A DNA stretch of 64,000 bases from Psychrobacillus lasiicapitis (GTDB lineage Bacteria; Bacillota; Bacilli; Bacillales_A; Planococcaceae). Below, one piece after another: positions 1 to 64,000 of this stretch (position 1 is the stretch's first letter; each line of letters starts with the position of its first letter). The stretch lies in contig NZ_VDGH01000005.1 of the NCBI RefSeq assembly GCF_006861795.1, forward strand, positions 186,001-250,000, given 5' to 3'. The position numbers and the translations under genes were made by a program. The notes below the pieces were generated by a model. That model was not told where the DNA came from. It saw nothing but the letters and a program-made list of their open reading frames with translations, and ran no database searches.

Positions 1-530
1 ATCGCTTTATTTTCATATTTTGGTAAAATACTCATCGCCAAATAATGATCTAAAGCGTCCTGGTCAAAAGGCTCTGGAGCCATTAACAACAATGGTGGAT
101 GATCTGCTTCACTCTCTAATAAACGAAGCTCTCCGAATCGTCTAATATCAGCATATACAAGCATGTCACCTTCCTCCAAGTGGAATATGACATGCGAATG
201 CCGTTTAAATTTTTCTTCTTCAATTTCATGCAAGTTACGAACGTAGAACCAAGCTCCAGACATCCCCAAATGCGAAACGAGTAAATGAGGGATCCCATCT
301 TTCACCAAATGAAAATAAATATATTTAGAACGTCTATCTATTCTTTCAATCGTCATTTGAGGTAGTGCTTCTTTGAATACATCTACGTCTGCCCCTTTAA
401 TGATCGCCTCTTTGCCATTGGCTTTAGATGTAATAATTGTTTCGGAAACGTCTACAGATTGAATTGTCTTGCCTGTCGCAATCGGTCTTAACGACCGGAC
501 GACTCCTTCTACCTCGGGTAATTCAGGCAT
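1..530 (-). CDS. mutM: formamidopyrimidine-DNA glycosylase (partial, N-terminal part)
   Basis: Base-excision repair glycosylase/AP lyase that removes 8-oxoguanine and formamidopyrimidines. The gene runs off the left edge, leaving 176 codons from the start. The N-terminus reads MPELPEVEG, giving the catalytic Pro2 and Glu3 of the Fpg family; the Lys of the RRSKYIYF stretch (about residue 57) and the HLGMSG loop follow. The ATG lies 13 bp after the polA stop, with AAGGAG as ribosome site, so it is probably translated from the polA message. The polA-mutM pair is conserved in Bacillus. The C-terminal zinc finger is outside the window. Confidence 0.95.
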   Translation of the reverse strand, partial: MPELPEVEGVVRSLRPIATGKTIQSVDVSETIITSKANGKEAIIKGADVDVFKEALPQMTIERIDRRSKYIYFHLVKDGIPHLLVSHLGMSGAWFYVRNLHEIEEEKFKRHSHVIFHLEEGDMLVYADIRRFGELRLLESEADHPPLLLMAPEPFDQDALDHYLAMSILPKYENKA

Positions 531-543
531 ATTCAAAAACTCC

Positions 544-3171
544 TTACTTCGTTTCGTACCAAGAAGAACCGAATGCATAATCGACTTTTAATGGTACGAG
601 CAATTTAATCGCAGTATCCATTACTTCGGGTACAATTTTTTCAAGTAATGCAATTTCTTCTTTTGGTGCCTCGAAAATTAACTCATCATGCACTTGTAAA
701 AGCATCTTCGTTTGCATTTTCTCATCCTTTAAACGCTGTGCCATATCGATCATCGCTTTTTTTATAATATCTGCTGCACTTCCTTGAATTGGCGTGTTCA
801 TCGCAGTACGCTCAGCAAAGCTTCTTAGATTAAAATTAGAACTCGTAATTTCAGGCAAATATCTTCTTCTATTTAATATCGTCGTAACAAATCCCTTTTG
901 TTTTGCTTCTCGTACAATATCATCCATATATTCTTTTACACCAGGGAAACTATTTAAATATTGCTCAATAAATATGGCTGCTTCTTTTCTCGTTATATCC
1001 AAGCTTTGCGATAAACCATAATCACTAATCCCGTACACAATACCGAAGTTTACTGCTTTTGCAGCGCGACGCATGTCCGAAGTCACATTTTCTGCATCTA
1101 CATGGAAAACATCCATTGCCGTTTTCGTATGAATATCCAAATCATTAATAAAAGCTTCCACTAAGTTTTTATCTTCCGACATATGCGCAAGCACACGAAG
1201 CTCGATTTGTGAATAATCCGCTGCAAACATTACCCAATCAGGTTGCGATGGGACAAATGCTTTTCGAATTTTTCTACCTTCTTCTAAACGTACCGGTATA
1301 TTTTGCAGGTTCGGGTTAATAGAGCTTAGTCGCCCTGTTGAAGTTAGCGCTTGCTGATAACGTGTATGGATTTTTCCATCTGCTTCGTGGATTTCTTTTA
1401 ATAATCCTTCAATATATGTTGAATTTAACTTTCCTAATTGGCGATAAAGAAGAATTTGTTCAATAATTTCATGCTCTCCAGCTAACTTTTCTAATACATC
1501 AGCTGCTGTGGAGTAACCTGTTTTTGTTTTCTTTATAGGGGTTAACCCTATTTTTTCAAACAATATCACGCCTAATTGTTTCGGAGAATTAATATTAAAT
1601 TTCTCCCCTGCCAGCGCGAATATATCTTGCTCAATGGATTGAAGCTTCACTTCTAAGTCATGTCCCATCTCGACAAGTATTTGTTTATCCACTTTTACCC
1701 CGTCAGATTCCATTGTTCCTAGAATAGATGCAAGTGGTAATTCTAATTCTTTGTATAGCTCGTACTGTTCATTTTCCTTCAGCTTTTCTTCTAACGTCGG
1801 TCTTAGTTGCCATATTGCTTGCGCTTTTCGTGCAGCATGTTCAGCGAGCTTCTCTAGTTCCGGTGTTGATTTTTTCGCACCTTTTCCATAGACGCTCTCA
1901 TCTGTCCAAACATTAAAGTTTCCGAATTCTTTTGCAAGTGTCGATACATCTCCAGAAGAAATAGATTGGTTGACAATATAAGCTGCTAATAGCAGATCAA
2001 ATTCTGCTCCTTGGATACTAATGCCATGTTTTCTACTTACTGCTTGTGTAGCTTTCGAATCCGATAAAAATTTATGTTTTTCGTTATCCTCTAGCCAAGC
2101 ACAAAATGCATCGGATTGAAATGCTTTGGCCCCTTGGATAAAATACGAATCCTCACCGTCTGAAAAAGCGATTCCTAATAATTCACTTGTATGATATTGT
2201 TCATCATACATTTCAAAATGAACAGCCATTTGGTCTTTTAAAAGGGAAGCATCTACTTCTTCTAACACTTGATAATTCATTTCAGCAGTCTCTTGTTCTT
2301 CCGCGACGAAATCAGATTTCTCTAATAGTGTTTTAAAGGACAGCTCTTTCCAAATCTCTACTACCTCTTCCATATTAGGTCCATTGTATGTCAGATCATC
2401 AAGTGTTACTTCAATTGGAGCACTCGTTTCAATTGTCGCAAGTATTTTACTCATTTTCGCTTGTTCTTCATTTGCAACTAGTTTTTCTTTTAATTTCGCT
2501 CCACTAACAGCGTCTAATGCCTCATAAAGCTTTTCTACAGAACCATGTTCTTTTAATAGTTTAATCGCTGTTTTTTCTCCGACACCTGGTACACCTGGAA
2601 TATTATCGGAAGCATCCCCCATGAGCCCCTTCATATCAATAATTTGTTGTGGAGTAAGCCCGTACTTTTCTTCTATATGTGCAGGTGTATATTTTTCAAT
2701 GTCTGTAATACCTTTTCGGGTAATATATACAGTCGTACGGTCCGTTGCTAGCTGCGTCAAGTCTTTGTCTCCTGAAACAATGACCACTTGTTGACCTTTT
2801 GCATCCGCTTGTTTACTTAGTGTCCCAATAATATCGTCCGCTTCATACATTTCCAATTCATATCGTTTAATCCCGTATGCATCGATTAATTTTCGAACGT
2901 AAGGGAATTGTTCGGAAAGCTCAGGTGGTGTTTTCTGTCTTCCACCTTTATACTCTCCAAAAGTAGAGTGACGGAAAGTCGTTTTGCCTGCATCAAACGC
3001 AACAAGCATATGTGTTGGATTTTCCTCATCCATAATTTTTTGTAGCATTAATGTAAAACCATATACGGCATTTGTGTGTATGCCGTGTTCATTTGATAAT
3101 AATGGTAAAGCAAAGAAAGCTCGGTATGCGAGACTATTCCCATCCAATAAAAGTATTTTTTCGTTGGACAT
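544..3171 (-). CDS. polA: DNA polymerase I
   Basis: Family A polymerase for Okazaki-fragment processing and repair synthesis. The 875-residue product has an N-terminal 5'-3' exonuclease/FEN domain (about residues 1-290, starting LLLDGNSLAYRAFFALP), a middle 3'-5' exonuclease-like domain and a C-terminal polymerase. Polymerase motifs are clear: DYSQIELR (A), RRAAKAVNFGIVYG (B) and QVHDEL (C). I do not see the metal-binding acidic motifs of a working proofreading domain in the middle part, as is usual in Bacillus. An in-frame GTG lies three codons upstream; I chose the ATG because GAGGGAG sits about 7 bases before it. A terminator hairpin separates the gene from upstream hflC, so it should have its own promoter; mutM follows at 13 bp. 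Confidence 0.97.
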   Translation of the reverse strand: MSNEKILLLDGNSLAYRAFFALPLLSNEHGIHTNAVYGFTLMLQKIMDEENPTHMLVAFDAGKTTFRHSTFGEYKGGRQKTPPELSEQFPYVRKLIDAYGIKRYELEMYEADDIIGTLSKQADAKGQQVVIVSGDKDLTQLATDRTTVYITRKGITDIEKYTPAHIEEKYGLTPQQIIDMKGLMGDASDNIPGVPGVGEKTAIKLLKEHGSVEKLYEALDAVSGAKLKEKLVANEEQAKMSKILATIETSAPIEVTLDDLTYNGPNMEEVVEIWKELSFKTLLEKSDFVAEEQETAEMNYQVLEEVDASLLKDQMAVHFEMYDEQYHTSELLGIAFSDGEDSYFIQGAKAFQSDAFCAWLEDNEKHKFLSDSKATQAVSRKHGISIQGAEFDLLLAAYIVNQSISSGDVSTLAKEFGNFNVWTDESVYGKGAKKSTPELEKLAEHAARKAQAIWQLRPTLEEKLKENEQYELYKELELPLASILGTMESDGVKVDKQILVEMGHDLEVKLQSIEQDIFALAGEKFNINSPKQLGVILFEKIGLTPIKKTKTGYSTAADVLEKLAGEHEIIEQILLYRQLGKLNSTYIEGLLKEIHEADGKIHTRYQQALTSTGRLSSINPNLQNIPVRLEEGRKIRKAFVPSQPDWVMFAADYSQIELRVLAHMSEDKNLVEAFINDLDIHTKTAMDVFHVDAENVTSDMRRAAKAVNFGIVYGISDYGLSQSLDITRKEAAIFIEQYLNSFPGVKEYMDDIVREAKQKGFVTTILNRRRYLPEITSSNFNLRSFAERTAMNTPIQGSAADIIKKAMIDMAQRLKDEKMQTKMLLQVHDELIFEAPKEEIALLEKIVPEVMDTAIKLLVPLKVDYAFGSSWYETK

Positions 3172-3191
3172 TCCATTCACTCCCTCAAAAT

Positions 3192-3242
3192 AAAAAAAAT
3201 CGTCATTCCCTATATCTTACCATGATAGTAAGGGGAATGACG
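3192..3242 (-). terminator. Rho-independent terminator between hflC and polA
   Basis: Read on the minus strand, arms of about 11 bases (CGTCATTCCCC and GGGAATGACG) enclose a loop of roughly 20 bases and are followed by a run of eight T. It would end the hflK-hflC transcript after the repeat copy and isolate polA. Confidence 0.65.
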
Positions 3243-3250
3243 ATTCATAA

Positions 3251-3453
3251 GGTGAAACTCCAATCAGTGGAGGTTTTCAGGTCGTGCAAGTGAGAACGTT
3301 GCGACATGGCCATCGTATTTTTAAGTCTGCGCCATCCATTACTGATTGTTAGTTGAACCAATCGGGCTTTTACGGGCAGTTGATCCTCCACTTATCTTTT
3401 CGCTTCTCTTAAATCTGGAAGTGGTGGTCTTACTGCCCGTTAATGCGGGATAT
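3251..3453 (+). repeat. intergenic repeat family R1, copy 1 (internally shortened)
   Basis: About 200 bp matching the copies at 5901-6209 and 35282-35592. It begins GGTGAAACTCCAATCAGTGG and ends GCCCGTTAATGCGGGATA. It lacks the roughly 105-bp middle module (the perfect TGTGACCCACA hairpin and the GCGACGAGC stretch) of the long copies. Its right end lies within about 2 bp of the hflC stop codon. I see no open frame in it with a ribosome site. Confidence 0.8.
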
Positions 3454-3454
3454 A

Positions 3455-4432
3455 CTATTCTAAGTAACCAGAAAGAATTTTCGCATAAGGAGAATCAGAC
3501 GGGATGATAATCATCGAATCCTCACCAATTGTTCGCTTGTAAGATTCTAGTGTCCGGTAAAGAGAATAGAACTCTGGATCTTTAGAGAAACTTTGATTGT
3601 AAATTTTGGCAGCTTCTGCATCGCCTTCTGCAGCAATCATTGCAGCATCTTTTTTGGCGGTCGCAAGCATTTCTTTTACTTGACGATCTGTATCCGCTTC
3701 AATACGTCGTTTGTCTGCATCACCTGTAGATAAAAACTTTTGTGCAATACTTTGTCTCTCAGAAATCATTTCATTGTAAACGGATTGCTCATTTTCTTCC
3801 GGTAAGTCTGTACGTTTTATACGTACATCTATTACTTCAATACCGTATTTATCTTTTTTAAGTAATTCATTTACATGTGTTGTAATTTGATCATTTAAAC
3901 TTCCTCGGGAAGAATTTTCATCATTAATAATCTCACTATATTCTAGTTGACCAAGCTCTGATCGTACGACTGAATAGATGAATTCTTCCATACGAGAGCC
4001 TGCATTTATCAAGTTACCAGCATTCGAAATCATTTCTTTTGCATTTACAACACGCCAAACCGCATAATTGTCAATGATAATCCGACGTTTATCTTTCGTG
4101 TTGATCTCTGCTTCTGATAATTTATAGTTCATTTGATGTTTTGGAATGGTTGTAACACTTTGTATGAATGGTATTTTCATATGCAATCCTGGTGTATTTT
4201 TAATGTCTTTAATCTCTCCAAACTGTCGAACTACTCTAAACTCGCCTTCCTTTACGACATAGATATTTGCAAGTGCTATTATAATAACAACGAATGTTAT
4301 AAAAATACCGATAAATGGCTTTGTATATTTTTTGTAATCGACTGGTGTTTTTTCTTTTTGTGGCTTCTTTTTCTTTTGCATCGCATTAAATTTTTCTTCA
4401 AGATTTGAAAATGGATTATTGTTATCCGCCAT
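3455..4432 (-). CDS. hflC: HflC, SPFH-domain membrane protein (FtsH modulator)
   Basis: Prohibitin/stomatin-family protein which, in bacteria where it has been studied, assembles with HflK around the FtsH membrane protease and limits access of substrates. The 325-residue product has a basic, Lys-rich cytoplasmic N-terminus, one membrane segment (about residues 39-61) and an SPFH domain starting VKEGEFRVVRQFGE, followed by an Ala/Glu/Asp-rich helical region and a hydrophobic C-terminus. The ATG shares one base with the hflK stop (TAATG), so translation is coupled. The N-terminal tail before the membrane segment is longer and more charged than in E. coli HflC. No ftsH gene is in the window. Confidence 0.88.
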   Translation of the reverse strand: MADNNNPFSNLEEKFNAMQKKKKPQKEKTPVDYKKYTKPFIGIFITFVVIIIALANIYVVKEGEFRVVRQFGEIKDIKNTPGLHMKIPFIQSVTTIPKHQMNYKLSEAEINTKDKRRIIIDNYAVWRVVNAKEMISNAGNLINAGSRMEEFIYSVVRSELGQLEYSEIINDENSSRGSLNDQITTHVNELLKKDKYGIEVIDVRIKRTDLPEENEQSVYNEMISERQSIAQKFLSTGDADKRRIEADTDRQVKEMLATAKKDAAMIAAEGDAEAAKIYNQSFSKDPEFYSLYRTLESYKRTIGEDSMIIIPSDSPYAKILSGYLE

Positions 4433-5409
4433 TATTGCCCACTCCCTTCTTCTGTTTCAGTGGTTGCTGGTGGTGGTGTTTGTTTATTAGATTCCAATGA
4501 TTGGAGCGGCAGATACTTCATCGTTCCACCATCATCATTCATAATATAAATTTGGGCATTCGGTAATACTGCATCGAGTGTTTCCATCACAAGTCGCTGT
4601 CTCGTGATTTCTTTATTGTCTGCATATTCAACGTAAAGTTTATTAAATAACTCCACATCTCCGAGTGCTTGCTGGATACGAGCCGTTTTATATCCAGTTG
4701 CTTCCGAAATGATTGCATCCTTTTCCCCTTCAGCTTCACTCATCTTTTGGTTCATATATTTTTCTGCTTGGTTTACTTTAGTATTTTTCGTTTCCTCTGC
4801 ATCTGTTACAGCAGTAAAAGCAGCTCGAACTTCTGCATTTGGTAGCTCTACATCTTGTAGCTTTACAGTAAGTACGGTTATTCCAATGTCATATTTGTCT
4901 ATTAAAGAACCTAATAGTTCAACAGTATCTGCTTCAATTTGTGCTTTTCCGGACGTTAAGGCATCGTCGATTTTGGAGTTCCCAATTATCGAGCGAATAG
5001 AGGCGGACGTTGCATCATGCAGTAAATCTTGTGGACTTTCGGAGTTAAATAGGTACGCTTTTGGATCAGTAATTTTCCATTGTACAACTAAATCGGTTAA
5101 GACAATATTATCGTCTCCCGTGATCATTTTTGTATCTTTATCAAAAGATTCTATTTCCCCGTCGGCTGCTTGTTTATATCCAAATTGCAGACTGAACGTT
5201 TCTTTAGACAGTTTTTCTACTTTTTGAATTGGCCAAGGCATTTTAAATTTCAACCCTGATTCTGTAATTGGTTCTCCTGCTTCTCCAAATGTAATAACGA
5301 TTGCTTGTTCTGATTCATCAACTGTGTACCAGGACGTAAATACAGCAGATAATAAAATAATTCCTAGGATTGATGCAACAATGATGGATATTAATCTCTT
5401 TGTACTCAT
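4432..5409 (-). CDS. hflK: HflK, SPFH-domain membrane protein (FtsH modulator)
   Basis: Partner of HflC in a predicted membrane-anchored SPFH assembly. The product (325 residues from the chosen start) begins MSTKRLISI, has one membrane segment (about residues 7-27), then an SPFH domain (WYTVDESEQAIVITFGE) and a coiled helical part (AEKYMNQKMSEAEGEKDAI). The C-terminus is acidic and Thr/Glu/Pro-rich. Two adjacent ATGs are possible; AAGGGG lies 7 bases before the second and only 4 before the first, so I use the second. The longer frame reaching 5529 has no ribosome site. hflC overlaps by one base. Transcription diverges from the YdhR-like gene. Confidence 0.87.
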   Translation of the reverse strand: MSTKRLISIIVASILGIILLSAVFTSWYTVDESEQAIVITFGEAGEPITESGLKFKMPWPIQKVEKLSKETFSLQFGYKQAADGEIESFDKDTKMITGDDNIVLTDLVVQWKITDPKAYLFNSESPQDLLHDATSASIRSIIGNSKIDDALTSGKAQIEADTVELLGSLIDKYDIGITVLTVKLQDVELPNAEVRAAFTAVTDAEETKNTKVNQAEKYMNQKMSEAEGEKDAIISEATGYKTARIQQALGDVELFNKLYVEYADNKEITRQRLVMETLDAVLPNAQIYIMNDDGGTMKYLPLQSLESNKQTPPPATTETEEGSGQ

Positions 5410-5594
5410 CATATTTCCCCTTTCTATATGTATAATCCTTTTACGGAATACCCCCTCTTTTGGTTTCAAAAATAAAAAAACTATACTGAAAAAGGTTCGT
5501 TTGTGGAAGCTCGGCACCGCAATGAGCAATATGGGGTATTATTTTTTGTATGTATGATATTATTCTTATCATTAAAACCAAAGGAGAGTTAGAC

Positions 5595-5900
5595 ATGAAA
5601 TATTTATTACAAGTAGATTTTATAATGGATGGCCCATTCGGTGAAGAGATGTCAAAGGGGTTCGCTGACTTAGCAAATAGTATTAATGAAGAGCCAGGTG
5701 TGATTTGGAAGATTTGGACAGAGGATGCGGCTGCTAAGGAAGCTGGTGGGATATACTTATTCGAAACGAAAGAAGATGCTGAAAAATATTTAGATATGCA
5801 TTCAGCTCGTTTAACAAGTTTCGGTATCACTAATATTCGAGGTAAAATATTTGAAGTGAACAAAGCTTTGTCACTTATTAATAATGCACCAATTAAATAA
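5595..5900 (+). CDS. YdhR-like putative monooxygenase (dimeric alpha-beta barrel)
   Basis: Small 101-residue protein matching the YdhR family, which has a ferredoxin-like dimeric alpha-beta-barrel fold shared with small heme/quinol monooxygenases; no physiological reaction is established for it. Visible family features are the first strand MKYLLQVDF, the conserved EPGVIWKIWTED block, GGIYLFETKEDAEKYLDMH, and the final strand near NIRGKIFEVN. The ATG is preceded by AAAGGAGAG. The longer frame from 5550 has no ribosome site. The gene is monocistronic, divergent from hflK, and its TAA stop is followed at once by repeat copy 2. Confidence 0.8.
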   Translation: MKYLLQVDFIMDGPFGEEMSKGFADLANSINEEPGVIWKIWTEDAAAKEAGGIYLFETKEDAEKYLDMHSARLTSFGITNIRGKIFEVNKALSLINNAPIK

Positions 5901-6209
5901 AGTGAAACTTCAATCAGTGGGGGTTTTTCGACGCACAGGACGTGCTAGTGGGGACGGTGCGACATGGATGTCGCGCTTTTAGTCCCCGTCATCCCCACTG
6001 ATTGTTAGTTGTGTCCCACAGGATGTGGGTCACACAGACGTTGCAAACGCTCTTTTATTTTGCGACGAGCTTTGCGCAGGAGCAACACGATGTTGCGTAC
6101 TTAGTCTGGGATCATTTCATCGGGCTTTTACGGGCAGTTGATCTCCACTTATCTTTTCGCTTTTCTTCAATCTTGAAGTGGGAGTCTTACTGCCCGTTTA
6201 TGCGGGATA
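5901..6209 (+). repeat. intergenic repeat family R1, copy 2 (full length)
   Basis: A 309-bp element starting flush after the YdhR-like stop codon. Three structured parts are visible: an outer pair CAATCAGTGGGG/CCCCACTGATTG; a TGTGTCCCACA/TGTGGGTCACA hairpin (imperfect here); and a 3' hairpin pairing ACGGGCAGT with ACTGCCCGT around an inner CTCCACTT/AAGTGGGAG pair. It is highly similar to the copy at 35282-35592. Together with the terminator at 6301 it accounts for most of the 511-bp gap; 6210-6300 shows nothing recognisable. Confidence 0.88.
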
Positions 6210-6300
6210 AACAAGTTGATTATAACAGTTGTTTGCAGGAGTTTTTGTATTTGCTTAAATTAAACTTTTGCGTTTGCTATAAAATTATTTTTTAACATTT

Positions 6301-6330
6301 GAAAAAAGCTAGCGAAGAGCTAGCTTTTTC
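6301..6330. terminator. bidirectional hairpin terminator
   Basis: Stem GAAAAAGCTAGC/GCTAGCTTTTTC with a 5-base loop, with A and T runs on both sides. It lies 82 bp beyond the end of the ATP-grasp gene (minus strand) and also downstream of the repeat behind the YdhR-like gene, so it can serve both directions. Confidence 0.75.
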
Positions 6331-6411
6331 AGGTAAATCGTTTGGAAAAGGGGTCTATTTAAATGTAACAGACGATTGTAAATCTATGATGAATATATTG
6401 TAAATTTTACT

Positions 6412-7626
6412 TTACCAATTATTATTTTTGTATTTTTTATAATAATTAAACTGGCGAGCAATTAAATACAACTTTCTCATAAAACTCGTATCTTTTTTAT
6501 AAAACATGGGATTTCCCCATTTTCCCGTTCTTAATAGATGTCTTATTTCTCTTTGAATTTCTTTATTATCAACAAACTTCTTTAAGACAATTTTAGGGAC
6601 TACGGTAAACAAATAATGCTCATCTAATAATGTTAGCGGTTTTGCTTTATTATAAATGACGTCATCGACAAAATATCTTGCCATATTATGTCCAAGAGCT
6701 GTCGTATAATAACTGGAGCGCCCTTGACGAATATTGACTTCAAACACTTTAAATTTACCATCGCGTTCATCATACTTCAAATCGAAGTTAGCAAATCCAA
6801 CATACCCTACTGCTTCTAAAAAATGTTGAAGCTTAAGCATCAATTCTTCGTTATATCTCGTGATTAGCGCCGTATAGTTTCCGATTGCAGTAACTGTATG
6901 CTCCTGTAACACAACCTGTGCAAACGTACTTAACTGCGCTTTCCCCTTTGAATTCATATAAAATACAGAATCCCACATATACGTATCATCACCAGGAATA
7001 TAATCTTGAATGATTAAATCTTCCTTATATCCACTTGCATTTACTTTGTTAATAACATTATTTAGTTCCTCGTGTGATTCTACACGATATACTTTTTGTT
7101 GACCCGGAAATTTATTTTTGTAATATTGAACTCCATTACTTGGTTTAATGATTAATGGAAATAATACCTCTTCTGTAAAAGGTTCCTTTTTGGCACAAGA
7201 ATAATAGTATGTTTTTGGTGCATCAATGCCATGCTCCTCGCACAGCTTATAAAAATTAGACTTTACGAGAAGATTGTTCATCAACTCTTCTGACATATAG
7301 TTAAATACATACATTTCTTTTAATGCTTTGGCATTTTCGATAATTAGTCGGACGTAGAAATCGTTTGTGCCGATTAACAACAATTGTTTTCCAGCCGTTT
7401 TATATTTCATCGCCACTTCCGTTAAAACTGTGACAAACGCAGCTTTATCCCATAGATTCGGATGAATTTCAATATGATCAATGACACTACTCCATTTCGT
7501 AAAGGACATTTCTTCCTTTCCGACTAAAATTGGTTTTATATTATATTCCTCATGAAATGAAATTGCCATATTATAAGCATTCATATCAGTCCCCACAATA
7601 ATTGGGATAAAAGGTTCGTTATTCAT
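6412..7626 (-). CDS. ATP-grasp carboxylate-amine ligase, candidate peptidoglycan D-aspartate/D-glutamate ligase
   Basis: A 404-residue ATP-grasp ligase. The N-terminal part begins MNNEPFIPIIVGTDMNAY and has a Rossmann-like layout; the ATP-grasp core has LIIKPSNGVQYY, DLIIQDYIPGDD and, near the end, FEVNIRQGRSSYY with the metal-binding Glu/Asn. The size and the start IIVGTDMNAYNMA resemble the D-aspartate ligases that add the cross-bridge residue to peptidoglycan precursors in enterococci and lactococci. Planococcaceae commonly carry D-Asp or D-Glu in their cross-bridges, which fits, but substrate is inference. TGGAGG precedes the ATG. The gene begins 11 bp after the phoR stop, so phoP-phoR-ligase is probably one operon. 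Confidence 0.75.
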   Translation of the reverse strand: MNNEPFIPIIVGTDMNAYNMAISFHEEYNIKPILVGKEEMSFTKWSSVIDHIEIHPNLWDKAAFVTVLTEVAMKYKTAGKQLLLIGTNDFYVRLIIENAKALKEMYVFNYMSEELMNNLLVKSNFYKLCEEHGIDAPKTYYYSCAKKEPFTEEVLFPLIIKPSNGVQYYKNKFPGQQKVYRVESHEELNNVINKVNASGYKEDLIIQDYIPGDDTYMWDSVFYMNSKGKAQLSTFAQVVLQEHTVTAIGNYTALITRYNEELMLKLQHFLEAVGYVGFANFDLKYDERDGKFKVFEVNIRQGRSSYYTTALGHNMARYFVDDVIYNKAKPLTLLDEHYLFTVVPKIVLKKFVDNKEIQREIRHLLRTGKWGNPMFYKKDTSFMRKLYLIARQFNYYKKYKNNNW

Positions 7627-7637
7627 ATTTACCTCCA

Positions 7638-9173
7638 TTAACTTTGCACAAGTGGAATGTACACGGTAAAACATGTACCTTTTCCTACTTCACTTTCTAC
7701 TTCTATCAACCCATGATGCGCTTCTACTAGATGCTTCACAATGGCAAGACCTAAGCCTGTACCACCTGAGTTTCTACTTCTTGCACGATCCACTCGATAA
7801 AAGCGTTCAAATATTCGACTAATCTCTTTTTTACTAATTCCAATTCCTTCATCTTGAATTCGGAATATGCCATACTTGTTATCCTTGAAAATGGAAATAT
7901 GTAGAATAGTATGATCAGGCGAATACGTAATTGCATTTGTTACTAAGTTCATCAAAATTTGCATTAAACGATTGGAGTCTCCTAAAACTTTTACGGAGTC
8001 TTCTACCGCTAATGCCAATTCTATTTCTTTTTCTTCCAAGAGATGGGTCGACATCTCGATGCATCGATCCAATACATCCTTCAATTTTACATTACTCAAA
8101 TTCACTTCATACCCAACTTGCTCCACCTTGGAAAGGTCCAGCAAATCGGTAATAAGCATTTGCAATCGATTACTTTCTTTATGAATAATTTCAAGAAAGG
8201 ATAACAATGTATCCTCATTTTTGTAAGCCCCATAAAGTAATGTTTCCGAAAATCCTTTAATAGAAGTTACCGGAGTTTTGAGTTCGTGGGAAACATTTGC
8301 AACAAAATCTTTTCGTACTTGCTCTAACTTAATAAGCTCTGTGATATCATGCATTACCACAACGATACCTAGCCATCTTCCGTGTTCTCCAATTACAGGT
8401 GCCCCATAAGCATCCATATAATAAGTATGTAAATTTCGCTTAATCTGAATTTGTTCACGGGATGAGGATTCCGTTAAAAAAAGCTTATCGATAAAAGCTT
8501 CTATCTTATCTGGAAGACCTATTTTACGAAAAAGTTTCCCATCGATATTTTCAAATGAAATTTGCAATTGCTTTAAAAATGATCGATTCACAATCGTTAC
8601 TAATCCATTTCGATCAATCATGATTAAGGCACTACCCATGTTTTCAATTAATGTTTTTAAACGTTCTTTTTCCGTTTCACGCATCACAGAAATATCATGT
8701 AAATTACGTGCAAGTATATTGATGGAATTGCTCAATGTAGACATACCAGAGAAATCATCTTCAAATGCCCGAATACGATAGTTACCCCTTGCAAGTTCCA
8801 TTGCGGTTTCAGTTAGATGTTCTATTGGTTGAGCATATTTTTTAAATATATTTGCTCCCAAAAACAAAGCAACAAGAAAAGTGATGAATAAAATAAAAAA
8901 CAAAAATAACCAAAGTGATTGTTGTTCATTCGCCATTTCAGTATTTTGAAGCGTTGAATTTAGTGTTTGCTTTATAGTCGATTGCTCTTCTTTTGAAAGT
9001 TCTGTTGTAGCTAAATCTGTAGCTATTTGTTCCATTTTGGAGTCTATTAAAACAACAGTGGAATGATGAACAAAAATAGGATAAAGTTGCCCAAGAACGA
9101 GACCAAGACTAGCTAAAATTAATCCAATTACTATAGAGTACGTTCGTAATATTTTGGATTGAAATCTTTTCAT
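7638..9173 (-). CDS. phoR: PhoR-type sensor histidine kinase
   Basis: Membrane sensor kinase paired with PhoP, controlling the phosphate-starvation response. In 511 residues I see a membrane segment (12-34), an extracytoplasmic loop of about 50 residues, a second membrane segment (87-108), HAMP, PAS (about 175-280, LMIDRNGLVTIVN), and HisKA with phospho-acceptor His296 in NVSHELKTP. The catalytic domain has the N box NLVTNAITYS and the G boxes DEGIGIS and GGTGLGLAIVK. The loop is clearly shorter than the PAS-like sensor of B. subtilis PhoR, so signal input may differ. Start ATG overlaps the phoP stop by one base (TAATG). Confidence 0.93.
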   Translation of the reverse strand: MKRFQSKILRTYSIVIGLILASLGLVLGQLYPIFVHHSTVVLIDSKMEQIATDLATTELSKEEQSTIKQTLNSTLQNTEMANEQQSLWLFLFFILFITFLVALFLGANIFKKYAQPIEHLTETAMELARGNYRIRAFEDDFSGMSTLSNSINILARNLHDISVMRETEKERLKTLIENMGSALIMIDRNGLVTIVNRSFLKQLQISFENIDGKLFRKIGLPDKIEAFIDKLFLTESSSREQIQIKRNLHTYYMDAYGAPVIGEHGRWLGIVVVMHDITELIKLEQVRKDFVANVSHELKTPVTSIKGFSETLLYGAYKNEDTLLSFLEIIHKESNRLQMLITDLLDLSKVEQVGYEVNLSNVKLKDVLDRCIEMSTHLLEEKEIELALAVEDSVKVLGDSNRLMQILMNLVTNAITYSPDHTILHISIFKDNKYGIFRIQDEGIGISKKEISRIFERFYRVDRARSRNSGGTGLGLAIVKHLVEAHHGLIEVESEVGKGTCFTVYIPLVQS

Positions 9174-9886
9174 TACAATTTAGGTTCCTCGAATTTATAT
9201 CCTAGCCCTCTGATTGTTTTAATGAAAATTGGCTTTCTACTATTTTCTTCAATCTTATCTCGTAAATGACTAACATGAACATCCACAATCCGCGTATCTC
9301 CCGCAAAATCGTAGTTCCAGACAGCGCTTAATAATTGGTCGCGTGTAAGTACTCTATTTTTATTTTCAATTAAGTAAACAAGCAATTCAAATTCTTTCGG
9401 GGTAAACTCAATTGGCTCTTCATTTAAAAGGACTTCAAATCGCTCTGGATAAATTTGTAATGGTCCAAAGGAATACATTTCTTCTTTTGGTTTTATTTCA
9501 TTCATTTGATGCTCTGAAGAAATATTAGAACGGCGTAGCATAGCTTTCACACGAGCAGTAACCTCACGTGGGCTAAACGGTTTGGTCATATAATCATCCG
9601 CACCCAATTCAAGACCGAGCACTTTATCAAACTCTTCGTCTTTTGCAGTAAGCATAATAATCGGTGTTTGAATTTTTTTGAGTCGAAGTTCCTTACATAC
9701 TTCCATTCCGTCCATACGTGGCAACATCCAATCTAACACAATGACATCCGGATTTTCCTCCACTGCACGATCCAAGCCTTCTAAACCGTCGTATGCAGTA
9801 ATTACCTCAAAACCTGCATCCTCTAGATTATATTTTAATAATGTTACAATTGAGCTTTCATCATCCACAACTAATACTTTTTTCAT
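9173..9886 (-). CDS. phoP: PhoP response regulator (OmpR family)
   Basis: Transcription factor phosphorylated by PhoR; in Bacillus it controls phosphate uptake and teichoic acid genes. The 237-residue product has a receiver domain (MKKVLVVDDE; phospho-acceptor Asp52 in VLDWMLP; conserved Lys in YMTKPFSP) and an OmpR-type winged helix ending IFIKTIRGLGYKFE. I chose the ATG preceded by TTTGGAGGC; the upstream extension to 9940 has no ribosome site. Its position after mdh matches B. subtilis, except that a small hotdog gene is inserted between mdh and phoP. I found no clear PhoP direct-repeat box upstream by eye. Confidence 0.95.
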   Translation of the reverse strand: MKKVLVVDDESSIVTLLKYNLEDAGFEVITAYDGLEGLDRAVEENPDVIVLDWMLPRMDGMEVCKELRLKKIQTPIIMLTAKDEEFDKVLGLELGADDYMTKPFSPREVTARVKAMLRRSNISSEHQMNEIKPKEEMYSFGPLQIYPERFEVLLNEEPIEFTPKEFELLVYLIENKNRVLTRDQLLSAVWNYDFAGDTRIVDVHVSHLRDKIEENSRKPIFIKTIRGLGYKFEEPKL

Positions 9887-9948
9887 TTTTTTGCCTCCAA
9901 AGTTGATTTGAAACCCCCATTCCAAATCATTTGACCTCAAATGTCGAC

Positions 9949-10395
9949 TTACTGTTCGATTGCTGGTGGATTAACGTAAAAAGTACCAGCTAATACTGCA
10001 TTATTTTGTTCATTATTAGCAATAACTGAAATTACTATTTCATTTAAACTTATATCAATCTCCATTACTTCGAACGTAAACTTTAAAGTTGAATAGTGAT
10101 AAGCAGGTGCTAAAAAGCTGATGTTTTGCTTTGTAATATAAGCTCCTGGACCGGGTAAGTATTTAGAGATAGCAGCTGTAATAATACCCATTAACATAAT
10201 TGGTGGGACAATAGGCTTTTCATAGATTGTTTTGGAAGCAAAATCATGCTGAATATATAAAGGATTATTATCATTTGTTAACCCTAAGTATAGAAGTAAA
10301 TCCTTATCTTCTATTTTCTCAGTAATTGTTAATTTTTCACCAACAATTAAATCATTTATATTCTTACCCTTTTTCTGTATTTTTCCCAATAACAA
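9949..10395 (-). CDS. MaoC-like hotdog-fold protein
   Basis: A 148-residue hotdog protein of the (R)-specific enoyl-CoA hydratase/MaoC type. After an N-terminal lead (KINDLIVGEKLTIT-like), the segment LGLTNDNNPLYIQHDFA corresponds to the hydratase motif, in which a catalytic Asp and His usually lie in D-x-N-x-x-H. Here an Asn pair and His are present with different spacing, so activity is uncertain. The rest is hotdog beta sheet ending AGTFYVNPP. Start is TTG with GGGAGG 8 bases upstream. It lies between the mdh terminator and phoP, with its own candidate promoter TTGTAC-16-TATAGC. Function is unknown. Confidence 0.7.
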   Translation of the reverse strand: MLLGKIQKKGKNINDLIVGEKLTITEKIEDKDLLLYLGLTNDNNPLYIQHDFASKTIYEKPIVPPIMLMGIITAAISKYLPGPGAYITKQNISFLAPAYHYSTLKFTFEVMEIDISLNEIVISVIANNEQNNAVLAGTFYVNPPAIEQ

Positions 10396-10442
10396 GATTT
10401 CATCCTCCCATCAATTAGCTATATCTATCTTAACAATAAGTA

Positions 10443-10476
10443 CAAAAAAAATCGAGCGGGTTTCCCACACTCGATT
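10443..10476 (-). terminator. mdh terminator
   Basis: On the minus strand the stem AATCGAG/CTCGATT, extended by CCCGCT pairing, is followed by eight T. It lies 15 bp past the mdh stop. Confidence 0.8.
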
Positions 10477-10490
10477 AATATTATCGTGAA

Positions 10491-11429
10491 TTATGCTAAA
10501 ACATTCATAACTGCTTTAACAGAATCAGCAGATTTACTTAGTAAGCCCTGTTCTTCTTCCGTCAGTTCAAGCTCAACAATCTTCTCGATACCACCGGCAC
10601 CAAGTATAGTGGGAACTCCAAGATATATACCATCCATACCATATTCACCCTCTAAATAAGCAATAGAAGGTAATACACGCTTTTGGTCTTTCAGAATCGC
10701 TTCAGCCATTTCGACTAACGATGCTGCTGGAGCATAATAAGCTGAGCCATTACCTAGAAGATTAACGATTTCAGCTCCTCCTTTGCGAGTGCGTTCCACA
10801 ATTTCTTCTAGACGGATAGCGTCGATAAGATTTTCTAATGGAATACCACCGGCATAGGAGTATCTTACTAATGGAACCATATCATCGCCATGTCCGCCAA
10901 GAACAAAACCAGTAACATCTTTAACAGATAAGTTTAACTCTCGTGCGACAAACGTACGAAAACGAGCTGTATCCAGTACACCAGATTGTCCGATTACGCG
11001 TTCTTTTGGCAGACCTGACTCTTTATAAACCGTATAGGTCATTGCATCAACTGGATTGGTTAATACGATGATAGTAGTATTTGGCGAATATTTGACAATT
11101 TCACTTGTTACTGCTTTCATTACTTTTTGGTTTGTTTGAACTAAATCATCACGGCTCATTCCTGGTTTACGGGCAATACCCGCCGTAATAATTACTAAAT
11201 CCGAATTTTTTGTATCTTCATAGTCAGAAGTACCTATGATGTCTGCGTCAAATCCTTGTACTGGCCCAGCTTGTGCCATGTCTAATGCTTTACCTTTAGT
11301 AGCATTTTCTGCTTGTGGAATGTCTACTAATACAATGTCACCAAGTTCTTTTTGAGCAAGTAGAAAAGCAGTTGTTGCACCTGTAAATCCGCCACCGATT
11401 ACTGATATTTTACTTCTTTTCAATGTCAT
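10491..11429 (-). CDS. mdh: malate dehydrogenase
   Basis: NAD-dependent malate dehydrogenase of the LDH-like type; interconverts malate and oxaloacetate in the TCA cycle. The 312-residue product has the Rossmann motif [11 protein letters not shown], the substrate-binding Arg loop [13 protein letters not shown], and catalytic His in [19 protein letters not shown] lies before the ATG. In B. subtilis citZ-icd-mdh is one cluster; here icd and mdh are separated by about 310 bp containing a terminator and a repeat, so mdh is probably transcribed at least partly on its own. Confidence 0.97.
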
Positions 11430-11459
11430 AAGAAAACTCTCCTTTTGTATAAATCAATT

Positions 11460-11690
11460 ACACCTTGGCGTAGTTGCGTCCAGATTTTGACTCGAGCAGA
11501 AAGACATTGCAGTCGTTACGATAAGACGTAGCGATCTTAGACTGCCTTCCCTGACTCCTTTTGAAATCTGTGACATCCGCCAGAGGCTCTATCTTTGTTC
11601 AGTAGGCTTTTGAACATCTACTGAACAGTAAACAAAACCGAATTCATCTCACCACCCAAATAAGTGGGGGTACTTTACTGAATGACGATA
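11460..11690. repeat. intergenic repeat family R3 between icd and mdh
   Basis: This 230-bp block fills most of the 309-bp gap. It shows CACCTTGGCGTAGTTGCGTC at one end, paired short motifs CAGATTTT and AAATCTG, a perfect 10-bp hairpin TGTTCAGTAG/CTACTGAACA (about 11597-11628), and then a CACCAC/AGTGGGGG region. No reading frame with a ribosome site is present. I recall similar CTTGGCGTA...TTGCGTCCAGATTTT elements scattered between genes in Planococcaceae; that is memory, not a search. Confidence 0.6.
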
Positions 11691-11716
11691 AAAGGAAGGG
11701 AAAAATCCCTTCCTTC
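11691..11716 (-). terminator. icd terminator
   Basis: Perfect 10-bp stem AAGGAAGGGA/TCCCTTCCTT with a 4-base loop and T run, 23 bp past the icd stop on the minus strand. Confidence 0.85.
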
Positions 11717-11738
11717 AAAATCAAAATTCATTTACAAA

Positions 11739-13004
11739 TTACATGTTTTTGATCAATTCATCACCGAACTCAGAACATTTAACTTCTGTTGCTCCGTCCA
11801 TTAGACGAGCAAAATCATAAGTTACTACTTTAGATGCAATAGTTTTTTCCATTGAATCCATGATTAATTTTGCTGCTTCAGTCCAACCAAGGTGTTCAAG
11901 CATTAATACACCAGAAAGGATTACAGAAGATGGATTTACTTTATCAAGACCAGCATATTTTGGAGCTGTTCCGTGAGTTGCTTCGAAAATAGCATGTCCA
12001 GTTACATAGTTAATGTTAGCTCCTGGAGCGATACCAATACCACCAACTTGAGCAGCTAATGCATCAGAAATATAATCTCCGTTTAAGTTCATTGTAGCAA
12101 CTACATCGAACTCTTTTGGACGAGTTAAGATTTGTTGTAAGAAGATATCAGCGATTGAATCTTTTACTAAGATTTTACCACCTGCAAGTGCGTCTGCTTG
12201 TGCTTTGTCTGCAGCTTCAGTTCCTTGCTCGTCTTTAATTTGATCGTATTGGTTCCAAGTGAATACTTTATCGCCGAATTCTTGCTCAGCAACTTCATAG
12301 CCCCAATTTTTGAAAGCTCCTTCTGTGAACTTCATGATATTTCCTTTATGAACAAGTGTTAAAGATTCGCGCCCTTCTTTAATAGCATAGTTAAGTGCAG
12401 CGCGAACTAAACGTTTTGTTCCTTCTTCAGAAACTGGCTTAATACCAATACCTGAAGTTTCAGGGAAACGGATTTTATTAACGCCCATTTCGTTTTGAAG
12501 GAAGCTGATTAACTTTTTCACTTCATCCGAACCTTTTGCATACTCAATGCCGGCATAAATATCCTCTGTATTTTCACGGAAAATAACCATATCAGTATCT
12601 TCTGGACGTTTTACTGGAGAAGGAACACCAGTGAAATAACGAACTGGACGTAAGCAAGTATATAAATCAAGTTCTTGACGTAATGCTACGTTTAAAGAAC
12701 GAATACCACCACCGATTGGTGTTGTAAGAGGTCCTTTAATAGCGATTAAATATTCATTGATTACATCAAGTGTTTCTTGTGGTAACCATTCGCCAGTTTG
12801 ATCAAACGCTTTTTGACCAGCAAGTACTTCTTTCCATTCAATTTTCTTTTCACCATTATATGCTTTTTCAACTGCTGCTTCTAGAACGCGTGAAGCTGAT
12901 GCCCAAATGTCAGGACCAGTCCCGTCTCCTTCGATGAAAGGAATAATTGCTGTGTTCGGTACGTTAAGTACTCCGTTTTCTACAGTGATTTTACCAGTTG
13001 TCAT
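11739..13004 (-). CDS. icd: NADP-dependent isocitrate dehydrogenase
   Basis: Oxidative decarboxylation of isocitrate to 2-oxoglutarate with NADP. The 421-residue product has the family start [14 protein letters not shown], the substrate phosphate loop [13 protein letters not shown] (containing the serine that is a regulatory site in E. coli), the metal-binding [10 protein letters not shown] region and the cofactor segment [11 protein letters not shown]. The ATG is preceded by AGGAGG. It lies 73 bp after citZ with no terminator between, so citZ-icd is probably one transcript ending at the hairpin at 11691. Confidence 0.97.
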
Positions 13005-13077
13005 TTTATAATTTCCTCCTACTATATCTATAATGCTATCAACTCATATTAATTGTTAAAGCGAAATTTTAATAAGA

Positions 13078-14193
13078 TTATCTTTCCTCAATCGGAATAT
13101 ATGTTTGCAAACCAGGTCCAACATAATCTGCACGAGGGCGGATTAAGCGGTTGTTAGCATATTGTTCAAGAATATGGGCAGTCCAACCAGACACACGTGA
13201 AACTGCAAAAATAGGTGTAAATAAATCATGGTCAATGTTTAATGAATGATACACAGAAGCAGAGTAGAAATCTACGTTAGGTGGTAAATTCTTTTGTCCA
13301 GTAACGATTTCTTCAATACGTACAGACATATCATATAATTTTGATTCACCACGAAGCGTAGTAAGTTTCTTAGACATTTCGCGCAAGTGTTTTGCACGTG
13401 GATCCCCTTTGCGATATACACGGTGACCGAAGCCCATAATTTTTACTTTGTTTTCTAGTTTTTCATTAATATACTTGTCCACATTTTCTAATGAACCAAT
13501 CTCAGTTAACATTTTCATAACTTGTTCATTTGCACCACCGTGAAGTGGACCTTTTAAGGCACCAAGTGCTGCTACTACACCTGAATACATATCTGATAGC
13601 GTAGCTACACAAACACGTGCAGTAAATGTAGATGCATTTAACTCATGATCTGCATGTAGTACAAGTGCTTTGTCAAAAGCTTCTATTTCAATGTCATCTG
13701 GAAGATCACCAGATAGCATGTACAAGAAGTTTGCAGCATATCCTAAATCAGTTTTAGGTGCAATTGGTTCTAAGCCTTTACGAACACGTGAAAATGCTGT
13801 TACTAATGTTGGAAGTTTTGCTTGTAATTGAATTGCTTTTAAGTAATTAGCCTCGTCGGACATATCTTCTGCAGCATCATCATATAATGCTAGCATAGAT
13901 ACTGCTGTTCTTAGAGCAGACATGGGGTGAACATTATTAATCGGATACGTTTTGAAATGATTTAAAACTTCTTGAGGAACAGCCATATTATCAGCTAATT
14001 GTTGCTTTAGTTCTGCTAGCTCATCTGCTTTTGGAAGGCGTTTATGCCATAGTAAATATACTACTTCTTCAAAACTTGCATTTGTTGCTAAATCGTCAAT
14101 ATTGTAGCCAACGTATGTAAGTGTGTCATCAATGATAGAACTGATGGCAGTCTCCGCAGCTACAACACCTTCTAAACCACGAGTTGTTGTCAT
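13078..14193 (-). CDS. citZ: citrate synthase
   Basis: Condenses acetyl-CoA and oxaloacetate to citrate. The 371-residue length and the short Gram-positive form match CitZ. Active-site signatures are ADHELNASTFTAR (first catalytic His region), GPLHGGANE (second His) and GFGHRVYR, with the Asp in PPNVDFYSA. I start at the ATG after AAGGGGAG; the frame to 14223 has no ribosome site. A sigma-A promoter with a one-mismatch CcpA operator just upstream of its -35 lies about 100-145 bp before the start, consistent with carbon catabolite control as known for B. subtilis citZ. Confidence 0.97.
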   Translation of the reverse strand: MTTTRGLEGVVAAETAISSIIDDTLTYVGYNIDDLATNASFEEVVYLLWHKRLPKADELAELKQQLADNMAVPQEVLNHFKTYPINNVHPMSALRTAVSMLALYDDAAEDMSDEANYLKAIQLQAKLPTLVTAFSRVRKGLEPIAPKTDLGYAANFLYMLSGDLPDDIEIEAFDKALVLHADHELNASTFTARVCVATLSDMYSGVVAALGALKGPLHGGANEQVMKMLTEIGSLENVDKYINEKLENKVKIMGFGHRVYRKGDPRAKHLREMSKKLTTLRGESKLYDMSVRIEEIVTGQKNLPPNVDFYSASVYHSLNIDHDLFTPIFAVSRVSGWTAHILEQYANNRLIRPRADYVGPGLQTYIPIEER

Positions 14194-14293
14194 TTCGAAA
14201 TCTCCCCTTCTACAGTATAACAATTCGCTCCACTTAACCGTTGGACGAAATATTACCTGTATATATTATGTACCTTTTAAGCCTTACAATTCT

Positions 14294-14336
14294 AGTATAA
14301 TCATATTTGGCGATTTTGTGAATGAAAACGCTTAAA
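14294..14336 (-). promoter_or_regulatory. citZ promoter with adjacent cre-like site
   Basis: Minus strand: -35 TTCACA (14322-14317), 17-base spacer, -10 TATACT (14299-14294). Directly upstream, 14323-14336 reads TGAAAACGCTTAAA, matching TGWAARCGYTWNCW at all positions but one (A where the consensus has C). CcpA binding here is inferred; ccpA is in this window. Confidence 0.6.
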
Positions 14337-14384
14337 ATTATTAAAAAATAATGTTTGTATATCCTAATTTTTTGAAAAGAATGG

Positions 14385-15359
14385 ATGAAAATGATTACTC
14401 TACAAATAAATAAGAAAGAATTTATGTCGCTTTGGATACCATTTGGAATTATTATACTAATTTCACTTGTTGCTTACCCTTTATCTTTAGCGATTATATG
14501 TGGTTATTTTTTATATCCTATTACAAATTTCTTTTATAAAAATATGAAACTACCTGTTACTATTAGTGTCCTGTTAACAGAAGCAGTTATTTTGTCTAGT
14601 TTTATATTATTTTTATTTGTAATAGTACAAGCTCTCCTTGATATTCTTCCGCTTATTCATGAGCATATTTTGTTATTACCATTTGTCGAGTTGAAACAGC
14701 ATCCTATTTTCCTATTTTTTGAAGGAAAGTTTCAAAACCTTTTAAACAAACTACTGAATGATTTATTATTAAATTTGACAAATTTACCTTCTTATTTTTT
14801 TGAAGTTTTTTTATTTAGTATTGGCTTATTTTTTTCTTTATACGAATCTACGAAAGATCGTCTTTGGTTTCTCGTTTACTTTCCTAAAAAAGCACGAAAT
14901 TTCTCTCAAAGAGCGCTAAAAAAATCATCTGGCGTCATGAATAAATTTATCTCGGTAGAGTTAAAGCTGTTTTTTTTGACATTTGTTCTTTTAGCAATAG
15001 GATTCAAATTATTAGGTTTCCCTAATCCTATAAAATATGCGTTTCTCGTATCGTTAGTAGATAGCATCCCTTTTTTAGGAACAGGCATACTATTAATACC
15101 GCTTAGTGTTTACTTTTTTTTGATGGAGCAACGAATGGCCGGGATAATCGTTTTACTACTATATATATTTGTTCAGTTAACTAGGCATATTGTAGAAAAT
15201 GTTTTGTGGTCTTCCTCTATGCAAATAAAGGCCGTCCACGTATTCTTTCTAAGCGCGGCAGCCATTTTAATCTTTGGATTTATAGGAATATTATTTAGCC
15301 CATTTATTTACTTGGTCGCAAACAAGTGGGAAAACCTTACGAAGACTTCATCACGATAA
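14385..15359 (+). CDS. ytvI: YtvI-like AI-2E family membrane protein
   Basis: A 324-residue polytopic membrane protein of the AI-2E transporter (UPF0118/PerM) family, counterpart of the B. subtilis gene next to fxsA and citZ. Hydrophobic segments lie near residues 15-38, 60-85, about 140-155, then the C-terminal group typical of the family, with LGFPNPIKYAFLVSLVDSIPFLGTGILLIPL as the conserved core, here seen in pieces such as SIPFLGTGILLIP. Substrate unknown. The ribosome site is weak (AAAGAATGG). Its last 23 bp overlap the end of fxsA on the opposite strand. Orientation is divergent from citZ. Confidence 0.85.
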   Translation: MKMITLQINKKEFMSLWIPFGIIILISLVAYPLSLAIICGYFLYPITNFFYKNMKLPVTISVLLTEAVILSSFILFLFVIVQALLDILPLIHEHILLLPFVELKQHPIFLFFEGKFQNLLNKLLNDLLLNLTNLPSYFFEVFLFSIGLFFSLYESTKDRLWFLVYFPKKARNFSQRALKKSSGVMNKFISVELKLFFLTFVLLAIGFKLLGFPNPIKYAFLVSLVDSIPFLGTGILLIPLSVYFFLMEQRMAGIIVLLLYIFVQLTRHIVENVLWSSSMQIKAVHVFFLSAAAILIFGFIGILFSPFIYLVANKWENLTKTSSR

Positions 15360-15729
15360 CTTGACCATTTTTCATTTTTTTACGTATCCAGCGATAGAGT
15401 AGCGGTTTAAATAGGTTTCTTGTAGGGGAAAATAACAACATAAAGCCAAGGAGATCCGAAATAAAACCAGGTAGTATTACTAAGATAGAACCAATAAAAA
15501 TGAAAATTCCATTAATAGCAACCTCACCTGGCGCTTGACCGTTTTTGATATTATCCGAAACTTCTCGAAAGGCTCTCATTCCTTGTCTCTTTGCAAAATA
15601 CGCACCAATTATTCCACTTGCTAGGATCAAGAGTAATGTATACCCTGCTCCAATCGTTCTACCAGATAGCAGCAATATATATAACTCTATTGCTGGAATA
15701 ACTATGATTAAGCCTATAATCCATTTCAT
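15337..15729 (-). CDS. fxsA: FxsA family membrane protein
   Basis: A 130-residue membrane protein of the FxsA family; E. coli FxsA is named for suppressing F exclusion of phage T7 when overproduced, but the normal role is unknown. I see membrane segments at about 2-22, 28-46 and 72-100, with the conserved IPAIELYILL start and the ILPGFISDLLGFMLL block. AAGGTG precedes the ATG. The 3' end overlaps ytvI tail to tail. Upstream is a repeat element and then pyk; pyk-fxsA order is as in B. subtilis. Confidence 0.9.
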   Translation of the reverse strand: MKWIIGLIIVIPAIELYILLLSGRTIGAGYTLLLILASGIIGAYFAKRQGMRAFREVSDNIKNGQAPGEVAINGIFIFIGSILVILPGFISDLLGFMLLFSPTRNLFKPLLYRWIRKKMKNGQVIVMKSS

Positions 15730-15744
15730 AAATTCACCTTCCTA

Positions 15745-15962
15745 TGAAAAGCGCAAGCGCCTATGTCTGCCCCGACAGGCAAATGGGGACGTGGTAGGTC
15801 TGCAAAGTATGCCACATCCTGTGGCAAAGCAGACATAACCCGCATCGTGCGGGTCAAGTAGGCAGCTCCTCAGCCACCACAAGCGATTTTGTTTGCGACG
15901 AGCTGTGCGCAGGAGCAGCTTTTTCACATTTGACCCCGAGGGGTAAGGCGCTGGAGCTAGAT
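15745..15962. repeat. intergenic repeat family R2 (GCGCAAGCGCC...GGCGCTGGAGC)
   Basis: A 218-bp block between pyk and fxsA with complementary ends (AGCGCAAGCGCC and GGCGCTGGAGCTAGA). Internal hairpins are TGCCACA/TGTGGCA inside TCTGC/GCAGA, and ACCCGC/GCGGGT. The stretch GCGACGAGCTGTGCGCAGGA is nearly identical to a module inside the R1 copies at 5901 and 35282. Similar elements are familiar between Bacillaceae genes (recollection, not a search). The frame at 15742-15927 inside it is not coding. Confidence 0.75.
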
Positions 15963-15974
15963 CTCCTAGAATAA

Positions 15975-16000
15975 TTGCCCCACCTTAAACGGTGAGGCAA
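15975..16000. terminator. hairpin at the end of pyk
   Basis: Stem TTGCCCCACC/GGTGAGGCAA (one G-T pair), 6-base loop, 5 bp past the pyk stop. The T run is strong on the plus strand and weak on the minus strand, so its efficiency for pyk is uncertain. Confidence 0.6.
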
Positions 16001-16004
16001 TTTT

Positions 16005-17765
16005 TTAAATAATGCTAGCGTGACCGTTATAAATTGCCCCACTGATTGCATCTATTGTTAATTCTTGACCATCTGTTATTAATTTGGTGGCATTTTCTAC
16101 ACCAACGATGACCGGAATTCCTAAGCTTAGCCCGACAACTGCTGCATGACTAGTCAATCCGCCTTCTTCCGTGATAAGCCCCTTACATTTTTCAATACTT
16201 GGAACCATATCACGATCAGAACCAATCGTAACAATAATACTATCAGTTGTGTCCTGTCCTGCCAGCTCAGTTGCATTATTGACTACAATGGCTTTTCCAT
16301 GTGCAGAGGATTTCCCAATTCCTTGCCCTTTAGCAACCTTGTCACCAATTACATGAACTTTCATCAAGTTTGTTGTACCCGCTTCACCAACTGGAACTCC
16401 TGCAGTAATTACAACTAATTCCCCATGGTTTACATATTGGTGGACAATACTTTCTTCAATTGCTGTTTCTAGTACTTCATCGGTTGAATAAGCTTTTTTC
16501 CCAACGATTGGGTAAACTCCCCATACTAGGGTTAGCTTTCTAGACGGCAAATCAGAAGACGTCACTGCGATGATTGGAACTCCTGGTCTAAACTTAGCAA
16601 TCATTTTAGCCGTATGACCGCTCTCTGTAGGAGCAATTACTGCTTTTACTTTTAAGTTAATCGCAGTATGAGCGACAGCTTGTCCAATGGCATCTGTTAA
16701 ATTAACGTCACGCGCTTTACTTAGCTTGGATACATGTCCACGATAATCGATTGCATTTTCTGTTCTTTTTGCGATCTTATCCATTGTTTGAACAGCTTCT
16801 ACAGGATAGGTACCTGCCGCAGTTTCACCTGATAGCATAATAGCATCTGTTCCATCTAAAATGGCATTTGCAACATCACTAGCTTCCGCACGAGTTGGTC
16901 TTGGATTACGTTGCATGGAATCTAGCATTTGGGTTGCTGTAATAACTGGTTTTCCTGCTTCATTACATTTTTGAATAAGACTTTTTTGTACTAAAGGAAC
17001 CTCTTCTGCTGGAATTTCTACACCAAGATCTCCCCTTGCAACCATTAAACCGTCCGAAACTTGAATAATTTCATCAATGTTATCGACACCTTCTTGGTTT
17101 TCAATTTTCGGGATGATTTGAATGTGTGAACCTTTATTATTTTCAAGCAACTCTCTAATTTCTAGTACATCTTTTGCTCGACGTACAAAAGATGCTGCGA
17201 TGAAATCTACATCTTGCTCTATTCCAAATAGAATATCTTTCGCATCTTTCTCAGTAATTCCTGGCAATTGTACAGAAACTCCTGGAACATTTACACCTTT
17301 ATTATTTTTTAATGTGCCAGCATTTTGAATATACGTAGAGATAATACCATCAGACATATTAATATTCGTAACGATTAATTCGATTAAACCATCATCTAAT
17401 AAAATTATAGAACCTTCTTGTACATCTTCTATTAGTTTTTCATATGAAATAGAAAAACGTTCCGTATTTCCTAAAACTTCTGTCATAGAAATATCAATTG
17501 TTTGACCAGACTCAAGTTCAATTGCGTCATTTTCCATTTTATGTGTACGAATTTCCGGCCCTTTCGTATCCAATAAAATACCTACAATTTTCCCTACTTT
17601 TTTGGACACTTTTCTAATTGTTTTAATCCTTGCAGCATGTTCTTCATGGCTGCCATGTGAAAAGTTTAATCTGGCTACATTCATCCCTGCCTCGATTAAT
17701 TTTTCTAACTTTTCCTCAGATTCACTTGCAGGCCCTATTGTACAAACTATTTTTGTTTTTCTCAT
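16005..17765 (-). CDS. pyk: pyruvate kinase with C-terminal PEP-utilizer domain
   Basis: Last step of glycolysis: phosphoenolpyruvate plus ADP to pyruvate plus ATP. The 586-residue product has the start [14 protein letters not shown], the barrel with active-site motif [22 protein letters not shown] and TATQMLDSM, a C-terminal regulatory domain (APTESGHTA), and the extra 110-residue swivelling domain ([10 protein letters not shown]) found in Bacillus-type enzymes. Start ATG is preceded by AAAGGATT. It lies 40 bp after pfkA with no terminator between, so pfkA-pyk is one operon, as in B. subtilis. Confidence 0.97.
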
Positions 17766-17805
17766 TGTCCAAATCCTTTCTATGTAAAAGAATTATTATC
17801 TGGTC

Positions 17806-18783
<978 letters not shown>

Positions 18784-18820
18784 TTATATTTAATAATTTC
18801 ATCTTATCATGAATGGAGTC

Positions 18821-18853
18821 AAAAAAAATGCGTCACTATAGACGCATTTTTTT
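18821..18853 (-). terminator. accA terminator
   Basis: Stem AATGCGTC/GACGCATT, 6-base loop and eight T on the minus strand, overlapping the accA stop codon. It separates the accDA unit from pfkA-pyk. Confidence 0.88.
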
Positions 18854-19805
18854 ACTCGGTGAATTCTCCAATATGTTTGAACTTATTATAACGCTCAACG
18901 ATTAATTGTTCTGCAGAAAGCTTGGAAAGCTCACGTAAAGAGTTTAGAAGAACTTCTTTCATATACGTTGCTTGTGCCTCTGAATCTCTATGAGCACCGC
19001 CATAAACCTCGCGAATAACTCCATCAATGATATTCATCTTTTTCAAATCAGGTGCAGTTATTTTCATCGCTTCCGCGGCTTGTTTAGCGAGTGATGCATC
19101 TTTCCATAAAATCGATGCTGCTCCTTCTGGAGAAATAACCGAATAAGTGGAGTTTTCTAGCATATGAATATGGTTTGCAACGCCAAGTGCAAGCGCACCA
19201 CCACTTCCACCTTCTCCAATGACAACACTAATAACCGGTACTTTTAAACCAGCCATTTCCACTAAATTTCTAGCAATCGCTTCACTTTGTCCACGTTCCT
19301 CTGCTGCTTTACCTGGATAAGCCCCTTTTGTATCGATAAAACAGATAATCGGGCGATTGAATTTTTCTGCTTGTTTCATTAAACGTAGTGCTTTTCGGTA
19401 CCCTTCTGGATGAGGCATACCAAAATTTCGTTTAATATTTTCTTTAGTATCAGCGCCACGTTGATGACCAATAATCGTAATAGGTTTACCATCGAATAAG
19501 GCAATTCCACCTATAATTGCTGCATCGTCTCCGTACAGACGGTCGCCATGTAGCTCGATGAAATCTGTAAATAATAATTGAATATAATCTCTTGTTGTCG
19601 GACGGCTAGGATGACGAGCAACCTGTACACGATCCCATGGCTCCATGTTTTCATAAATTTCTTTTTCTAATCTTTGTAATCTTTTTTCTAGATTTTCTAT
19701 TTCTGCAGTCATATCCACTTCTGCATTTACCGTATACTCTTTTAATTCTTCTATTTTAGCTTTTAGCTGAACAACTGGTTCTTCAAAGGGCAATGTTTTT
19801 ACCAT
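18852..19805 (-). CDS. accA: acetyl-CoA carboxylase, carboxyltransferase subunit alpha
   Basis: Alpha half of the carboxyltransferase that moves the carboxyl group from biotin to acetyl-CoA, making malonyl-CoA for fatty acid synthesis. The 317-residue product shows the coiled N-terminal helices, [23 protein letters not shown], the oxyanion-hole region [13 protein letters not shown] and [11 protein letters not shown]. The ATG overlaps the accD stop by 7 bases and its ribosome site (AAGGAGG) lies inside accD, so the two subunits are translationally coupled. Confidence 0.97.
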
Positions 19806-20668
19806 GTAGAAACCTCCTTACTCATATGCATTTGGACAAGTGTTGCCACTTTTTCACGCATATCTTTTCGATGAATTACTGCATCCAATTGACCATGTTC
19901 CATTAAAAATTCTGCGGTTTGAAAATCTTCCGGAAGTTTTTCACGAACTGTTTGTTCAATTACTCGACGACCAGCAAATCCGATTAGTGCTTTTGGTTCA
20001 GCAATATTAATATCTCCTACTGAAGCAAAGCTTGCTGAAACACCGCCTGTAGTTGGATGCGTTAAAATGGAAATATATAAAAGGCCGTGATCGCTATGTC
20101 TTCTTAATGCTACGGAAGTTTTCGCCATTTGCATTAACGATAGAACACCTTCTTGCATTCTAGCTCCACCGCTTGCTGTGAAAATAATAAATGGAACTTG
20201 AAGCTCCGTTGCTTTTTCAATAGCTCTTGTAATTTTCTCGCCAACAACCGAGCCCATAGAACCCATTCTGAAATGGGAATCCATAATTGCTACAACTACT
20301 GTTTGCCCTTCTAATTGACCAACACCAGTAAGGACGGCTTCATTGATACCAGTTTTCTTTGCATCCGATTTGATTTTTTCTGTATAGCTAGGAAAGTTTA
20401 ATGGATTTACTGTTTCTAAATGGTCGTCCATTGATTCAAATGTGTTTTCGTCTAAAAAGATTTCTACTCGTTCCTGTGCAGTCATTTTCATATGATGATC
20501 ACAAGTAGGACAAACTTTTAAATTTTTCATCAAGTCCTTAGTGAAGACATTTTTTCTACATTCCGGACATTTCATCATAATTCCTTCTGGCACATCATTT
20601 TTCGCTTTTTCTGTTGGTATTGTTGCATATTTCTTTTTTTGGTTTTTTCTAAATATATCTCGAATCAT
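19799..20668 (-). CDS. accD: acetyl-CoA carboxylase, carboxyltransferase subunit beta
   Basis: Beta half of the carboxyltransferase. The 289-residue product carries the four-cysteine zinc ribbon near the N-terminus (CPECRKN and, about 20 residues on, CPTCDHH), then the crotonase-like core with [20 protein letters not shown] and [13 protein letters not shown]. The ATG overlaps the stop of the GntR gene (ATGA), so regulator, accD and accA form one coupled unit. In B. subtilis a malic enzyme gene stands between dnaE and accD; here the regulator takes that place. Confidence 0.97.
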
Positions 20669-21309
20669 TTTATTTCTCCCCTATTCGTTAACAATTTCCA
20701 TTCATTGTAATAGGATATTGCTTGTTGCTCATTCCCAATTTTTAAATTGGTCAAAAGTAGCTTCCAGGCTTTCTTCTCTTCTACATTCATAAAACTGCGA
20801 TAAGGTTCATCAGCAAACTGTTTCAATAAAAACCATATTTTCAAGGCTAGGCGGTTATTAGATATAATGATAATTTCTCGAATAATATCTTCTTGAAGTA
20901 CTTCCTCTTGTAATTTATCTAAGAAAGCATCCCATATTGATTGTTTATGAAGTACATCTGACATACATATCGTACGAATTGCATCTTTTTCTAATGCTTG
21001 CATCGTAGTATGAACATCTTTTTTGGATTTAACATCCTGTAATATAAAAGTAGATAATAATTCCACTAACTGATGTTTGCGAAAATCAGAAAGAAAGGTT
21101 CCTTCTCCTCTTCTTGTTTCTATTATTCCAAGCAATTCTAAACTTCTAAGCGCTTCTCGAACAGTGGATCGACCAACCTGTAGTCGTTCTGCAAGCTCTC
21201 TTTCAGACGGTAGTTTTCCACCAACTGCAATATTTTCATCATGAATGAGTTTTCTTAGTTGCTTAACTATTTCTAAAAACATTTTCCTGGAGTTATTATT
21301 TGGAATCAT
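20665..21309 (-). CDS. GntR/FadR-family transcriptional regulator
   Basis: A 214-residue regulator with an N-terminal winged helix (about residues 8-72: [20 protein letters not shown], then [15 protein letters not shown] and RRGEGTFL) and an all-helical C-terminal ligand domain of FadR-like length. Acidic and His residues that would form a metal site are not obvious, so the effector may be acyl-CoA-like or a small metabolite; I cannot tell. It overlaps accD by 4 bases and its promoter carries a perfect 15-bp palindrome of FadR-subfamily type, so it very likely autoregulates and thereby sets accDA expression. Confidence 0.85.
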
Positions 21310-21337
21310 TCAAGCCTCACTCTTCCATTAATTACAA

Positions 21338-21352
21338 AGTGGTCTGACCACT
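21338..21352. promoter_or_regulatory. FadR/GntR-type operator
   Basis: Perfect 7-1-7 palindrome AGTGGTCTGACCACT; the core TGGTCTGACCA fits the FadR-subfamily consensus TNGTNNNACNA exactly. It lies 29 bp upstream of the GntR gene and about 10 bp downstream of the candidate -10, where bound protein would block transcription. Confidence 0.8.
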
Positions 21353-21362
21353 CATAGTTAAT

Positions 21363-21391
21363 AGCATACAAAAAAATGAGAGTCTCGTAAA
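21363..21391 (-). promoter_or_regulatory. candidate promoter of the gntR-accD-accA unit
   Basis: Minus strand: -35 TTTACG (21391-21386), 17-base spacer, -10 TATGCT (21368-21363). The start point would fall just before the operator palindrome at 21338-21352. Confidence 0.5.
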
Positions 21392-21420
21392 GAAAAAACT
21401 GTACTAGGAATGTACAGTTT
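21392..21420 (-). terminator. dnaE terminator
   Basis: Stem AAACTGTAC/GTACAGTTT with six T, beginning inside the dnaE stop codon region on the minus strand. Confidence 0.82.
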
Positions 21421-24400
21421 ATCTTGAAACTACTTTTCCTATTATTTGAGTTCGACCATTACGTCGCTCCGATTTCCCCTCCACTACAATGATTGCTAGC
21501 TCTTCCAACAAAGAATTATATTTTGCATAATCCTCTGGAAATAGCGTGACAGAAACGCTTCCTGTTTCATCCTGTATCGTGACAAAAGCCATCGATTCGC
21601 CTTTTTTCGTGCGAATTTTTTTTATTTCCTGTATCAATCCTACTATGGTAACTTTCCAATCTTTCGAAGCTTGGACGACATCCCAAATATTCGTAATTTG
21701 TTGTGCCATGTGCTTTTTCTTTGAAACTGTAGGATGCTCTGAAAAATATTGACCTAATACTTCTTTTTCAAATTGAAGTTTGACCATAAGCGGCAATTCA
21801 TCCGTTCGAATATATTTTGACTTTCCAAAATGGGTCGCATTTCCTTCAAATAAATCAGTTTCCTCTGTCGGGCTAACAAGTTCCGCATATTTCACTGCTG
21901 CGTCAAGTGTTGCAAGGAGGGTAGATCGCTCTTCCTGGAAATGATCCAGTGCTCCTGCTTTGATGAGTGGCTCTATATTTTTCCTAGTAAAATGAATCGC
22001 TGATAAATCAGCAGCAAGGTCAAAGAGATCCTCCCACTTCCTTGTTCCTTTCCTTCTTTGTTGCAATAACTTTTGGATAAATGCATGTGAAACACCTTTT
22101 ATCGCTTGCAAACCGAATCTTACACCATCGTTTTCCACTGTAAAAAAAGTACTGCTATTAAAAATAGAGGGCGGTAGTATAGGAATTCCTTTTTGCTTCA
22201 TTTCCATTACTAGTTTATTAATCTTGTCTTGATTGCCAGTTGCTGTACTTAGTAATGCACAATAAAAAGCTTCCGGAAAATGTGCTTTTAAGAAAGCCAT
22301 TTGATACGAGATGACACTGTATGCTACCGCGTGGCTTTTAGGAAAACCATAATCTGCAAAGCGAACAATTAGATCATATACAGATGAAGCAGCCTGCTCG
22401 GAATGACCTAGTAAAATTGCTTTTTGTACAAAATGCGTTCTTTCTTTTTGCAAGACTTCTCGATTTTTCTTACTTACTGCTCGACGGAGTAAATCGGCTT
22501 CTCCAAAAGTAAAGCCTGCCATTTGAGATGCGATTTGCATTATTTGCTCCTGATAGACGATTATTCCATATGTTTCTTGCAGAATCGGCTGTAAAACCGG
22601 ATGTTCAAATGTCACCGGTAGTTGTCCTCGTTTTCGTTTTGCATAAAGTGGAATACTTTCCATTGGCCCTGGTCTATAAAGAGCATTTACTGCTACAATG
22701 TCTTCAAACTTTGTCGGTTGGATTTGCTTTAGAGATTGTCGCATTCCCTCAGACTCTAGTTGAAAGACACCCGTCGTATCGCCGTTTTGTAATAGCTGAA
22801 ATGTACGCTTATCATCGAAAGGGATAGTAGCTAGCGAAAATGAATGATGGTTATTTTTATGGATAATCTTTAAAATTCGTTCAATAATCGTTAAGTTTCT
22901 CAGACCAAGAAAGTCCATCTTCAACAAGCCTGCCTGTTCCACTTCTTTCATCGGCCATTGTGTTAAAAATAGATCATCATGCCCCATTTGAATTGGAACT
23001 ACGTCTACTAATGGAACCGGTGATAGTACAACCCCCGCAGCGTGCGTAGAGGCGTTTCTAGGTAGTCCTTCCAATGCTAGTGCAACTTGAAACCACTTTT
23101 TTCGTATTTCTTCTGTTTCGATAAACTCACGTAATTTTTGTGATTGTGCATAAGCTTCTTTCAAAGTTATGCCATTTTTGTTTGGGATAAAAGAAGAAAT
23201 AGCTTCTAATGTTGACGATTCAAAGCCAAAGATTCTCGCAACCTCTCTCGCCACTGACTTCGCGGATAATGTACCAAACGTAATAATTTGTGATACATAG
23301 TTTTTACCATATTTTTCGGCAACATATCGAATAACTTCCATTCTTCTTGAATCCGCAAAGTCAATATCAATATCCGGCATTGTAATTCGTTCGGGATTTA
23401 AAAATCGTTCGAATAAAAGACCATATACGAGAGGATCCACATCTGTTATAAAAAGAGAATAGGCGACAAGTGAACTTGCGGAAGATCCTCGACCCGGACC
23501 GGTTAAAATGCCCACTCTTTTGGCAAATTTTATAAAATCCTGCACGATTAAAAAATAGTCTTCGTAATTCATCTCATTAATAATATGAAGTTCATAATGA
23601 AGCCGTTCTTTATAATTTTGTGTCACTTCGCCTAAACGAAGGTTTAAACCTTCTTCACAAAGTGCTCGCAAATAATCTTTTGCACTTTGCTGATCAGGTA
23701 AGGGAAATTTCGGCATAATAGGCGATTGTTTATCGAAATTTACACAACATCTTTCTAGCATAGCTTGCGTATTTCCAAGCCATTCAGGTACATCGGAGAA
23801 CCATTCCGCCCACTCTTTTTCTGTCAAAACATGATAGGTATCTTCCGGAGGTTTTAATCGATTTCGATCGGACATTTTTAAAGATTGATCCATTGCGTTC
23901 AATACTTCATAGGCAAACGCATCTTCTTTTTGTAAATAGCGGCTCTTATGATAAACAGTAATATTAGCGGAGGATTGCTTCGATGCTTTGATTATTTCAT
24001 CTTCGAAATCTTGCTTTATCCCATTTATTCGTTCTATTCCAATAAATAAATCATTATCTCTAAATAAATCTTTTAACTCCTTTAATGCCTCTTCAGAAAA
24101 TTGTTTATCTCCTCGATAAACTGCAATGATCCCATCCTTATAAGCTGCAAGCCATTTTTTAGGTAGTTCTGTTAATTCCCTTGTTTCTAAACCACTTGAA
24201 ATTTTCAGTAGATTTTCATAACCTTTAATATTTTCCGCATATAGAACAAGTGGGACACATTTATCGTCTAATTGGACATGAATCGACAGTCCAATCACTG
24301 GATGAATTTGTTGGTTTTTCATTGCATGCCAAAAAGGCATTATGCCATACAAAGTACTATTTGTAATGGCGACTGCCTTTGCGTGATTACTTTTTAACTT

Positions 24401-24478
24401 TTCTATAAGTGGCTCCAATTGAATTGTACTTTTCAGCATATCCGCTGATGTTACAATTTGTGGATATACTGTTTCCAT
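21419..24478 (-). CDS. dnaE: DNA polymerase III alpha subunit (DnaE)
   Basis: Family C polymerase; in Bacillus DnaE extends RNA primers on the lagging strand before PolC takes over. The 1019-residue product has the glycine-rich GPGRGSSASSLVAYS motif, the palm acidic motif PDIDIDFADSR, a helix-hairpin-helix region, and a C-terminal OB fold (TIVGLIQEIKKIRTKKGE). It is about 100 residues shorter than B. subtilis DnaE. The N-terminal PHP region begins METVYPQIVTSADMLKS and lacks the usual HxHS-x-YS metal motif. ATG chosen because GAGGTG is 7 bases upstream; a GTG three codons earlier is too close. nrnA lies 15 bp upstream, so the two are co-transcribed. Confidence 0.93.
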   Translation of the reverse strand: METVYPQIVTSADMLKSTIQLEPLIEKLKSNHAKAVAITNSTLYGIMPFWHAMKNQQIHPVIGLSIHVQLDDKCVPLVLYAENIKGYENLLKISSGLETRELTELPKKWLAAYKDGIIAVYRGDKQFSEEALKELKDLFRDNDLFIGIERINGIKQDFEDEIIKASKQSSANITVYHKSRYLQKEDAFAYEVLNAMDQSLKMSDRNRLKPPEDTYHVLTEKEWAEWFSDVPEWLGNTQAMLERCCVNFDKQSPIMPKFPLPDQQSAKDYLRALCEEGLNLRLGEVTQNYKERLHYELHIINEMNYEDYFLIVQDFIKFAKRVGILTGPGRGSSASSLVAYSLFITDVDPLVYGLLFERFLNPERITMPDIDIDFADSRRMEVIRYVAEKYGKNYVSQIITFGTLSAKSVAREVARIFGFESSTLEAISSFIPNKNGITLKEAYAQSQKLREFIETEEIRKKWFQVALALEGLPRNASTHAAGVVLSPVPLVDVVPIQMGHDDLFLTQWPMKEVEQAGLLKMDFLGLRNLTIIERILKIIHKNNHHSFSLATIPFDDKRTFQLLQNGDTTGVFQLESEGMRQSLKQIQPTKFEDIVAVNALYRPGPMESIPLYAKRKRGQLPVTFEHPVLQPILQETYGIIVYQEQIMQIASQMAGFTFGEADLLRRAVSKKNREVLQKERTHFVQKAILLGHSEQAASSVYDLIVRFADYGFPKSHAVAYSVISYQMAFLKAHFPEAFYCALLSTATGNQDKINKLVMEMKQKGIPILPPSIFNSSTFFTVENDGVRFGLQAIKGVSHAFIQKLLQQRRKGTRKWEDLFDLAADLSAIHFTRKNIEPLIKAGALDHFQEERSTLLATLDAAVKYAELVSPTEETDLFEGNATHFGKSKYIRTDELPLMVKLQFEKEVLGQYFSEHPTVSKKKHMAQQITNIWDVVQASKDWKVTIVGLIQEIKKIRTKKGESMAFVTIQDETGSVSVTLFPEDYAKYNSLLEELAIIVVEGKSERRNGRTQIIGKVVSR

Positions 24479-24493
24479 ATAACACACCTCAAT

Positions 24494-25423
24494 TTACAGC
24501 TTTTTTAAATCTTCAATTACCAAATCTGCTTCTTCCCAAGTTTGTACAGAAGCTCCGGCAGCAAGTGGATGACCCCCACCACCATATTTTTTCGCCACTG
24601 TGTTAATGACGGGACCTTTAGATCGCAAGCGAACACGAATGGTATCTGTATCTTCTATAAAAAATACCCAGCATTTCATCCCTTTGACATCGGCTAACAC
24701 ACTAACTAATAAGGAAGCCTCCGAATCGGATACATTGTATTCCTTTAATAATTCCCGCGTTAGTTTCATATGCCCAACACCGTTGTCATCCATTTCAAAA
24801 TTTGCATATATATATCCTTTTAACTGAAGCAGGTTGCTTTCTACTTCATACATTCCATTAAATAGTTCCGTGCGATCAAATCCATAAGAAATTAATTGGC
24901 CTGCGAATCTCATCGTTTGCTCTGTTGTACTGTGGAACATAAATCGACCAGTATCCCCAACAATCCCTGCATATAGAAGTCTTGCAACTGTCGCATTCAT
25001 CTTCCAGTTTTTATAGTCTTTTGCTTCTGTGAAAAGCTCACAGATCAGTTCACTTACAGAGCTTGCATTTGTATCGACCCAAAGTAAATCACCGTACGCA
25101 TCATCATTTGGATGATGGTCGATTTTTATCAGATAGCTACCTAGCTTATAACGCTCGTCATCAATTCTTTCCGTATTCGCTGTATCTGTAACAATGATTA
25201 ATGCATCTTGAAAATCCTCATCCAACACAGTGTCAGGACGAGCGAGAAAATCTAATGTATGTTCATGTTTTCCCGTTGCTAACACTTTTTTGTTCGGATA
25301 GTTTAAAGATATTAACTCTTTCAGACCAATTTGAGACCCGTAAGCATCCGGATCAGGTCTCACATGTCTGTGAATTATTATTTTGTCATAGCGTTCGATT
25401 GTGTCGATGATTTGTCTTTTCAT
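24494..25423 (-). CDS. nrnA: bifunctional oligoribonuclease/PAP phosphatase NrnA
   Basis: DHH-family phosphoesterase that degrades 2-5-nt RNA fragments and dephosphorylates 3'-phosphoadenosine 5'-phosphate. The 309-residue product has IIHRHVRPDPDAYGSQ, the second metal segment VTDTANTER, the defining KIDHHPNDDAYG, and the C-terminal DHHA1 substrate domain ending GGGGHPLAAGAS. It lies 15 bp upstream of dnaE, as in B. subtilis (ytqI), and is divergent from ytpI. Confidence 0.95.
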   Translation of the reverse strand: MKRQIIDTIERYDKIIIHRHVRPDPDAYGSQIGLKELISLNYPNKKVLATGKHEHTLDFLARPDTVLDEDFQDALIIVTDTANTERIDDERYKLGSYLIKIDHHPNDDAYGDLLWVDTNASSVSELICELFTEAKDYKNWKMNATVARLLYAGIVGDTGRFMFHSTTEQTMRFAGQLISYGFDRTELFNGMYEVESNLLQLKGYIYANFEMDDNGVGHMKLTRELLKEYNVSDSEASLLVSVLADVKGMKCWVFFIEDTDTIRVRLRSKGPVINTVAKKYGGGGHPLAAGASVQTWEEADLVIEDLKKL

Positions 25424-25528
25424 GTCATTTCTCCTCAGTTAGTCAGGTTTACCATTCGCATTTTTTGAAATTTACTATTACAATAATAGAAGGATATGAT
25501 GGAAGTTTCACTTTATTGGAGGTTCATA

Positions 25529-25837
25529 ATGATTCTTAATGGAATATTGATATGTGCAATAGTTATCTCATTTGTTTGGTATTTCTATTTTAAAACAAAA
25601 CAGTTACGAACAAATTTACCGATTCGAAAAAAATGGTTTGCTGCAAGGGCAGCTGTATGCCTTGGTTCGTTCATGTTTTTCTTCGGTCTTAACTTTTTAG
25701 TAATTTACCAATCCTCTGTTACGTATGCTGTTACTGGTTTGTTTGTTTTACTTGGTGGTTATTTTATGTATCATAATTATAAAGCAAGTAAGCATTACGG
25801 ACAGTTTGTTCAAGAGGAACTCACGTTAAATCAATAA
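25529..25837 (+). CDS. ytpI: YtpI family membrane protein
   Basis: A 102-residue membrane protein of unknown function, counterpart of B. subtilis YtpI by sequence pattern and place between nrnA and ytoI. Three hydrophobic segments are visible (about 3-23, 40-60 and 64-84), with basic residues between the first two (RTNLPIRKKWFAAR). TATTGGAGG lies 6 bases before the ATG, which decides this start over the frame that opens at 25496. Confidence 0.8.
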   Translation: MILNGILICAIVISFVWYFYFKTKQLRTNLPIRKKWFAARAAVCLGSFMFFFGLNFLVIYQSSVTYAVTGLFVLLGGYFMYHNYKASKHYGQFVQEELTLNQ

Positions 25838-25845
25838 GTATTAGA

Positions 25846-25878
25846 ATGATGCAGCTTTAACAGCTGCATCATTTTTTT
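25846..25878. terminator. ytpI terminator
   Basis: Stem ATGATGCAGCT/AGCTGCATCAT, 5-base loop, then seven T on the plus strand, directly followed by the short R1 repeat. Confidence 0.88.
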
Positions 25879-25925
25879 ATCCCGCATTAACGGGCAGTAA
25901 GACCCCCACTGATTGAAGTTTCACT
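25879..25925 (-). repeat. intergenic repeat family R1, minimal copy
   Basis: On the minus strand this 47-bp sequence begins immediately after the ytoI stop. Its first part (AGTGAAACTTCAATCAGTGG) is the 5' end of the long copies and its second part (TCTTACTGCCCGTTAATGCG) is their 3' end, joined directly. The whole interior is missing, as expected for recombination between the GTGGG sequences near both ends of the long form. Confidence 0.8.
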
Positions 25926-27233
25926 TTATCTCTCCAATAACTGATACGTCACCATTGCTTTTCCTACTAATTGTTTTTCGTTGAAAACTTCTAGGTCCAT
26001 TTTTGCCACTTTTCTACTCATTTCTAAAACGCGAGCATGTACTCGAAGTATACTCTCCAACTGGATGGGCTTCGTATAATAAATCGTCATATTCTCGACA
26101 ACACTTTCTCCACGTTTTCTAATTTTCAACGTTTGAGAGCCTGTCTCCGTTACTAGTATTGTAAATGCACCGTAAGACATAGCACCAAAATGATCGGTCA
26201 TTTGAGGGGTTACTTCAAATTCAAAGATAAACTCCTCTGAAGAAATTGCTTTTATTTGCTGTTTCACAATATCATCAATAGTTTCTCCGTTTTGAGGTTG
26301 CCTAGACGCTGCTTGCAAAGCTTTTAATACGTCCTGTCTGCTAATAACCCCTTCTAGATTATTGTTATCTCCTACAACTGGCAACAAATCGATTCCTTCC
26401 CAAATCATCCGGTGGCTTGCCGAAGCTACACTCGTTTTCATCGTAATAGATATGGGTGTTCTCGTCATAACTTTTTCAATAAGTTCATGATTTTCTTTTC
26501 CGATTACATCTCTAGCTGTGACAATTCCTACTAATTTATTGGCTTTATCCACCACTGGAAATCCACCATGGGTTGTTTCATCATTCAATTCGCGGTATTG
26601 CTTTACATGATCGCTTGTACGTAGAAACGATGTTTTTTCTAAAGGAATATAAATATCCTCAATAAGCAGTACATCTTTTTTAATCAATTGGTCGTCAATT
26701 GCACGATTAATCATCGTTGCAACCGTAAATGAGTCATAACTTGTTGAGATAACTGGCAATTCGAATTCATCAGCTAGTTTCTTTGTAGGCTCTGGAACAT
26801 CAAAGCCACCTGTTACAAGTATTGCCGCTCCTGCCTGTAGTGCGGTTTCATGAACTTTTAAGCGATTCCCTACGATGAGTAAATTACCAGGCTCTACATA
26901 TCGCATCATATCTTCTAATTGCATGGCACCTATTACAAATTTGTTCAACGTTTTATAAAGACCCGTTTTACCACCTAAGACTTGTCCATCTACAATATTT
27001 ACAACTTCTGCGAAAGTTAGCCGTTCAAAATGCTCTTTTTTCTTTAACTCTATTCGTATAGTTCCTACTCGTTCAATCGTACTAACTAGCCTTCTAGTTT
27101 CCGCTTCTTTTATGGCACGATAGGCAGTTCCTTCACTAACTACTAAGTCTTTTGCAATTTGCCTAACCGATATTTTATCTCCAACTGGCAGTTTTTCTAT
27201 ATACGCTAATATTTGTTCGTGTTTTGTTGTCAT
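25926..27233 (-). CDS. ytoI: YtoI: HTH, DRTGG, CBS pair and hotdog domains
   Basis: A 435-residue multidomain protein matching B. subtilis YtoI. In order: an N-terminal winged-helix segment (about 1-65, ISVRQIAKDLVVSEGTAYRA), a DRTGG-type domain (about 75-185), two CBS motifs (about 195-310, GGFPVVDKANKLVGIVTARD and ISRQDVLKAL), and a C-terminal hotdog thioesterase-like domain (about 325-435, FEFEVTPQMTDHFGAMSYGA). CBS pairs usually bind adenine nucleotides, so it could be an adenylate-responsive regulator or acyl-CoA sensor; function is unknown. The TAA stop is flush with the minimal repeat. Confidence 0.9.
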   Translation of the reverse strand: MTTKHEQILAYIEKLPVGDKISVRQIAKDLVVSEGTAYRAIKEAETRRLVSTIERVGTIRIELKKKEHFERLTFAEVVNIVDGQVLGGKTGLYKTLNKFVIGAMQLEDMMRYVEPGNLLIVGNRLKVHETALQAGAAILVTGGFDVPEPTKKLADEFELPVISTSYDSFTVATMINRAIDDQLIKKDVLLIEDIYIPLEKTSFLRTSDHVKQYRELNDETTHGGFPVVDKANKLVGIVTARDVIGKENHELIEKVMTRTPISITMKTSVASASHRMIWEGIDLLPVVGDNNNLEGVISRQDVLKALQAASRQPQNGETIDDIVKQQIKAISSEEFIFEFEVTPQMTDHFGAMSYGAFTILVTETGSQTLKIRKRGESVVENMTIYYTKPIQLESILRVHARVLEMSRKVAKMDLEVFNEKQLVGKAMVTYQLLER

Positions 27234-27288
27234 GTAGTCACATCCAAACGCTTGTTATACGTTTATTGTACCACATTTTCCTTTTTTT

Positions 27289-27978
27289 CTAATCACGTGA
27301 CAGTTGTACGCTGTCTCCTGCATTTAAAACTTGAACATCGGCTGATTTTACTAATTCCTTGAAATTATTTGGATCTTGTTTGATTGGTGGGAAAGTATTG
27401 TAATGAATTGGTACGACTATTTCAGGTTTTAATAATTCTACAGCATAGGCAGCATCCTCTGGCCCCATCGTGAAATTATCTCCAATAGGTAAGAAAGCAA
27501 CTTTAATATTATTTCTATCACCGATTAACTTCATATCGCCAAACAAAGAGGTATCCCCTGCATGATAGATTGTCTCTCCCTCTACTGTAAGTAGTATTCC
27601 AGCAGGCATTCCAGTATAAACGGATTGACCATCTTCCTTCGTATATGAGGAGCTATGGAATGCTTGGGTAAATTTTACTGTACCAAATTCAAATTCTCTT
27701 GAACCACCTATCCCCATTGCATGCACTTTAACATCTTGAGATTCTATAAACTCTGCAAGCTCAAACGGCGCAATTACCAACGCATTGCTTCTTTTGGCAA
27801 TCTCAACAGTATCCCCTACATGATCATTATGTCCATGTGTCAATAAGATAATATCAGCCGCTACTTCCGAAGCCTTTAAATCAGTTTGTCCATTTCCATT
27901 TATAAAAGGATCAATTAATATTGTATGTGTATTTGTTTGAATTTTTACTACTGAATGTCCGTGATAACTGATATTCAT
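27289..27978 (-). CDS. ytkL: metal-dependent hydrolase, UPF0173 family
   Basis: A 229-residue metallo-beta-lactamase-fold hydrolase matching YtkL. The family start [13 protein letters not shown], the metal-binding [11 protein letters not shown], and later ligands in [12 protein letters not shown] and VPIHYNTFP are all present. Substrate is not known. The ATG is preceded by AAGGAGAG. It is divergent from the M24 peptidase, with about 110 bp between the two genes. Confidence 0.92.
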
Positions 27979-28091
27979 GTTGTCATCTCTCCTTAAAAAT
28001 TATTATACTTCTTACAGTATTGATTCTACGTAGATGCGATAATTCCTTTATTCTGCTATCCTTAATTTATAAATTTAAAAGAGGTGTCAGT

Positions 28092-29186
28092 ATGAATCAA
28101 GTCAAAAAAATCCAAAACTTTTTACAAACAAACAATATGGAAGCAGCTTTCATCACCACTCCTGATAATGTATTTTACTTTACTGGTTTCCGCAGTAATC
28201 CACATGAACGCTTACTTGGTGTCGCAATTTTTAAAGATGCAGAGCCTTTTATCATTTGTCCGCAAATGGAAATCCCAGATGCAAAAGCTTCCGGTTGGAA
28301 AGGTCAGATTGTTGGACATCAAGATACAGATAACGCATGGGATATTGTTGTTCAAACAATGAAAGAAAAAGCAGGGGATATTACAACGCTTGCAGTTGAA
28401 AAAGCCCATTTAACTGTCGAAAGATTAGAAGCTTTAATAGAAAGACTTCCCAATCTACAAGTTTCTAGAATTGATGAGAAAATAAACGATCTTCGTGTAA
28501 TCAAATCCGAAGAGGAATTAGTAAATATGCGCAAAGCTGCGGAACTTGCAGATTTTGCAATTGAAGTCGGATGCAAAGAAATTGCAGAAGGTAAAACGGA
28601 GTTAGAAATATTAAACGCAATCGAACTAGCTGTAAAAGAAAAAGGCGCTGCTCAAATGTCTTTCGATACAATGGTATTAAGTGGACCAAAAACTGCTTCT
28701 CCACATGGTACACCTGGAGAGCGTAAAATCCAAAAAGGCGACTTTATCTTATTAGATCTTGGGGTAGTTTATAATGGCTATTGCTCAGACATTACACGCA
28801 CAGTTGCATTTGGTGAACCAACAGCTGATAAACGAGAAATTTATGAAACAGTTCTACGAGCAGAAGAAGCTGCTGTTCAAGCCGTAAAACCAGGAATTAC
28901 TGCGATGGAGCTGGATAAAATAGCACGTGATGTTATTACAGACGCAGGCTATGGGGAGTACTTTACCCATCGTTTAGGACATGGGCTTGGAATTTCTGTA
29001 CATGAATTCCCATCTATTACAGGTGTCAATGAGATGAAATTAGAAACTGGTATGGTATTTACGATTGAACCTGGTATTTACCACCCAGAAATCACAGGCG
29101 TTCGCATTGAAGATGACGTGGTTGTAACAGCAGACGGCGTGGAAGTTTTAACAAAGTTTCCGAAAGATTTACAAATAATTTCTTGA
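28092..29186 (+). CDS. M24 family aminopeptidase/Xaa-Pro dipeptidase
   Basis: A 364-residue peptidase with a creatinase-like N-terminal domain (FITTPDNVFYFTGFRSNPHERL) and a pita-bread C-terminal catalytic domain. The five metal ligands are visible: two Asp in LDLGVVYNGYCSDITRT, His in HRLGHGLGISVHEFP, Glu in TIEPGIY and Glu in GVRIEDDV. This arrangement is typical of proline-specific enzymes that cleave Xaa-Pro dipeptides or remove N-terminal residues; the exact specificity cannot be read. GAGGTG lies before the ATG; the frame from 28020 has no ribosome site there. Confidence 0.92.
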   Translation: MNQVKKIQNFLQTNNMEAAFITTPDNVFYFTGFRSNPHERLLGVAIFKDAEPFIICPQMEIPDAKASGWKGQIVGHQDTDNAWDIVVQTMKEKAGDITTLAVEKAHLTVERLEALIERLPNLQVSRIDEKINDLRVIKSEEELVNMRKAAELADFAIEVGCKEIAEGKTELEILNAIELAVKEKGAAQMSFDTMVLSGPKTASPHGTPGERKIQKGDFILLDLGVVYNGYCSDITRTVAFGEPTADKREIYETVLRAEEAAVQAVKPGITAMELDKIARDVITDAGYGEYFTHRLGHGLGISVHEFPSITGVNEMKLETGMVFTIEPGIYHPEITGVRIEDDVVVTADGVEVLTKFPKDLQIIS

Positions 29187-29188
29187 TG

Positions 29189-29216
29189 AAAAAGCACTCT
29201 TCAATGGGTGCTTTTT
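29189..29216. terminator. bidirectional terminator (M24 peptidase / crcB)
   Basis: Stem AAAAAGCAC/GTGCTTTTT between two converging genes, with A and T runs usable in both directions. Confidence 0.75.
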
Positions 29217-29568
29217 ACTTTCCCAATAGATATCCTATAAATGCAAATACTAGTCCTCCACTGTAAGTAACAACAAAATATATTAACCACTTGCGAGGAT
29301 ACTTTTGAAGGATGAATAGCTCTTTGTGAAGTGTAGAAAAAGTGGTAAAAGCTCCAAGAAAGCCAGTTCCAATAAGTAAAGTATAAATATCCTTTAATCC
29401 TACACTCAAAATGAACCCAAGAAGAAAAGAGCCAAGCAGATTAACTGTAAGTGTTCCAATAGGTAAACGATCTGATTCCGCTTTGTTCAACTTCTGAGAG
29501 ATATAATATCTAGTAATTGCACCTAAAAAACCTCCAGCTCCTACAGCAAGCATGTAATAGACACTCAT
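29215..29568 (-). CDS. crcB2: fluoride channel subunit CrcB (second of a pair)
   Basis: Fluc-family fluoride exporter subunit, 117 residues, four membrane segments. Family marks are GGFLGAITRYY, the LPIGTLTVNLLGSFLLG block with the conserved Asn, and the pore motif GFLGAFTTFSTLHKE with the Phe box. The ATG overlaps the stop of the upstream paralogue by 4 bases (ATGA) and uses GAGGTGG inside it as ribosome site. Tandem CrcB pairs in Bacillus act as heterodimeric dual-topology channels. No fluoride riboswitch is seen upstream of the pair. Confidence 0.93.
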   Translation of the reverse strand: MSVYYMLAVGAGGFLGAITRYYISQKLNKAESDRLPIGTLTVNLLGSFLLGFILSVGLKDIYTLLIGTGFLGAFTTFSTLHKELFILQKYPRKWLIYFVVTYSGGLVFAFIGYLLGK

Positions 29569-29936
29569 TCGACCACCTCTTTTTTCCATCCTAAATTACT
29601 CATAAAAATACCACCGAGTATACTTACAATAATGTACATAAAAGCAAGCAATACTTTCCCTTGTTCAAATAATCGAATAGTTTCTACACTTAGAGCTGAA
29701 AAAGTAGTAAAGGCACCTATAAAACCTGTACCAATCACCGTCTTTAACTGACTAGAAAAAGAAAATTTTCTAGAACTTAAATATGCTAAAGCATAACAAC
29801 CAACTAGATTCACGAGTAATGTTGCAAAAGGAAAGGATGAATTTGAATAAAAGAAGATTCCTACTAAATAACGTGAAATGGCACCTAAAGCTCCAGCTAA
29901 TCCAATATAAAAATAAATCAATTGCATCCACTCCAT
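29565..29936 (-). CDS. crcB1: fluoride channel subunit CrcB (first of a pair)
   Basis: Paralogue of the following gene, 123 residues, with LAGALGAISRYLVG, FPFATLLVNLVGCYALAYL and GFIGAFTTFSALSVETI. Same fold and fluoride-export role; the two are expected to assemble as an antiparallel dimer. The ribosome site is poor: GGAG lies only 3 bases before an internal ATG at codon 4, which is the alternative start. Between it and ald are only about 64 bp, most of them the ald terminator. Confidence 0.93.
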   Translation of the reverse strand: MEWMQLIYFYIGLAGALGAISRYLVGIFFYSNSSFPFATLLVNLVGCYALAYLSSRKFSFSSQLKTVIGTGFIGAFTTFSALSVETIRLFEQGKVLLAFMYIIVSILGGIFMSNLGWKKEVVE

Positions 29937-29954
29937 CTTGCTACAAAATTAGAA

Positions 29955-29986
29955 ATCACCCAAATCTTTAAACAGAGTTGGGTGAT
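29955..29986 (-). terminator. ald terminator
   Basis: Stem ATCACCCAA/TTGGGTGAT around a 14-base loop, 15 bp past the ald stop, with a short T-rich tail on the minus strand. Confidence 0.6.
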
Positions 29987-30000
29987 ATGATGTCCTACTA

Positions 30001-31116
30001 TTAATTCAAAAGAGTTGCTACATCTACATAAGGTAATCCTTGTGCTTCAGCAACTGCTTTAAATGTTACATGACCTGCTAATGTGTTAATACCTTTTTGT
30101 AATGCAAGGTTATCCAAGCAAGCTTGTTTATAGCCTTTATTTGCTATTTGAAGCGCATAAGGTACTGTTGCATTGATCAAAGCCATTGTAGATGTTCTAG
30201 GAACTGCTCCTGGCATATTCGCAACAGCGTAATGTACTACACCATGCTTTTCATATGTTGGATTATCATGTGTTGTAATACGGTCAGAAGTTTCGAAAAT
30301 ACCACCTTGGTCAATAGCAATATCGATCACAACTGAACCTGGAGACATAGATTTAATCATTTCCTCTGAAACAAGCTTCGGTGCTTTTGCCCCCGGAATA
30401 AGAACAGCTCCAATGACTAAATCAGCCTCTCTTACTGCTTCTCCGATATTATATGGATTAGAGATTAAAGTTTGAACATGACTGCCAAATAAATCTTCTA
30501 ATTGACGAAGACGATTTGGATCTAAGTCAATAATCGTCACTTGTGCACCCATACCTACTGCCACTTTTGCTGCATTAGTTCCCGCAATACCACCGCCTAC
30601 AATAGCTACCTTCGCTCTAGGAACTCCTGGCACCCCACCAAGCAATATTCCTTTACCGCCGTTAATTTGCTCTAAATATTGTGCACCAATCTGAGTTGCC
30701 ATACGTCCTGCTACTTCGCTCATTGGTGACAGTAATGGTAGAGTATTATTAGGAAGCTGAACCGTTTCGTATGCTATAGCGTTTACTTTCTTTTCCAGAA
30801 GTACTCTTGTCAAATCATCTTCTGGCGCTAAATGTAAATAAGTGAAAAGAATAGATTCTTCTCGTATAAGGTCAAATTCCGCATGTGTAGGTTCTTTTAC
30901 TTTCATAACCATTTCTTGATTCCATGCCTCTTGTGCTGTTTGAACGATGGTTGCCCCAGCGTCTATATAATCCTGATCGGTGAAACTTGAACCTAAGCCT
31001 GCTCCTGTTTCAATATATACTTCATGATTATAATGCGTTAAACTTACTACCCCAGCCGGCGTCATTGCCACACGGTTTTCATTGTTTTTCGTTTCTTTCG
31101 GAATTCCAATACGCAT
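30001..31116 (-). CDS. ald: alanine dehydrogenase
   Basis: NAD-dependent oxidative deamination of L-alanine to pyruvate and ammonia; in Bacillus it is needed for alanine use and normal sporulation. The 371-residue product starts [17 protein letters not shown] with the substrate Arg and Lys, has the pyruvate-site His in FTYLHLAPE, the dinucleotide fold [17 protein letters not shown], and [13 protein letters not shown] with the catalytic Asp. Good length agreement with the family. It appears monocistronic. Confidence 0.96.
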
Positions 31117-31500
31117 TTCTATATCCCCCTATGTAATCCGATATTGTTGAATAAATGATTCGCCAAGCATAATAAATCACTTTCGACAATTCCATTCTAT
31201 CACTTCTATATTCATAATGCTTCAATAATTTAATTATATAAGGACCATTTTATATTAATTAAATTATACCACTAAAATTTCATACTAAACGCTCTAAAAC
31301 CTCATTTTGCGCTTGTTCATTTTTGGTACGCTTAGACGGAATAATTAATACATCATTCTCAAGCAATAAGTGCCATGGAATAAGGTAGAACTCGTTAAGT
31401 TCAAACACTTTAACTTTGTAAAATTAAATAATGAAAATAAGCAGGAATATGTCAATATATATCGAAATATATATATACAAAGAATAAGGAGGTTTTTATT
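31117..31500. other. 384-bp intergenic region between ald and a stress-protein gene
   Basis: Divergent promoter space. The ald-proximal half is very AT-rich with no promoter I can place confidently. The middle holds a 42-codon minus-strand frame (31280-31408) described separately. The last 60 bp upstream of the stress gene contain an AT-rich alternation (ATATATCGAAATATATAT) and the ribosome site AAGGAGG. Confidence 0.5.
31280..31408 (-). pseudogene. possible small ORF or gene remnant (42 codons)
   Basis: From GTG at 31408 this frame encodes VFELNEFYLIPWHLLLEND and continues to LERLV before TGA. Composition is protein-like (an amphipathic stretch, then LIIPSKRTKNEQ) in a region otherwise too AT-rich to code by chance. 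No ribosome site precedes the GTG, and the frame is closed by a stop five codons further up. I do not recognise it. It may be the tail of a decayed gene. Confidence 0.2.
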
Positions 31501-31953
31501 ATGTCATTAAAATATAAACAAATTCTAGTTGCTGTAGACGGTTCAAAAGAAGCGGAATACGCATTTAAAAAGTCAGTTTCTATCGCAGCGAGAAACAGTG
31601 CGACATTAAATCTCGTTAATATTATCGATACAAGATCGTTTGCTGCCATCGAAGCTTATGACCGTTCTATAGCTGAGCGAGCACAATCGTTCGCAGAAGA
31701 ATTGTTAGAAGGTTATAAAATAGAGGCACAAGCAGGCGGAGTTCAACATGTAAATGTCATCGTCGAATATGGTTCTCCTAAAACGATGATTTCTAAAGAC
31801 CTTGCAAAAAAAGTAGTAGCAGATTTAATCATTTGTGGTGCTACTGGTCTTAATGCTATGGAAAGATTTTTAATCGGAAGTGTTTCGGAGTACATTGTAC
31901 GCTCTGCAACTTGTGACGTACTAGTTGTTCGTACGGAAGAAATTCCAGACTAA
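31501..31953 (+). CDS. universal stress protein (UspA family)
   Basis: A 150-residue cytosolic UspA-fold protein. It starts with the strand KQILVAVDGSKEAEYAF and ends with the ATP-binding signature GATGLNAMERFLIGSVSEYIV, which fits G-x2-G-x9-G-(S/T); it is therefore likely a nucleotide-binding type. Such proteins help survive starvation and stress, but the specific role is unknown. AAGGAGG is 8 bases before the ATG. Monocistronic, followed by a strong hairpin. Confidence 0.92.
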   Translation: MSLKYKQILVAVDGSKEAEYAFKKSVSIAARNSATLNLVNIIDTRSFAAIEAYDRSIAERAQSFAEELLEGYKIEAQAGGVQHVNVIVEYGSPKTMISKDLAKKVVADLIICGATGLNAMERFLIGSVSEYIVRSATCDVLVVRTEEIPD

Positions 31954-31985
31954 GAAAAGCGTGTTCAAAAAAACTAGAAATTAGC

Positions 31986-32020
31986 TAGAGGGTAGCCCTG
32001 CATTAGGGCTACCCTCTTAT
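31986..32020. terminator. bidirectional terminator (usp / ytxK)
   Basis: Perfect 12-bp stem GAGGGTAGCCCT/AGGGCTACCCTC with a 5-base loop; it overlaps the ytxK stop codon from the other side. Confidence 0.85.
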
Positions 32021-32946
32021 TTTGCGTTTTCTTCTTGCCAAATGTCCACTTTTTGGAAAAATAATTCCATCGCTTCTTTATTGGTCATATTCGGAACTTT
32101 TGCAAGCAACACTTCCCGTGGAGCTTTCAATTCATCGCTTTTCTTTTGCAAAATCAGCAAGCTTTTCTCTTGCCCTTTCGTTTTAAAAATCGAAGTTGGG
32201 AATTGAATGACCGCTTGAATCCATCCGTTTTCCTTAATAAACTTATGAAGCTGTGGCGCTTGTTTAGTTTCAAAGATAGTGTTTGGCACTAAAAAGTACA
32301 AATATCCACCAGGTTTAACATGCTTCATCGATTGTTCGATGAATAAATGATGTGCATAAGACATTTCCTCTGTACTATGCAAAAAATAGTCCTGGGCAGT
32401 TTCGGCATCTGGATAATATCCAACGGGTAAATCACTTACAACTATATCGACGGGATCAATTAACAACGGTTTTAATGCATCTTGACGGAATAGCTGAATA
32501 TCATGAGTAAGCAATTCTCCAGTTTGAGCTGCCAGTTGGATTAATAGCTCATCAATTTCTACACCATAAGCATGATTTTCAAAAGGTAATGCATTCATTA
32601 CAGTGTATAGTAAATTTCCCGTTCCAAACGCGGGATCCAAAATTGACAATTCTTTCTTGTCTTTTGCTACTACTTGGACAAAATAACTTACTAACAGTCC
32701 AATAGCATCTGGTGTCATTTGGTGATTCACTTGGGAACTTGCTTTCATTCCTTTTAAAATCGCCAATTGAATCGCTTTTCGAATTTGTTCTTTTGTTGGA
32801 TTAGTTATTACAGGTACTTTTTTCTGTTCTAACCACAATTCTAATGCATATACTACTCCTTCTAAATAAGTAGCTGATTGTTGTTCTTCTATAAATGTGC
32901 TTTCTTGATCGATAAACGTAAAAATTTGTTCTACATTTGTATGCAT
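32017..32946 (-). CDS. ytxK: YtxK-like class I SAM-dependent methyltransferase
   Basis: A 309-residue N6-adenine-methyltransferase-like protein matching YtxK. A helical N-terminal domain (1-100) precedes the SAM-binding motif I LDPAFGTGNLLY, motif II with VEID, and a motif IV variant DLPVGYYP in place of NPPY; the target is unknown. Start at the ATG 8 bases after GAGGG; the frame extending to a TTG at 32961 would remove that ribosome site. It follows tpx, as in B. subtilis, but the acetate kinase gene that follows there is absent. Confidence 0.88.
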   Translation of the reverse strand: MHTNVEQIFTFIDQESTFIEEQQSATYLEGVVYALELWLEQKKVPVITNPTKEQIRKAIQLAILKGMKASSQVNHQMTPDAIGLLVSYFVQVVAKDKKELSILDPAFGTGNLLYTVMNALPFENHAYGVEIDELLIQLAAQTGELLTHDIQLFRQDALKPLLIDPVDIVVSDLPVGYYPDAETAQDYFLHSTEEMSYAHHLFIEQSMKHVKPGGYLYFLVPNTIFETKQAPQLHKFIKENGWIQAVIQFPTSIFKTKGQEKSLLILQKKSDELKAPREVLLAKVPNMTNKEAMELFFQKVDIWQEENAK

Positions 32947-32979
32947 ATATACATCCCTCAAATAAAACCCACTAAACTA

Positions 32980-33013
32980 GAATTAGCAGGGAGCTTAAGC
33001 TCCCTGCTAATTC
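32980..33013. terminator. perfect 17-bp palindrome between tpx and ytxK
   Basis: GAATTAGCAGGGAGCTT followed directly by its exact complement, without a loop; no long T run on either side. It may work as a terminator or partial terminator, or as a processing site inside a tpx-ytxK transcript. Confidence 0.55.
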
Positions 33014-33057
33014 TTTGTCCAAGACAAAATTGATGGAATAAGTGGGTTTGTTTTTTA

Positions 33058-33564
33058 TTATTTTGTTGCTTCTTTTACTGCTTCTAATGCTTTATCATAG
33101 TCTGGATGATTTGTTCCTTCGCTAACATATTCCGCATAAGTAACAACATCATTTTTGTCCACTACGAATACAGAACGAGCTAGCAAACGTAATTCCTTCA
33201 TACCAACTCCAAACGCTTCAGCGAATGAAAAATCACGGTGATCGGAAAGTGTTTGAATAGCGTCCGCAGCGTTTGCTCCGCACCAACGTGCTTGTGCAAA
33301 TGGTAAGTCCGCAGAGATTGTTAAAATCACCACATCATCACCTAAACTAGCAGCAGCTTGATTGAATTTGTTCGTTTGCGTTGAACAAACACCTGTATCT
33401 AACGATGGGACTACACTGATTAAACGTACTTTACCTGCAGAATCTTGTAGCGTTACTGGTGATAAATCATTTGCTAACACCGTATAGTTTGGTGCTTTCT
33501 CTCCAACTACTACTTCTTGACCAACTAAAGTTACTGGATTGTTTTTAAATGTTACTTGAGCCAT
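33058..33564 (-). CDS. tpx: thiol peroxidase
   Basis: Atypical 2-Cys peroxiredoxin that reduces peroxides using thioredoxin. The 168-residue product has peroxidatic Cys60 in VPSLDTGVCSTQT and resolving Cys95 in ARWCGAN, the same spacing as characterised Tpx enzymes, and the catalytic Thr/Arg surroundings (LARSVFVVD). AGGAGG lies before the ATG. It is in the run sppA-yteJ-tpx-ytxK and lies 36 bp after yteJ. Confidence 0.97.
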   Translation of the reverse strand: MAQVTFKNNPVTLVGQEVVVGEKAPNYTVLANDLSPVTLQDSAGKVRLISVVPSLDTGVCSTQTNKFNQAAASLGDDVVILTISADLPFAQARWCGANAADAIQTLSDHRDFSFAEAFGVGMKELRLLARSVFVVDKNDVVTYAEYVSEGTNHPDYDKALEAVKEATK

Positions 33565-33600
33565 AATTATGTAGCCTCCTTTTTCATTATCTTCATCTTA

Positions 33601-34182
33601 CTAGAATACATTCTGTTCTTGCAACTCTTTTGCAACAGAAGTATGTTCCTGTACCAGTTTTTCTTTTTTATCATAAACTGCTTCATGTACGACTAGCGTA
33701 TCTGCGATAAAATCATGAATTGCTTGTTTTTTTGGAGTAAACGCGACCGCTATATATGGTAGATTCAAAGGAATCGTAGAGATAAGCCTTCCTATCCATT
33801 CTCTAAAGATTACCGTACTCCATGCAAGTTTAGCTCCATTTTTTGAAATAACTCGGATACCAAATATCATTTTCCCAACTGTTTGACAACAAAATTTAGT
33901 CATCAGCACAAAATACGCATAAAAAAGAAATGCTGTAATAAGGCTAAAAGGCGCATACCAAACTGGATCATTAAGTTCCAAGGAGAAAAGTCGGAACACG
34001 GGCTTGATGATCAACATACCAACAGAAGATAATATGAGGATATCTACCGTATAAGCCCAAAATCGAATCCAAAAACCGGCAGCTTTATGTTCATATTGTT
34101 CCGTTCGATTTACGACCGCTTGCTCGAACACTGGTGCCTTTTCTTGCACATTTTGTTCATCTGGCTGTATAATCTCACTCAT
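33601..34182 (-). CDS. yteJ: RDD family membrane protein
   Basis: A 193-residue RDD-domain membrane protein, counterpart of YteJ downstream of sppA. The N-terminal 35 residues are polar; then AAGFWIRFWAYTVDILILSS carries the Arg-Asp pair that names the family, followed by further membrane segments (about 84-104 and 122-142) and the conserved FTPKKQAIHDFIADTLVV end. B. subtilis YteJ/SppA are tied to lantibiotic resistance and SppA activity. It lies 12 bp after sppA. Confidence 0.9.
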   Translation of the reverse strand: MSEIIQPDEQNVQEKAPVFEQAVVNRTEQYEHKAAGFWIRFWAYTVDILILSSVGMLIIKPVFRLFSLELNDPVWYAPFSLITAFLFYAYFVLMTKFCCQTVGKMIFGIRVISKNGAKLAWSTVIFREWIGRLISTIPLNLPYIAVAFTPKKQAIHDFIADTLVVHEAVYDKKEKLVQEHTSVAKELQEQNVF

Positions 34183-34194
34183 TTAGACCCCTCC

Positions 34195-35208
34195 TTAATT
34201 ATTTCCGTATAAGTACATCATTTTAGGTGCACTATTATCTGCGATTAACTTACCAATTAGCTTCGTCTCTATGTCCACCCCTAATAACGATTGTGCTTTC
34301 ATCGCAAATAATGAACCAAAGCTCTGCGAGTATCCATATTCAAACACTTCCGCGTTTTCTAAATCGTAATCTGTTTTAATCGCAGCAACAGCATCATCTA
34401 AAAATCCAATTTCGTCAGCAAGCCCTGCTTCAATAGCTTGGCGACCATTTACGATACGACCATCTGCTACTTTTTTCACTTCGGCTTCTGTCATATTTCG
34501 ACCTTGTTCGATAATGTCTACAAAATCTTCGTAGGAATCATTTAGCATCTCTTGCAGCATATTTCTTTCTGGTTCCGTCATTTCTCTCGTAGGACTCATA
34601 ATATCCTTATATGGACCTGATTTAATCGTTACAAACTCAACACCGTATTCTTCGGCTAATTTTCCGTAGTTAATACTTTGCATAATGACCCCGATAGAAC
34701 CTGTCATCGTTTCTTTGTTTACAAAAATTTTATCAGCTGGTGCTGAAATATAATATCCACCCGATGCTGCCATGCTACCCATAGACACATAAATTGGTTT
34801 TTCTGTTTCCTCTTGTATTTCCCTAATCTCGCGGTAGATTTCTGCTGATTCAACTACTCCTCCACCTGGAGAATTAACTTGGAGCACAATTGCTTTTACC
34901 GTATCGTCCGTTTTTACTTGTTCTAATTGCTGTAAAAACACAGAATGATTATATCCTTCTGTTGCAAAAAGGGAAGTAGCACTCCCAGTATCTTGTATAA
35001 CCCCATCAACCGTTAATAGTGCGATACGTTCGTTCATACTACCTTCTTCTAATACCGTCTCGAAAAACTCGGAACTCGAAACAGCAGCAAATTCATCTAA
35101 CATAGCAGTCCAGTCCTTTGAAAATATACTAGACATCGTATTGACGAATAGGGAAATGACTAATAATACGGCTGCACCCAAAATAGCAAGCCAACGTTTC
35201 ATATTCAT
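34195..35208 (-). CDS. sppA: signal peptide peptidase SppA
   Basis: Membrane-anchored serine protease of the S49 family that clears cleaved signal peptides. The 337-residue product has one N-terminal membrane anchor (about 6-25), catalytic Ser in GSMAASGGYYISA and catalytic Lys in TIKSGPYKDIMSP, forming the Ser-Lys dyad of the short Gram-positive form. AAGGAGGAG precedes the ATG chosen; the frame to 35268 would start without a ribosome site. yteJ follows in the same operon. Confidence 0.94.
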   Translation of the reverse strand: MNMKRWLAILGAAVLLVISLFVNTMSSIFSKDWTAMLDEFAAVSSSEFFETVLEEGSMNERIALLTVDGVIQDTGSATSLFATEGYNHSVFLQQLEQVKTDDTVKAIVLQVNSPGGGVVESAEIYREIREIQEETEKPIYVSMGSMAASGGYYISAPADKIFVNKETMTGSIGVIMQSINYGKLAEEYGVEFVTIKSGPYKDIMSPTREMTEPERNMLQEMLNDSYEDFVDIIEQGRNMTEAEVKKVADGRIVNGRQAIEAGLADEIGFLDDAVAAIKTDYDLENAEVFEYGYSQSFGSLFAMKAQSLLGVDIETKLIGKLIADNSAPKMMYLYGNN

Positions 35209-35281
35209 TTTATATTCTCCTCCTTTTGTTCTCTCTTTACTTACGTTAAAAAAATTCAAATGTTTCATAAATCGTTAAAAT

Positions 35282-35592
35282 AAATTGAAATTCAATCAGT
35301 GGGGGTTTTCCGACGCACAGGACGTGCTGGTGCGGACGTTGCGACATGGACGTCGCGCTTTTAATCCGCTTTCCCCCACTGATTGTTAGTTGTGACCCAC
35401 ACGATGTGGGTCACACAGACGTTGCAAACGCTCTTTTATTTTGCGACGAGCTTCGCGCAGGAGCAACACGATATTGCGTACTTAGTCTGGGATCATTATA
35501 TCGGGCGCATGCCAGCAGTTGATCTCCCACTTATCTTTTCGCTTTTCTCAAATCTTGAAGTGGGAGTCTTACTGCCAGTTAATGCGGAATAA
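35282..35592 (+). repeat. intergenic repeat family R1, copy 3 (full length)
   Basis: A 311-bp element with near-identity to the copy at 5901-6209. Outer arms TTCAATCAGTGGGGG (35291-35305) and CCCCCACTGATTG (35373-35385); then a perfect 11-bp hairpin TGTGACCCACA with 3-base loop (35391-35415); the shared GCGACGAGC module (about 35441-35465); and a 3' hairpin CTCCCACTT/AAGTGGGAG. It ends within about 3 bp of the rarD stop codon. The 69-codon frame inside is not credible as a gene. Confidence 0.88.
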
Positions 35593-35595
35593 ATA

Positions 35596-36492
35596 CTATT
35601 TACGTTTCCGTACTTCCATAATTTTCGATACAGTGAACAATATAAGCGCGCACCAAATAAACGAAAAGGATAGAAATTCGATTTTACTAAACTGCTCTTT
35701 ATAGATGATGACACCGATTAAAAGCATAAGCGTTGGTGCTATGTATTGTATAAATCCAGACATGTACAATGGAATATTCTTTGTTCCTTTAGCAAACAAG
35801 ACAAGTGGAACAGCAGTGGCAACGCCTGTCAACAAAAGCAATATCACTGTCAGAATATCCGTTGAAAAAAATACCGCTTTCCCGGTCACGACTATGTATG
35901 CAAAATAAATGAGTGCTACTGGTAGGACAAAGAAAGTTTCAATCGTTAATCCTCTTAGGGCATCCACTTTTAATGTCTTTTTAATCAATCCATAAAAGGC
36001 AAATGTTATCGCCAATGAAAAAGAGATCCATGGTACTTGTCCATAAGAAATGGATAATATGAGTACACCAATAGCTGCTATTACTACTGCTAATACTTGA
36101 GCTCTTGATAACTTTTCTTTTAGAAAGACAATCCCAAGTACCACAGAAAGCAGAGGATTTATGTAATAACCTAAGCTTGTTTGAACTATGTATCCCGCAT
36201 TAACTGCATAGATAAATATAAACCAATTTCCTGTTACTAAATAAGAAGCTAGCACTAAACTCCAGAAAGCTTTTCTATCCTTCCATAATTCTTGTATATC
36301 GTTTACAAGTTGTTTATAATTGCGACCAATTACAACTAGTAGCAATGTGAATACGAATGACCAAATAACACGTCCTGCTAAAATTTCATCACTGGACACA
36401 TGGCTAAGCATTTTCCAAAAAATCGGCATGAATCCCCATAAAACATAAGCGGTTGCGACTATTATGATTCCTTGTTTTTCTTCTTTTTGCAC
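35596..36492 (-). CDS. rarD: RarD/EamA family transporter
   Basis: A 298-residue drug/metabolite transporter superfamily protein with about ten membrane segments in two EamA halves. The RarD start GIIIVATAYVLWGFMPIFWK and the LGYYINPLLSVVLGIVFLKE block of the first half are typical. Despite the name (chloramphenicol sensitivity in Pseudomonas), the substrate is unknown. Start is GTG with AAGGAGATGGGG upstream. Its TAG stop lies next to repeat copy 3. Confidence 0.9.
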   Translation of the reverse strand: MQKEEKQGIIIVATAYVLWGFMPIFWKMLSHVSSDEILAGRVIWSFVFTLLLVVIGRNYKQLVNDIQELWKDRKAFWSLVLASYLVTGNWFIFIYAVNAGYIVQTSLGYYINPLLSVVLGIVFLKEKLSRAQVLAVVIAAIGVLILSISYGQVPWISFSLAITFAFYGLIKKTLKVDALRGLTIETFFVLPVALIYFAYIVVTGKAVFFSTDILTVILLLLTGVATAVPLVLFAKGTKNIPLYMSGFIQYIAPTLMLLIGVIIYKEQFSKIEFLSFSFIWCALILFTVSKIMEVRKRK

Positions 36493-36544
36493 TTCCCCAT
36501 CTCCTTATTTTTTCCACAAAAAAACAATAGATTCATTATATTGC

Positions 36545-36640
36545 TTTAATCAGTTAAAGTAAACACCAAAACTCTGTCGGAGATATACAGTCTAAATTTG
36601 CGACAGGCTAGGTACTAGCTTGCACAGAGTCTAGACGTGG
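36545..36640. other. structured intergenic stretch between rarD and mbcS
   Basis: Complementary segments ACTCTGT/ACAGAGT span about 55 bases and overlap an alternative pair CTGTCG/CGACAG, with a small GCTAG/CTAGC hairpin inside. On the minus strand it would be in a rarD leader. It could be a decayed repeat or an attenuator; I do not recognise a known riboswitch. Confidence 0.25.
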
Positions 36641-36676
36641 AAAAGCACGAAGAACATTTGTCCTTCGTGCTTCTTT
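36641..36676 (-). terminator. mbcS terminator
   Basis: Stem GCACGAAG/CTTCGTGC with 10-base loop, extended by partly complementary A/T flanks and a short T run, 13 bp past the stop on the minus strand. Confidence 0.75.
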
Positions 36677-36688
36677 TCCACCATTTAT

Positions 36689-38260
36689 CTATAATTGTTC
36701 TCGTTGCCTTAACTCGACTCTTCTAATTTTCCCAGAAGTTGTTTTTGGCAATTCTTTCACAAACTCAATTTCTCTTGGATACTTATATGGAGCAGTAATT
36801 GTTTTCACATGATCTTGAAGCTCCTTCACTAATTCAGGCGAACCTTCCTTCGAAGGATCTAGTAAAACAACAAAAGCTTTTACAATCGTCCCACGAACTT
36901 CATGTGGACTACCAACGACAGCACATTCTTGCACAGCAGGATGTTTTGTTAAAGCATCCTCTACCTCAAAAGGCCCAATTGTGTAGCCGGAACTGATAAT
37001 AATGTCGTCACTTCTGCCCTCAAACCAAAAATAGCCATCCTCATCTTTTTTCGCTTGATCACCAGTTATATAATAATTTCCTCTGAATTGCATCGCAGTA
37101 CGTTCGGGATCTTTTAAATATTCTTTAAAAAGAGCTGGAGTTTCAATATGCACTGCAATATCGCCCACTTCACCAGGTGCACAAATTTCCCCAAGATCAT
37201 TAACAATCTCTACTGTATTTCCTGGAGTTGGTTTCCCCATAGAACCAGGTCTAGCTTTCATTCCTTTCATTGTTCCAACGAGTAATGTGTTTTCGGTTTG
37301 GCCGTACCCATCTCGCACTTCTAAATTAAAATTGCGCTCAAAAGTTTCAATTACTTCTCTATTTAATGGTTCTCCTGCAGAAACTGCACTATGAAGCGAA
37401 GAAAGATCATAGTCGGTTAAGCCGTCTACTTTCGCCATAATTCTATATTCCGTTGGTGTACAACAAAGCACATTTACTTTTTTCTCTTGAATATTTTTTA
37501 AATATGTTTTCGGCTCAAATTTACCATTGTAGACGTAACCAATTGCACCACTTCCTAGAACCGCAAGAAACGGGCTCCAAATCCACTTCTGCCATCCAGG
37601 ACTTGCTGTTGCCCAAACGATATCTCCTTCTTGTATACTTAGCCAATTTGGTCCAGATGTTCGTAGATGAGCATATGCCCATGCATGCGTATGAACGACC
37701 CCTTTTGGATTTCCAGTTGTCCCACTTGTGTATGATATGAATGCCATATCATCTTTAGATGTTTCGATTGTTGGGAACACATCATCTTCGCTAACTATTT
37801 CCTCTGTTAAAGACTTCCAATTATCTTGGCCCTTTCCAATTACAAATAATAATTTATCGTCTAAGTTCGATACTTCATTAAACTGGCTTAAAAATGGTTC
37901 ATATGCAATAATCGCTTTTGCACCACTATGAACTAGCCTATATTCTATATCCTTTGCTCGCAGCATTTCTGAACTTGGAATAACAACTAACCCAGCTTTT
38001 AAAGCTGCTACGTACACTTCATACGCTTCTATTAATCGAGGTACCATTACAAGTACGATATCCCCTTTTTTAAGGCCGCTTCGAGTAAATGCGTTTGCAA
38101 TTTTATTCGCTTGCTGGATTAATTGTTTATATGTACTCTTTTTCGTTTCTCCGTTTTCGGACTCCCAAATAAGCGCTAATTTTTCTTCATTTATACTATA
38201 TTTTTCAAACTCACTTACTAAGTTATATTGTGTTGGTGCGATTAGGTCTTGTTTATTCAA
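36689..38260 (-). CDS. mbcS: acyl-CoA synthetase, MbcS-like
   Basis: AMP-forming acyl-CoA ligase, 523 residues. The AMP-binding signature SYTSGTTGNPKGVVH, the DGYGQTENT loop (A5), the hinge ITGDQAKKDEDGYFWFEGR, and the C-terminal catalytic Lys in LPKTTSGKIRR are present. Position near sppA and thiI and the length match B. subtilis MbcS (YtcI), which activates branched short and medium-chain carboxylates; a broader acetyl/propionyl specificity is possible. The Lys is a candidate for AcuA-type acetylation, as the acu system is in this window. ATG with AAGGAGG upstream. Confidence 0.88.
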   Translation of the reverse strand: MNKQDLIAPTQYNLVSEFEKYSINEEKLALIWESENGETKKSTYKQLIQQANKIANAFTRSGLKKGDIVLVMVPRLIEAYEVYVAALKAGLVVIPSSEMLRAKDIEYRLVHSGAKAIIAYEPFLSQFNEVSNLDDKLLFVIGKGQDNWKSLTEEIVSEDDVFPTIETSKDDMAFISYTSGTTGNPKGVVHTHAWAYAHLRTSGPNWLSIQEGDIVWATASPGWQKWIWSPFLAVLGSGAIGYVYNGKFEPKTYLKNIQEKKVNVLCCTPTEYRIMAKVDGLTDYDLSSLHSAVSAGEPLNREVIETFERNFNLEVRDGYGQTENTLLVGTMKGMKARPGSMGKPTPGNTVEIVNDLGEICAPGEVGDIAVHIETPALFKEYLKDPERTAMQFRGNYYITGDQAKKDEDGYFWFEGRSDDIIISSGYTIGPFEVEDALTKHPAVQECAVVGSPHEVRGTIVKAFVVLLDPSKEGSPELVKELQDHVKTITAPYKYPREIEFVKELPKTTSGKIRRVELRQREQL

Positions 38261-38416
38261 TACTATTCCTCCTTTACATCATACTATTGATTATAAAGGA
38301 ATTAGTTAGATTGTTAAATATAAAAATAATTTTCTGAATATGTAATTGTGACGGTTTGAGTATACTACGACTTAGTTATCGGCGTCTCACTCCAAGTAAA
38401 CTTGTTATTTTAAGAA

Positions 38417-38505
38417 TTGGTTGCTTTTAGACTGCTACTGGTTGCTCTCAGACTAGAATTGGTCGCTTTCGACAGCTGTTTGGTCGCCCTTAGCCATTTA
38501 TTGGA
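38417..38505. repeat. degenerate tandem repeat, about 21-bp unit, four copies
   Basis: Four units each open with TTGGTTGC or TTGGTCGC (38417, 38439 shifted by one, 38459, 38480), separated by 20-22 bases, with a fifth partial start at 38501. No coding frame spans them. The neighbouring 38261-38416 is AT-rich with no feature I can name beyond the presumed mbcS promoter region. Confidence 0.5.
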
Positions 38506-38577
38506 TTTATACAGTACAAAAACTGTTTATGATTTTGTTTTTAACAAGTCGATACTGAATAAGTAAGAAATATCTAT

Positions 38578-38703
38578 TGATTTTCGCTCCAGACGGCGAC
38601 TCCTGTGGGATGAGTGGCTAATGAGACATCCCAACGTACGCCTAAGCGGCGGGGATGGCTCATCGCTCACCCCACGGAAAGCGCCCGGCTGGAGTGAAAA
38701 TCA
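38578..38703. repeat. intergenic repeat family R4, imperfect palindrome
   Basis: A 126-bp GC-richer block with 15-bp terminal arms that match at 14 positions (TGATTTTCGCTCCAG and CTGGAGTGAAAATCA). The interior has CCTGTGGGATGAG and CTCACCCCACGG, also complementary, so it would fold as one long hairpin. Elements with these CGCTCCAG ends are common between Bacillus genes in my recollection. No gene inside. Confidence 0.7.
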
Positions 38704-38752
38704 CGGTGGACACCTTACCGCGCAGTTTACCTAAACTGTTCATTTCACACAA

Positions 38753-38781
38753 CAAAAAACCGGCAGCCGAAGCTACCGGTT
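38753..38781 (-). terminator. ssp gene terminator
   Basis: Stem ACCGGTAGC/GCTGCCGGT with TTCG tetraloop and six T on the minus strand, 12 bp past the spore-protein stop. Confidence 0.9.
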
Positions 38782-38792
38782 TATCTGTTTTA

Positions 38793-39002
38793 TTATTTAT
38801 TAAAACCGTTCATTTGTGATTGAGCTTGACGCACTAATCGCTTTGTAATTTCTCCGCCTACGGATCCGTTGGCACGCGATGATGCATCAGCTCCTAATTG
38901 TACTCCAAACTCTTGAGCAATTTCATATTTCATTTGATCAATCGCTTGTTTTACACCAGGAACTAAAAGTTGATTTGAGTTACCACTGTTGTTGTTTGCC
39001 AT
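38793..39002 (-). CDS. sspA: alpha/beta-type small acid-soluble spore protein
   Basis: A 69-residue DNA-binding spore protein that coats and protects spore DNA and is degraded in germination. The conserved block runs from residue 26: [18 protein letters not shown], then [14 protein letters not shown]. The Gpr protease site lies in the E-I/A region at its start. AAGGAGGTGAG precedes the ATG; the three extra codons to 39011 are upstream of it. A sigma-G promoter is directly upstream. Position next to thiI matches B. subtilis sspA. It is direct evidence that the host makes spores. Confidence 0.96.
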
Positions 39003-39024
39003 GTCTCTCACCTCCTTGTGAAAT

Positions 39025-39053
39025 TAGAATGGTCGTTTTTTCGAATTTCATGC
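39025..39053 (-). promoter_or_regulatory. sigma-G promoter of the ssp gene
   Basis: Minus strand: -35 GCATG (39053-39049), 17-base spacer, -10 CATTCTA (39031-39025). This fits the sigma-G pattern (GHATR, 17-18, CATNHTA) in front of a gene expected to be forespore-specific. Confidence 0.8.
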
Positions 39054-39084
39054 ACGGAGTATGAGAGGTATATTTTGTTAATTT

Positions 39085-40287
39085 TTAAAGCAGGTTTTCA
39101 AAATCATTTTTCTTTTTGGTTGGAAACGAGAGAACTTCTCTATTTTCTACTGCCTCTTTTATTAATTCATCGTAATTCTTAAAGCTCTCGTAGTATTCTA
39201 CTTTCTCCAACTTAGGCTTTGTTTTAGGGCAAGAAGGAGTGAATATCGTACAACAGTCTTCATATGGCAAGATAGAAGTCTCATAAGTCCCTATTTCCCG
39301 GGCAATATCTATAATATCTAACTTGTCCATCGAAATGAGCGGTCTAAAAATCGGTGTGGATGTGACTGCATTAATAGCAGTCAAGCTTTCGAGCGTTTGG
39401 CTCGCAACTTGACCAAGGCTTTCACCAGTTACAATTCCTAATGCGCCGATTTCTTCTCGTACAATATCTGCAATTTTTAACATCATTCTTCTTGTCGTTG
39501 TCATAGATACATTTTCTGGAATTTGAGCCGCAATACTTTGTTGAATTTCCGTAAAAGGAATGACATGAAGTCGTACGGTTGCTCCAAAATGACTTAATTG
39601 GTTTGCTAGATCCATTACTTTTTCTTTTGAACGCTCGCTTGTAAACGGAGGACTATGAAAATGAATGGCATCTAATCTAACCCCACGTTTTAAAAGCATA
39701 TATCCCGCTACTGGGCTGTCAATTCCACCGGATAGCATTAAAAGCGAGCGGCCATTTGAACCAAGTGGCATACCGCCAGCACCAGGAATTACTTGCGCCA
39801 TCATATATACAGCATCCGCTAGCACTTCGATTCGTAAATCGATTTCTGGTTTTTTTAATTGTACTTGCAAAGATGGGAATTGTCTTAATACATGACTTGC
39901 TACTGTCTTTTGCAATTCATACGTATCAAGTGGGAACCTTTTATCAGAACGTTTCACTGTTACACGGAATGTTTTATTTTCATTATCTAAGCTTTCCATT
40001 ATTTGAAGAGCAGTTGCTTGAATATCTTCTACATCCTGCGAACAAGAAGCAACAGGGCTAAATGACTGAATACCGAATATTTTGGGTAGTCGTTTTATTA
40101 GTGCTTCGATTTCATTGTCATCTGTTGAAGTTAAGAACATCCTATCTCTTTCTGCATGTACTTTAATATTTGGTAAGTCTACAAAAGAAAACTTTATGTT
40201 GTTTCGAAGATGTGATATAAACTGTTTTCTATTTCTTCCTTTTGTTGATAACTCACCATATCTTACTAATATTTTTTCCCATTTCAT
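39085..40287 (-). CDS. thiI: tRNA 4-thiouridine synthase ThiI
   Basis: Makes 4-thiouridine at position 8 of tRNA and can carry sulfur toward thiamine thiazole. The 400-residue product has an N-terminal ferredoxin-like plus THUMP domain (1-165) and a PP-loop ATPase with SGGIDSPVAGYML. There is no C-terminal rhodanese domain, as is normal in Bacillus, where the adjacent cysteine desulfurase delivers sulfur. It lies 5 bp after that gene and is surely co-transcribed. Confidence 0.96.
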   Translation of the reverse strand: MKWEKILVRYGELSTKGRNRKQFISHLRNNIKFSFVDLPNIKVHAERDRMFLTSTDDNEIEALIKRLPKIFGIQSFSPVASCSQDVEDIQATALQIMESLDNENKTFRVTVKRSDKRFPLDTYELQKTVASHVLRQFPSLQVQLKKPEIDLRIEVLADAVYMMAQVIPGAGGMPLGSNGRSLLMLSGGIDSPVAGYMLLKRGVRLDAIHFHSPPFTSERSKEKVMDLANQLSHFGATVRLHVIPFTEIQQSIAAQIPENVSMTTTRRMMLKIADIVREEIGALGIVTGESLGQVASQTLESLTAINAVTSTPIFRPLISMDKLDIIDIAREIGTYETSILPYEDCCTIFTPSCPKTKPKLEKVEYYESFKNYDELIKEAVENREVLSFPTKKKNDFENLL

Positions 40288-40292
40288 AAAAA

Positions 40293-41426
40293 CTAATCTC
40301 CTTTAATAACATTCATTACATTTGTAAATACTTTTTTAAACTGATCGATTTCCTCTTTGGTATTGAGCGGGCTAAAGCTTAAACGAATAACTCCTTTTAT
40401 ATACTCATCCTGTAAATGCATTGCTTTTAGTACATGGCTTGTTTTTGTATGTCTGGATGAGCAAGCACTACTTGTTGAAACTATAACATTTTTTTGCTGC
40501 AAAGCATTAATCAAAACTTCTCCTTTTATTTTTCGGACAGAAAAAGAAACAATATGCGGTGCTCTATTGGAAGGCGAGATTATTTTAATCGCAGGAAACG
40601 ACACTAAAAAATGAATAAGTTCATCCGTCATTTTTTTTAACTTACTTGCATTTGCTTGCAGGTGATCCTGTGCAAGCCTAATAGCTTTCGCAGTGCAAAC
40701 CGCTAAAGGGACAGGTGTTGTTCCACTACGAATACCATATTCTTGACCGCCTCCTAAAAGCATCGGCTCCACTTCAATAAATGTTTTTAATGCTAGAAGC
40801 CCCGAACCTTTTAAACCATGAATTTTGTGGGAAGAAATGGTGATAGCATCCACATCCATTTCCGCAAAATCTACAGGCAACTTTCCAAAGCTTTGCACCG
40901 CATCCATGTGGATTAGCGCTCGACTATTACCTCTTATATAAGCGATCAGTTCCTGAATTGGTTGAATCACTCCTGTTTCATTGTTCACATGCATGACACT
41001 TACTAAAACTGTATCGTCACGTAAAAGTTTTTTTAGAGCATCTATTATTATTACACCTTCCGAATTTACCGGAATCCACTCAACTTCAAAGCCATTTTTC
41101 ATTAGTTGTTTTGCTGCTTCAAGCACAGAAGGATGTTCAATTGCTGAAACAAGTACATGTCTTCCTCGGTTTTTATATTTATTTGCTAAACCAAAAATCG
41201 CTAAATTATTGGATTCCGTTCCACCAGAGGTAAAATAAATCTTGTCGGCAGAAGTATGTAAAATTTCCGCTACTTGTTTTCTAGCTGTTTGTAATAATTC
41301 GTTTGTTTGATGACCAAATTCATGGATAGAGGCTGGATTTGCCCAAAACTTCTCGTTCACTGCCACAAATGTTTTCATCACTTCGGGATGCACTTTTGTT
41401 GTAGCACTGTTATCAAAATAAATCAT
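40293..41426 (-). CDS. iscS: cysteine desulfurase, ThiI partner (IscS/NifZ)
   Basis: PLP enzyme that removes sulfur from cysteine and passes persulfide to ThiI. The 377-residue product has PLP Lys201 in SSHKIHGLKGSG, His in AIEHPSV, and the persulfide Cys322 in STSSACSSRHT on the mobile loop. Start MIYFDNSATTKVHPE follows AAAAGGAG; the frame extended to 41504 runs through the ezrA terminator and is not used. In B. subtilis the equivalent pair is nifZ-thiI. Confidence 0.95.
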   Translation of the reverse strand: MIYFDNSATTKVHPEVMKTFVAVNEKFWANPASIHEFGHQTNELLQTARKQVAEILHTSADKIYFTSGGTESNNLAIFGLANKYKNRGRHVLVSAIEHPSVLEAAKQLMKNGFEVEWIPVNSEGVIIIDALKKLLRDDTVLVSVMHVNNETGVIQPIQELIAYIRGNSRALIHMDAVQSFGKLPVDFAEMDVDAITISSHKIHGLKGSGLLALKTFIEVEPMLLGGGQEYGIRSGTTPVPLAVCTAKAIRLAQDHLQANASKLKKMTDELIHFLVSFPAIKIISPSNRAPHIVSFSVRKIKGEVLINALQQKNVIVSTSSACSSRHTKTSHVLKAMHLQDEYIKGVIRLSFSPLNTKEEIDQFKKVFTNVMNVIKGD

Positions 41427-41448
41427 TATAACTCCAACTCCTTTTCGG

Positions 41449-41483
41449 AAAAAAACCACCATCACTTTTCTAGTGAGGTGGTT
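41449..41483 (-). terminator. ezrA terminator
   Basis: Stem AACCACCTCACT/AGTGATGGTGG-TT with 4-base loop and seven T on the minus strand, between ezrA and iscS. Confidence 0.85.
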
Positions 41484-41541
41484 CACGTTTGTATACAAAG
41501 CCATTAGTTGTTTCTAGGATTGAATGCGTTAGACTTTCTAG

Positions 41542-43242
41542 TTATGTACGCCAGGCCTCTTCTTTAACTATTACTTCGATTTTCTTTAATGCGCCTGGTT
41601 CTACTTCTTCAACAGCTGTAGCTGCATCTTCTAGCGCTTTTGCATATCTAAGTTGTCTAAAGGCTTCCTCTGCTTCTAATAAGCGCGCATGTATATGGGG
41701 ATGGCTTGTACGATAACGATTGCCGTATTGTATTATTTTTTCTGTTAGCAATACATTTTCTAACATTTCTTTTGCCCGTTTATGCACTTCTTCCATGCAA
41801 GCCTCTGCTTTTTCTAAATAATTATCTACTAACGTCATATTTAGTGGCACTTCTTGAAGACTTTGCATTGCAACATAAATATGTTCCTCTGCTTCTTCTA
41901 ATCGAACATCCATATCTTCAGGAATCCCAGGAATATTCGCTTTTTGTAACATACGATCTGTGTCGTGCAAAATATGTTTTAGTTCATCAAGTTTTTCACG
42001 TGCTTTGTTTTCATCAATTCGGAGATTTTTTAAACGATCCGCAAAACGATCTTGTTCTTCATACAATCGATCCAGCTCTTCTGCTATTTCGTTTAGTTCT
42101 TCCTGTAAGCTAGAATAAGCAGATTGTTCTTCTTCTACTCGGGATGAAAGTAAGTCGAACTTTTTCGCTAAATCTTCCAATTCCTTCAAACAGCTTTGCG
42201 GAATTTCTGCTTCTTTTTCTGGCAAGCGGTAGCTTTGTTGAACATAAGCAGCTTCTGCGCTCACTGCACGAGTAACTGTAGTTACTTCCCTTAGACGGCT
42301 AGCTGTATGATCTTTATGTTGATCTACATATTTTTTAGCAAGTACTTCTTTTTCTAATAAATCATAGAATGTTTCCATCTCATCTTTGATTTCTTCGACT
42401 CTTATAATTGTTTTATCAACTTGAAGGTCCACAACTGCTGCCTTTAAGTCAACTAACTCCGCTTCAATTTCTTCTAATTTCTTCGTCATTTCAAGATGCT
42501 GCAAGTAATAAGAGCTTTCTTCCATTTCTTTCTGGCCATTTCGTAATTCATGAATCGTACCGGGTATTTTATTTTGTATTTCCGTCAGTATAGTTGGAAT
42601 TTCATGTAGTTTAGGGAAAAATTCTTTCCCCTTTTCTTGCAAAGTAATCACAATTTCGCGTGCACTTAAATAGTTTCCAGTTTCGGTCAATTTATCAAAT
42701 TCCTCAAAATCCGGTATAAATGACTCTAATTCTGTTTCTAATGCTGGAAGTGCATCCCCGAACGAATATTGGTGTGCAAGCAATGTCTTTCTAGCAGCAC
42801 GATGTTGCTCTTTCAGCTGCTCCATTTCTATCCTGTTTTTTTCTTCACTTCCGATTAGCTCTTCCAGTTCTTTTAGAATCCCAGACATTTTTTCGTCACA
42901 AGAAGAAATTAATACTTGAATTTCTTTTTCAATTTTAGAAGCTTTTGGAAATATAAACTTGTCTATATTTTCTTCAGCATCAAACAAGAGAACATCGATT
43001 TTCGGCATTTGAACATCCATTACTTCCGTCCATGTATTTCTCCATCTTTCAAACATTTCTTCTGTTTGACCATTCATGTTCAATTGTTTTACTTTTGTCA
43101 TTTCCTCTAAAATTGGCTTGTTTTGAATTTGATGTTTTTCATGCTCTAAACGTTCAATCTCTGTATTGTGTTTTCTTCTTATGATAAACGCAAAAACTGC
43201 AATTACTAAAAGTATAATGACTGCTGGGATGATATACTTCAT
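41542..43242 (-). CDS. ezrA: septation ring formation regulator EzrA
   Basis: Membrane-anchored negative regulator of FtsZ ring assembly that keeps extra Z rings from forming at the poles. The 566-residue product has an N-terminal membrane segment (about 3-22, IIPAVIILLVIAVFAFII) with the rest cytoplasmic and almost wholly coiled coil (spectrin-like arcs), rich in Glu, Lys and Leu; length matches EzrA. The ATG follows AGGGGG; the frame to 43266 starts with no ribosome site. Neighbours iscS and hisJ are as in B. subtilis. Confidence 0.95.
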   Translation of the reverse strand: MKYIIPAVIILLVIAVFAFIIRRKHNTEIERLEHEKHQIQNKPILEEMTKVKQLNMNGQTEEMFERWRNTWTEVMDVQMPKIDVLLFDAEENIDKFIFPKASKIEKEIQVLISSCDEKMSGILKELEELIGSEEKNRIEMEQLKEQHRAARKTLLAHQYSFGDALPALETELESFIPDFEEFDKLTETGNYLSAREIVITLQEKGKEFFPKLHEIPTILTEIQNKIPGTIHELRNGQKEMEESSYYLQHLEMTKKLEEIEAELVDLKAAVVDLQVDKTIIRVEEIKDEMETFYDLLEKEVLAKKYVDQHKDHTASRLREVTTVTRAVSAEAAYVQQSYRLPEKEAEIPQSCLKELEDLAKKFDLLSSRVEEEQSAYSSLQEELNEIAEELDRLYEEQDRFADRLKNLRIDENKAREKLDELKHILHDTDRMLQKANIPGIPEDMDVRLEEAEEHIYVAMQSLQEVPLNMTLVDNYLEKAEACMEEVHKRAKEMLENVLLTEKIIQYGNRYRTSHPHIHARLLEAEEAFRQLRYAKALEDAATAVEEVEPGALKKIEVIVKEEAWRT

Positions 43243-43391
43243 CGTAAGCCCCCTGTTCCAAATCAAAAAATTCTAATTCAAATGTTACTCTATATATTAC
43301 CATGCTTTTTATGTTATTGTTTCATAAAACAATAGAAAAGCAATGAATTATTTAAAATAATGATATTTCAACGACGAGGAGGCAGATTTTC

Positions 43392-44189
43392 TTGAAAAAG
43401 GATGGTCATATTCATACGCCCTATTGCCCACATGGAACGCTTGACCCCTTCCATCTATATATTGAAAAAGCAATTCAAAATGGGTTTCATGAAATTACAT
43501 TTACCGAGCATGCACCATTACCCATTAATTTTACCGATCCAACACCCGACAAAGACAGCGGAATGGATTTCAACCAACTCGAATCGTACTTCACAGATTT
43601 AAATCGGTTGAAAAAACAATATGAAAAAGATATTGTTATATCTACAGGATTGGAAATAGATTTTATCTCTGGTTTTGAACAAAACACCATTTCTTTTTTA
43701 AATACATACGGAATGTATTTGGATGATTCCATTTTATCGGTACATTTTTTGCCCTTCCAAAACACTTACACATGTATAGATTATTCTAAATCCACTTTTT
43801 TAGAGTTTGTTAAACATGTGGGAAGTCAGGACGCTGTGTATAAATTGTATTATAAAACATTAATGGATTCAATAACGAGTCCTCTAGGAATTTATAAACC
43901 GAAACGAATAGGTCATATTACGCTCGTACATAAATTTCAGCATGCACTTCCAGAAAAAGTAGATGATCATCAAGAAATCATTTCTATTTTATCTGAAATG
44001 AAAAATCAACAGCTTCAATTAGATGCCAATAGTGCTGGTCTTGCAAAGCCTTATTGTCTGGAGAGCTATCCTGCTACTCCTTATATTCAGTTAGCAAAAC
44101 AGCTTGAAGTTCCTGTTGTTTTTGGATCAGATGCCCATAATGTAGAGGATTTGCATCAATTTTATAATGAAGTAAAACTATATTTGTAG
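43392..44189 (+). CDS. hisJ: histidinol-phosphatase, PHP family
   Basis: Dephosphorylates L-histidinol phosphate in histidine biosynthesis. The 265-residue PHP-domain product shows metal ligands in DGHIHTPYCPHG, FTEHAPLP, TGLEIDF, LSVHFLP, GHITLVHKF and SDAHN. Start is TTG, with GAGGAGG 8 bases upstream. In B. subtilis hisJ is likewise next to ezrA and apart from the his operon. The next gene begins 15 bp downstream. Confidence 0.92.
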   Translation: MKKDGHIHTPYCPHGTLDPFHLYIEKAIQNGFHEITFTEHAPLPINFTDPTPDKDSGMDFNQLESYFTDLNRLKKQYEKDIVISTGLEIDFISGFEQNTISFLNTYGMYLDDSILSVHFLPFQNTYTCIDYSKSTFLEFVKHVGSQDAVYKLYYKTLMDSITSPLGIYKPKRIGHITLVHKFQHALPEKVDDHQEIISILSEMKNQQLQLDANSAGLAKPYCLESYPATPYIQLAKQLEVPVVFGSDAHNVEDLHQFYNEVKLYL

Positions 44190-44204
44190 AATGGAGACAA
44201 AAAA

Positions 44205-44684
44205 ATGTTTACAAAAACAACTTATTCAGAAGATTTAACAGCAAATTATACTATGTTATCGAAACAATTAGATGCATTGTTATCCGGAGAAACAAATGCA
44301 ATAGCAAATTTTAGTAATGCTTCTGCTTTACTAAATCAGTTTTTTGACCAAATTAACTGGGTTGGTTTTTATTTGATGGAGGATGGCGAATTAGTATTGG
44401 GACCATTCCAAGGCTTGCCTGCCTGTGTAAGAATCTCTGTTGGTCGAGGGGTATGTGGTACTGCCGCGCAAAAATTAGAAACTATTATCGTTCCTGATGT
44501 ACATGCTTTTCCAGGTCATATAGCTTGCGATGCAGCTTCACAATCGGAAATTGTTGTACCTATAGTGAAAGACGGCGTATTGGTTGGAGTCCTTGATATC
44601 GATAGTCCTATCAAAGAACGCTTTTCTGAGCAAGATGCAATTGGTTTAGAACAATTTGTTCAAGTATTAGTTAAACATATTTAA
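44205..44684 (+). CDS. ytsP: free methionine-(R)-sulfoxide reductase (GAF domain)
   Basis: Reduces free methionine-(R)-sulfoxide with thioredoxin. The 159 residues form one GAF domain starting near INWVGFYLME. The three functional cysteines are Cys74 (GLPACVRI), Cys84 (GRGVCGTA) and Cys108 (HIACDA), the same spacing as Cys84/94/118 of E. coli fRMsr, so the enzyme should be active. It follows hisJ by 15 bp and is probably co-transcribed. A methionine gamma-lyase gene converges on it. Confidence 0.93.
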   Translation: MFTKTTYSEDLTANYTMLSKQLDALLSGETNAIANFSNASALLNQFFDQINWVGFYLMEDGELVLGPFQGLPACVRISVGRGVCGTAAQKLETIIVPDVHAFPGHIACDAASQSEIVVPIVKDGVLVGVLDIDSPIKERFSEQDAIGLEQFVQVLVKHI

Positions 44685-44700
44685 AAAAAGCAAGAACAAC

Positions 44701-44727
44701 AGAGGGAGTCTATGCTCCCTCTTTTTT
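44701..44727. terminator. bidirectional terminator (fRMsr / megL)
   Basis: Stem AGAGGGAG/CTCCCTCT, 6-base loop, six T; it serves the plus-strand gene and abuts the stop of the minus-strand gene. Confidence 0.85.
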
Positions 44728-45913
44728 AAAGTTTAGTAAATGCTTGCTTTAAATCTTCTATTAGATCAATAGAGTTTTCAAGTCCCACAGAAAGTCGAAG
44801 TAAACCGTCTGTAATCCCCATTTCTAGTCTCTCTTTCTCTGGTACAACTGAATGAGTCATCGTTGCTGGATGCTGAATTAGAGTCTCAGCATCACCTAAG
44901 CTAACAGCGATTTTTATTAGCTTTAATTCGTTCATAAGCTTTTGTGCCTCTTTCATACCGCCCACAACAGTAAATGAGATGAGCCCACCACCACCGCTCA
45001 TTTGCTTCCTGGCGATTTCATACTGTGGATTACTTGTATCAAATGGATAATAAATATTTTCTACAGAAGCAACCGTTTTTAAATAAGCAACAAGTTCCTC
45101 TGCATTCTTTGTATGTCGATCCATCCGCACATGCATCGTTTTGATCCCTCTAATTAATAACCATGCGTCAAACGGTGAAATAATGCCTCCGAAATCTTTT
45201 TGAACGGATAACCGAATTCTCTCTATTTCCTCCTTATCATTCCCAACTACAATCCCTGCAATAACATCTCCATGCCCATTAATATATTTGGTCGCACTAT
45301 GCAAGACAAAATCGACTCCAAGTTTTAATGGATTTTGTAAATAAGGAGAAGAAAAAGTATTATCAACGACTACACGTATACGATGTTTTTTGGCAATTTT
45401 CGCGATTAACTCAATGTCCACTATTTCCATAGTTGGATTTATAGGTGTTTCTATATAAATACAAACAGTATTTGGTTTTATCGCGGCCTCAATAGCTTCT
45501 TCCGTATTTAATATGGCTAAATCATGTGAAACATTATATTTTTCCTGTAATATGTTCAGAAGTCCAAATGTACAGCCGTATATCCCTCGGGTACAAAGAA
45601 TATGATCACCTGACTTTGTTAAATGTACTAAAATCGCACTAACCGCTGCCATTCCAGACCCAAATGCTAATGCACCTTCTCCATATTCCATTGCAGCCAT
45701 CCGTTCCTCTAATACACGAACAGTCGGATTCCCTAAACGAGAGTAAACTCCGCCAGTCTCTTCTCCGGCAAACCTTCTAGCTCCTTGCTCAGCTGTTTCA
45801 AATGCAAATGTAGAAGTTTGATATAAAGGTACTGCTAAACTGTCCTGATGTTCGACTGATTGATAGCCTTTATGAATGTATGCCGTCTCCTTTTGTACTT
45901 TTTTATTTTGCAT
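44726..45913 (-). CDS. megL: methionine gamma-lyase (Cys/Met metabolism PLP enzyme)
   Basis: PLP-dependent gamma-family enzyme, 395 residues. PLP Lys209 lies in LHSATKYINGHGD; substrate and cofactor motifs YSRLGNPTV and GSGMAAVSA are present. Cys114 in IYGCTFGLL matches the cysteine characteristic of methionine gamma-lyases, which split methionine to methanethiol, ammonia and 2-oxobutyrate; cystathionine lyase or synthase activity is the alternative. AGGAGGGG precedes the ATG, and a perfect CcpA operator lies just upstream, so amino-acid breakdown here should be glucose-repressed. Confidence 0.88.
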   Translation of the reverse strand: MQNKKVQKETAYIHKGYQSVEHQDSLAVPLYQTSTFAFETAEQGARRFAGEETGGVYSRLGNPTVRVLEERMAAMEYGEGALAFGSGMAAVSAILVHLTKSGDHILCTRGIYGCTFGLLNILQEKYNVSHDLAILNTEEAIEAAIKPNTVCIYIETPINPTMEIVDIELIAKIAKKHRIRVVVDNTFSSPYLQNPLKLGVDFVLHSATKYINGHGDVIAGIVVGNDKEEIERIRLSVQKDFGGIISPFDAWLLIRGIKTMHVRMDRHTKNAEELVAYLKTVASVENIYYPFDTSNPQYEIARKQMSGGGGLISFTVVGGMKEAQKLMNELKLIKIAVSLGDAETLIQHPATMTHSVVPEKERLEMGITDGLLRLSVGLENSIDLIEDLKQAFTKL

Positions 45914-45930
45914 CTATTTACACCCCTCCT

Positions 45931-45944
45931 TGTAAACGCTTACA
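45931..45944. promoter_or_regulatory. perfect cre (CcpA operator) upstream of megL
   Basis: TGTAAACGCTTACA matches TGWAANCGNTNWCA at every position and is close to palindromic. It lies 18-31 bp before the megL ATG, downstream of or over the likely start point, a position typical of CcpA repression. Confidence 0.85.
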
Positions 45945-45966
45945 TACAGTTTATACATAATCGGCC

Positions 45967-46005
45967 AAAAAGAAAAGGCATCTCCCTACGAAAGTTGAGA
46001 TACCT
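45967..46005 (-). terminator. dgcP terminator
   Basis: Stem AGGTATCTC/GAGATGCCT (one mismatch) with T-rich tail; the left arm overlaps the end of the coding sequence. Confidence 0.7.
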
Positions 46006-47845
46006 CCATAACACTTAACTGATTTTTCCCTTTGTTTTTTGCTTTATATAAAGCGATATCTGTTTGATGAAAAAGATCGCGATAATCTATTTGATCGCCT
46101 TGCTTCCAACTAGAAATACCGATCGAAACTGTCACACTTGGATTTGTTTCCAATGGTATTGTCACCAATAATTGAGAACAATTTTTAATACCTTCTTCGA
46201 GCGGCATTTGAGCGTAGTATAACGCTAGCTCTTCTCCACCCCATCTAGCACCAATTCCTTTATCTCCAACTTTTTTCTCTATAATAGATGCAATTTGTTT
46301 TAATATTTCATCCCCAATTTGATGTCCATACTGATCATTTACTTGTTTAAAATCATCAATATCAATTAACACAAATACTCCACGATCATCTACTTTCATG
46401 GAGCTTTCTACATATTTATCTAAATAATTGCGCGCAAAAAGATTCGTCAAATGATCGCGATTGACCATCTCCTGCAACTTATTTCGGAGCGCAGAGTTGC
46501 TTATAGCAAGTGAAGAATGCTGGATGAGTGATTGCATTAATTTAAAAGCATCGAACGAAAAGTAATAAGGTTCTTTATGCAGAACTATACTAAAACCCGT
46601 AATCGTATTTTGTTCTTTTAACGGAACTGCAATTAGGGAACGATATCCATACTTTAACTTTGTTAGTCGGTTGAAGTCAGCTATAAACAGGGGTTCCTTT
46701 ACTTTGTTAAAATGATTCGCTACATGCTGAATATACAACTGACCTTCATCTGTATGGAAGTAATCATTACTCGCACCAATGATTTTATATTCATCTTTTT
46801 CCATAACAAAGCATATTTGCTCCGGCATGAAAGATTTGATAAGTTGGTTTCTTAAGAAAACTAACATTTCATCTAAAGAAATATTCGTATTCAATGTATG
46901 GGAAGTTTCGTTTATCAATTGCAAATCTGAAACTAATTTATGCGACTGAATATATAATTTTGCGTTTTCAAGGGCATTTCCCGTTGTTTCCGCTAGCGAA
47001 GTTGCAAATTCTTTTTGTCTAGTAGAGAAAATATAATCTGTTGGAACTGAAAGTTGTAATATTCCATAAATCCCTTGTTTACCTTTTATCGGCACATTTA
47101 TCAATCGGACTTTTAAATCTTCTTCTATTTCTGTAGTAATTTCTCCCGAAACATATGCATCTACAGTGGCTGGTCTTTCAGAAGTATAATCAAATAACTT
47201 ATAAGGAATGGAAGTTTTTCTATCTTGGTCATTCGATAATATTAAAGTAGGATCTATTTGTGGAAATGCGTTATTTATAGCAAACAATGTTCCATTTAAT
47301 ATTTCTCCAGAATCTAGCGTGGAGTTAAACGTTTTTGTTACACTAAATAAATGACGATATTGGTTTTCTTGCTGAACTAATCTAATCGATTGTCTTACTA
47401 TTTTCACAAGCTTACTAATCGTGCACACAAAGTCTTCTATATTTTCTGTTTCGGAGAATTCCTTCCATTTCAACGTTGAATCCATGACGAGCAATCCAAT
47501 TGGTTTATCGTCCTGATCCTTTAGTAAAATTTTCACTAGTTTATTCATATCATTTTCAGAATTCCAAAAAAGAGTTTCGGTAAAATTTTTCTCAACAAAG
47601 AATGCTTCTATATCCTCCCATTTAATCGTAGGCATATTTATAGCATAAGCATAATTTTCTCTCAGTGGTCTAAATGAATCTACGTCAAAAATTAAATAAT
47701 GAGCTATTTCAACTCCAAAAAATTCTGACAATATTACTTTTAAGTCACTGAACCATTTAATAGTAGTTCCATTTACAAGTAAATTCTCATTATAAACATC
47801 TAGAATACGACCTTTTAAATGCGTCATTATTGCGTTATTCTTCAT
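45986..47845 (-). CDS. dgcP: GAF-GGDEF diguanylate cyclase (DgcP-like)
   Basis: Makes cyclic di-GMP from two GTP. The 619-residue soluble protein has GAF-type sensory regions (about 200-330 and 345-455) and a C-terminal GGDEF domain (about 460-619) with active motif RWGGEEL; I see no RxxD inhibition site immediately before it. Place beside and divergent from rpsD matches B. subtilis DgcP (YtrP), which is about 40 residues shorter. Start ATG follows GAGAGGTG; the frame to 47956 has no ribosome site. No membrane segments. Confidence 0.9.
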   Translation of the reverse strand: MKNNAIMTHLKGRILDVYNENLLVNGTTIKWFSDLKVILSEFFGVEIAHYLIFDVDSFRPLRENYAYAINMPTIKWEDIEAFFVEKNFTETLFWNSENDMNKLVKILLKDQDDKPIGLLVMDSTLKWKEFSETENIEDFVCTISKLVKIVRQSIRLVQQENQYRHLFSVTKTFNSTLDSGEILNGTLFAINNAFPQIDPTLILSNDQDRKTSIPYKLFDYTSERPATVDAYVSGEITTEIEEDLKVRLINVPIKGKQGIYGILQLSVPTDYIFSTRQKEFATSLAETTGNALENAKLYIQSHKLVSDLQLINETSHTLNTNISLDEMLVFLRNQLIKSFMPEQICFVMEKDEYKIIGASNDYFHTDEGQLYIQHVANHFNKVKEPLFIADFNRLTKLKYGYRSLIAVPLKEQNTITGFSIVLHKEPYYFSFDAFKLMQSLIQHSSLAISNSALRNKLQEMVNRDHLTNLFARNYLDKYVESSMKVDDRGVFVLIDIDDFKQVNDQYGHQIGDEILKQIASIIEKKVGDKGIGARWGGEELALYYAQMPLEEGIKNCSQLLVTIPLETNPSVTVSIGISSWKQGDQIDYRDLFHQTDIALYKAKNKGKNQLSVMEVSQLS

Positions 47846-47985
47846 GCGTACACCTCTCAGTTTTCTAAGAGCGAATTTGATACTTTTATCACACTTTAAT
47901 TGTAATTCTATTTGACTATATCCCTTTAGATTTGTCAATTGTTTCTTGTACTTCATATCTGTTCATTCTATATAAAATGAATTTT

Positions 47986-48014
47986 ATTGACTTTTTCCTC
48001 ATAAAACGATACAA
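47986..48014 (+). promoter_or_regulatory. rpsD promoter (sigma-A)
   Basis: TTGACT (47986-47991), 17-base spacer, TACAAT (48009-48014). Transcription would start near 48021, giving a leader of about 184 bases before rpsD. Confidence 0.8.
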
Positions 48015-48020
48015 TCGAAT

Positions 48021-48204
48021 TTGTGTAAAATAAATGCAGCAGTTGTATGGCCTAGATTGCTCATTTTGTTCCTCTTATAGATGGTGTATCCTGTAACCCT
48101 TGGCTGCTAGGGCGATGATACATGAAAACAAAATGTCTGCTAGTCTGAATACATCTGGTCTTATTTTACAACAAAATAAAACCAATATAAAGGAGGAGAC
48201 ATAT
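48021..48204 (+). promoter_or_regulatory. rpsD 5' leader, probable S4 autoregulatory RNA
   Basis: The long leader of a single ribosomal protein gene suggests the S4 autogenous control known for B. subtilis rpsD. Visible pairing: TGTATC (48084 region) with GATACA before the ATG-like ACATG, enclosing a CCCT/AGGG hairpin, then ACAAAATGT and downstream complementary AT-rich arms up to the ribosome site AAAGGAGGAG. I cannot draw a reliable pseudoknot by eye. Confidence 0.55.
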
Positions 48205-48807
48205 ATGTCTCGTTATACAGGTCCATCATGGAAATTATCACGTCGTCTTGGTATTTCACTAAGCGGTACTGGTAAAGAATTAGAAAAACGCCCTTACGCA
48301 CCAGGACAACACGGTCCAAACCAACGTAAAAAATTAACAGAATACGGTATGCAATTACAAGAAAAACAAAAACTTCGTCACACTTATGGTGTTAACGAAC
48401 GTCAATTCCGTAATCTTTTTGACAAAGCTGGTAAAATGCAAGGTAAGCATGGTGAAAACTTCATGATCCTTCTTGAAACTCGCCTTGATAACGTTGTTTA
48501 CCGTTTAGGTCTTGCTCGTACTCGTCGTGGAGCTCGTCAATTAGTTAACCACGGTCACGTTATGATTGATGGTAAACGTGTTGATATTCCATCATTCAGC
48601 GTAAAACCAGGTCAAGAAATTTCTCTTCGTGAAAAATCTCAAAACCTAAACGTTGTAAATGAATCAATCGAAGTAAATAACTTCGTTCCAGAATACTTAA
48701 CATTTGACGCAGACAACAAAGTTGGTACTTTCGTTCGCCTCCCAGAGCGTAGCGAATTATCTGCTGAAATTAACGAAGCTCTAATCGTTGAGTTCTACTC
48801 TCGTTAA
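48205..48807 (+). CDS. rpsD: 30S ribosomal protein S4
   Basis: Primary 16S rRNA-binding protein of the small subunit and assembly starter. The 200-residue product begins [20 protein letters not shown], with the zinc-free form of the N-terminus and the S4 RNA-binding domain around [16 protein letters not shown] and [15 protein letters not shown]. The ATG has AAAGGAGGAG upstream; the extension to 48100 is leader. Codon use is clearly that of a highly expressed gene. As in Bacillus, it stands alone, away from the main ribosomal protein clusters. Confidence 0.98.
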
Positions 48808-48823
48808 TCGAAAAATAGTATTG

Positions 48824-48867
48824 AAAGCCTTCAAATCCCAGAGAGATCTGGGGTTTGGGGCTTTTTT
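48824..48867 (+). terminator. rpsD terminator
   Basis: Long stem pairing AAAGCCTTCAAATCCCAG with CTGGGGTTTGGGGCTTT (G-T pairs) followed by six T. Confidence 0.9.
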
Positions 48868-49006
48868 CTATTCTATTGTTCCTTGTTGCGAGTCAATGGC
48901 TTTCCCTCACTCCCCCTAGAAAAGGTTTTTTCTATATTTTTTCTACAAACAAAAAAAGCGTCAATCTAATTGAATAGAAAAACGCTGTCTTTAAAGATAC
49001 ATATGT

Positions 49007-49255
49007 TTAAACTTTTTTCATTCCTTGAATTAAATCTAATAACCGCTGTCTTGTCTCATTTGCTTCTTCTTTTAGTATTTTAAAATCATAACCTGATTTA
49101 TCCTCATTCATATGAACTTCTATTAAATCTCCAATTTTTGCATCTATCGTAAACTTATCTTTTAAAATAACTAACTTGTTCGCTTTGTTATTTTTCTCAA
49201 ATAGAATGACAAAAAAATCGTCGAAGCGATCTAATATGTACTTTTTCGTAGCCAT
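49007..49255 (-). CDS. DUF3006 domain-containing protein
   Basis: An 82-residue soluble protein matching the DUF3006 pattern: start KKYILDRFDDFFVILFE, a small beta-barrel-like sheet, then KIGDLIEVHMNED and a charged C-terminal helix (ANETRQRLLDLIQGMKKV). Family members are often found near secreted metallo-beta-lactamase-like proteins; none is here. Function is unknown. The start codon follows GAGGGGCTGGG. 49256-49477 upstream shows only AT-rich sequence. Confidence 0.75.
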   Translation of the reverse strand: MATKKYILDRFDDFFVILFEKNNKANKLVILKDKFTIDAKIGDLIEVHMNEDKSGYDFKILKEEANETRQRLLDLIQGMKKV

Positions 49256-49477
49256 TGCACCCAGCCCCTCGATCCAAATAATTAACCTATAAAATGAAAT
49301 TACTTACTATTTAAAAATAGTTGAAAGTTTCTCTCCAATTATTATTCTATACTATTTAACGCTTATTTATCATCCTATTTCACATTAAATTTAAAACTTC
49401 TTAATAAATTCATGATTATTTCCCTAACCAACGTAAATACTAAGAACTGAAATGATTATAGATTGGAGGATTAGCAT

Positions 49478-49642
49478 ATGAAAAATAACAACAGCCATAC
49501 ATCGACTAATAAAAAAATGAAAAATACACATGTTAGCCCAAATTTCACGGAACCTGAAAAATTAACGGATCATGAAAAGAAAAAACTTCAAGTAAAAGAT
49601 GGACAGAACAATCATCATGTAGATGAACGCGGTGGATTTTAA
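49478..49642 (+). CDS. small hydrophilic protein of unknown function (54 residues)
   Basis: ATG preceded by TTGGAGG at 8 bases, ending TAA, followed after about 20 bp by a hairpin. The product is highly polar and rich in Asn, Lys and His (MKNNNSHTSTNKKMKNTH at the start, HHVDERGGF at the end) with no hydrophobic segment. Size and composition recall minor small spore proteins, but I match no family and see no sigma-F/G promoter at proper spacing. Codon use is like its neighbours. Confidence 0.55.
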   Translation: MKNNNSHTSTNKKMKNTHVSPNFTEPEKLTDHEKKKLQVKDGQNNHHVDERGGF

Positions 49643-49662
49643 CCAATGTACTCTTTTTGGTA

Positions 49663-49700
49663 AAAAGCTACTTCCCTTTATTTATCGGGAAGTAGCTTTC
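49663..49700. terminator. bidirectional terminator (small ORF / tyrS)
   Basis: Stem AAAGCTACTTCCC/GGGAAGTAGCTTT, 11-base loop, T runs on both strands. Confidence 0.85.
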
Positions 49701-49705
49701 ATTCT

Positions 49706-49740
49706 ATCCGCATTAACGGGCAATTGGACTCCCACTTACT
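49706..49740 (-). repeat. intergenic repeat family R1, 3'-end fragment
   Basis: On the minus strand AGTAAGTGGGAGTCC then GCCCGTTAATGCGGAT follows directly after the tyrS stop. It matches the 3' end of the R1 copies, with a few bases of the 5' end (AGT) before it. Confidence 0.65.
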
Positions 49741-51257
<1,517 letters not shown>

Positions 51258-51263
51258 ATACCC

Positions 51264-51291
51264 ATTTTACCTAATTTAATCCGTATGTCAA
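51264..51291 (-). promoter_or_regulatory. tyrS promoter (sigma-A)
   Basis: TTGACA (51291-51286), 16-base spacer, TAAAAT (51269-51264), placed to start the T-box transcript near 51257. Confidence 0.65.
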
Positions 51292-51355
51292 TATCTATCG
51301 TTTACAGATGAACGATTATGGTATAATAATTCTTGATTTGGGGGTAGAATGATCA

Positions 51356-54268
51356 ATGAAAAAATGGATGGAGAAAATCCACTTTTATACAGAGATAATG
51401 AATGAGTGGCAATCTACTAAATGGGCGAAAGGCTTGCGAATTTCTTCTAGTGTTATATGGAACCTGTGTTTAATATTCTTAATCACGTTTCTTGCGCTCG
51501 GAGTATTTGCTGCTTCCGTTGGTGCTGGTTATTTTGCATCTTTAGTGAAAGAAGAGCCACTTCGAGCTAAAGAAGATATGAGAGCGGATGTGTTTAATTA
51601 TGAAGAAACGTCTGAAATCTATTTTGCAGATAATGTGTATTTAGGAAAGCTAAGAACCGATCTTGAACGTACGGAAACGAAACTTGCTGCCGTTTCTCCA
51701 TATGTTATTGATGCGGTACTTGCGACCGAAGATGAATACTTTGAAGTACATAATGGAATTGTACCGAAAGCAATTTTCCGTGGTTTGCTTCAAGATGTTA
51801 CAAATTCGGACACACAAACTGGTGGCTCCACTTTGACACAACAGTTAATAAAAAACCAGATATTAACAAACGAAGTGTCGTATGAACGAAAAGCTAAAGA
51901 AATTCTCTTAGCAATGCGCTTAGAACATTTTATGACAAAAGAGGAAGTACTAGAAGCCTATTTAAATATCATTCCATACGGACGAAATGCAAATGGAAGA
52001 AATATAGCAGGAATTGAAACAGCTGCAAACGGTATCTTTAATGTAAAAGCAAAAGATCTTACATTGCCACAAGCTGCTTATATTGCCGGTATTCCACAAG
52101 CCCCATTTGCCTACACACCTTTTAGACAAGGCGGTGAAAAAAAAGAGGGTGAAGCACTACAAGCCGGTATCGAGCGAATGAAGACAGTACTATTCCGAAT
52201 GAAAGAAACAGGCTATATTTCTCAAGCAGAATATGATTCTGCAGTAAATTATGATATTACACAAGATTTTAGAGAGCCAGAAGTGGTAGCTGAAGAGAAA
52301 TATCCTTGGCTAACAGCAGAAGTAGAAAATCGGGTAAAAGAGATTTTAAGAGTCCAATTGGCTAGTGCAGATGGAATTGACCCTGAAAGACTAGCAAAAG
52401 AACCTAAATTATTAGAGAAATATAATATAATGGCTGAACGCTCTATTCGAACAGATGGATATCGCATTCATACAACGATTAATAGAGACATGTTTGAAGC
52501 GATGTTAAAAGTAAAAGATGAATTCGAATATTATGGACATACGTATACGAAAGAAGTAAAAGATCCAAATACCGGCGAGATAGTCACAAAAGATTTCCCT
52601 GCTCAAGTTGGTAGTATGCTAATTGAAAATAATACTGGGAAGATTCTATCGTTCCTCGGTGGACGCGATTATAACTTAGAACAATATAATCATGCGACAC
52701 AAGGAGTCCGACCAATCGGTTCAACGATGAAGCCTTTACTTGTATATGCACCGGCAATCGAATATGGAGTCATCGGTGCTGGAAGTCCAGTGGTGGATAT
52801 TAAACTGAACAACCTAAAAGGGACGACTTGGGCCAAATCACCAGCCAACTATACGATTGCACAAGAAAAAGGAATTATTTCAGCGCGTAGTTCGCTTATG
52901 ACTTCTCAAAACTTATCGACGATTCGATTATATGATTCAATTATGGATCGAAAGCCAACTGATTTCTTATTGAAAATGGGATTTGAACATATTGAAGAAA
53001 ATGAATATGCAAACCATGCGCTTTCTATCGGTGGGATGACAAACGGTGCTACTGTGGAAGAAAACACCAATGCATTCGGTACCTTTGCAAATAATGGTCA
53101 ATTTATCGATGCTTATATGATCGAAAAGATTGAAAGCGTGGATGGAAAAGTGATTTATCAACATGAAATCGAACCAGTGCAAGTCTTTAGTCCAGCAACC
53201 GCTTATATTATTACGGATATGATGCGTGACGTACTATCTGGGGGTACTGCGAAGTTAGCAAACTCTCGACTTAAATTCCAGTCTGACTTTGCCGCTAAAA
53301 CAGGAACAACTCAAAATCATAATGACTCATGGCTCGTTGGTTATAATCCTAATATCTCTTTAGGTGTTTGGCTTGGTTACGATGATAATACAAAATCTTT
53401 ATTTTATATGAATAATCGTTATAATCACCCTAGTGTACGGGTCAATATGTTATGGTCTAATATAATGAACGCTATGTACGATGTGTCACCAGAACTTATC
53501 GATGCACCAAACGCTTTCCAAGTTCCTGAAGGTGTCGTTACAAGATCTTTCTGTGGAATTTCTGGACTAGCTCCTTCTGATGCATGTGCACAAGCAGGAT
53601 TAGTTAAATCCGATTTGTTTAACGCTGCTGCTATGTTACCAACCGCAGCGGATGATAGTCTAATCTCCTCATCTTATGTGGTGATAAACGGTAATAGATA
53701 TCGCGCATTAGATGCTACTCCAAGGGAATTTGTTGTACAAGGAGGCTATGGGGTAAACCAAGACTTTATCACACGAATGCTTGGAAGATTTGGTGGCAAT
53801 GCTAGTAAGCTGTTCCCAGAGAATTCTAGTTTCGGTGGAAATGTTGTCTCTGAAGAAGTATTTAATGCAGATGGTAACCCACCTTCCGCTGTAAATGCGT
53901 CCATATCCGGAAATACCATTACCTGGTCCAAATCAGCATCTTCAGACGTTGTTGGGTATCGTGTATACCAAGTGGTGGATGGACAAAGAATGCTAGTGGC
54001 AACTAAAGCGGAAGCCGAATCGCCTAGTCATACAATTAGCGGTCCTGGTCAATATATTATTGTATCTGTAGACATTACTGGTTTACAATCAGGCGCCTCC
54101 AATATAGTATCGCGAGAAGTTCAACAACCTGAAACACCTGCGGAACCAGTCGTTCCTCCAACAGTTCCAGAAAACGAAGAGGATGAAACGACAGAAGAAG
54201 AAATAATTACTCCTCCTGTGGAAGAAGAACCAGCCGAAGAAGTAGATACTACAACTGCAAGTAGATAA
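51356..54268 (+). CDS. class A penicillin-binding protein (transglycosylase/transpeptidase)
   Basis: Bifunctional peptidoglycan synthase, 970 residues. A cytoplasmic tail and one membrane anchor (about 36-62) precede the GT51 transglycosylase with catalytic Glu in ATEDEYFEVHNG and the TGGSTLTQQL motif. The transpeptidase has the SxxK motif in IGSTMKP, SxN as SQN, and KTG in AAKTGTTQNH. A fibronectin-type-III-like domain (about 845-920, PPSAVNASISGNTITWS) and an acidic Pro/Glu/Thr tail follow. GGGGGT lies 10 bases before the ATG. Divergent from tyrS. Confidence 0.93.
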   Translation: MKKWMEKIHFYTEIMNEWQSTKWAKGLRISSSVIWNLCLIFLITFLALGVFAASVGAGYFASLVKEEPLRAKEDMRADVFNYEETSEIYFADNVYLGKLRTDLERTETKLAAVSPYVIDAVLATEDEYFEVHNGIVPKAIFRGLLQDVTNSDTQTGGSTLTQQLIKNQILTNEVSYERKAKEILLAMRLEHFMTKEEVLEAYLNIIPYGRNANGRNIAGIETAANGIFNVKAKDLTLPQAAYIAGIPQAPFAYTPFRQGGEKKEGEALQAGIERMKTVLFRMKETGYISQAEYDSAVNYDITQDFREPEVVAEEKYPWLTAEVENRVKEILRVQLASADGIDPERLAKEPKLLEKYNIMAERSIRTDGYRIHTTINRDMFEAMLKVKDEFEYYGHTYTKEVKDPNTGEIVTKDFPAQVGSMLIENNTGKILSFLGGRDYNLEQYNHATQGVRPIGSTMKPLLVYAPAIEYGVIGAGSPVVDIKLNNLKGTTWAKSPANYTIAQEKGIISARSSLMTSQNLSTIRLYDSIMDRKPTDFLLKMGFEHIEENEYANHALSIGGMTNGATVEENTNAFGTFANNGQFIDAYMIEKIESVDGKVIYQHEIEPVQVFSPATAYIITDMMRDVLSGGTAKLANSRLKFQSDFAAKTGTTQNHNDSWLVGYNPNISLGVWLGYDDNTKSLFYMNNRYNHPSVRVNMLWSNIMNAMYDVSPELIDAPNAFQVPEGVVTRSFCGISGLAPSDACAQAGLVKSDLFNAAAMLPTAADDSLISSSYVVINGNRYRALDATPREFVVQGGYGVNQDFITRMLGRFGGNASKLFPENSSFGGNVVSEEVFNADGNPPSAVNASISGNTITWSKSASSDVVGYRVYQVVDGQRMLVATKAEAESPSHTISGPGQYIIVSVDITGLQSGASNIVSREVQQPETPAEPVVPPTVPENEEDETTEEEIITPPVEEEPAEEVDTTTASR

Positions 54269-54274
54269 TGAAAT

Positions 54275-54316
54275 AAAGCCACAGCAACCTAAACTAGGTC
54301 GCTGTGGCTTTTCTTT
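54275..54316. terminator. bidirectional terminator (PBP / acsA)
   Basis: Stem AAAGCCACAGC/GCTGTGGCTTT with further pairing inside (ACCT/AGGT); T-rich on the plus strand, located between converging genes. Confidence 0.88.
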
Positions 54317-54321
54317 ATATA

Positions 54322-56043
54322 TTAATCTTCCATCGTAGATAAGTCGCCAGTCGGCAATTTTAACTCCCAAGCTTTTAAAACTCGACGCATAATTTTACCG
54401 CTTCTAGTTTTCGGGAGCTTATCTTTAAATTCAATTTCTCTTGGTGCCGCATGTGCAGCAAGTCCTTTTTTCACAAATTGCTGAATATCCGCAATTAGTT
54501 CATCCGAAGGCTCATATCCTTCATTTAACGCAACAAATGCTTTAATAATTTCACCGCGTACAGGGTCTGGCTTACCAATTACCCCCGCCTCTAAAATAGC
54601 AGGATGCTCCAGTAGTTTGCTCTCCACTTCAAATGGTCCTACACGTTCCCCGGACGTCATGATAACATCATCTACTCTTCCTTGGAACCAGAAGTATCCT
54701 TCGTCATCCATATAAGCAGAATCTCCAGAGAAATACCATTCATCACTCATAAAGCTAGATTCATATTTCTCTTTATTATTCCAAATTTGACGCATCATCG
54801 AAGGCCAGCCTTTTTTAATCGCTAAGTTGCCCATCGTGAATGGCGGAACAACATTGCCTTGATTATCAATGATTGCCGCTTCTAACCCTGGAAGTGGTTT
54901 CCCCATAGATCCTGGCTTAATCGGTAGGCAACCAAAATTACAAATCATTTGGGCCCCTGTTTCCGTCATCCACCATGTATCATGTATGCGTAATTGGAAC
55001 ACTTGCATCCCCCATTTTATCACCTCTGGATTCAGTGGTTCCCCAACGGATAAAATATGACGTAAAGAGGATAAGTCGTGTTTCTCCACAATAGCATCTC
55101 CTGCTCCCATCAGCATCCGGAAAGCAGTTGGTGCACTATACCATACTGTTACCTTGTAATCTTCAATGGCATTATACCAAGCATCTGGTGAAAAACGACC
55201 TCCAAGAACAAGTGATGTAGCACCAGTCAACCAAGGTCCGAATATGCCGTAAGAAGTTCCAGTTACCCAACCTGGGTCAGCTGTACACCAATAAACATCT
55301 TCATCACGAATATCCATAACCCATTTCATCGATTGATATTGTTGAACCATTGCATAGTGTACGTGTAGAATTCCTTTTGGTTTTCCTGTGGAGCCGGATG
55401 TATAGTGCAGGATTAGTCCATCTTCTTTATCTACCCACTCAATATCAAAAGCATCCGAAGCATTATGTAATGCTTTGTTAAAATCAATAAACTTATCTGT
55501 TTCCTCTATGTTATCCCCTACTAAAAATACCTTTTCTAAGTTCGGTAATTTTTCTAAAGGAACTCTTTCTAATAATTCTGGTGTTGTCACAATTGCCTTT
55601 GCTTCACTATCTAATAATCGGTCGTAAACTGCACCTTCCATAAATGCTTCAAAAAGAGGTCCAACAATAACACCTTTTTTAACGGCACCTAAAAGAGAAA
55701 AATATAATTCTGGAGATCTCGGCATAAAGATGAATAGTCGATCTCCTTTTGTTAAGTTAGAATATTCCTTATAAACATTGGCAGCTTTGTTTGTCCACTT
55801 TTTCATATCTGAATACGTATATGATTCTTTTCTATCTGCATCTTGATAATATAGTGCGACTTTGTCTTTTTTATCAGACTCTGCATGTCTATCGATCGCT
55901 TCATATGCCATATTTACTTTTCCAGTTTCATACCATGAAAAGTTTTTCTCGGTATCTTCCCATTTAAATGTTCTTTTTGTTTCATCGTAATCCTTTAACT
56001 GATAATCCCCTTGTTCGACTGGTAACAATTCAACTACCTTCAT
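54322..56043 (-). CDS. acsA: acetyl-CoA synthetase
   Basis: Activates acetate to acetyl-CoA via acetyl-AMP. The 573-residue product has the P-loop LHYTSGSTGKPKG, the WWMTETGAQ motif, the hinge YFSGDSAYMDDEGYFWFQGR, and the catalytic Lys550 in KTRSGKIMRR, the residue acetylated by AcuA in B. subtilis (Lys549 there). ATG follows AAAGGGTG; the extra N-terminal 21 codons of the longer frame lack a ribosome site. It is divergent from acuABC, exactly as in B. subtilis. Confidence 0.97.
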   Translation of the reverse strand: MKVVELLPVEQGDYQLKDYDETKRTFKWEDTEKNFSWYETGKVNMAYEAIDRHAESDKKDKVALYYQDADRKESYTYSDMKKWTNKAANVYKEYSNLTKGDRLFIFMPRSPELYFSLLGAVKKGVIVGPLFEAFMEGAVYDRLLDSEAKAIVTTPELLERVPLEKLPNLEKVFLVGDNIEETDKFIDFNKALHNASDAFDIEWVDKEDGLILHYTSGSTGKPKGILHVHYAMVQQYQSMKWVMDIRDEDVYWCTADPGWVTGTSYGIFGPWLTGATSLVLGGRFSPDAWYNAIEDYKVTVWYSAPTAFRMLMGAGDAIVEKHDLSSLRHILSVGEPLNPEVIKWGMQVFQLRIHDTWWMTETGAQMICNFGCLPIKPGSMGKPLPGLEAAIIDNQGNVVPPFTMGNLAIKKGWPSMMRQIWNNKEKYESSFMSDEWYFSGDSAYMDDEGYFWFQGRVDDVIMTSGERVGPFEVESKLLEHPAILEAGVIGKPDPVRGEIIKAFVALNEGYEPSDELIADIQQFVKKGLAAHAAPREIEFKDKLPKTRSGKIMRRVLKAWELKLPTGDLSTMED

Positions 56044-56227
56044 CCTATTCACCCTTTCTATAACTATACAAAAACTATACACTTCTATTCTACAATACTT
56101 GTTCACAGTTTTGCCAATCTTTTTATTTTTACGAATGTTTGGTTACGTTTCTTATCCATCCATCTACTTTTTGTAGAAATCATGTATAATAGTGTTAAAT
56201 GCGTTTATTTTTATAGGTGGTGAAATC

Positions 56228-56860
56228 GTGATACACGAAAAGACGTATAATGCGTTGGAAATAGAAACAAAACATGGTGCCGTCATTGTCGAAGGACCTA
56301 TCCCTTCGGATGTTATAGCCAATTTAACGTTTCATGAAGATTTAGTAGCCTTTCGGGCACCTGCCCAGCAGCATAAAGCAATTATTGAAATTGCCAAATT
56401 GCCGGAAGGAAGAATTATTATTGTACGAGACCAAGAGACTATCGTTGGTTATTGTACATTTCTCTATCCGGATCCACTGGAAAGATGGTCGCAAGGAAAA
56501 ATGGAAAACCTGATTGAATTAGGGGCAATTGAAATAATTCCAAAATTCCGCGGAACTGGTGTTGGTAAAACACTATTACGCGTTTCAATGATGGATGATG
56601 CAATGGAAGATTATATAACTATTACAACGGAATATTACTGGCATTGGGATTTAAAGGGTACTGGTTTAAATGTTTGGGAGTATCGTAAAGTAATGGAGAA
56701 AATGATGCAAGCTGGCGGTCTTGAATATTTTGCAACGGACGATCCCGAGATCAGTTCGCATCCCGCTAATTGTTTAATGGCTAAAATAGGCAGTCGAGTG
56801 AACGACGAATCCATTCAACAATTCGATCAATTACGATTCATGAACCGGTTTATGTATTAG
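56228..56860 (+). CDS. acuA: protein N-acetyltransferase AcuA
   Basis: GNAT acetyltransferase that inactivates AcsA by acetylating its active-site lysine. The 210-residue product (same length as the B. subtilis protein) has a central GNAT fold with the acetyl-CoA loop KFRGTGVGKTLLR. Start is GTG after TAGGTGG; the frame from 56192 begins before the ribosome site. TATAAT at 56185 is a likely -10, but the -35 is weak. First gene of acuABC. Confidence 0.95.
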   Translation: MIHEKTYNALEIETKHGAVIVEGPIPSDVIANLTFHEDLVAFRAPAQQHKAIIEIAKLPEGRIIIVRDQETIVGYCTFLYPDPLERWSQGKMENLIELGAIEIIPKFRGTGVGKTLLRVSMMDDAMEDYITITTEYYWHWDLKGTGLNVWEYRKVMEKMMQAGGLEYFATDDPEISSHPANCLMAKIGSRVNDESIQQFDQLRFMNRFMY

Positions 56861-56896
56861 ATAAAAATTATATTTTTTCTAAAGGGGTGTATGGAA

Positions 56897-57544
56897 ATGC
56901 TTGTAGAAGAAATTATGAATACCTCGGTACCGACTTTAACACCTACACACACGATTAATGATGCATTACTGCTATTAAAAGCAAAAAGAATCCGCCATAT
57001 ACCAATCATTAACGCAAATAAAGAAGTACTAGGGGTTGTAACAGATCGCGATTTAAAGAAAGCAACACCTTCTACTTTATTAAACACTAATAATCCCGAA
57101 GTGTATGAGTTACCGTTAGAAAAAATAATGACAAAAAATCCAATTGTGGGCCATCCATTAGATTTTCTCGAAGAAACAGCTACTATTTTTTATGATAATC
57201 GGATAGGCTGTTTACCTATTGTGTCACAAGGAAAATTAGTTGGTATGATTACAGAATCCGACTTATTGTATAAGTTTATTGAATTGACGGGTGCACATCA
57301 GCCGGGCTCCCAAATTGAAGTTCGCGTTCCAAACAAGCCTGGTGTTTTATTTGAAGTTTCCAAAGTTTTTTATGAACAAAAAGTGAATGTATTAAGCGTA
57401 CTCGTATATCCCGATAAAGCGAATGAAGATTATAAAATTTTAGTGCTTCGTGTAAAAACGATGAATCCACTTAAACTCATCGAAGCGTTACAAGCGGATG
57501 GCTTCGAAGTACTGTGGCCAAATCATCCGGGAAAAATTTTATGA
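56897..57544 (+). CDS. acuB: AcuB, CBS-ACT domain protein
   Basis: A 215-residue protein with two CBS motifs (about 1-55 and 77-130: MLVEEIMNTSVPTLTPTH and KIMTKNPIVGHPL) and a C-terminal ACT domain (about 140-211, SQIEVRVPNKPGVLFEVSK). It belongs to the acetoin/acetate utilisation operon; its role is unclear, probably nucleotide or metabolite sensing. The second ATG is chosen because AAAGGGG is 9 bases before it and only 3 before the first. The stop overlaps acuC by 4 bases. Confidence 0.94.
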   Translation: MLVEEIMNTSVPTLTPTHTINDALLLLKAKRIRHIPIINANKEVLGVVTDRDLKKATPSTLLNTNNPEVYELPLEKIMTKNPIVGHPLDFLEETATIFYDNRIGCLPIVSQGKLVGMITESDLLYKFIELTGAHQPGSQIEVRVPNKPGVLFEVSKVFYEQKVNVLSVLVYPDKANEDYKILVLRVKTMNPLKLIEALQADGFEVLWPNHPGKIL

Positions 57545-58716
57545 AAACAAATGCCGTGTTTGTCTTTTCAGAAGACCAGTTAGGCTATAAATTTTCCGAA
57601 ACGCATCCATTCAATCAAAAACGCCTAACTCTAACGGTCGATCTTTTAAAAGAAATGAACGCTTTATCGCCATCGGATATCGTAGTACCGCGCATTGCAA
57701 CAGATGAAGAATTAAGTTTAGTACATGATCCCGGTTATATTGAAATCGTCAAAAAAGCAAGCCTGGAGAAAAGTGAAACAACCAATTATGAAAGCTATGG
57801 TATCGGAACCGAAGATACCCCTATCTTCCCACATATGCACGAAGCGAGCGCAAGTCTTGTCGGTGGTACGTTAACTGCAGTGGATTACGTTATGGAAGGG
57901 AAATCTGTCCATGCACTCAACATAGGGGGAGGTCTTCATCACGGATTTAAAGGACGAGCTTCGGGATTTTGTGTTTATAATGATAGTTCAGTAGCTATTA
58001 AGTATATGCAGCTAAAATACAATGCACGTGTTCTTTATATCGACACAGATGCGCATCACGGAGATGGTGTACAGTGGAGTTTTTACGATGACCCAAATGT
58101 ATGTACTATTTCGATTCATGAAACTGGCAGATACTTATTCCCCGGCACAGGTAATATTACCGAAAGAGGAACCGGCGAAGGATACGGGACTTCCTTTAAC
58201 TTTCCGATAGACGCTTTTACTGAGGATGAATCCTTTTTAGAAATTTATCGTACAGCACTTCGTGAAATTGTAGAATCTTTCAAACCAGATGTTATCTTAA
58301 GCCAAAATGGTGCAGATGCGCATTATTTTGATCCATTAACCCATTTATATGGAACAATGAACATTTACCGAGAGATTCCTAAACTTGCCCATGAACTGGC
58401 ACATCAATATTGTGACGGAAGATGGATAGCTGTTGGTGGCGGTGGGTATGATATATGGCGTGTCGTTCCTCGTGCTTGGTCTCTTCTTTGGATGGAAATG
58501 AATGATATAAAGACACCTGAAGGAAACTTACCAAAAGCTTGGCTCGATCGTTGGTCAAAAGAGTCGCCAGTTCCATTTATTCCGACTTGGATGGATCCAA
58601 GTCCATTGTATGAACCAATTCCACGTAAAGCAGAGATAACAGAAAAAAATAAACAGATGCTCGAAAAAGCATTATACGCCCTTCGCAATCAGCAATCATA
58701 CAAAAATCACCAGTAA
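57541..58716 (+). CDS. acuC: AcuC protein deacetylase
   Basis: Zinc-dependent deacetylase of the class I HDAC fold that reactivates acetylated AcsA. The 391-residue product has GGGLHHGFKGRASGFCVYND and the metal and catalytic motif YIDTDAHHGDGVQ, plus the later Asp in SQNGADAHYFDP and the Tyr of GGGGYD. ATG overlaps the acuB stop (ATGA). In B. subtilis motP-motS lies between acuC and ccpA; here ccpA follows at once, tail to tail. Confidence 0.96.
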   Translation: MKTNAVFVFSEDQLGYKFSETHPFNQKRLTLTVDLLKEMNALSPSDIVVPRIATDEELSLVHDPGYIEIVKKASLEKSETTNYESYGIGTEDTPIFPHMHEASASLVGGTLTAVDYVMEGKSVHALNIGGGLHHGFKGRASGFCVYNDSSVAIKYMQLKYNARVLYIDTDAHHGDGVQWSFYDDPNVCTISIHETGRYLFPGTGNITERGTGEGYGTSFNFPIDAFTEDESFLEIYRTALREIVESFKPDVILSQNGADAHYFDPLTHLYGTMNIYREIPKLAHELAHQYCDGRWIAVGGGGYDIWRVVPRAWSLLWMEMNDIKTPEGNLPKAWLDRWSKESPVPFIPTWMDPSPLYEPIPRKAEITEKNKQMLEKALYALRNQQSYKNHQ

Positions 58717-58738
58717 CCAATGGCTACTGGTGATTTTC
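58704..58738. terminator. bidirectional terminator (acuC / ccpA)
   Basis: Stem AAATCACCAGTAACCA/TGGCTACTGGTGATTT, overlapping the acuC stop codon and ending at the ccpA stop. Confidence 0.82.
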
Positions 58739-59736
58739 TATTTGACGGAGTCTCTTTCCTCAATTCGATAAGGAAGAACGACAATTTGTTCGTCGATTTT
58801 TTCTTTGTTCATAAATTTCGTTAATAATCGCATGGAAACTGCTCCAATATCGTATAAAGGTAATACAACACTTGTTAACTGTGGTCTAACCATACGAGCT
58901 AGTTTTGAGTTTTCAAAACTGATGACTTCGATGTCATTTGGTACATTTAGTCCGCTATCCTGTGCCCCATGGATCAAACCAATTGCGATCTCGTCATTGC
59001 CTGCAAAAACTGCCGTAGGAGGATTGGTAAGCTGACCCAATTCTTCCCATGCTGCAAGACCGTCATCGTATGTATTATCTACACCTACGATCAATTCATC
59101 ATCGATTTCTATATTTGCCTCTTTTAATGCTTTTTCATAACCAGAACGCTTATATACACGATCGATGGTCGAGTCCATATTTCCAGAGACAAATGCAATA
59201 CGAGTATGACCATTTTGGATGAGTCGATTTACAGCATCAACTGCTGCGTCATGATATTCGATATTAACAGAAGGAAATGATTCAGATGTTTCCACGGTGC
59301 CTGCTAAAACAATCGGAACGCTCGACCTTTCCATTTCACTAAGCATATCCTTTGTTACTTCGTCACTCATCATCACAATTCCATCCACTTGTTTACTGAA
59401 CAATGTAGAAAGTAGCTGTACTTCTTTATCAGCTTGCTGGTCAGAGTTCGTTAAAATAATATTATAGCGATACATGGTTGCTATATCTTCTATGCCTCGC
59501 ACTAGTTCTGCGTAAAATACGTTAGAAATATCCGGTATTATTACCCCTACTGTTTTTGTTTTCTTACTAGCCAACCCTCTAGCTACTGCATTCGGTCGAT
59601 AGTCCAATCGCTCGATAACAGCTAACACTTTTTGACGGGTTGCTGGCTTGACGTTTTGGTTTCCATTAACTACACGTGAAACAGTTGCCATCGACACATT
59701 TGCTTCTCTTGCTACATCATAAATGGTTATAGTCAA
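58738..59736 (-). CDS. ccpA: catabolite control protein A
   Basis: LacI-family master regulator of carbon catabolite control; binds cre sites with HPr-Ser46-P. The 332-residue product has the helix-turn-helix [19 protein letters not shown], the hinge helix [12 protein letters not shown], and a periplasmic-binding-like core with the corepressor region. Start is TTG: GAGGG lies 7 bases before it, and the residues from there align with known CcpA starts; the GTG of the longer frame precedes the ribosome site. cre-like sequences occur upstream of citZ and megL in this window. Confidence 0.97.
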
Positions 59737-59820
59737 CGCATATCCCTCCTTCACATTTTTTACTATTTATATTATATATAAATAATACTTGATATACCCT
59801 ATAATTATCAATCAAATAGT

Positions 59821-59850
59821 AAAACCGACTCTATAAGAAGAGTCGGTTTT
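59821..59850 (-). terminator. aroA terminator
   Basis: Perfect stem AAAACCGACTCT/AGAGTCGGTTTT (about 12 bp) with a short loop, 16 bp past the aroA stop. Confidence 0.85.
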
Positions 59851-59865
59851 GTGAAATTTTTCTAC

Positions 59866-60951
59866 TTATGCATGCACTTCATGTGTTTTCATGAAGTTTT
59901 GCAATGAATTATAGAACTCATCGAATTGTTGTAAATTCATTTGCTGTGCAGCATCCGATAACGCAACTGCTGGATCAGGATGAACTTCAGCCATCACTCC
60001 ATCTGCTCCAATTGCGATAGCAGCTTTTGCTGCAGGTAAAAGAATATCACGACGTCCTGTCGAATGTGTAACGTCCACAAATACTGGTAAATGCGTTTCT
60101 TGTTTTAAAATTGGCACTGCTGAAATATCTAATGTATTTCGAGTAGCACGTTCGTATGTGCGAATACCGCGTTCACATAAGATGATTTGATCATTTCCTT
60201 GTGACATAATATATTCTGCTGCATGAATGAACTCATCTAGTGTAGCTGCAATACCTCGTTTTAATAATACCGGCTTATTAATAGAACCTACCGCTTTTAA
60301 TAATTCAAAGTTTTGCATATTTCGAGCACCTACTTGCACGACATCTACATAGTCAAGCGCTTCATCTAAATGGCTAGGAGTGACAATTTCAGACACAACT
60401 GCCAAGCCATATTCTTGTGAAATTTGTTTTAATATTTTAAGGCCATCTAATCCTAGACCTTGGAAATCATAAGGTGATGTACGTGGTTTGTATGCTCCCC
60501 CACGAATTAGCTTTAGACCTTTTGCTTGGATTGCAGCTGCTACTTCTGCTACTTGTGTATATGATTCTACTGCACATGGACCAAACACGAAAGAAGGTGA
60601 TCCTGTACCAATTTTCTCACCGTTTATTTCCACGACTGTATCAGCAGATTTCTTTTTACGAGAAACTAATAATGCTTTCTTTTGATCATCCACTTGTAAT
60701 TCCAAAGCAGTTTTAAATATTTCTTTAAAAATATGCTCAACCGTTGATTGTGGTAGTGGACCAGCATTATTTTCTTTTAAGTGATCTAACATATGTCTTT
60801 CACGAAGAGGATCATATCTATTTACACCTTGCTTTTCTTTCACTCTTCCTATCTCTTTTACAACACCGGCTCTTTCATTGATTAACTGTAAAATTTCTAC
60901 GTTAATCTCATCTACACGACTGCGTAGAGCTTCTAAATCCATATGACTCAT
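59866..60951 (-). CDS. aroA: bifunctional DAHP synthase/chorismate mutase
   Basis: First step of the shikimate pathway joined to chorismate mutase. Residues 1-90 are an AroQ-type mutase helix bundle ([19 protein letters not shown], then [17 protein letters not shown]), which in B. subtilis is the feedback sensor domain; residues about 110-355 are a DAHP synthase barrel ([42 protein letters not shown]). GAGAGGAG precedes the ATG. The gene follows a well-formed sigma-A promoter and has the same neighbours (ccpA, ytxH) as in B. subtilis. Confidence 0.96.
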
Positions 60952-61028
60952 AGATATTTCTCCTCTCTTCTTTCCACCGATACTTTATATCGACTGAAAA
61001 TTATGATACATTTTTAAGTATAACTCAT

Positions 61029-61057
61029 ATTATAATCAATGTTTGTGAAAATGTCAC
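61029..61057 (-). promoter_or_regulatory. aroA promoter (sigma-A)
   Basis: GTGACA (61057-61052), 17-base spacer, TATAAT (61034-61029), about 78 bp before the aroA start. Confidence 0.7.
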
Positions 61058-61117
61058 GCATTTTTATTTTAGCGATTCAACTCGCTAAAGTATTTGCCTG
61101 AAAAAGGACGTGGGAAA

Positions 61118-63253
61118 TTGGCATCTAAGTTATTTGCATTAGATATAGGAACAAGATCTGTAGTTGGAATTATACTAGAAGAGCGCAATGAGACCTTTCA
61201 TGTTGTCGATATATTAGTCGAGGAACATAAAGAACGGGCAATGGTCGACGGGCAAATACATAATGTATTGAAAGTGGCGGAAGTAATCCAATCGATCAAA
61301 AAACAACTCGAGGAAAAACATGGTCCACTTGAGAAAGTAAGTGTTGCAGCAGCAGGACGCGCATTAAAAACAGAACAAGCAGAGGTTAAACTGGATATTA
61401 AAAATAGACCTATCTTTTCAGAGGATGATATAAGCCGACTAGAGCTTGCAGCCGTTCAACAGGCACAAAATAATATTGTACAAAACGACACTGAAACGGA
61501 ATCGAGCCATTATTACTGTGTTGGATATAGTGTTTTATACTACCGATTAGATGGTGAGGAAATCGGTAGTTTGGTAGACCAACAAGGTCGTGAAGCATCT
61601 ATAGAAGTAATCGCAACCTTTTTGCCACGAGTAGTTGTCGAATCATTACTTTCTGCTTTAAAGAGAGCTAATTTAGAAATGGAAGCTTTAACATTAGAGC
61701 CTATTGCAGCGATCAATGTACTAATCCCTCCCACTATGCGGAGACTTAATGTAGCCCTGGTAGACATTGGCGCTGGAACTTCCGATATTGCAATTACCGA
61801 CTTTGGTACCGTTGTTGCATACGGAATGGTTCCAAATGCAGGGGATGAAATTACAGAAGCATTAAGTGACCATTTCTTACTCGATTTTCCACTTGCAGAA
61901 GATGCAAAAAGAGCGATTAATACGAATGATTTTATACCAATACAAGATATCTTAGGATTCGAGCAAAACATTCCAAAAGAAGAAATGATAGCAGCAATTA
62001 AACCGGCAATATTAGAACTAGCCACATCCATTTCAACTGAAATTCTCCGGCTGAATAATAACCGATCAACGAAAGCCGTCATGCTAGTCGGTGGAGGAAG
62101 CTTAACCCCTTCCCTTACCACAATTCTAGCTGATAAACTAAATCTACCTGCAAATCGTGTGGCAGTCCGAGGAATTGATGCTATTCAAAGTTTAACAAAA
62201 GAAGCACATATTCCTGTATCTCCTGAACTAGTTACACCGATCGGAATTGCAATTGCAGCAAAACGTGCACCAATACAATATATGTCGGTAAAAGTTAATA
62301 ACCAAGTCGTTCGCCTATTTGAGCTAAAAGAAATGACTGTAGGGGATGCACTGCTTGCAGCGAATATCCCTACGCGCCAGTTATACGGCAAACCAGGAGC
62401 AGCCCTTTCCGTAGAAGTAAATGGGCAACCGATACATATTCCAGGTGAACATGGGAAACCAGCTGTAATTATGTTAAATGGACTAAAAACTAATACAAAA
62501 GAAGTGATAAAAAATAAAGATATTATTGAAATATTAGAAGGCGAGAACGGAAAAGAGGGTTCCGCTTCTGTCCGTGATTTAATCGATAATGCTTCTGTCA
62601 AAACGATCTATTTTCAAGGCGTTTCACATACAGTTGAACCTACTGTAAAAGTTAATGGAAAAGCAATTTCTATTGACACTGCATTAAAAGAAAGAGACAA
62701 AATAACAGTCGATACGCCACAAACAGTGGAACAAGTTTTACATGCTCTTCGAAAAGAACATTATATCGCCCAGTTGTCTCCTTATTCGGTTACGATTAAC
62801 GATAAAAATCATTATATACCGGACCTGTCATCGAAATTATTGTTAAACGGAAACATAGTAAAGCTTACGTATCCGGTTCAAGACAATGATGTCCTAGAAG
62901 TAGGTGCTGCGAATCCTCCGACTTTGCAACAACTCGCTAATCAATTGGATAAGAAATTGACGGAACATATTACAGTTACTTTCCAAGGAGAAGCAGTCGA
63001 GCTAACGAGAGAATGTGCGGTTGTAACAATTGGAGAGAAGAGGGTATCGCCTATGGATTATATACCAAGCGGAACAAGTCTTCAATGGAAGCAGGAAAAC
63101 CATTCTCCGTGGATTTTCCAGGATGTATTCCGTTTTACGAATTGGAATATGCCAGAAGGTGCCAGTTCGTTTCAAATTATTAGAAATGGACAGCCCTCTA
63201 GATTTGACGAAGAAATTTTTGGTGGGGATCTATTAGAAATAATCCTCAAGTAA
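61118..63253 (+). CDS. large FtsA/PilM-like actin-fold protein with beta-rich tail
   Basis: A 711-residue protein. The first 380 residues are an actin-like ATPase of the FtsA/PilM type: phosphate-1 loop ALDIGTRSVVGIILEE, phosphate-2 LVDIGAGTSDIAITDFG, adenosine motif VMLVGGGSLTP. The last 330 residues contain four or five beta-rich blocks (e.g. VKVNNQVVRLFELKEMTVGD, SVEVNGQPI, VKVNGKAISID, VTINDKNHYI), each ending in D-x-(I/L)-E-(I/V)-like strands, resembling beta-grasp modules. No C-terminal amphipathic membrane helix of FtsA. Start TTG at 61118 follows AAAAAGGA; TTG 61094 is the alternative. True ftsA should lie elsewhere. Role unknown. Confidence 0.75.
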   Translation: MASKLFALDIGTRSVVGIILEERNETFHVVDILVEEHKERAMVDGQIHNVLKVAEVIQSIKKQLEEKHGPLEKVSVAAAGRALKTEQAEVKLDIKNRPIFSEDDISRLELAAVQQAQNNIVQNDTETESSHYYCVGYSVLYYRLDGEEIGSLVDQQGREASIEVIATFLPRVVVESLLSALKRANLEMEALTLEPIAAINVLIPPTMRRLNVALVDIGAGTSDIAITDFGTVVAYGMVPNAGDEITEALSDHFLLDFPLAEDAKRAINTNDFIPIQDILGFEQNIPKEEMIAAIKPAILELATSISTEILRLNNNRSTKAVMLVGGGSLTPSLTTILADKLNLPANRVAVRGIDAIQSLTKEAHIPVSPELVTPIGIAIAAKRAPIQYMSVKVNNQVVRLFELKEMTVGDALLAANIPTRQLYGKPGAALSVEVNGQPIHIPGEHGKPAVIMLNGLKTNTKEVIKNKDIIEILEGENGKEGSASVRDLIDNASVKTIYFQGVSHTVEPTVKVNGKAISIDTALKERDKITVDTPQTVEQVLHALRKEHYIAQLSPYSVTINDKNHYIPDLSSKLLLNGNIVKLTYPVQDNDVLEVGAANPPTLQQLANQLDKKLTEHITVTFQGEAVELTRECAVVTIGEKRVSPMDYIPSGTSLQWKQENHSPWIFQDVFRFTNWNMPEGASSFQIIRNGQPSRFDEEIFGGDLLEIILK

Positions 63254-63258
63254 TATAA

Positions 63259-63296
63259 AAAAACGAAACGAGTCGATGCTCGTTTCGTTTTTTATT
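63259..63296. terminator. bidirectional terminator (FtsA-like / ytxH)
   Basis: Perfect stem AAAAAACGAAACGAG/CTCGTTTCGTTTTTT with a short loop; T runs both ways between converging genes. Confidence 0.92.
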
Positions 63297-63873
63297 ATTT
63301 ATTCGAGTTATCAGTACCTACGACCGCTTCTTTTAGCGCCTCTGCAACTGCTGTAGTATCTTCTTGTTCTGCAGTTACCTCGTCTGTTGTATTCGAAATG
63401 GTCTCCATATAATCCATAGGTTCTTCACCTTCATAGGAAGCAGTACCATCGTCTAAAGGAGATGTTGGTTGCCCTTTAATAGATTTTACTTTATCAACTA
63501 ATTGGCCGGATTGCTCTTGTAGTTGCTTCGAGATTTGTGACGTCTTCTCTTTAGCAGTTGAAGATAAATCTAACGTTTTTTCTTTTAATTGTCCTGCTTG
63601 CGTAGAAAGGTTACCACGAAGCTCAGATCCCGTTTTAGGAGCTAACAATAATGCAGTCGCAGCGCCGATAATACCACCGATGAATACTCCAATGATAAAA
63701 TCCTTCCCATTTACTTCTTCTTCTCGATATACATTATCTCTTGTTTCGTTGTAGTAAGGTACTGCTGGGTAATTTGGAGTTGCTTGTCTATCATACGATG
63801 TTTGGTTCGCATAATATTCATGATTATAAGATGCTTCGTTATAATTTGGTTTTTTTGTTTCGTGATTGCTCAT
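63295..63873 (-). CDS. ytxH: YtxH domain-containing membrane protein
   Basis: A 192-residue general-stress-type protein. A polar Tyr/Asn-rich N-terminus (1-55) precedes one membrane segment (about 59-80, FIIGVFIGGIIGAATALLLAP) followed by the family hallmark PKTGSELRGNLS and amphipathic helices (LKEKTLDLSSTAKEKTSQIS), ending in an acidic tail. In B. subtilis ytxG-ytxH-ytxJ is a stress operon. GAGGAATTC precedes the ATG. It follows ytxG by 15 bp. Confidence 0.92.
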   Translation of the reverse strand: MSNHETKKPNYNEASYNHEYYANQTSYDRQATPNYPAVPYYNETRDNVYREEEVNGKDFIIGVFIGGIIGAATALLLAPKTGSELRGNLSTQAGQLKEKTLDLSSTAKEKTSQISKQLQEQSGQLVDKVKSIKGQPTSPLDDGTASYEGEEPMDYMETISNTTDEVTAEQEDTTAVAEALKEAVVGTDNSNK

Positions 63874-63888
63874 CTGAATTCCTCCAAT

Positions 63889-64000
63889 TTATAAGTTTGA
63901 ATTTTTATTCTGTTCGTAAGTATGATAACCCGCTTGCTCTAACTCTTTTCTTTCTTTCCATTTATCTCGTATTCCTAATACTACATTACTCCACTGGACA
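63889..64000 (-). CDS. ytxG: YtxG-like DUF948 protein (C-terminal fragment)
   Basis: Only the last 36 codons are in the window; the protein end reads VQWSNVVLGIRDKWKERKEL and then EQAGYHTYEQ. The position immediately before ytxH and the tail after a predicted helical DUF948 body fit YtxG. The fragment alone cannot prove the family. Stop TAA at 63889-63891. Confidence 0.6.
   Translation of the reverse strand, partial: VQWSNVVLGIRDKWKERKELEQAGYHTYEQNKNSNL

Follow-up and report, generated by a model that had tools for sequence, protein, structure and literature searches.

R1, a small mobile repeat of Bacillales that inserts at ATAAA and is biased toward stop codons

A 64,000-nucleotide stretch of the Psychrobacillus lasiicapitis genome, hereafter the window, contains five copies of a repeat family, R1, each within a few bases of a stop codon. 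The pattern raises the question of whether such repeats come to lie at stop codons through the way they insert, or are kept there for a role in transcript 3' ends, the two possibilities named in a preliminary description of the sequence. Our preferred reading, to which we give a probability of about 0.83, describes R1 as a non-autonomous small mobile element of Bacillales whose ATAAA target, combined with the survival of insertions at stop codons, gives the bias.

R1 Copies in the Window

For comparison we used ~1.4 Mb of the genome of a close Psychrobacillus relative (G158), which was 94-95% identical to the pieces of the window that were compared. The five copies match the positions of the preliminary description, apart from the flanking 5-mers:

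35279-35593, + strand: R1 long form, made up of the core and two Bacillaceae-1 modules, between ATAAA-like 5-mers; the site is empty in G158
5897-6211, + strand: R1 long form; its left ATAAA holds the stop codon TAA (5898-5900) of a YdhR-like gene
3247-3454, + strand: R1 copy without the linker module, matching consensus positions 1-117 and 216-315; the site is empty in G158
25876-25929, - strand: R1 remnant with an internal deletion; 54 nt here, 189 nt for its counterpart in G158
49702-49737, - strand: R1 remnant, near-identical in G158, between the tyrS stop codon and a terminator

In all five copies, the stop codon is overlapped by a flanking 5-mer or lies at most 3 bp away, and the end on the stop side is the left one in three copies and the right one in two, as described before. 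The copy at 35279-35593 lies 2 bp from the stop of an EamA/rarD-like gene (ORF end 35596), and the right end of the copy at 3247-3454 is 0 bp from that of an hflC-like gene (ORF end 3455). The TTTAT of the remnant at 25876-25929 (25925-25929) holds the stop of a ytoI-like gene (ORF end 25926), and its opposite end, read by eye, is in a T-tract 3' of a hairpin; 3 bp separate the remnant at 49702-49737 from the stop of tyrS (ORF end 49741). Pfam agreed with all five neighboring genes, giving SPFH/Band_7 (hflC-like), YdhR, DRTGG-CBS-thioesterase (ytoI-like), EamA (rarD-like), and tyrosyl-tRNA synthetase. A T-box leader lies 5' of tyrS (window 51055-51255, - strand), an ordinary feature.

The perfect 11-bp hairpin reported for the long form was located at 35391-35415. 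The window copies contain no transposase frame, as had been noted, and no frame of at least 90 aa is contained in them; a 97-aa frame (6002-6295) begins within a copy and extends beyond it. The two short copies (25876 and 49702) look like remnants of internal deletion, not like separate modules.

The R1 Family Across the Genome

We searched the window's own genome (4.49 Mb in 28 contigs) for further copies. BLAST with the 311-nt R1 copy gave at least 57 matches among the best 40 of 103 candidates scored, and 22-mer patterns of the two ends, with up to three mismatches, matched 77 places for the right end and 78 for the left, the reversed patterns matching none in either case. A profile search of the stretches around the end matches yielded 82 R1 places, including one (C24:294534) that later turned out to be a Bacillaceae-1 module of a different repeat. 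Two of the 82 were in a gene after excision of the element and were omitted, leaving 80 intergenic copies. The consensus is 317 nt with ATAAA at each end, the long form being 307 nt without the flanking 5-mers. Aligned on their ends (80 left, 79 right), the copies have sharp boundaries, with the flanking ATAAA conserved at 90-99% per base and no consensus outside these 5-mers. The longest place (742 nt) is a tandem. Three tandem arrays (C22:292257-292904, C5:135064-135581, and C1:261788-262529) have units with a single ATAAA or ATAAG in common, as would arise if R1 inserted beside an existing copy.

Empty and Filled Sites

Both flanks could be found in G158 for 19 of the 82 places, of which 10 were empty there and 9 were shared insertions; 8 others had one flank only, and 55 had no match in the ~1.4 Mb. 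Among the window copies, those at 3247 and 35279 have empty sites and those at 25876 and 49702 are shared, the copy at 5897 being unbracketed. Each of the ten empty sites has a single 5-mer against two at the filled site: seven have ATAAA, and the other three have ATATT, ATATA, and GTAAA, respectively. At C5:135064, G158 has a single copy, and our genome has a second R1 at the ATAAA of this copy. R1 is a non-autonomous mobile element inserting at the 5-mer ATAAA (TTTAT on the opposite strand). The ten empty orthologous sites bear out the earlier suggestion of insertion, whereas its placing in terminator or 3'-UTR structures holds only in part: the target is the 5-mer ATAAA/TTTAT, whether this falls in a stop codon, in a T-tract, or in neither of them.

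The two 5-mers of a filled site need not be copies of each other. Among 67 R1 end pairs, ATAAA occurs twice in 48 and the two 5-mers differ in 18, some by a register shift; the sole pair with an identical variant belongs to a tandem array. Duplication of the target would lead one to expect equal 5-mers on both sides. At C24:189247, the filled site has ATAAG on the left and ATATA on the right, the latter being also the empty target; at C1:228987, the empty site is ATATT and the filled site has ATAAT on the right and ATAAA on the left. These few cases favor a second 5-mer that is the left ATAAA carried by R1 rather than a copied target. Elsewhere on the contig that contains the window, a further repeat with a Bacillaceae-1 module (C24:294534-294615) occupies an AATAA site in our genome and is absent from G158, and there may be a second repeat family with a similar target.

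Core Structure and Distribution in Bacillales

The R1 core of ~157 nt consists of ATAAA-GTGAAACTT, a hairpin (H1), a conserved linker, a long hairpin (H2), and TTAATGCGGG-ATAAA. The exact 24-nt right end occurs at 82 places in 80 named loci, among at least 113 matching stretches, and the matches listed come from Lysinibacillus, Sporosarcina, Psychrobacillus, Domibacillus, Neobacillus, Cytobacillus, Peribacillus, Priestia, Rummeliibacillus, Terrilactibacillus, and other genera. A left end was found within 300 nt in 66 named matches, of which 30 span 140-165 nt and represent the core. The selection of this core set fixed the right end as exact and admitted left ends with at most two mismatches, whereas it had no part in the conservation of the linker TTAGTTGAACCAATCGGGC. 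One named locus, titled Modestobacter sp. VKM Ac-2985, is a 4.6-kb contig from an actinobacterial assembly; it has an R1 of 54 nt and is possibly a contamination.

RNAalifold predicted 33 base pairs in the core, 10 of them with two-sided changes: 8 in H1, where they affect 8 of 13 stem pairs, and 2 inside H2, the outer stem of which is nearly invariant, partly by construction. Five hundred shuffles gave a mean of 3.6 such pairs, and 7.2 cells in place of the 31 observed, and none reached values as high; slid versions gave at most five pairs. The covariation speaks for a structure that is used as a single strand, be it DNA or RNA.

A plasmid search with the core returned 10 records at E values up to 10. 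The core is present on a Pseudalkalibacillus plasmid (81% over 157 nt) and a Niallia plasmid (69%), and there are partial matches on plasmids of Cytobacillus, Peribacillus, and Klebsiella grimontii. The last of these, outside Bacillales, covers 68 nt at 79% (CP079755.1, 221561-221624; E 2e-6). No cargo link to R1 was seen in two plasmid regions, one of which has no annotation at that place, and the long form had no match on plasmids. The phage search gave four records, the best at E 0.1.

Stop-Codon Bias and Its Controls

Genes were called with a codon-usage caller that was checked on the window, where it missed two plausible genes (14385-15359 and 25496-25837) at the lower threshold as well, and elements were excised before distances to stop codons were measured. 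A neighbor's stop codon lies within 10 bp of 36 of the 80 intergenic R1 copies compared with 89 of 943 intergenic ATAAA control sites; the counts are 31/75 without the window copies and 36/79 without C24:294534. The stop codon TAA is within the flanking ATAAA in 19/80 copies (17/75 without those of the window) and 34/943 controls. Only 2 of the 82 copies, against 1,315 of 2,258 control ATAAA sites, are located in genes. The bias thus extends beyond the window and the copies are not spread evenly over the intergenic regions of the genome, although the claim that every copy is at a stop, true of all five window copies, fails genome-wide, with 44 of the 80 intergenic copies lying elsewhere.

The named genomes, mostly of other genera, showed the bias again: 16/62 copies and 119/1,566 controls had a stop within 10 bp, and the TAA was within the 5-mer in 10/62 and 46/1,566, respectively (19 of the 82 matches, which had no left end in the adjoining 300 nt or were too near a locus end, were skipped and 1 in a gene was omitted). 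In our genome, left ends at same-strand stops account for 28/80 copies against 80/943 controls, and right ends at opposite-strand stops for 8/80 against 11/943. On the start side, R1 right ends lie 5-35 nt 5' of a start codon in 16/80 copies and 65/943 controls of our genome, an excess that was not replicated in the named genomes (6/62 vs. 84/1,566).

As ATAAA contains TAA, many stop codons are themselves R1 targets. When each copy was compared with the ATAAA sites of its own intergenic region, the 79 copies used were expected to include 25.2 at a stop and included 35 (z 3.5); for the 35 informative regions, the figures were 14.2 expected and 24 observed. Most of the stop bias thus comes down to the target sequence and to what kind of intergenic region receives the element, and a 1.4-1.7-fold excess is left over at the 3' boundary.

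Could this remainder reflect active targeting of 3' ends beyond the 5-mer, e.g., via single-stranded DNA or R-loops at termination? We think this unlikely, although stops outside the 5-mer are enriched as well (the right-end class with its 8/80 vs. 11/943) and 7 of the 10 young, G158-empty insertions are at stops (5/8 outside the window). The flanks hold no further sequence motif, the enrichment of the right-end class falls short of significance in the named genomes (2/62 vs. 25/1,566), and an excess of the size left after within-region matching could come from purifying selection.

Transcript 3' Ends and Terminators

The second possibility is that R1 copies at stops are, besides being mobile, retained by selection for a role at the 3' ends of mRNAs, for example as stabilizing hairpins or a processing site. 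Most of the bias can be accounted for without such a role, and we found no positive evidence for it, although the residual excess of 35 copies over 25.2 leaves room for it. The persistence of this excess in the within-region control, the covariation of H1, and the recurrence of the stop bias in other genera would all agree with a function. Covariation, however, is also expected where hairpins are recognized during transposition; both orientations are enriched, and a function would therefore need to work from either strand; more than half of the copies (44/80) are away from stops; and young (7/10) and shared (6/9) insertions are about equally biased. We regard a 3'-end role as distinctly improbable, more so than active targeting.

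We also considered R1 as a terminator and rejected it, as H2 is followed by GGGATAAA with no T-run and only one weak terminator-like site was found, against 0.6 by shuffling. A terminator was intact beyond the element, within ~110 bp, in 15 of 41 stop-adjacent copies, counting as stop-adjacent those with limits reaching 26 bp into the element. Among control stops, terminators were found for 45 of 191 in tandem, 42 of 83 in convergent, and 6 of 6 in unclassified contexts, by a finder that misses some cases, such as the hflC terminator visible in the sequence.

Bacillaceae-1 Modules

The two long window copies give four matches to the Rfam family Bacillaceae-1 (RF01690), all on the minus strand and scoring 40.4-51.8 bits against a gathering score of 35:

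35314-35380, - strand: Bacillaceae-1 module in the apical loop of H1, 47.1 bits
35396-35501, - strand: Bacillaceae-1 module in the H1-H2 linker, 48.4 bits, overlapping the 11-bp hairpin at 35391-35415
5932-5997, - strand: Bacillaceae-1 module in the H1 loop, 40.4 bits
6015-6120, - strand: Bacillaceae-1 module in the linker, 51.8 bits

Genome-wide, 80 of at least 126 RF01690 matches are inside R1 places (best 150 of 479 candidates scored, 14 of the 126 matches being below the gathering score). Of the 46 outside R1, we examined 23, and 22 of these have flanks that are repeated at another module, forming about three groups. One such module, in a different interspersed repeat of the gaaaagcgcaagcgcc... 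type, lies in the window at 15787-15853 (+ strand); this repeat is unbroken in G158 and thus predates the split of the two genomes. In the 36 of 80 named loci scanned, modules placed by hand were antisense to R1 in the H1 loop in 7 of 7 cases and in the linker antisense in 4 and sense in 7, five of the seven in both larger groups coming from one Domibacillus genome and hence not being independent. At C1:20205, the R1 insertion is the same in both genomes, and its linker, bare in G158, contains the module in our genome. Two other repeats (L121 and L138) differ similarly by presence or absence of the module, and four more (L120, L140, L146, and L148) are unbroken across both genomes.

The occurrence in R1 and about three other repeat groups, the two orientations in the linker, and the presence/absence differences at C1:20205, L121, and L138 suggest a tentative and rather doubtful reading in which the ~70-nt twin hairpin of Bacillaceae-1 is a transferable unit parasitizing other mobile repeats; gene conversion between copies could produce the presence/absence differences as well as transposition. 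If true, a listed small-RNA family would be a mobile DNA module seeding protein-binding hairpins beside stop codons. RF01690 is catalogued as an sRNA gene, whereas here it is a module of mobile and other repeats. Excerpts of PMC9029176 treat it among the "most abundant small RNAs"; in our genome it is largely a module of interspersed repeats, and its counts should therefore not be taken for numbers of sRNA genes. The excerpted texts of PMC2864571, PMC4333381, PMC9029176, and PMC8208703 do not treat Bacillaceae-1 as part of mobile repeats. A table in the excerpt of PMC9029176 prints Bacteroidetes for Bacillaceae-1, which misfits its original listing under Bacillaceae.

The reverse complement of Bacillaceae-1 is proposed as a CsrA-binding RNA in an excerpt of PMC4333381, and by analogy R1, with this strand and GGA loops resembling CsrA sites on its plus strand, might form a dispersed CsrA sponge. 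Our genome has csrA, there are AGGA loops such as CACAGGATGTG on the R1 plus strand, and RF01690 occurs in 143/180 csrA-positive but 8/20 csrA-negative genomes, a figure that becomes 7/12 (P = 0.14) without a genus in which csrA is absent throughout (g4). We nevertheless consider a sponge highly improbable: many copies occur in genomes without a csrA match (19 in G082 and 24 in G091), GGA is in both loops of 2, one loop of 16, and neither loop of 5 of the 23 non-R1 modules, two of five loop-like places of R1 are ACGA (in 20/24 and 18/24 copies), the GGA positions are conserved about like the rest of the module, the linker module has either orientation in other genomes (the 4 antisense and 7 sense cases), and R1 lies either way round between codirectional genes (++ 31, -- 21). 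By these loop counts, R1 and the non-R1 modules do not match CsrB/RsmZ-type RNAs, which have several GGA-loop hairpins on the transcribed strand, and the tests at the sequence level speak against R1 as a general CsrA sponge.

The Search for a Mobilizing Enzyme

No R1 copy that we saw has room for a transposase gene. In the named genomes, we looked for an autonomous partner as a left end within 3 kb of the right end; it was present for 68 of the 82 matches, the longest spanning 388 nt besides a doubtful one of 485 nt, and there was none for the other 14. Our genome has three Y1 transposase matches, one a 41-aa fragment; none has RF01690 at gathering score nearby and none is linked to R1, and these searches gave no candidate for the mobilizing enzyme or another partner. 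Two are genes (L304 1285-1866 and L305 1435-2058) that we take to be RAYT-like. Beside L304 are palindromes containing TCCCTGTGTAAG that differ from R1, perhaps a separate REP system.

Discussion

We propose that R1, a mobile repeat of Bacillales, inserts at ATAAA, so that a stop codon in the context A-TAA-A would itself be the target. Such an insertion would leave the protein unchanged and the terminator downstream. Insertions at stops would therefore survive and those in coding sequence or promoters would be lost, giving the stop-codon bias. R1 would be mobilized in trans by an enzyme encoded elsewhere. Its long form bears two Bacillaceae-1 twin hairpins, a module in common with other interspersed repeats. 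The proposal builds on direct observations: the sharp ends, the empty sites, the target 5-mer, the replicated bias, the hairpin covariation, and the sharing of modules. Selection as the cause of the residual stop bias is something we infer by assumption, and the similar stop bias of young and shared insertions would also fit a targeting preference.

The striking stop-codon pattern comes mainly from the target sequence. Where repeats in other genomes show a similar pattern, a target that includes TAA should therefore be looked for before any function at 3' ends is claimed. The findings also extend TTTAT-flanked repeats to many genera outside the Bacillus cereus group, and the pairs of empty and filled R1 sites can be used for testing how such repeats move.

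REP/REPIN and IS200/IS605-type small elements are moved by Y1 transposases. R1 resembles them in having hairpins near both ends and insertion beside a fixed 5-mer, and likewise in lacking obvious terminal inverted repeats. It differs in that the three Y1 matches of its genome have no RF01690 at gathering score nearby and one of them is beside a different palindrome. As for the features of DDE-type MITEs, the R1 ends GTGAAACTT and AATGCGGG have no inverted repeat by eye, and there is a 5-mer on each side that differs within 18 of 67 pairs.

The closest known kind appears to be the bcr1 or group A BCR repeats of the B. cereus group, a likeness drawn from descriptions and not from sequence; five R1 strings had no occurrence in the open-licence PMC papers covered by the search. 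In excerpts of the respective papers, these repeats are tabulated at 147 and 167 nt with no coding role given (PMC2267715), the mobility of bcr1 is tied to the 5-mer TTTAT (PMC6542083), and bcr repeats are described as MITE-like and often part of UTRs (PMC3446304). R1 is similar in having TTTAT at its ends (80 left and 79 right, and the empty sites), in its size of ~150 nt (core 157 nt) with hairpins and no coding frame, and in positions that differ between close relatives (10 empty and 9 shared of 19 bracketed sites). The two differ in that bcr1 is described in such excerpts as restricted to the B. cereus group, whereas the R1 matches listed come from many other genera, and in the nested Bacillaceae-1 modules of R1, which the excerpted texts of PMC2267715, PMC6542083, and PMC3446304 do not mention for bcr1. 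TTTAT-associated, MITE-like UTR repeats are, by these excerpts, known in the B. cereus group, and R1 would, judged by description, be a further element of this kind.
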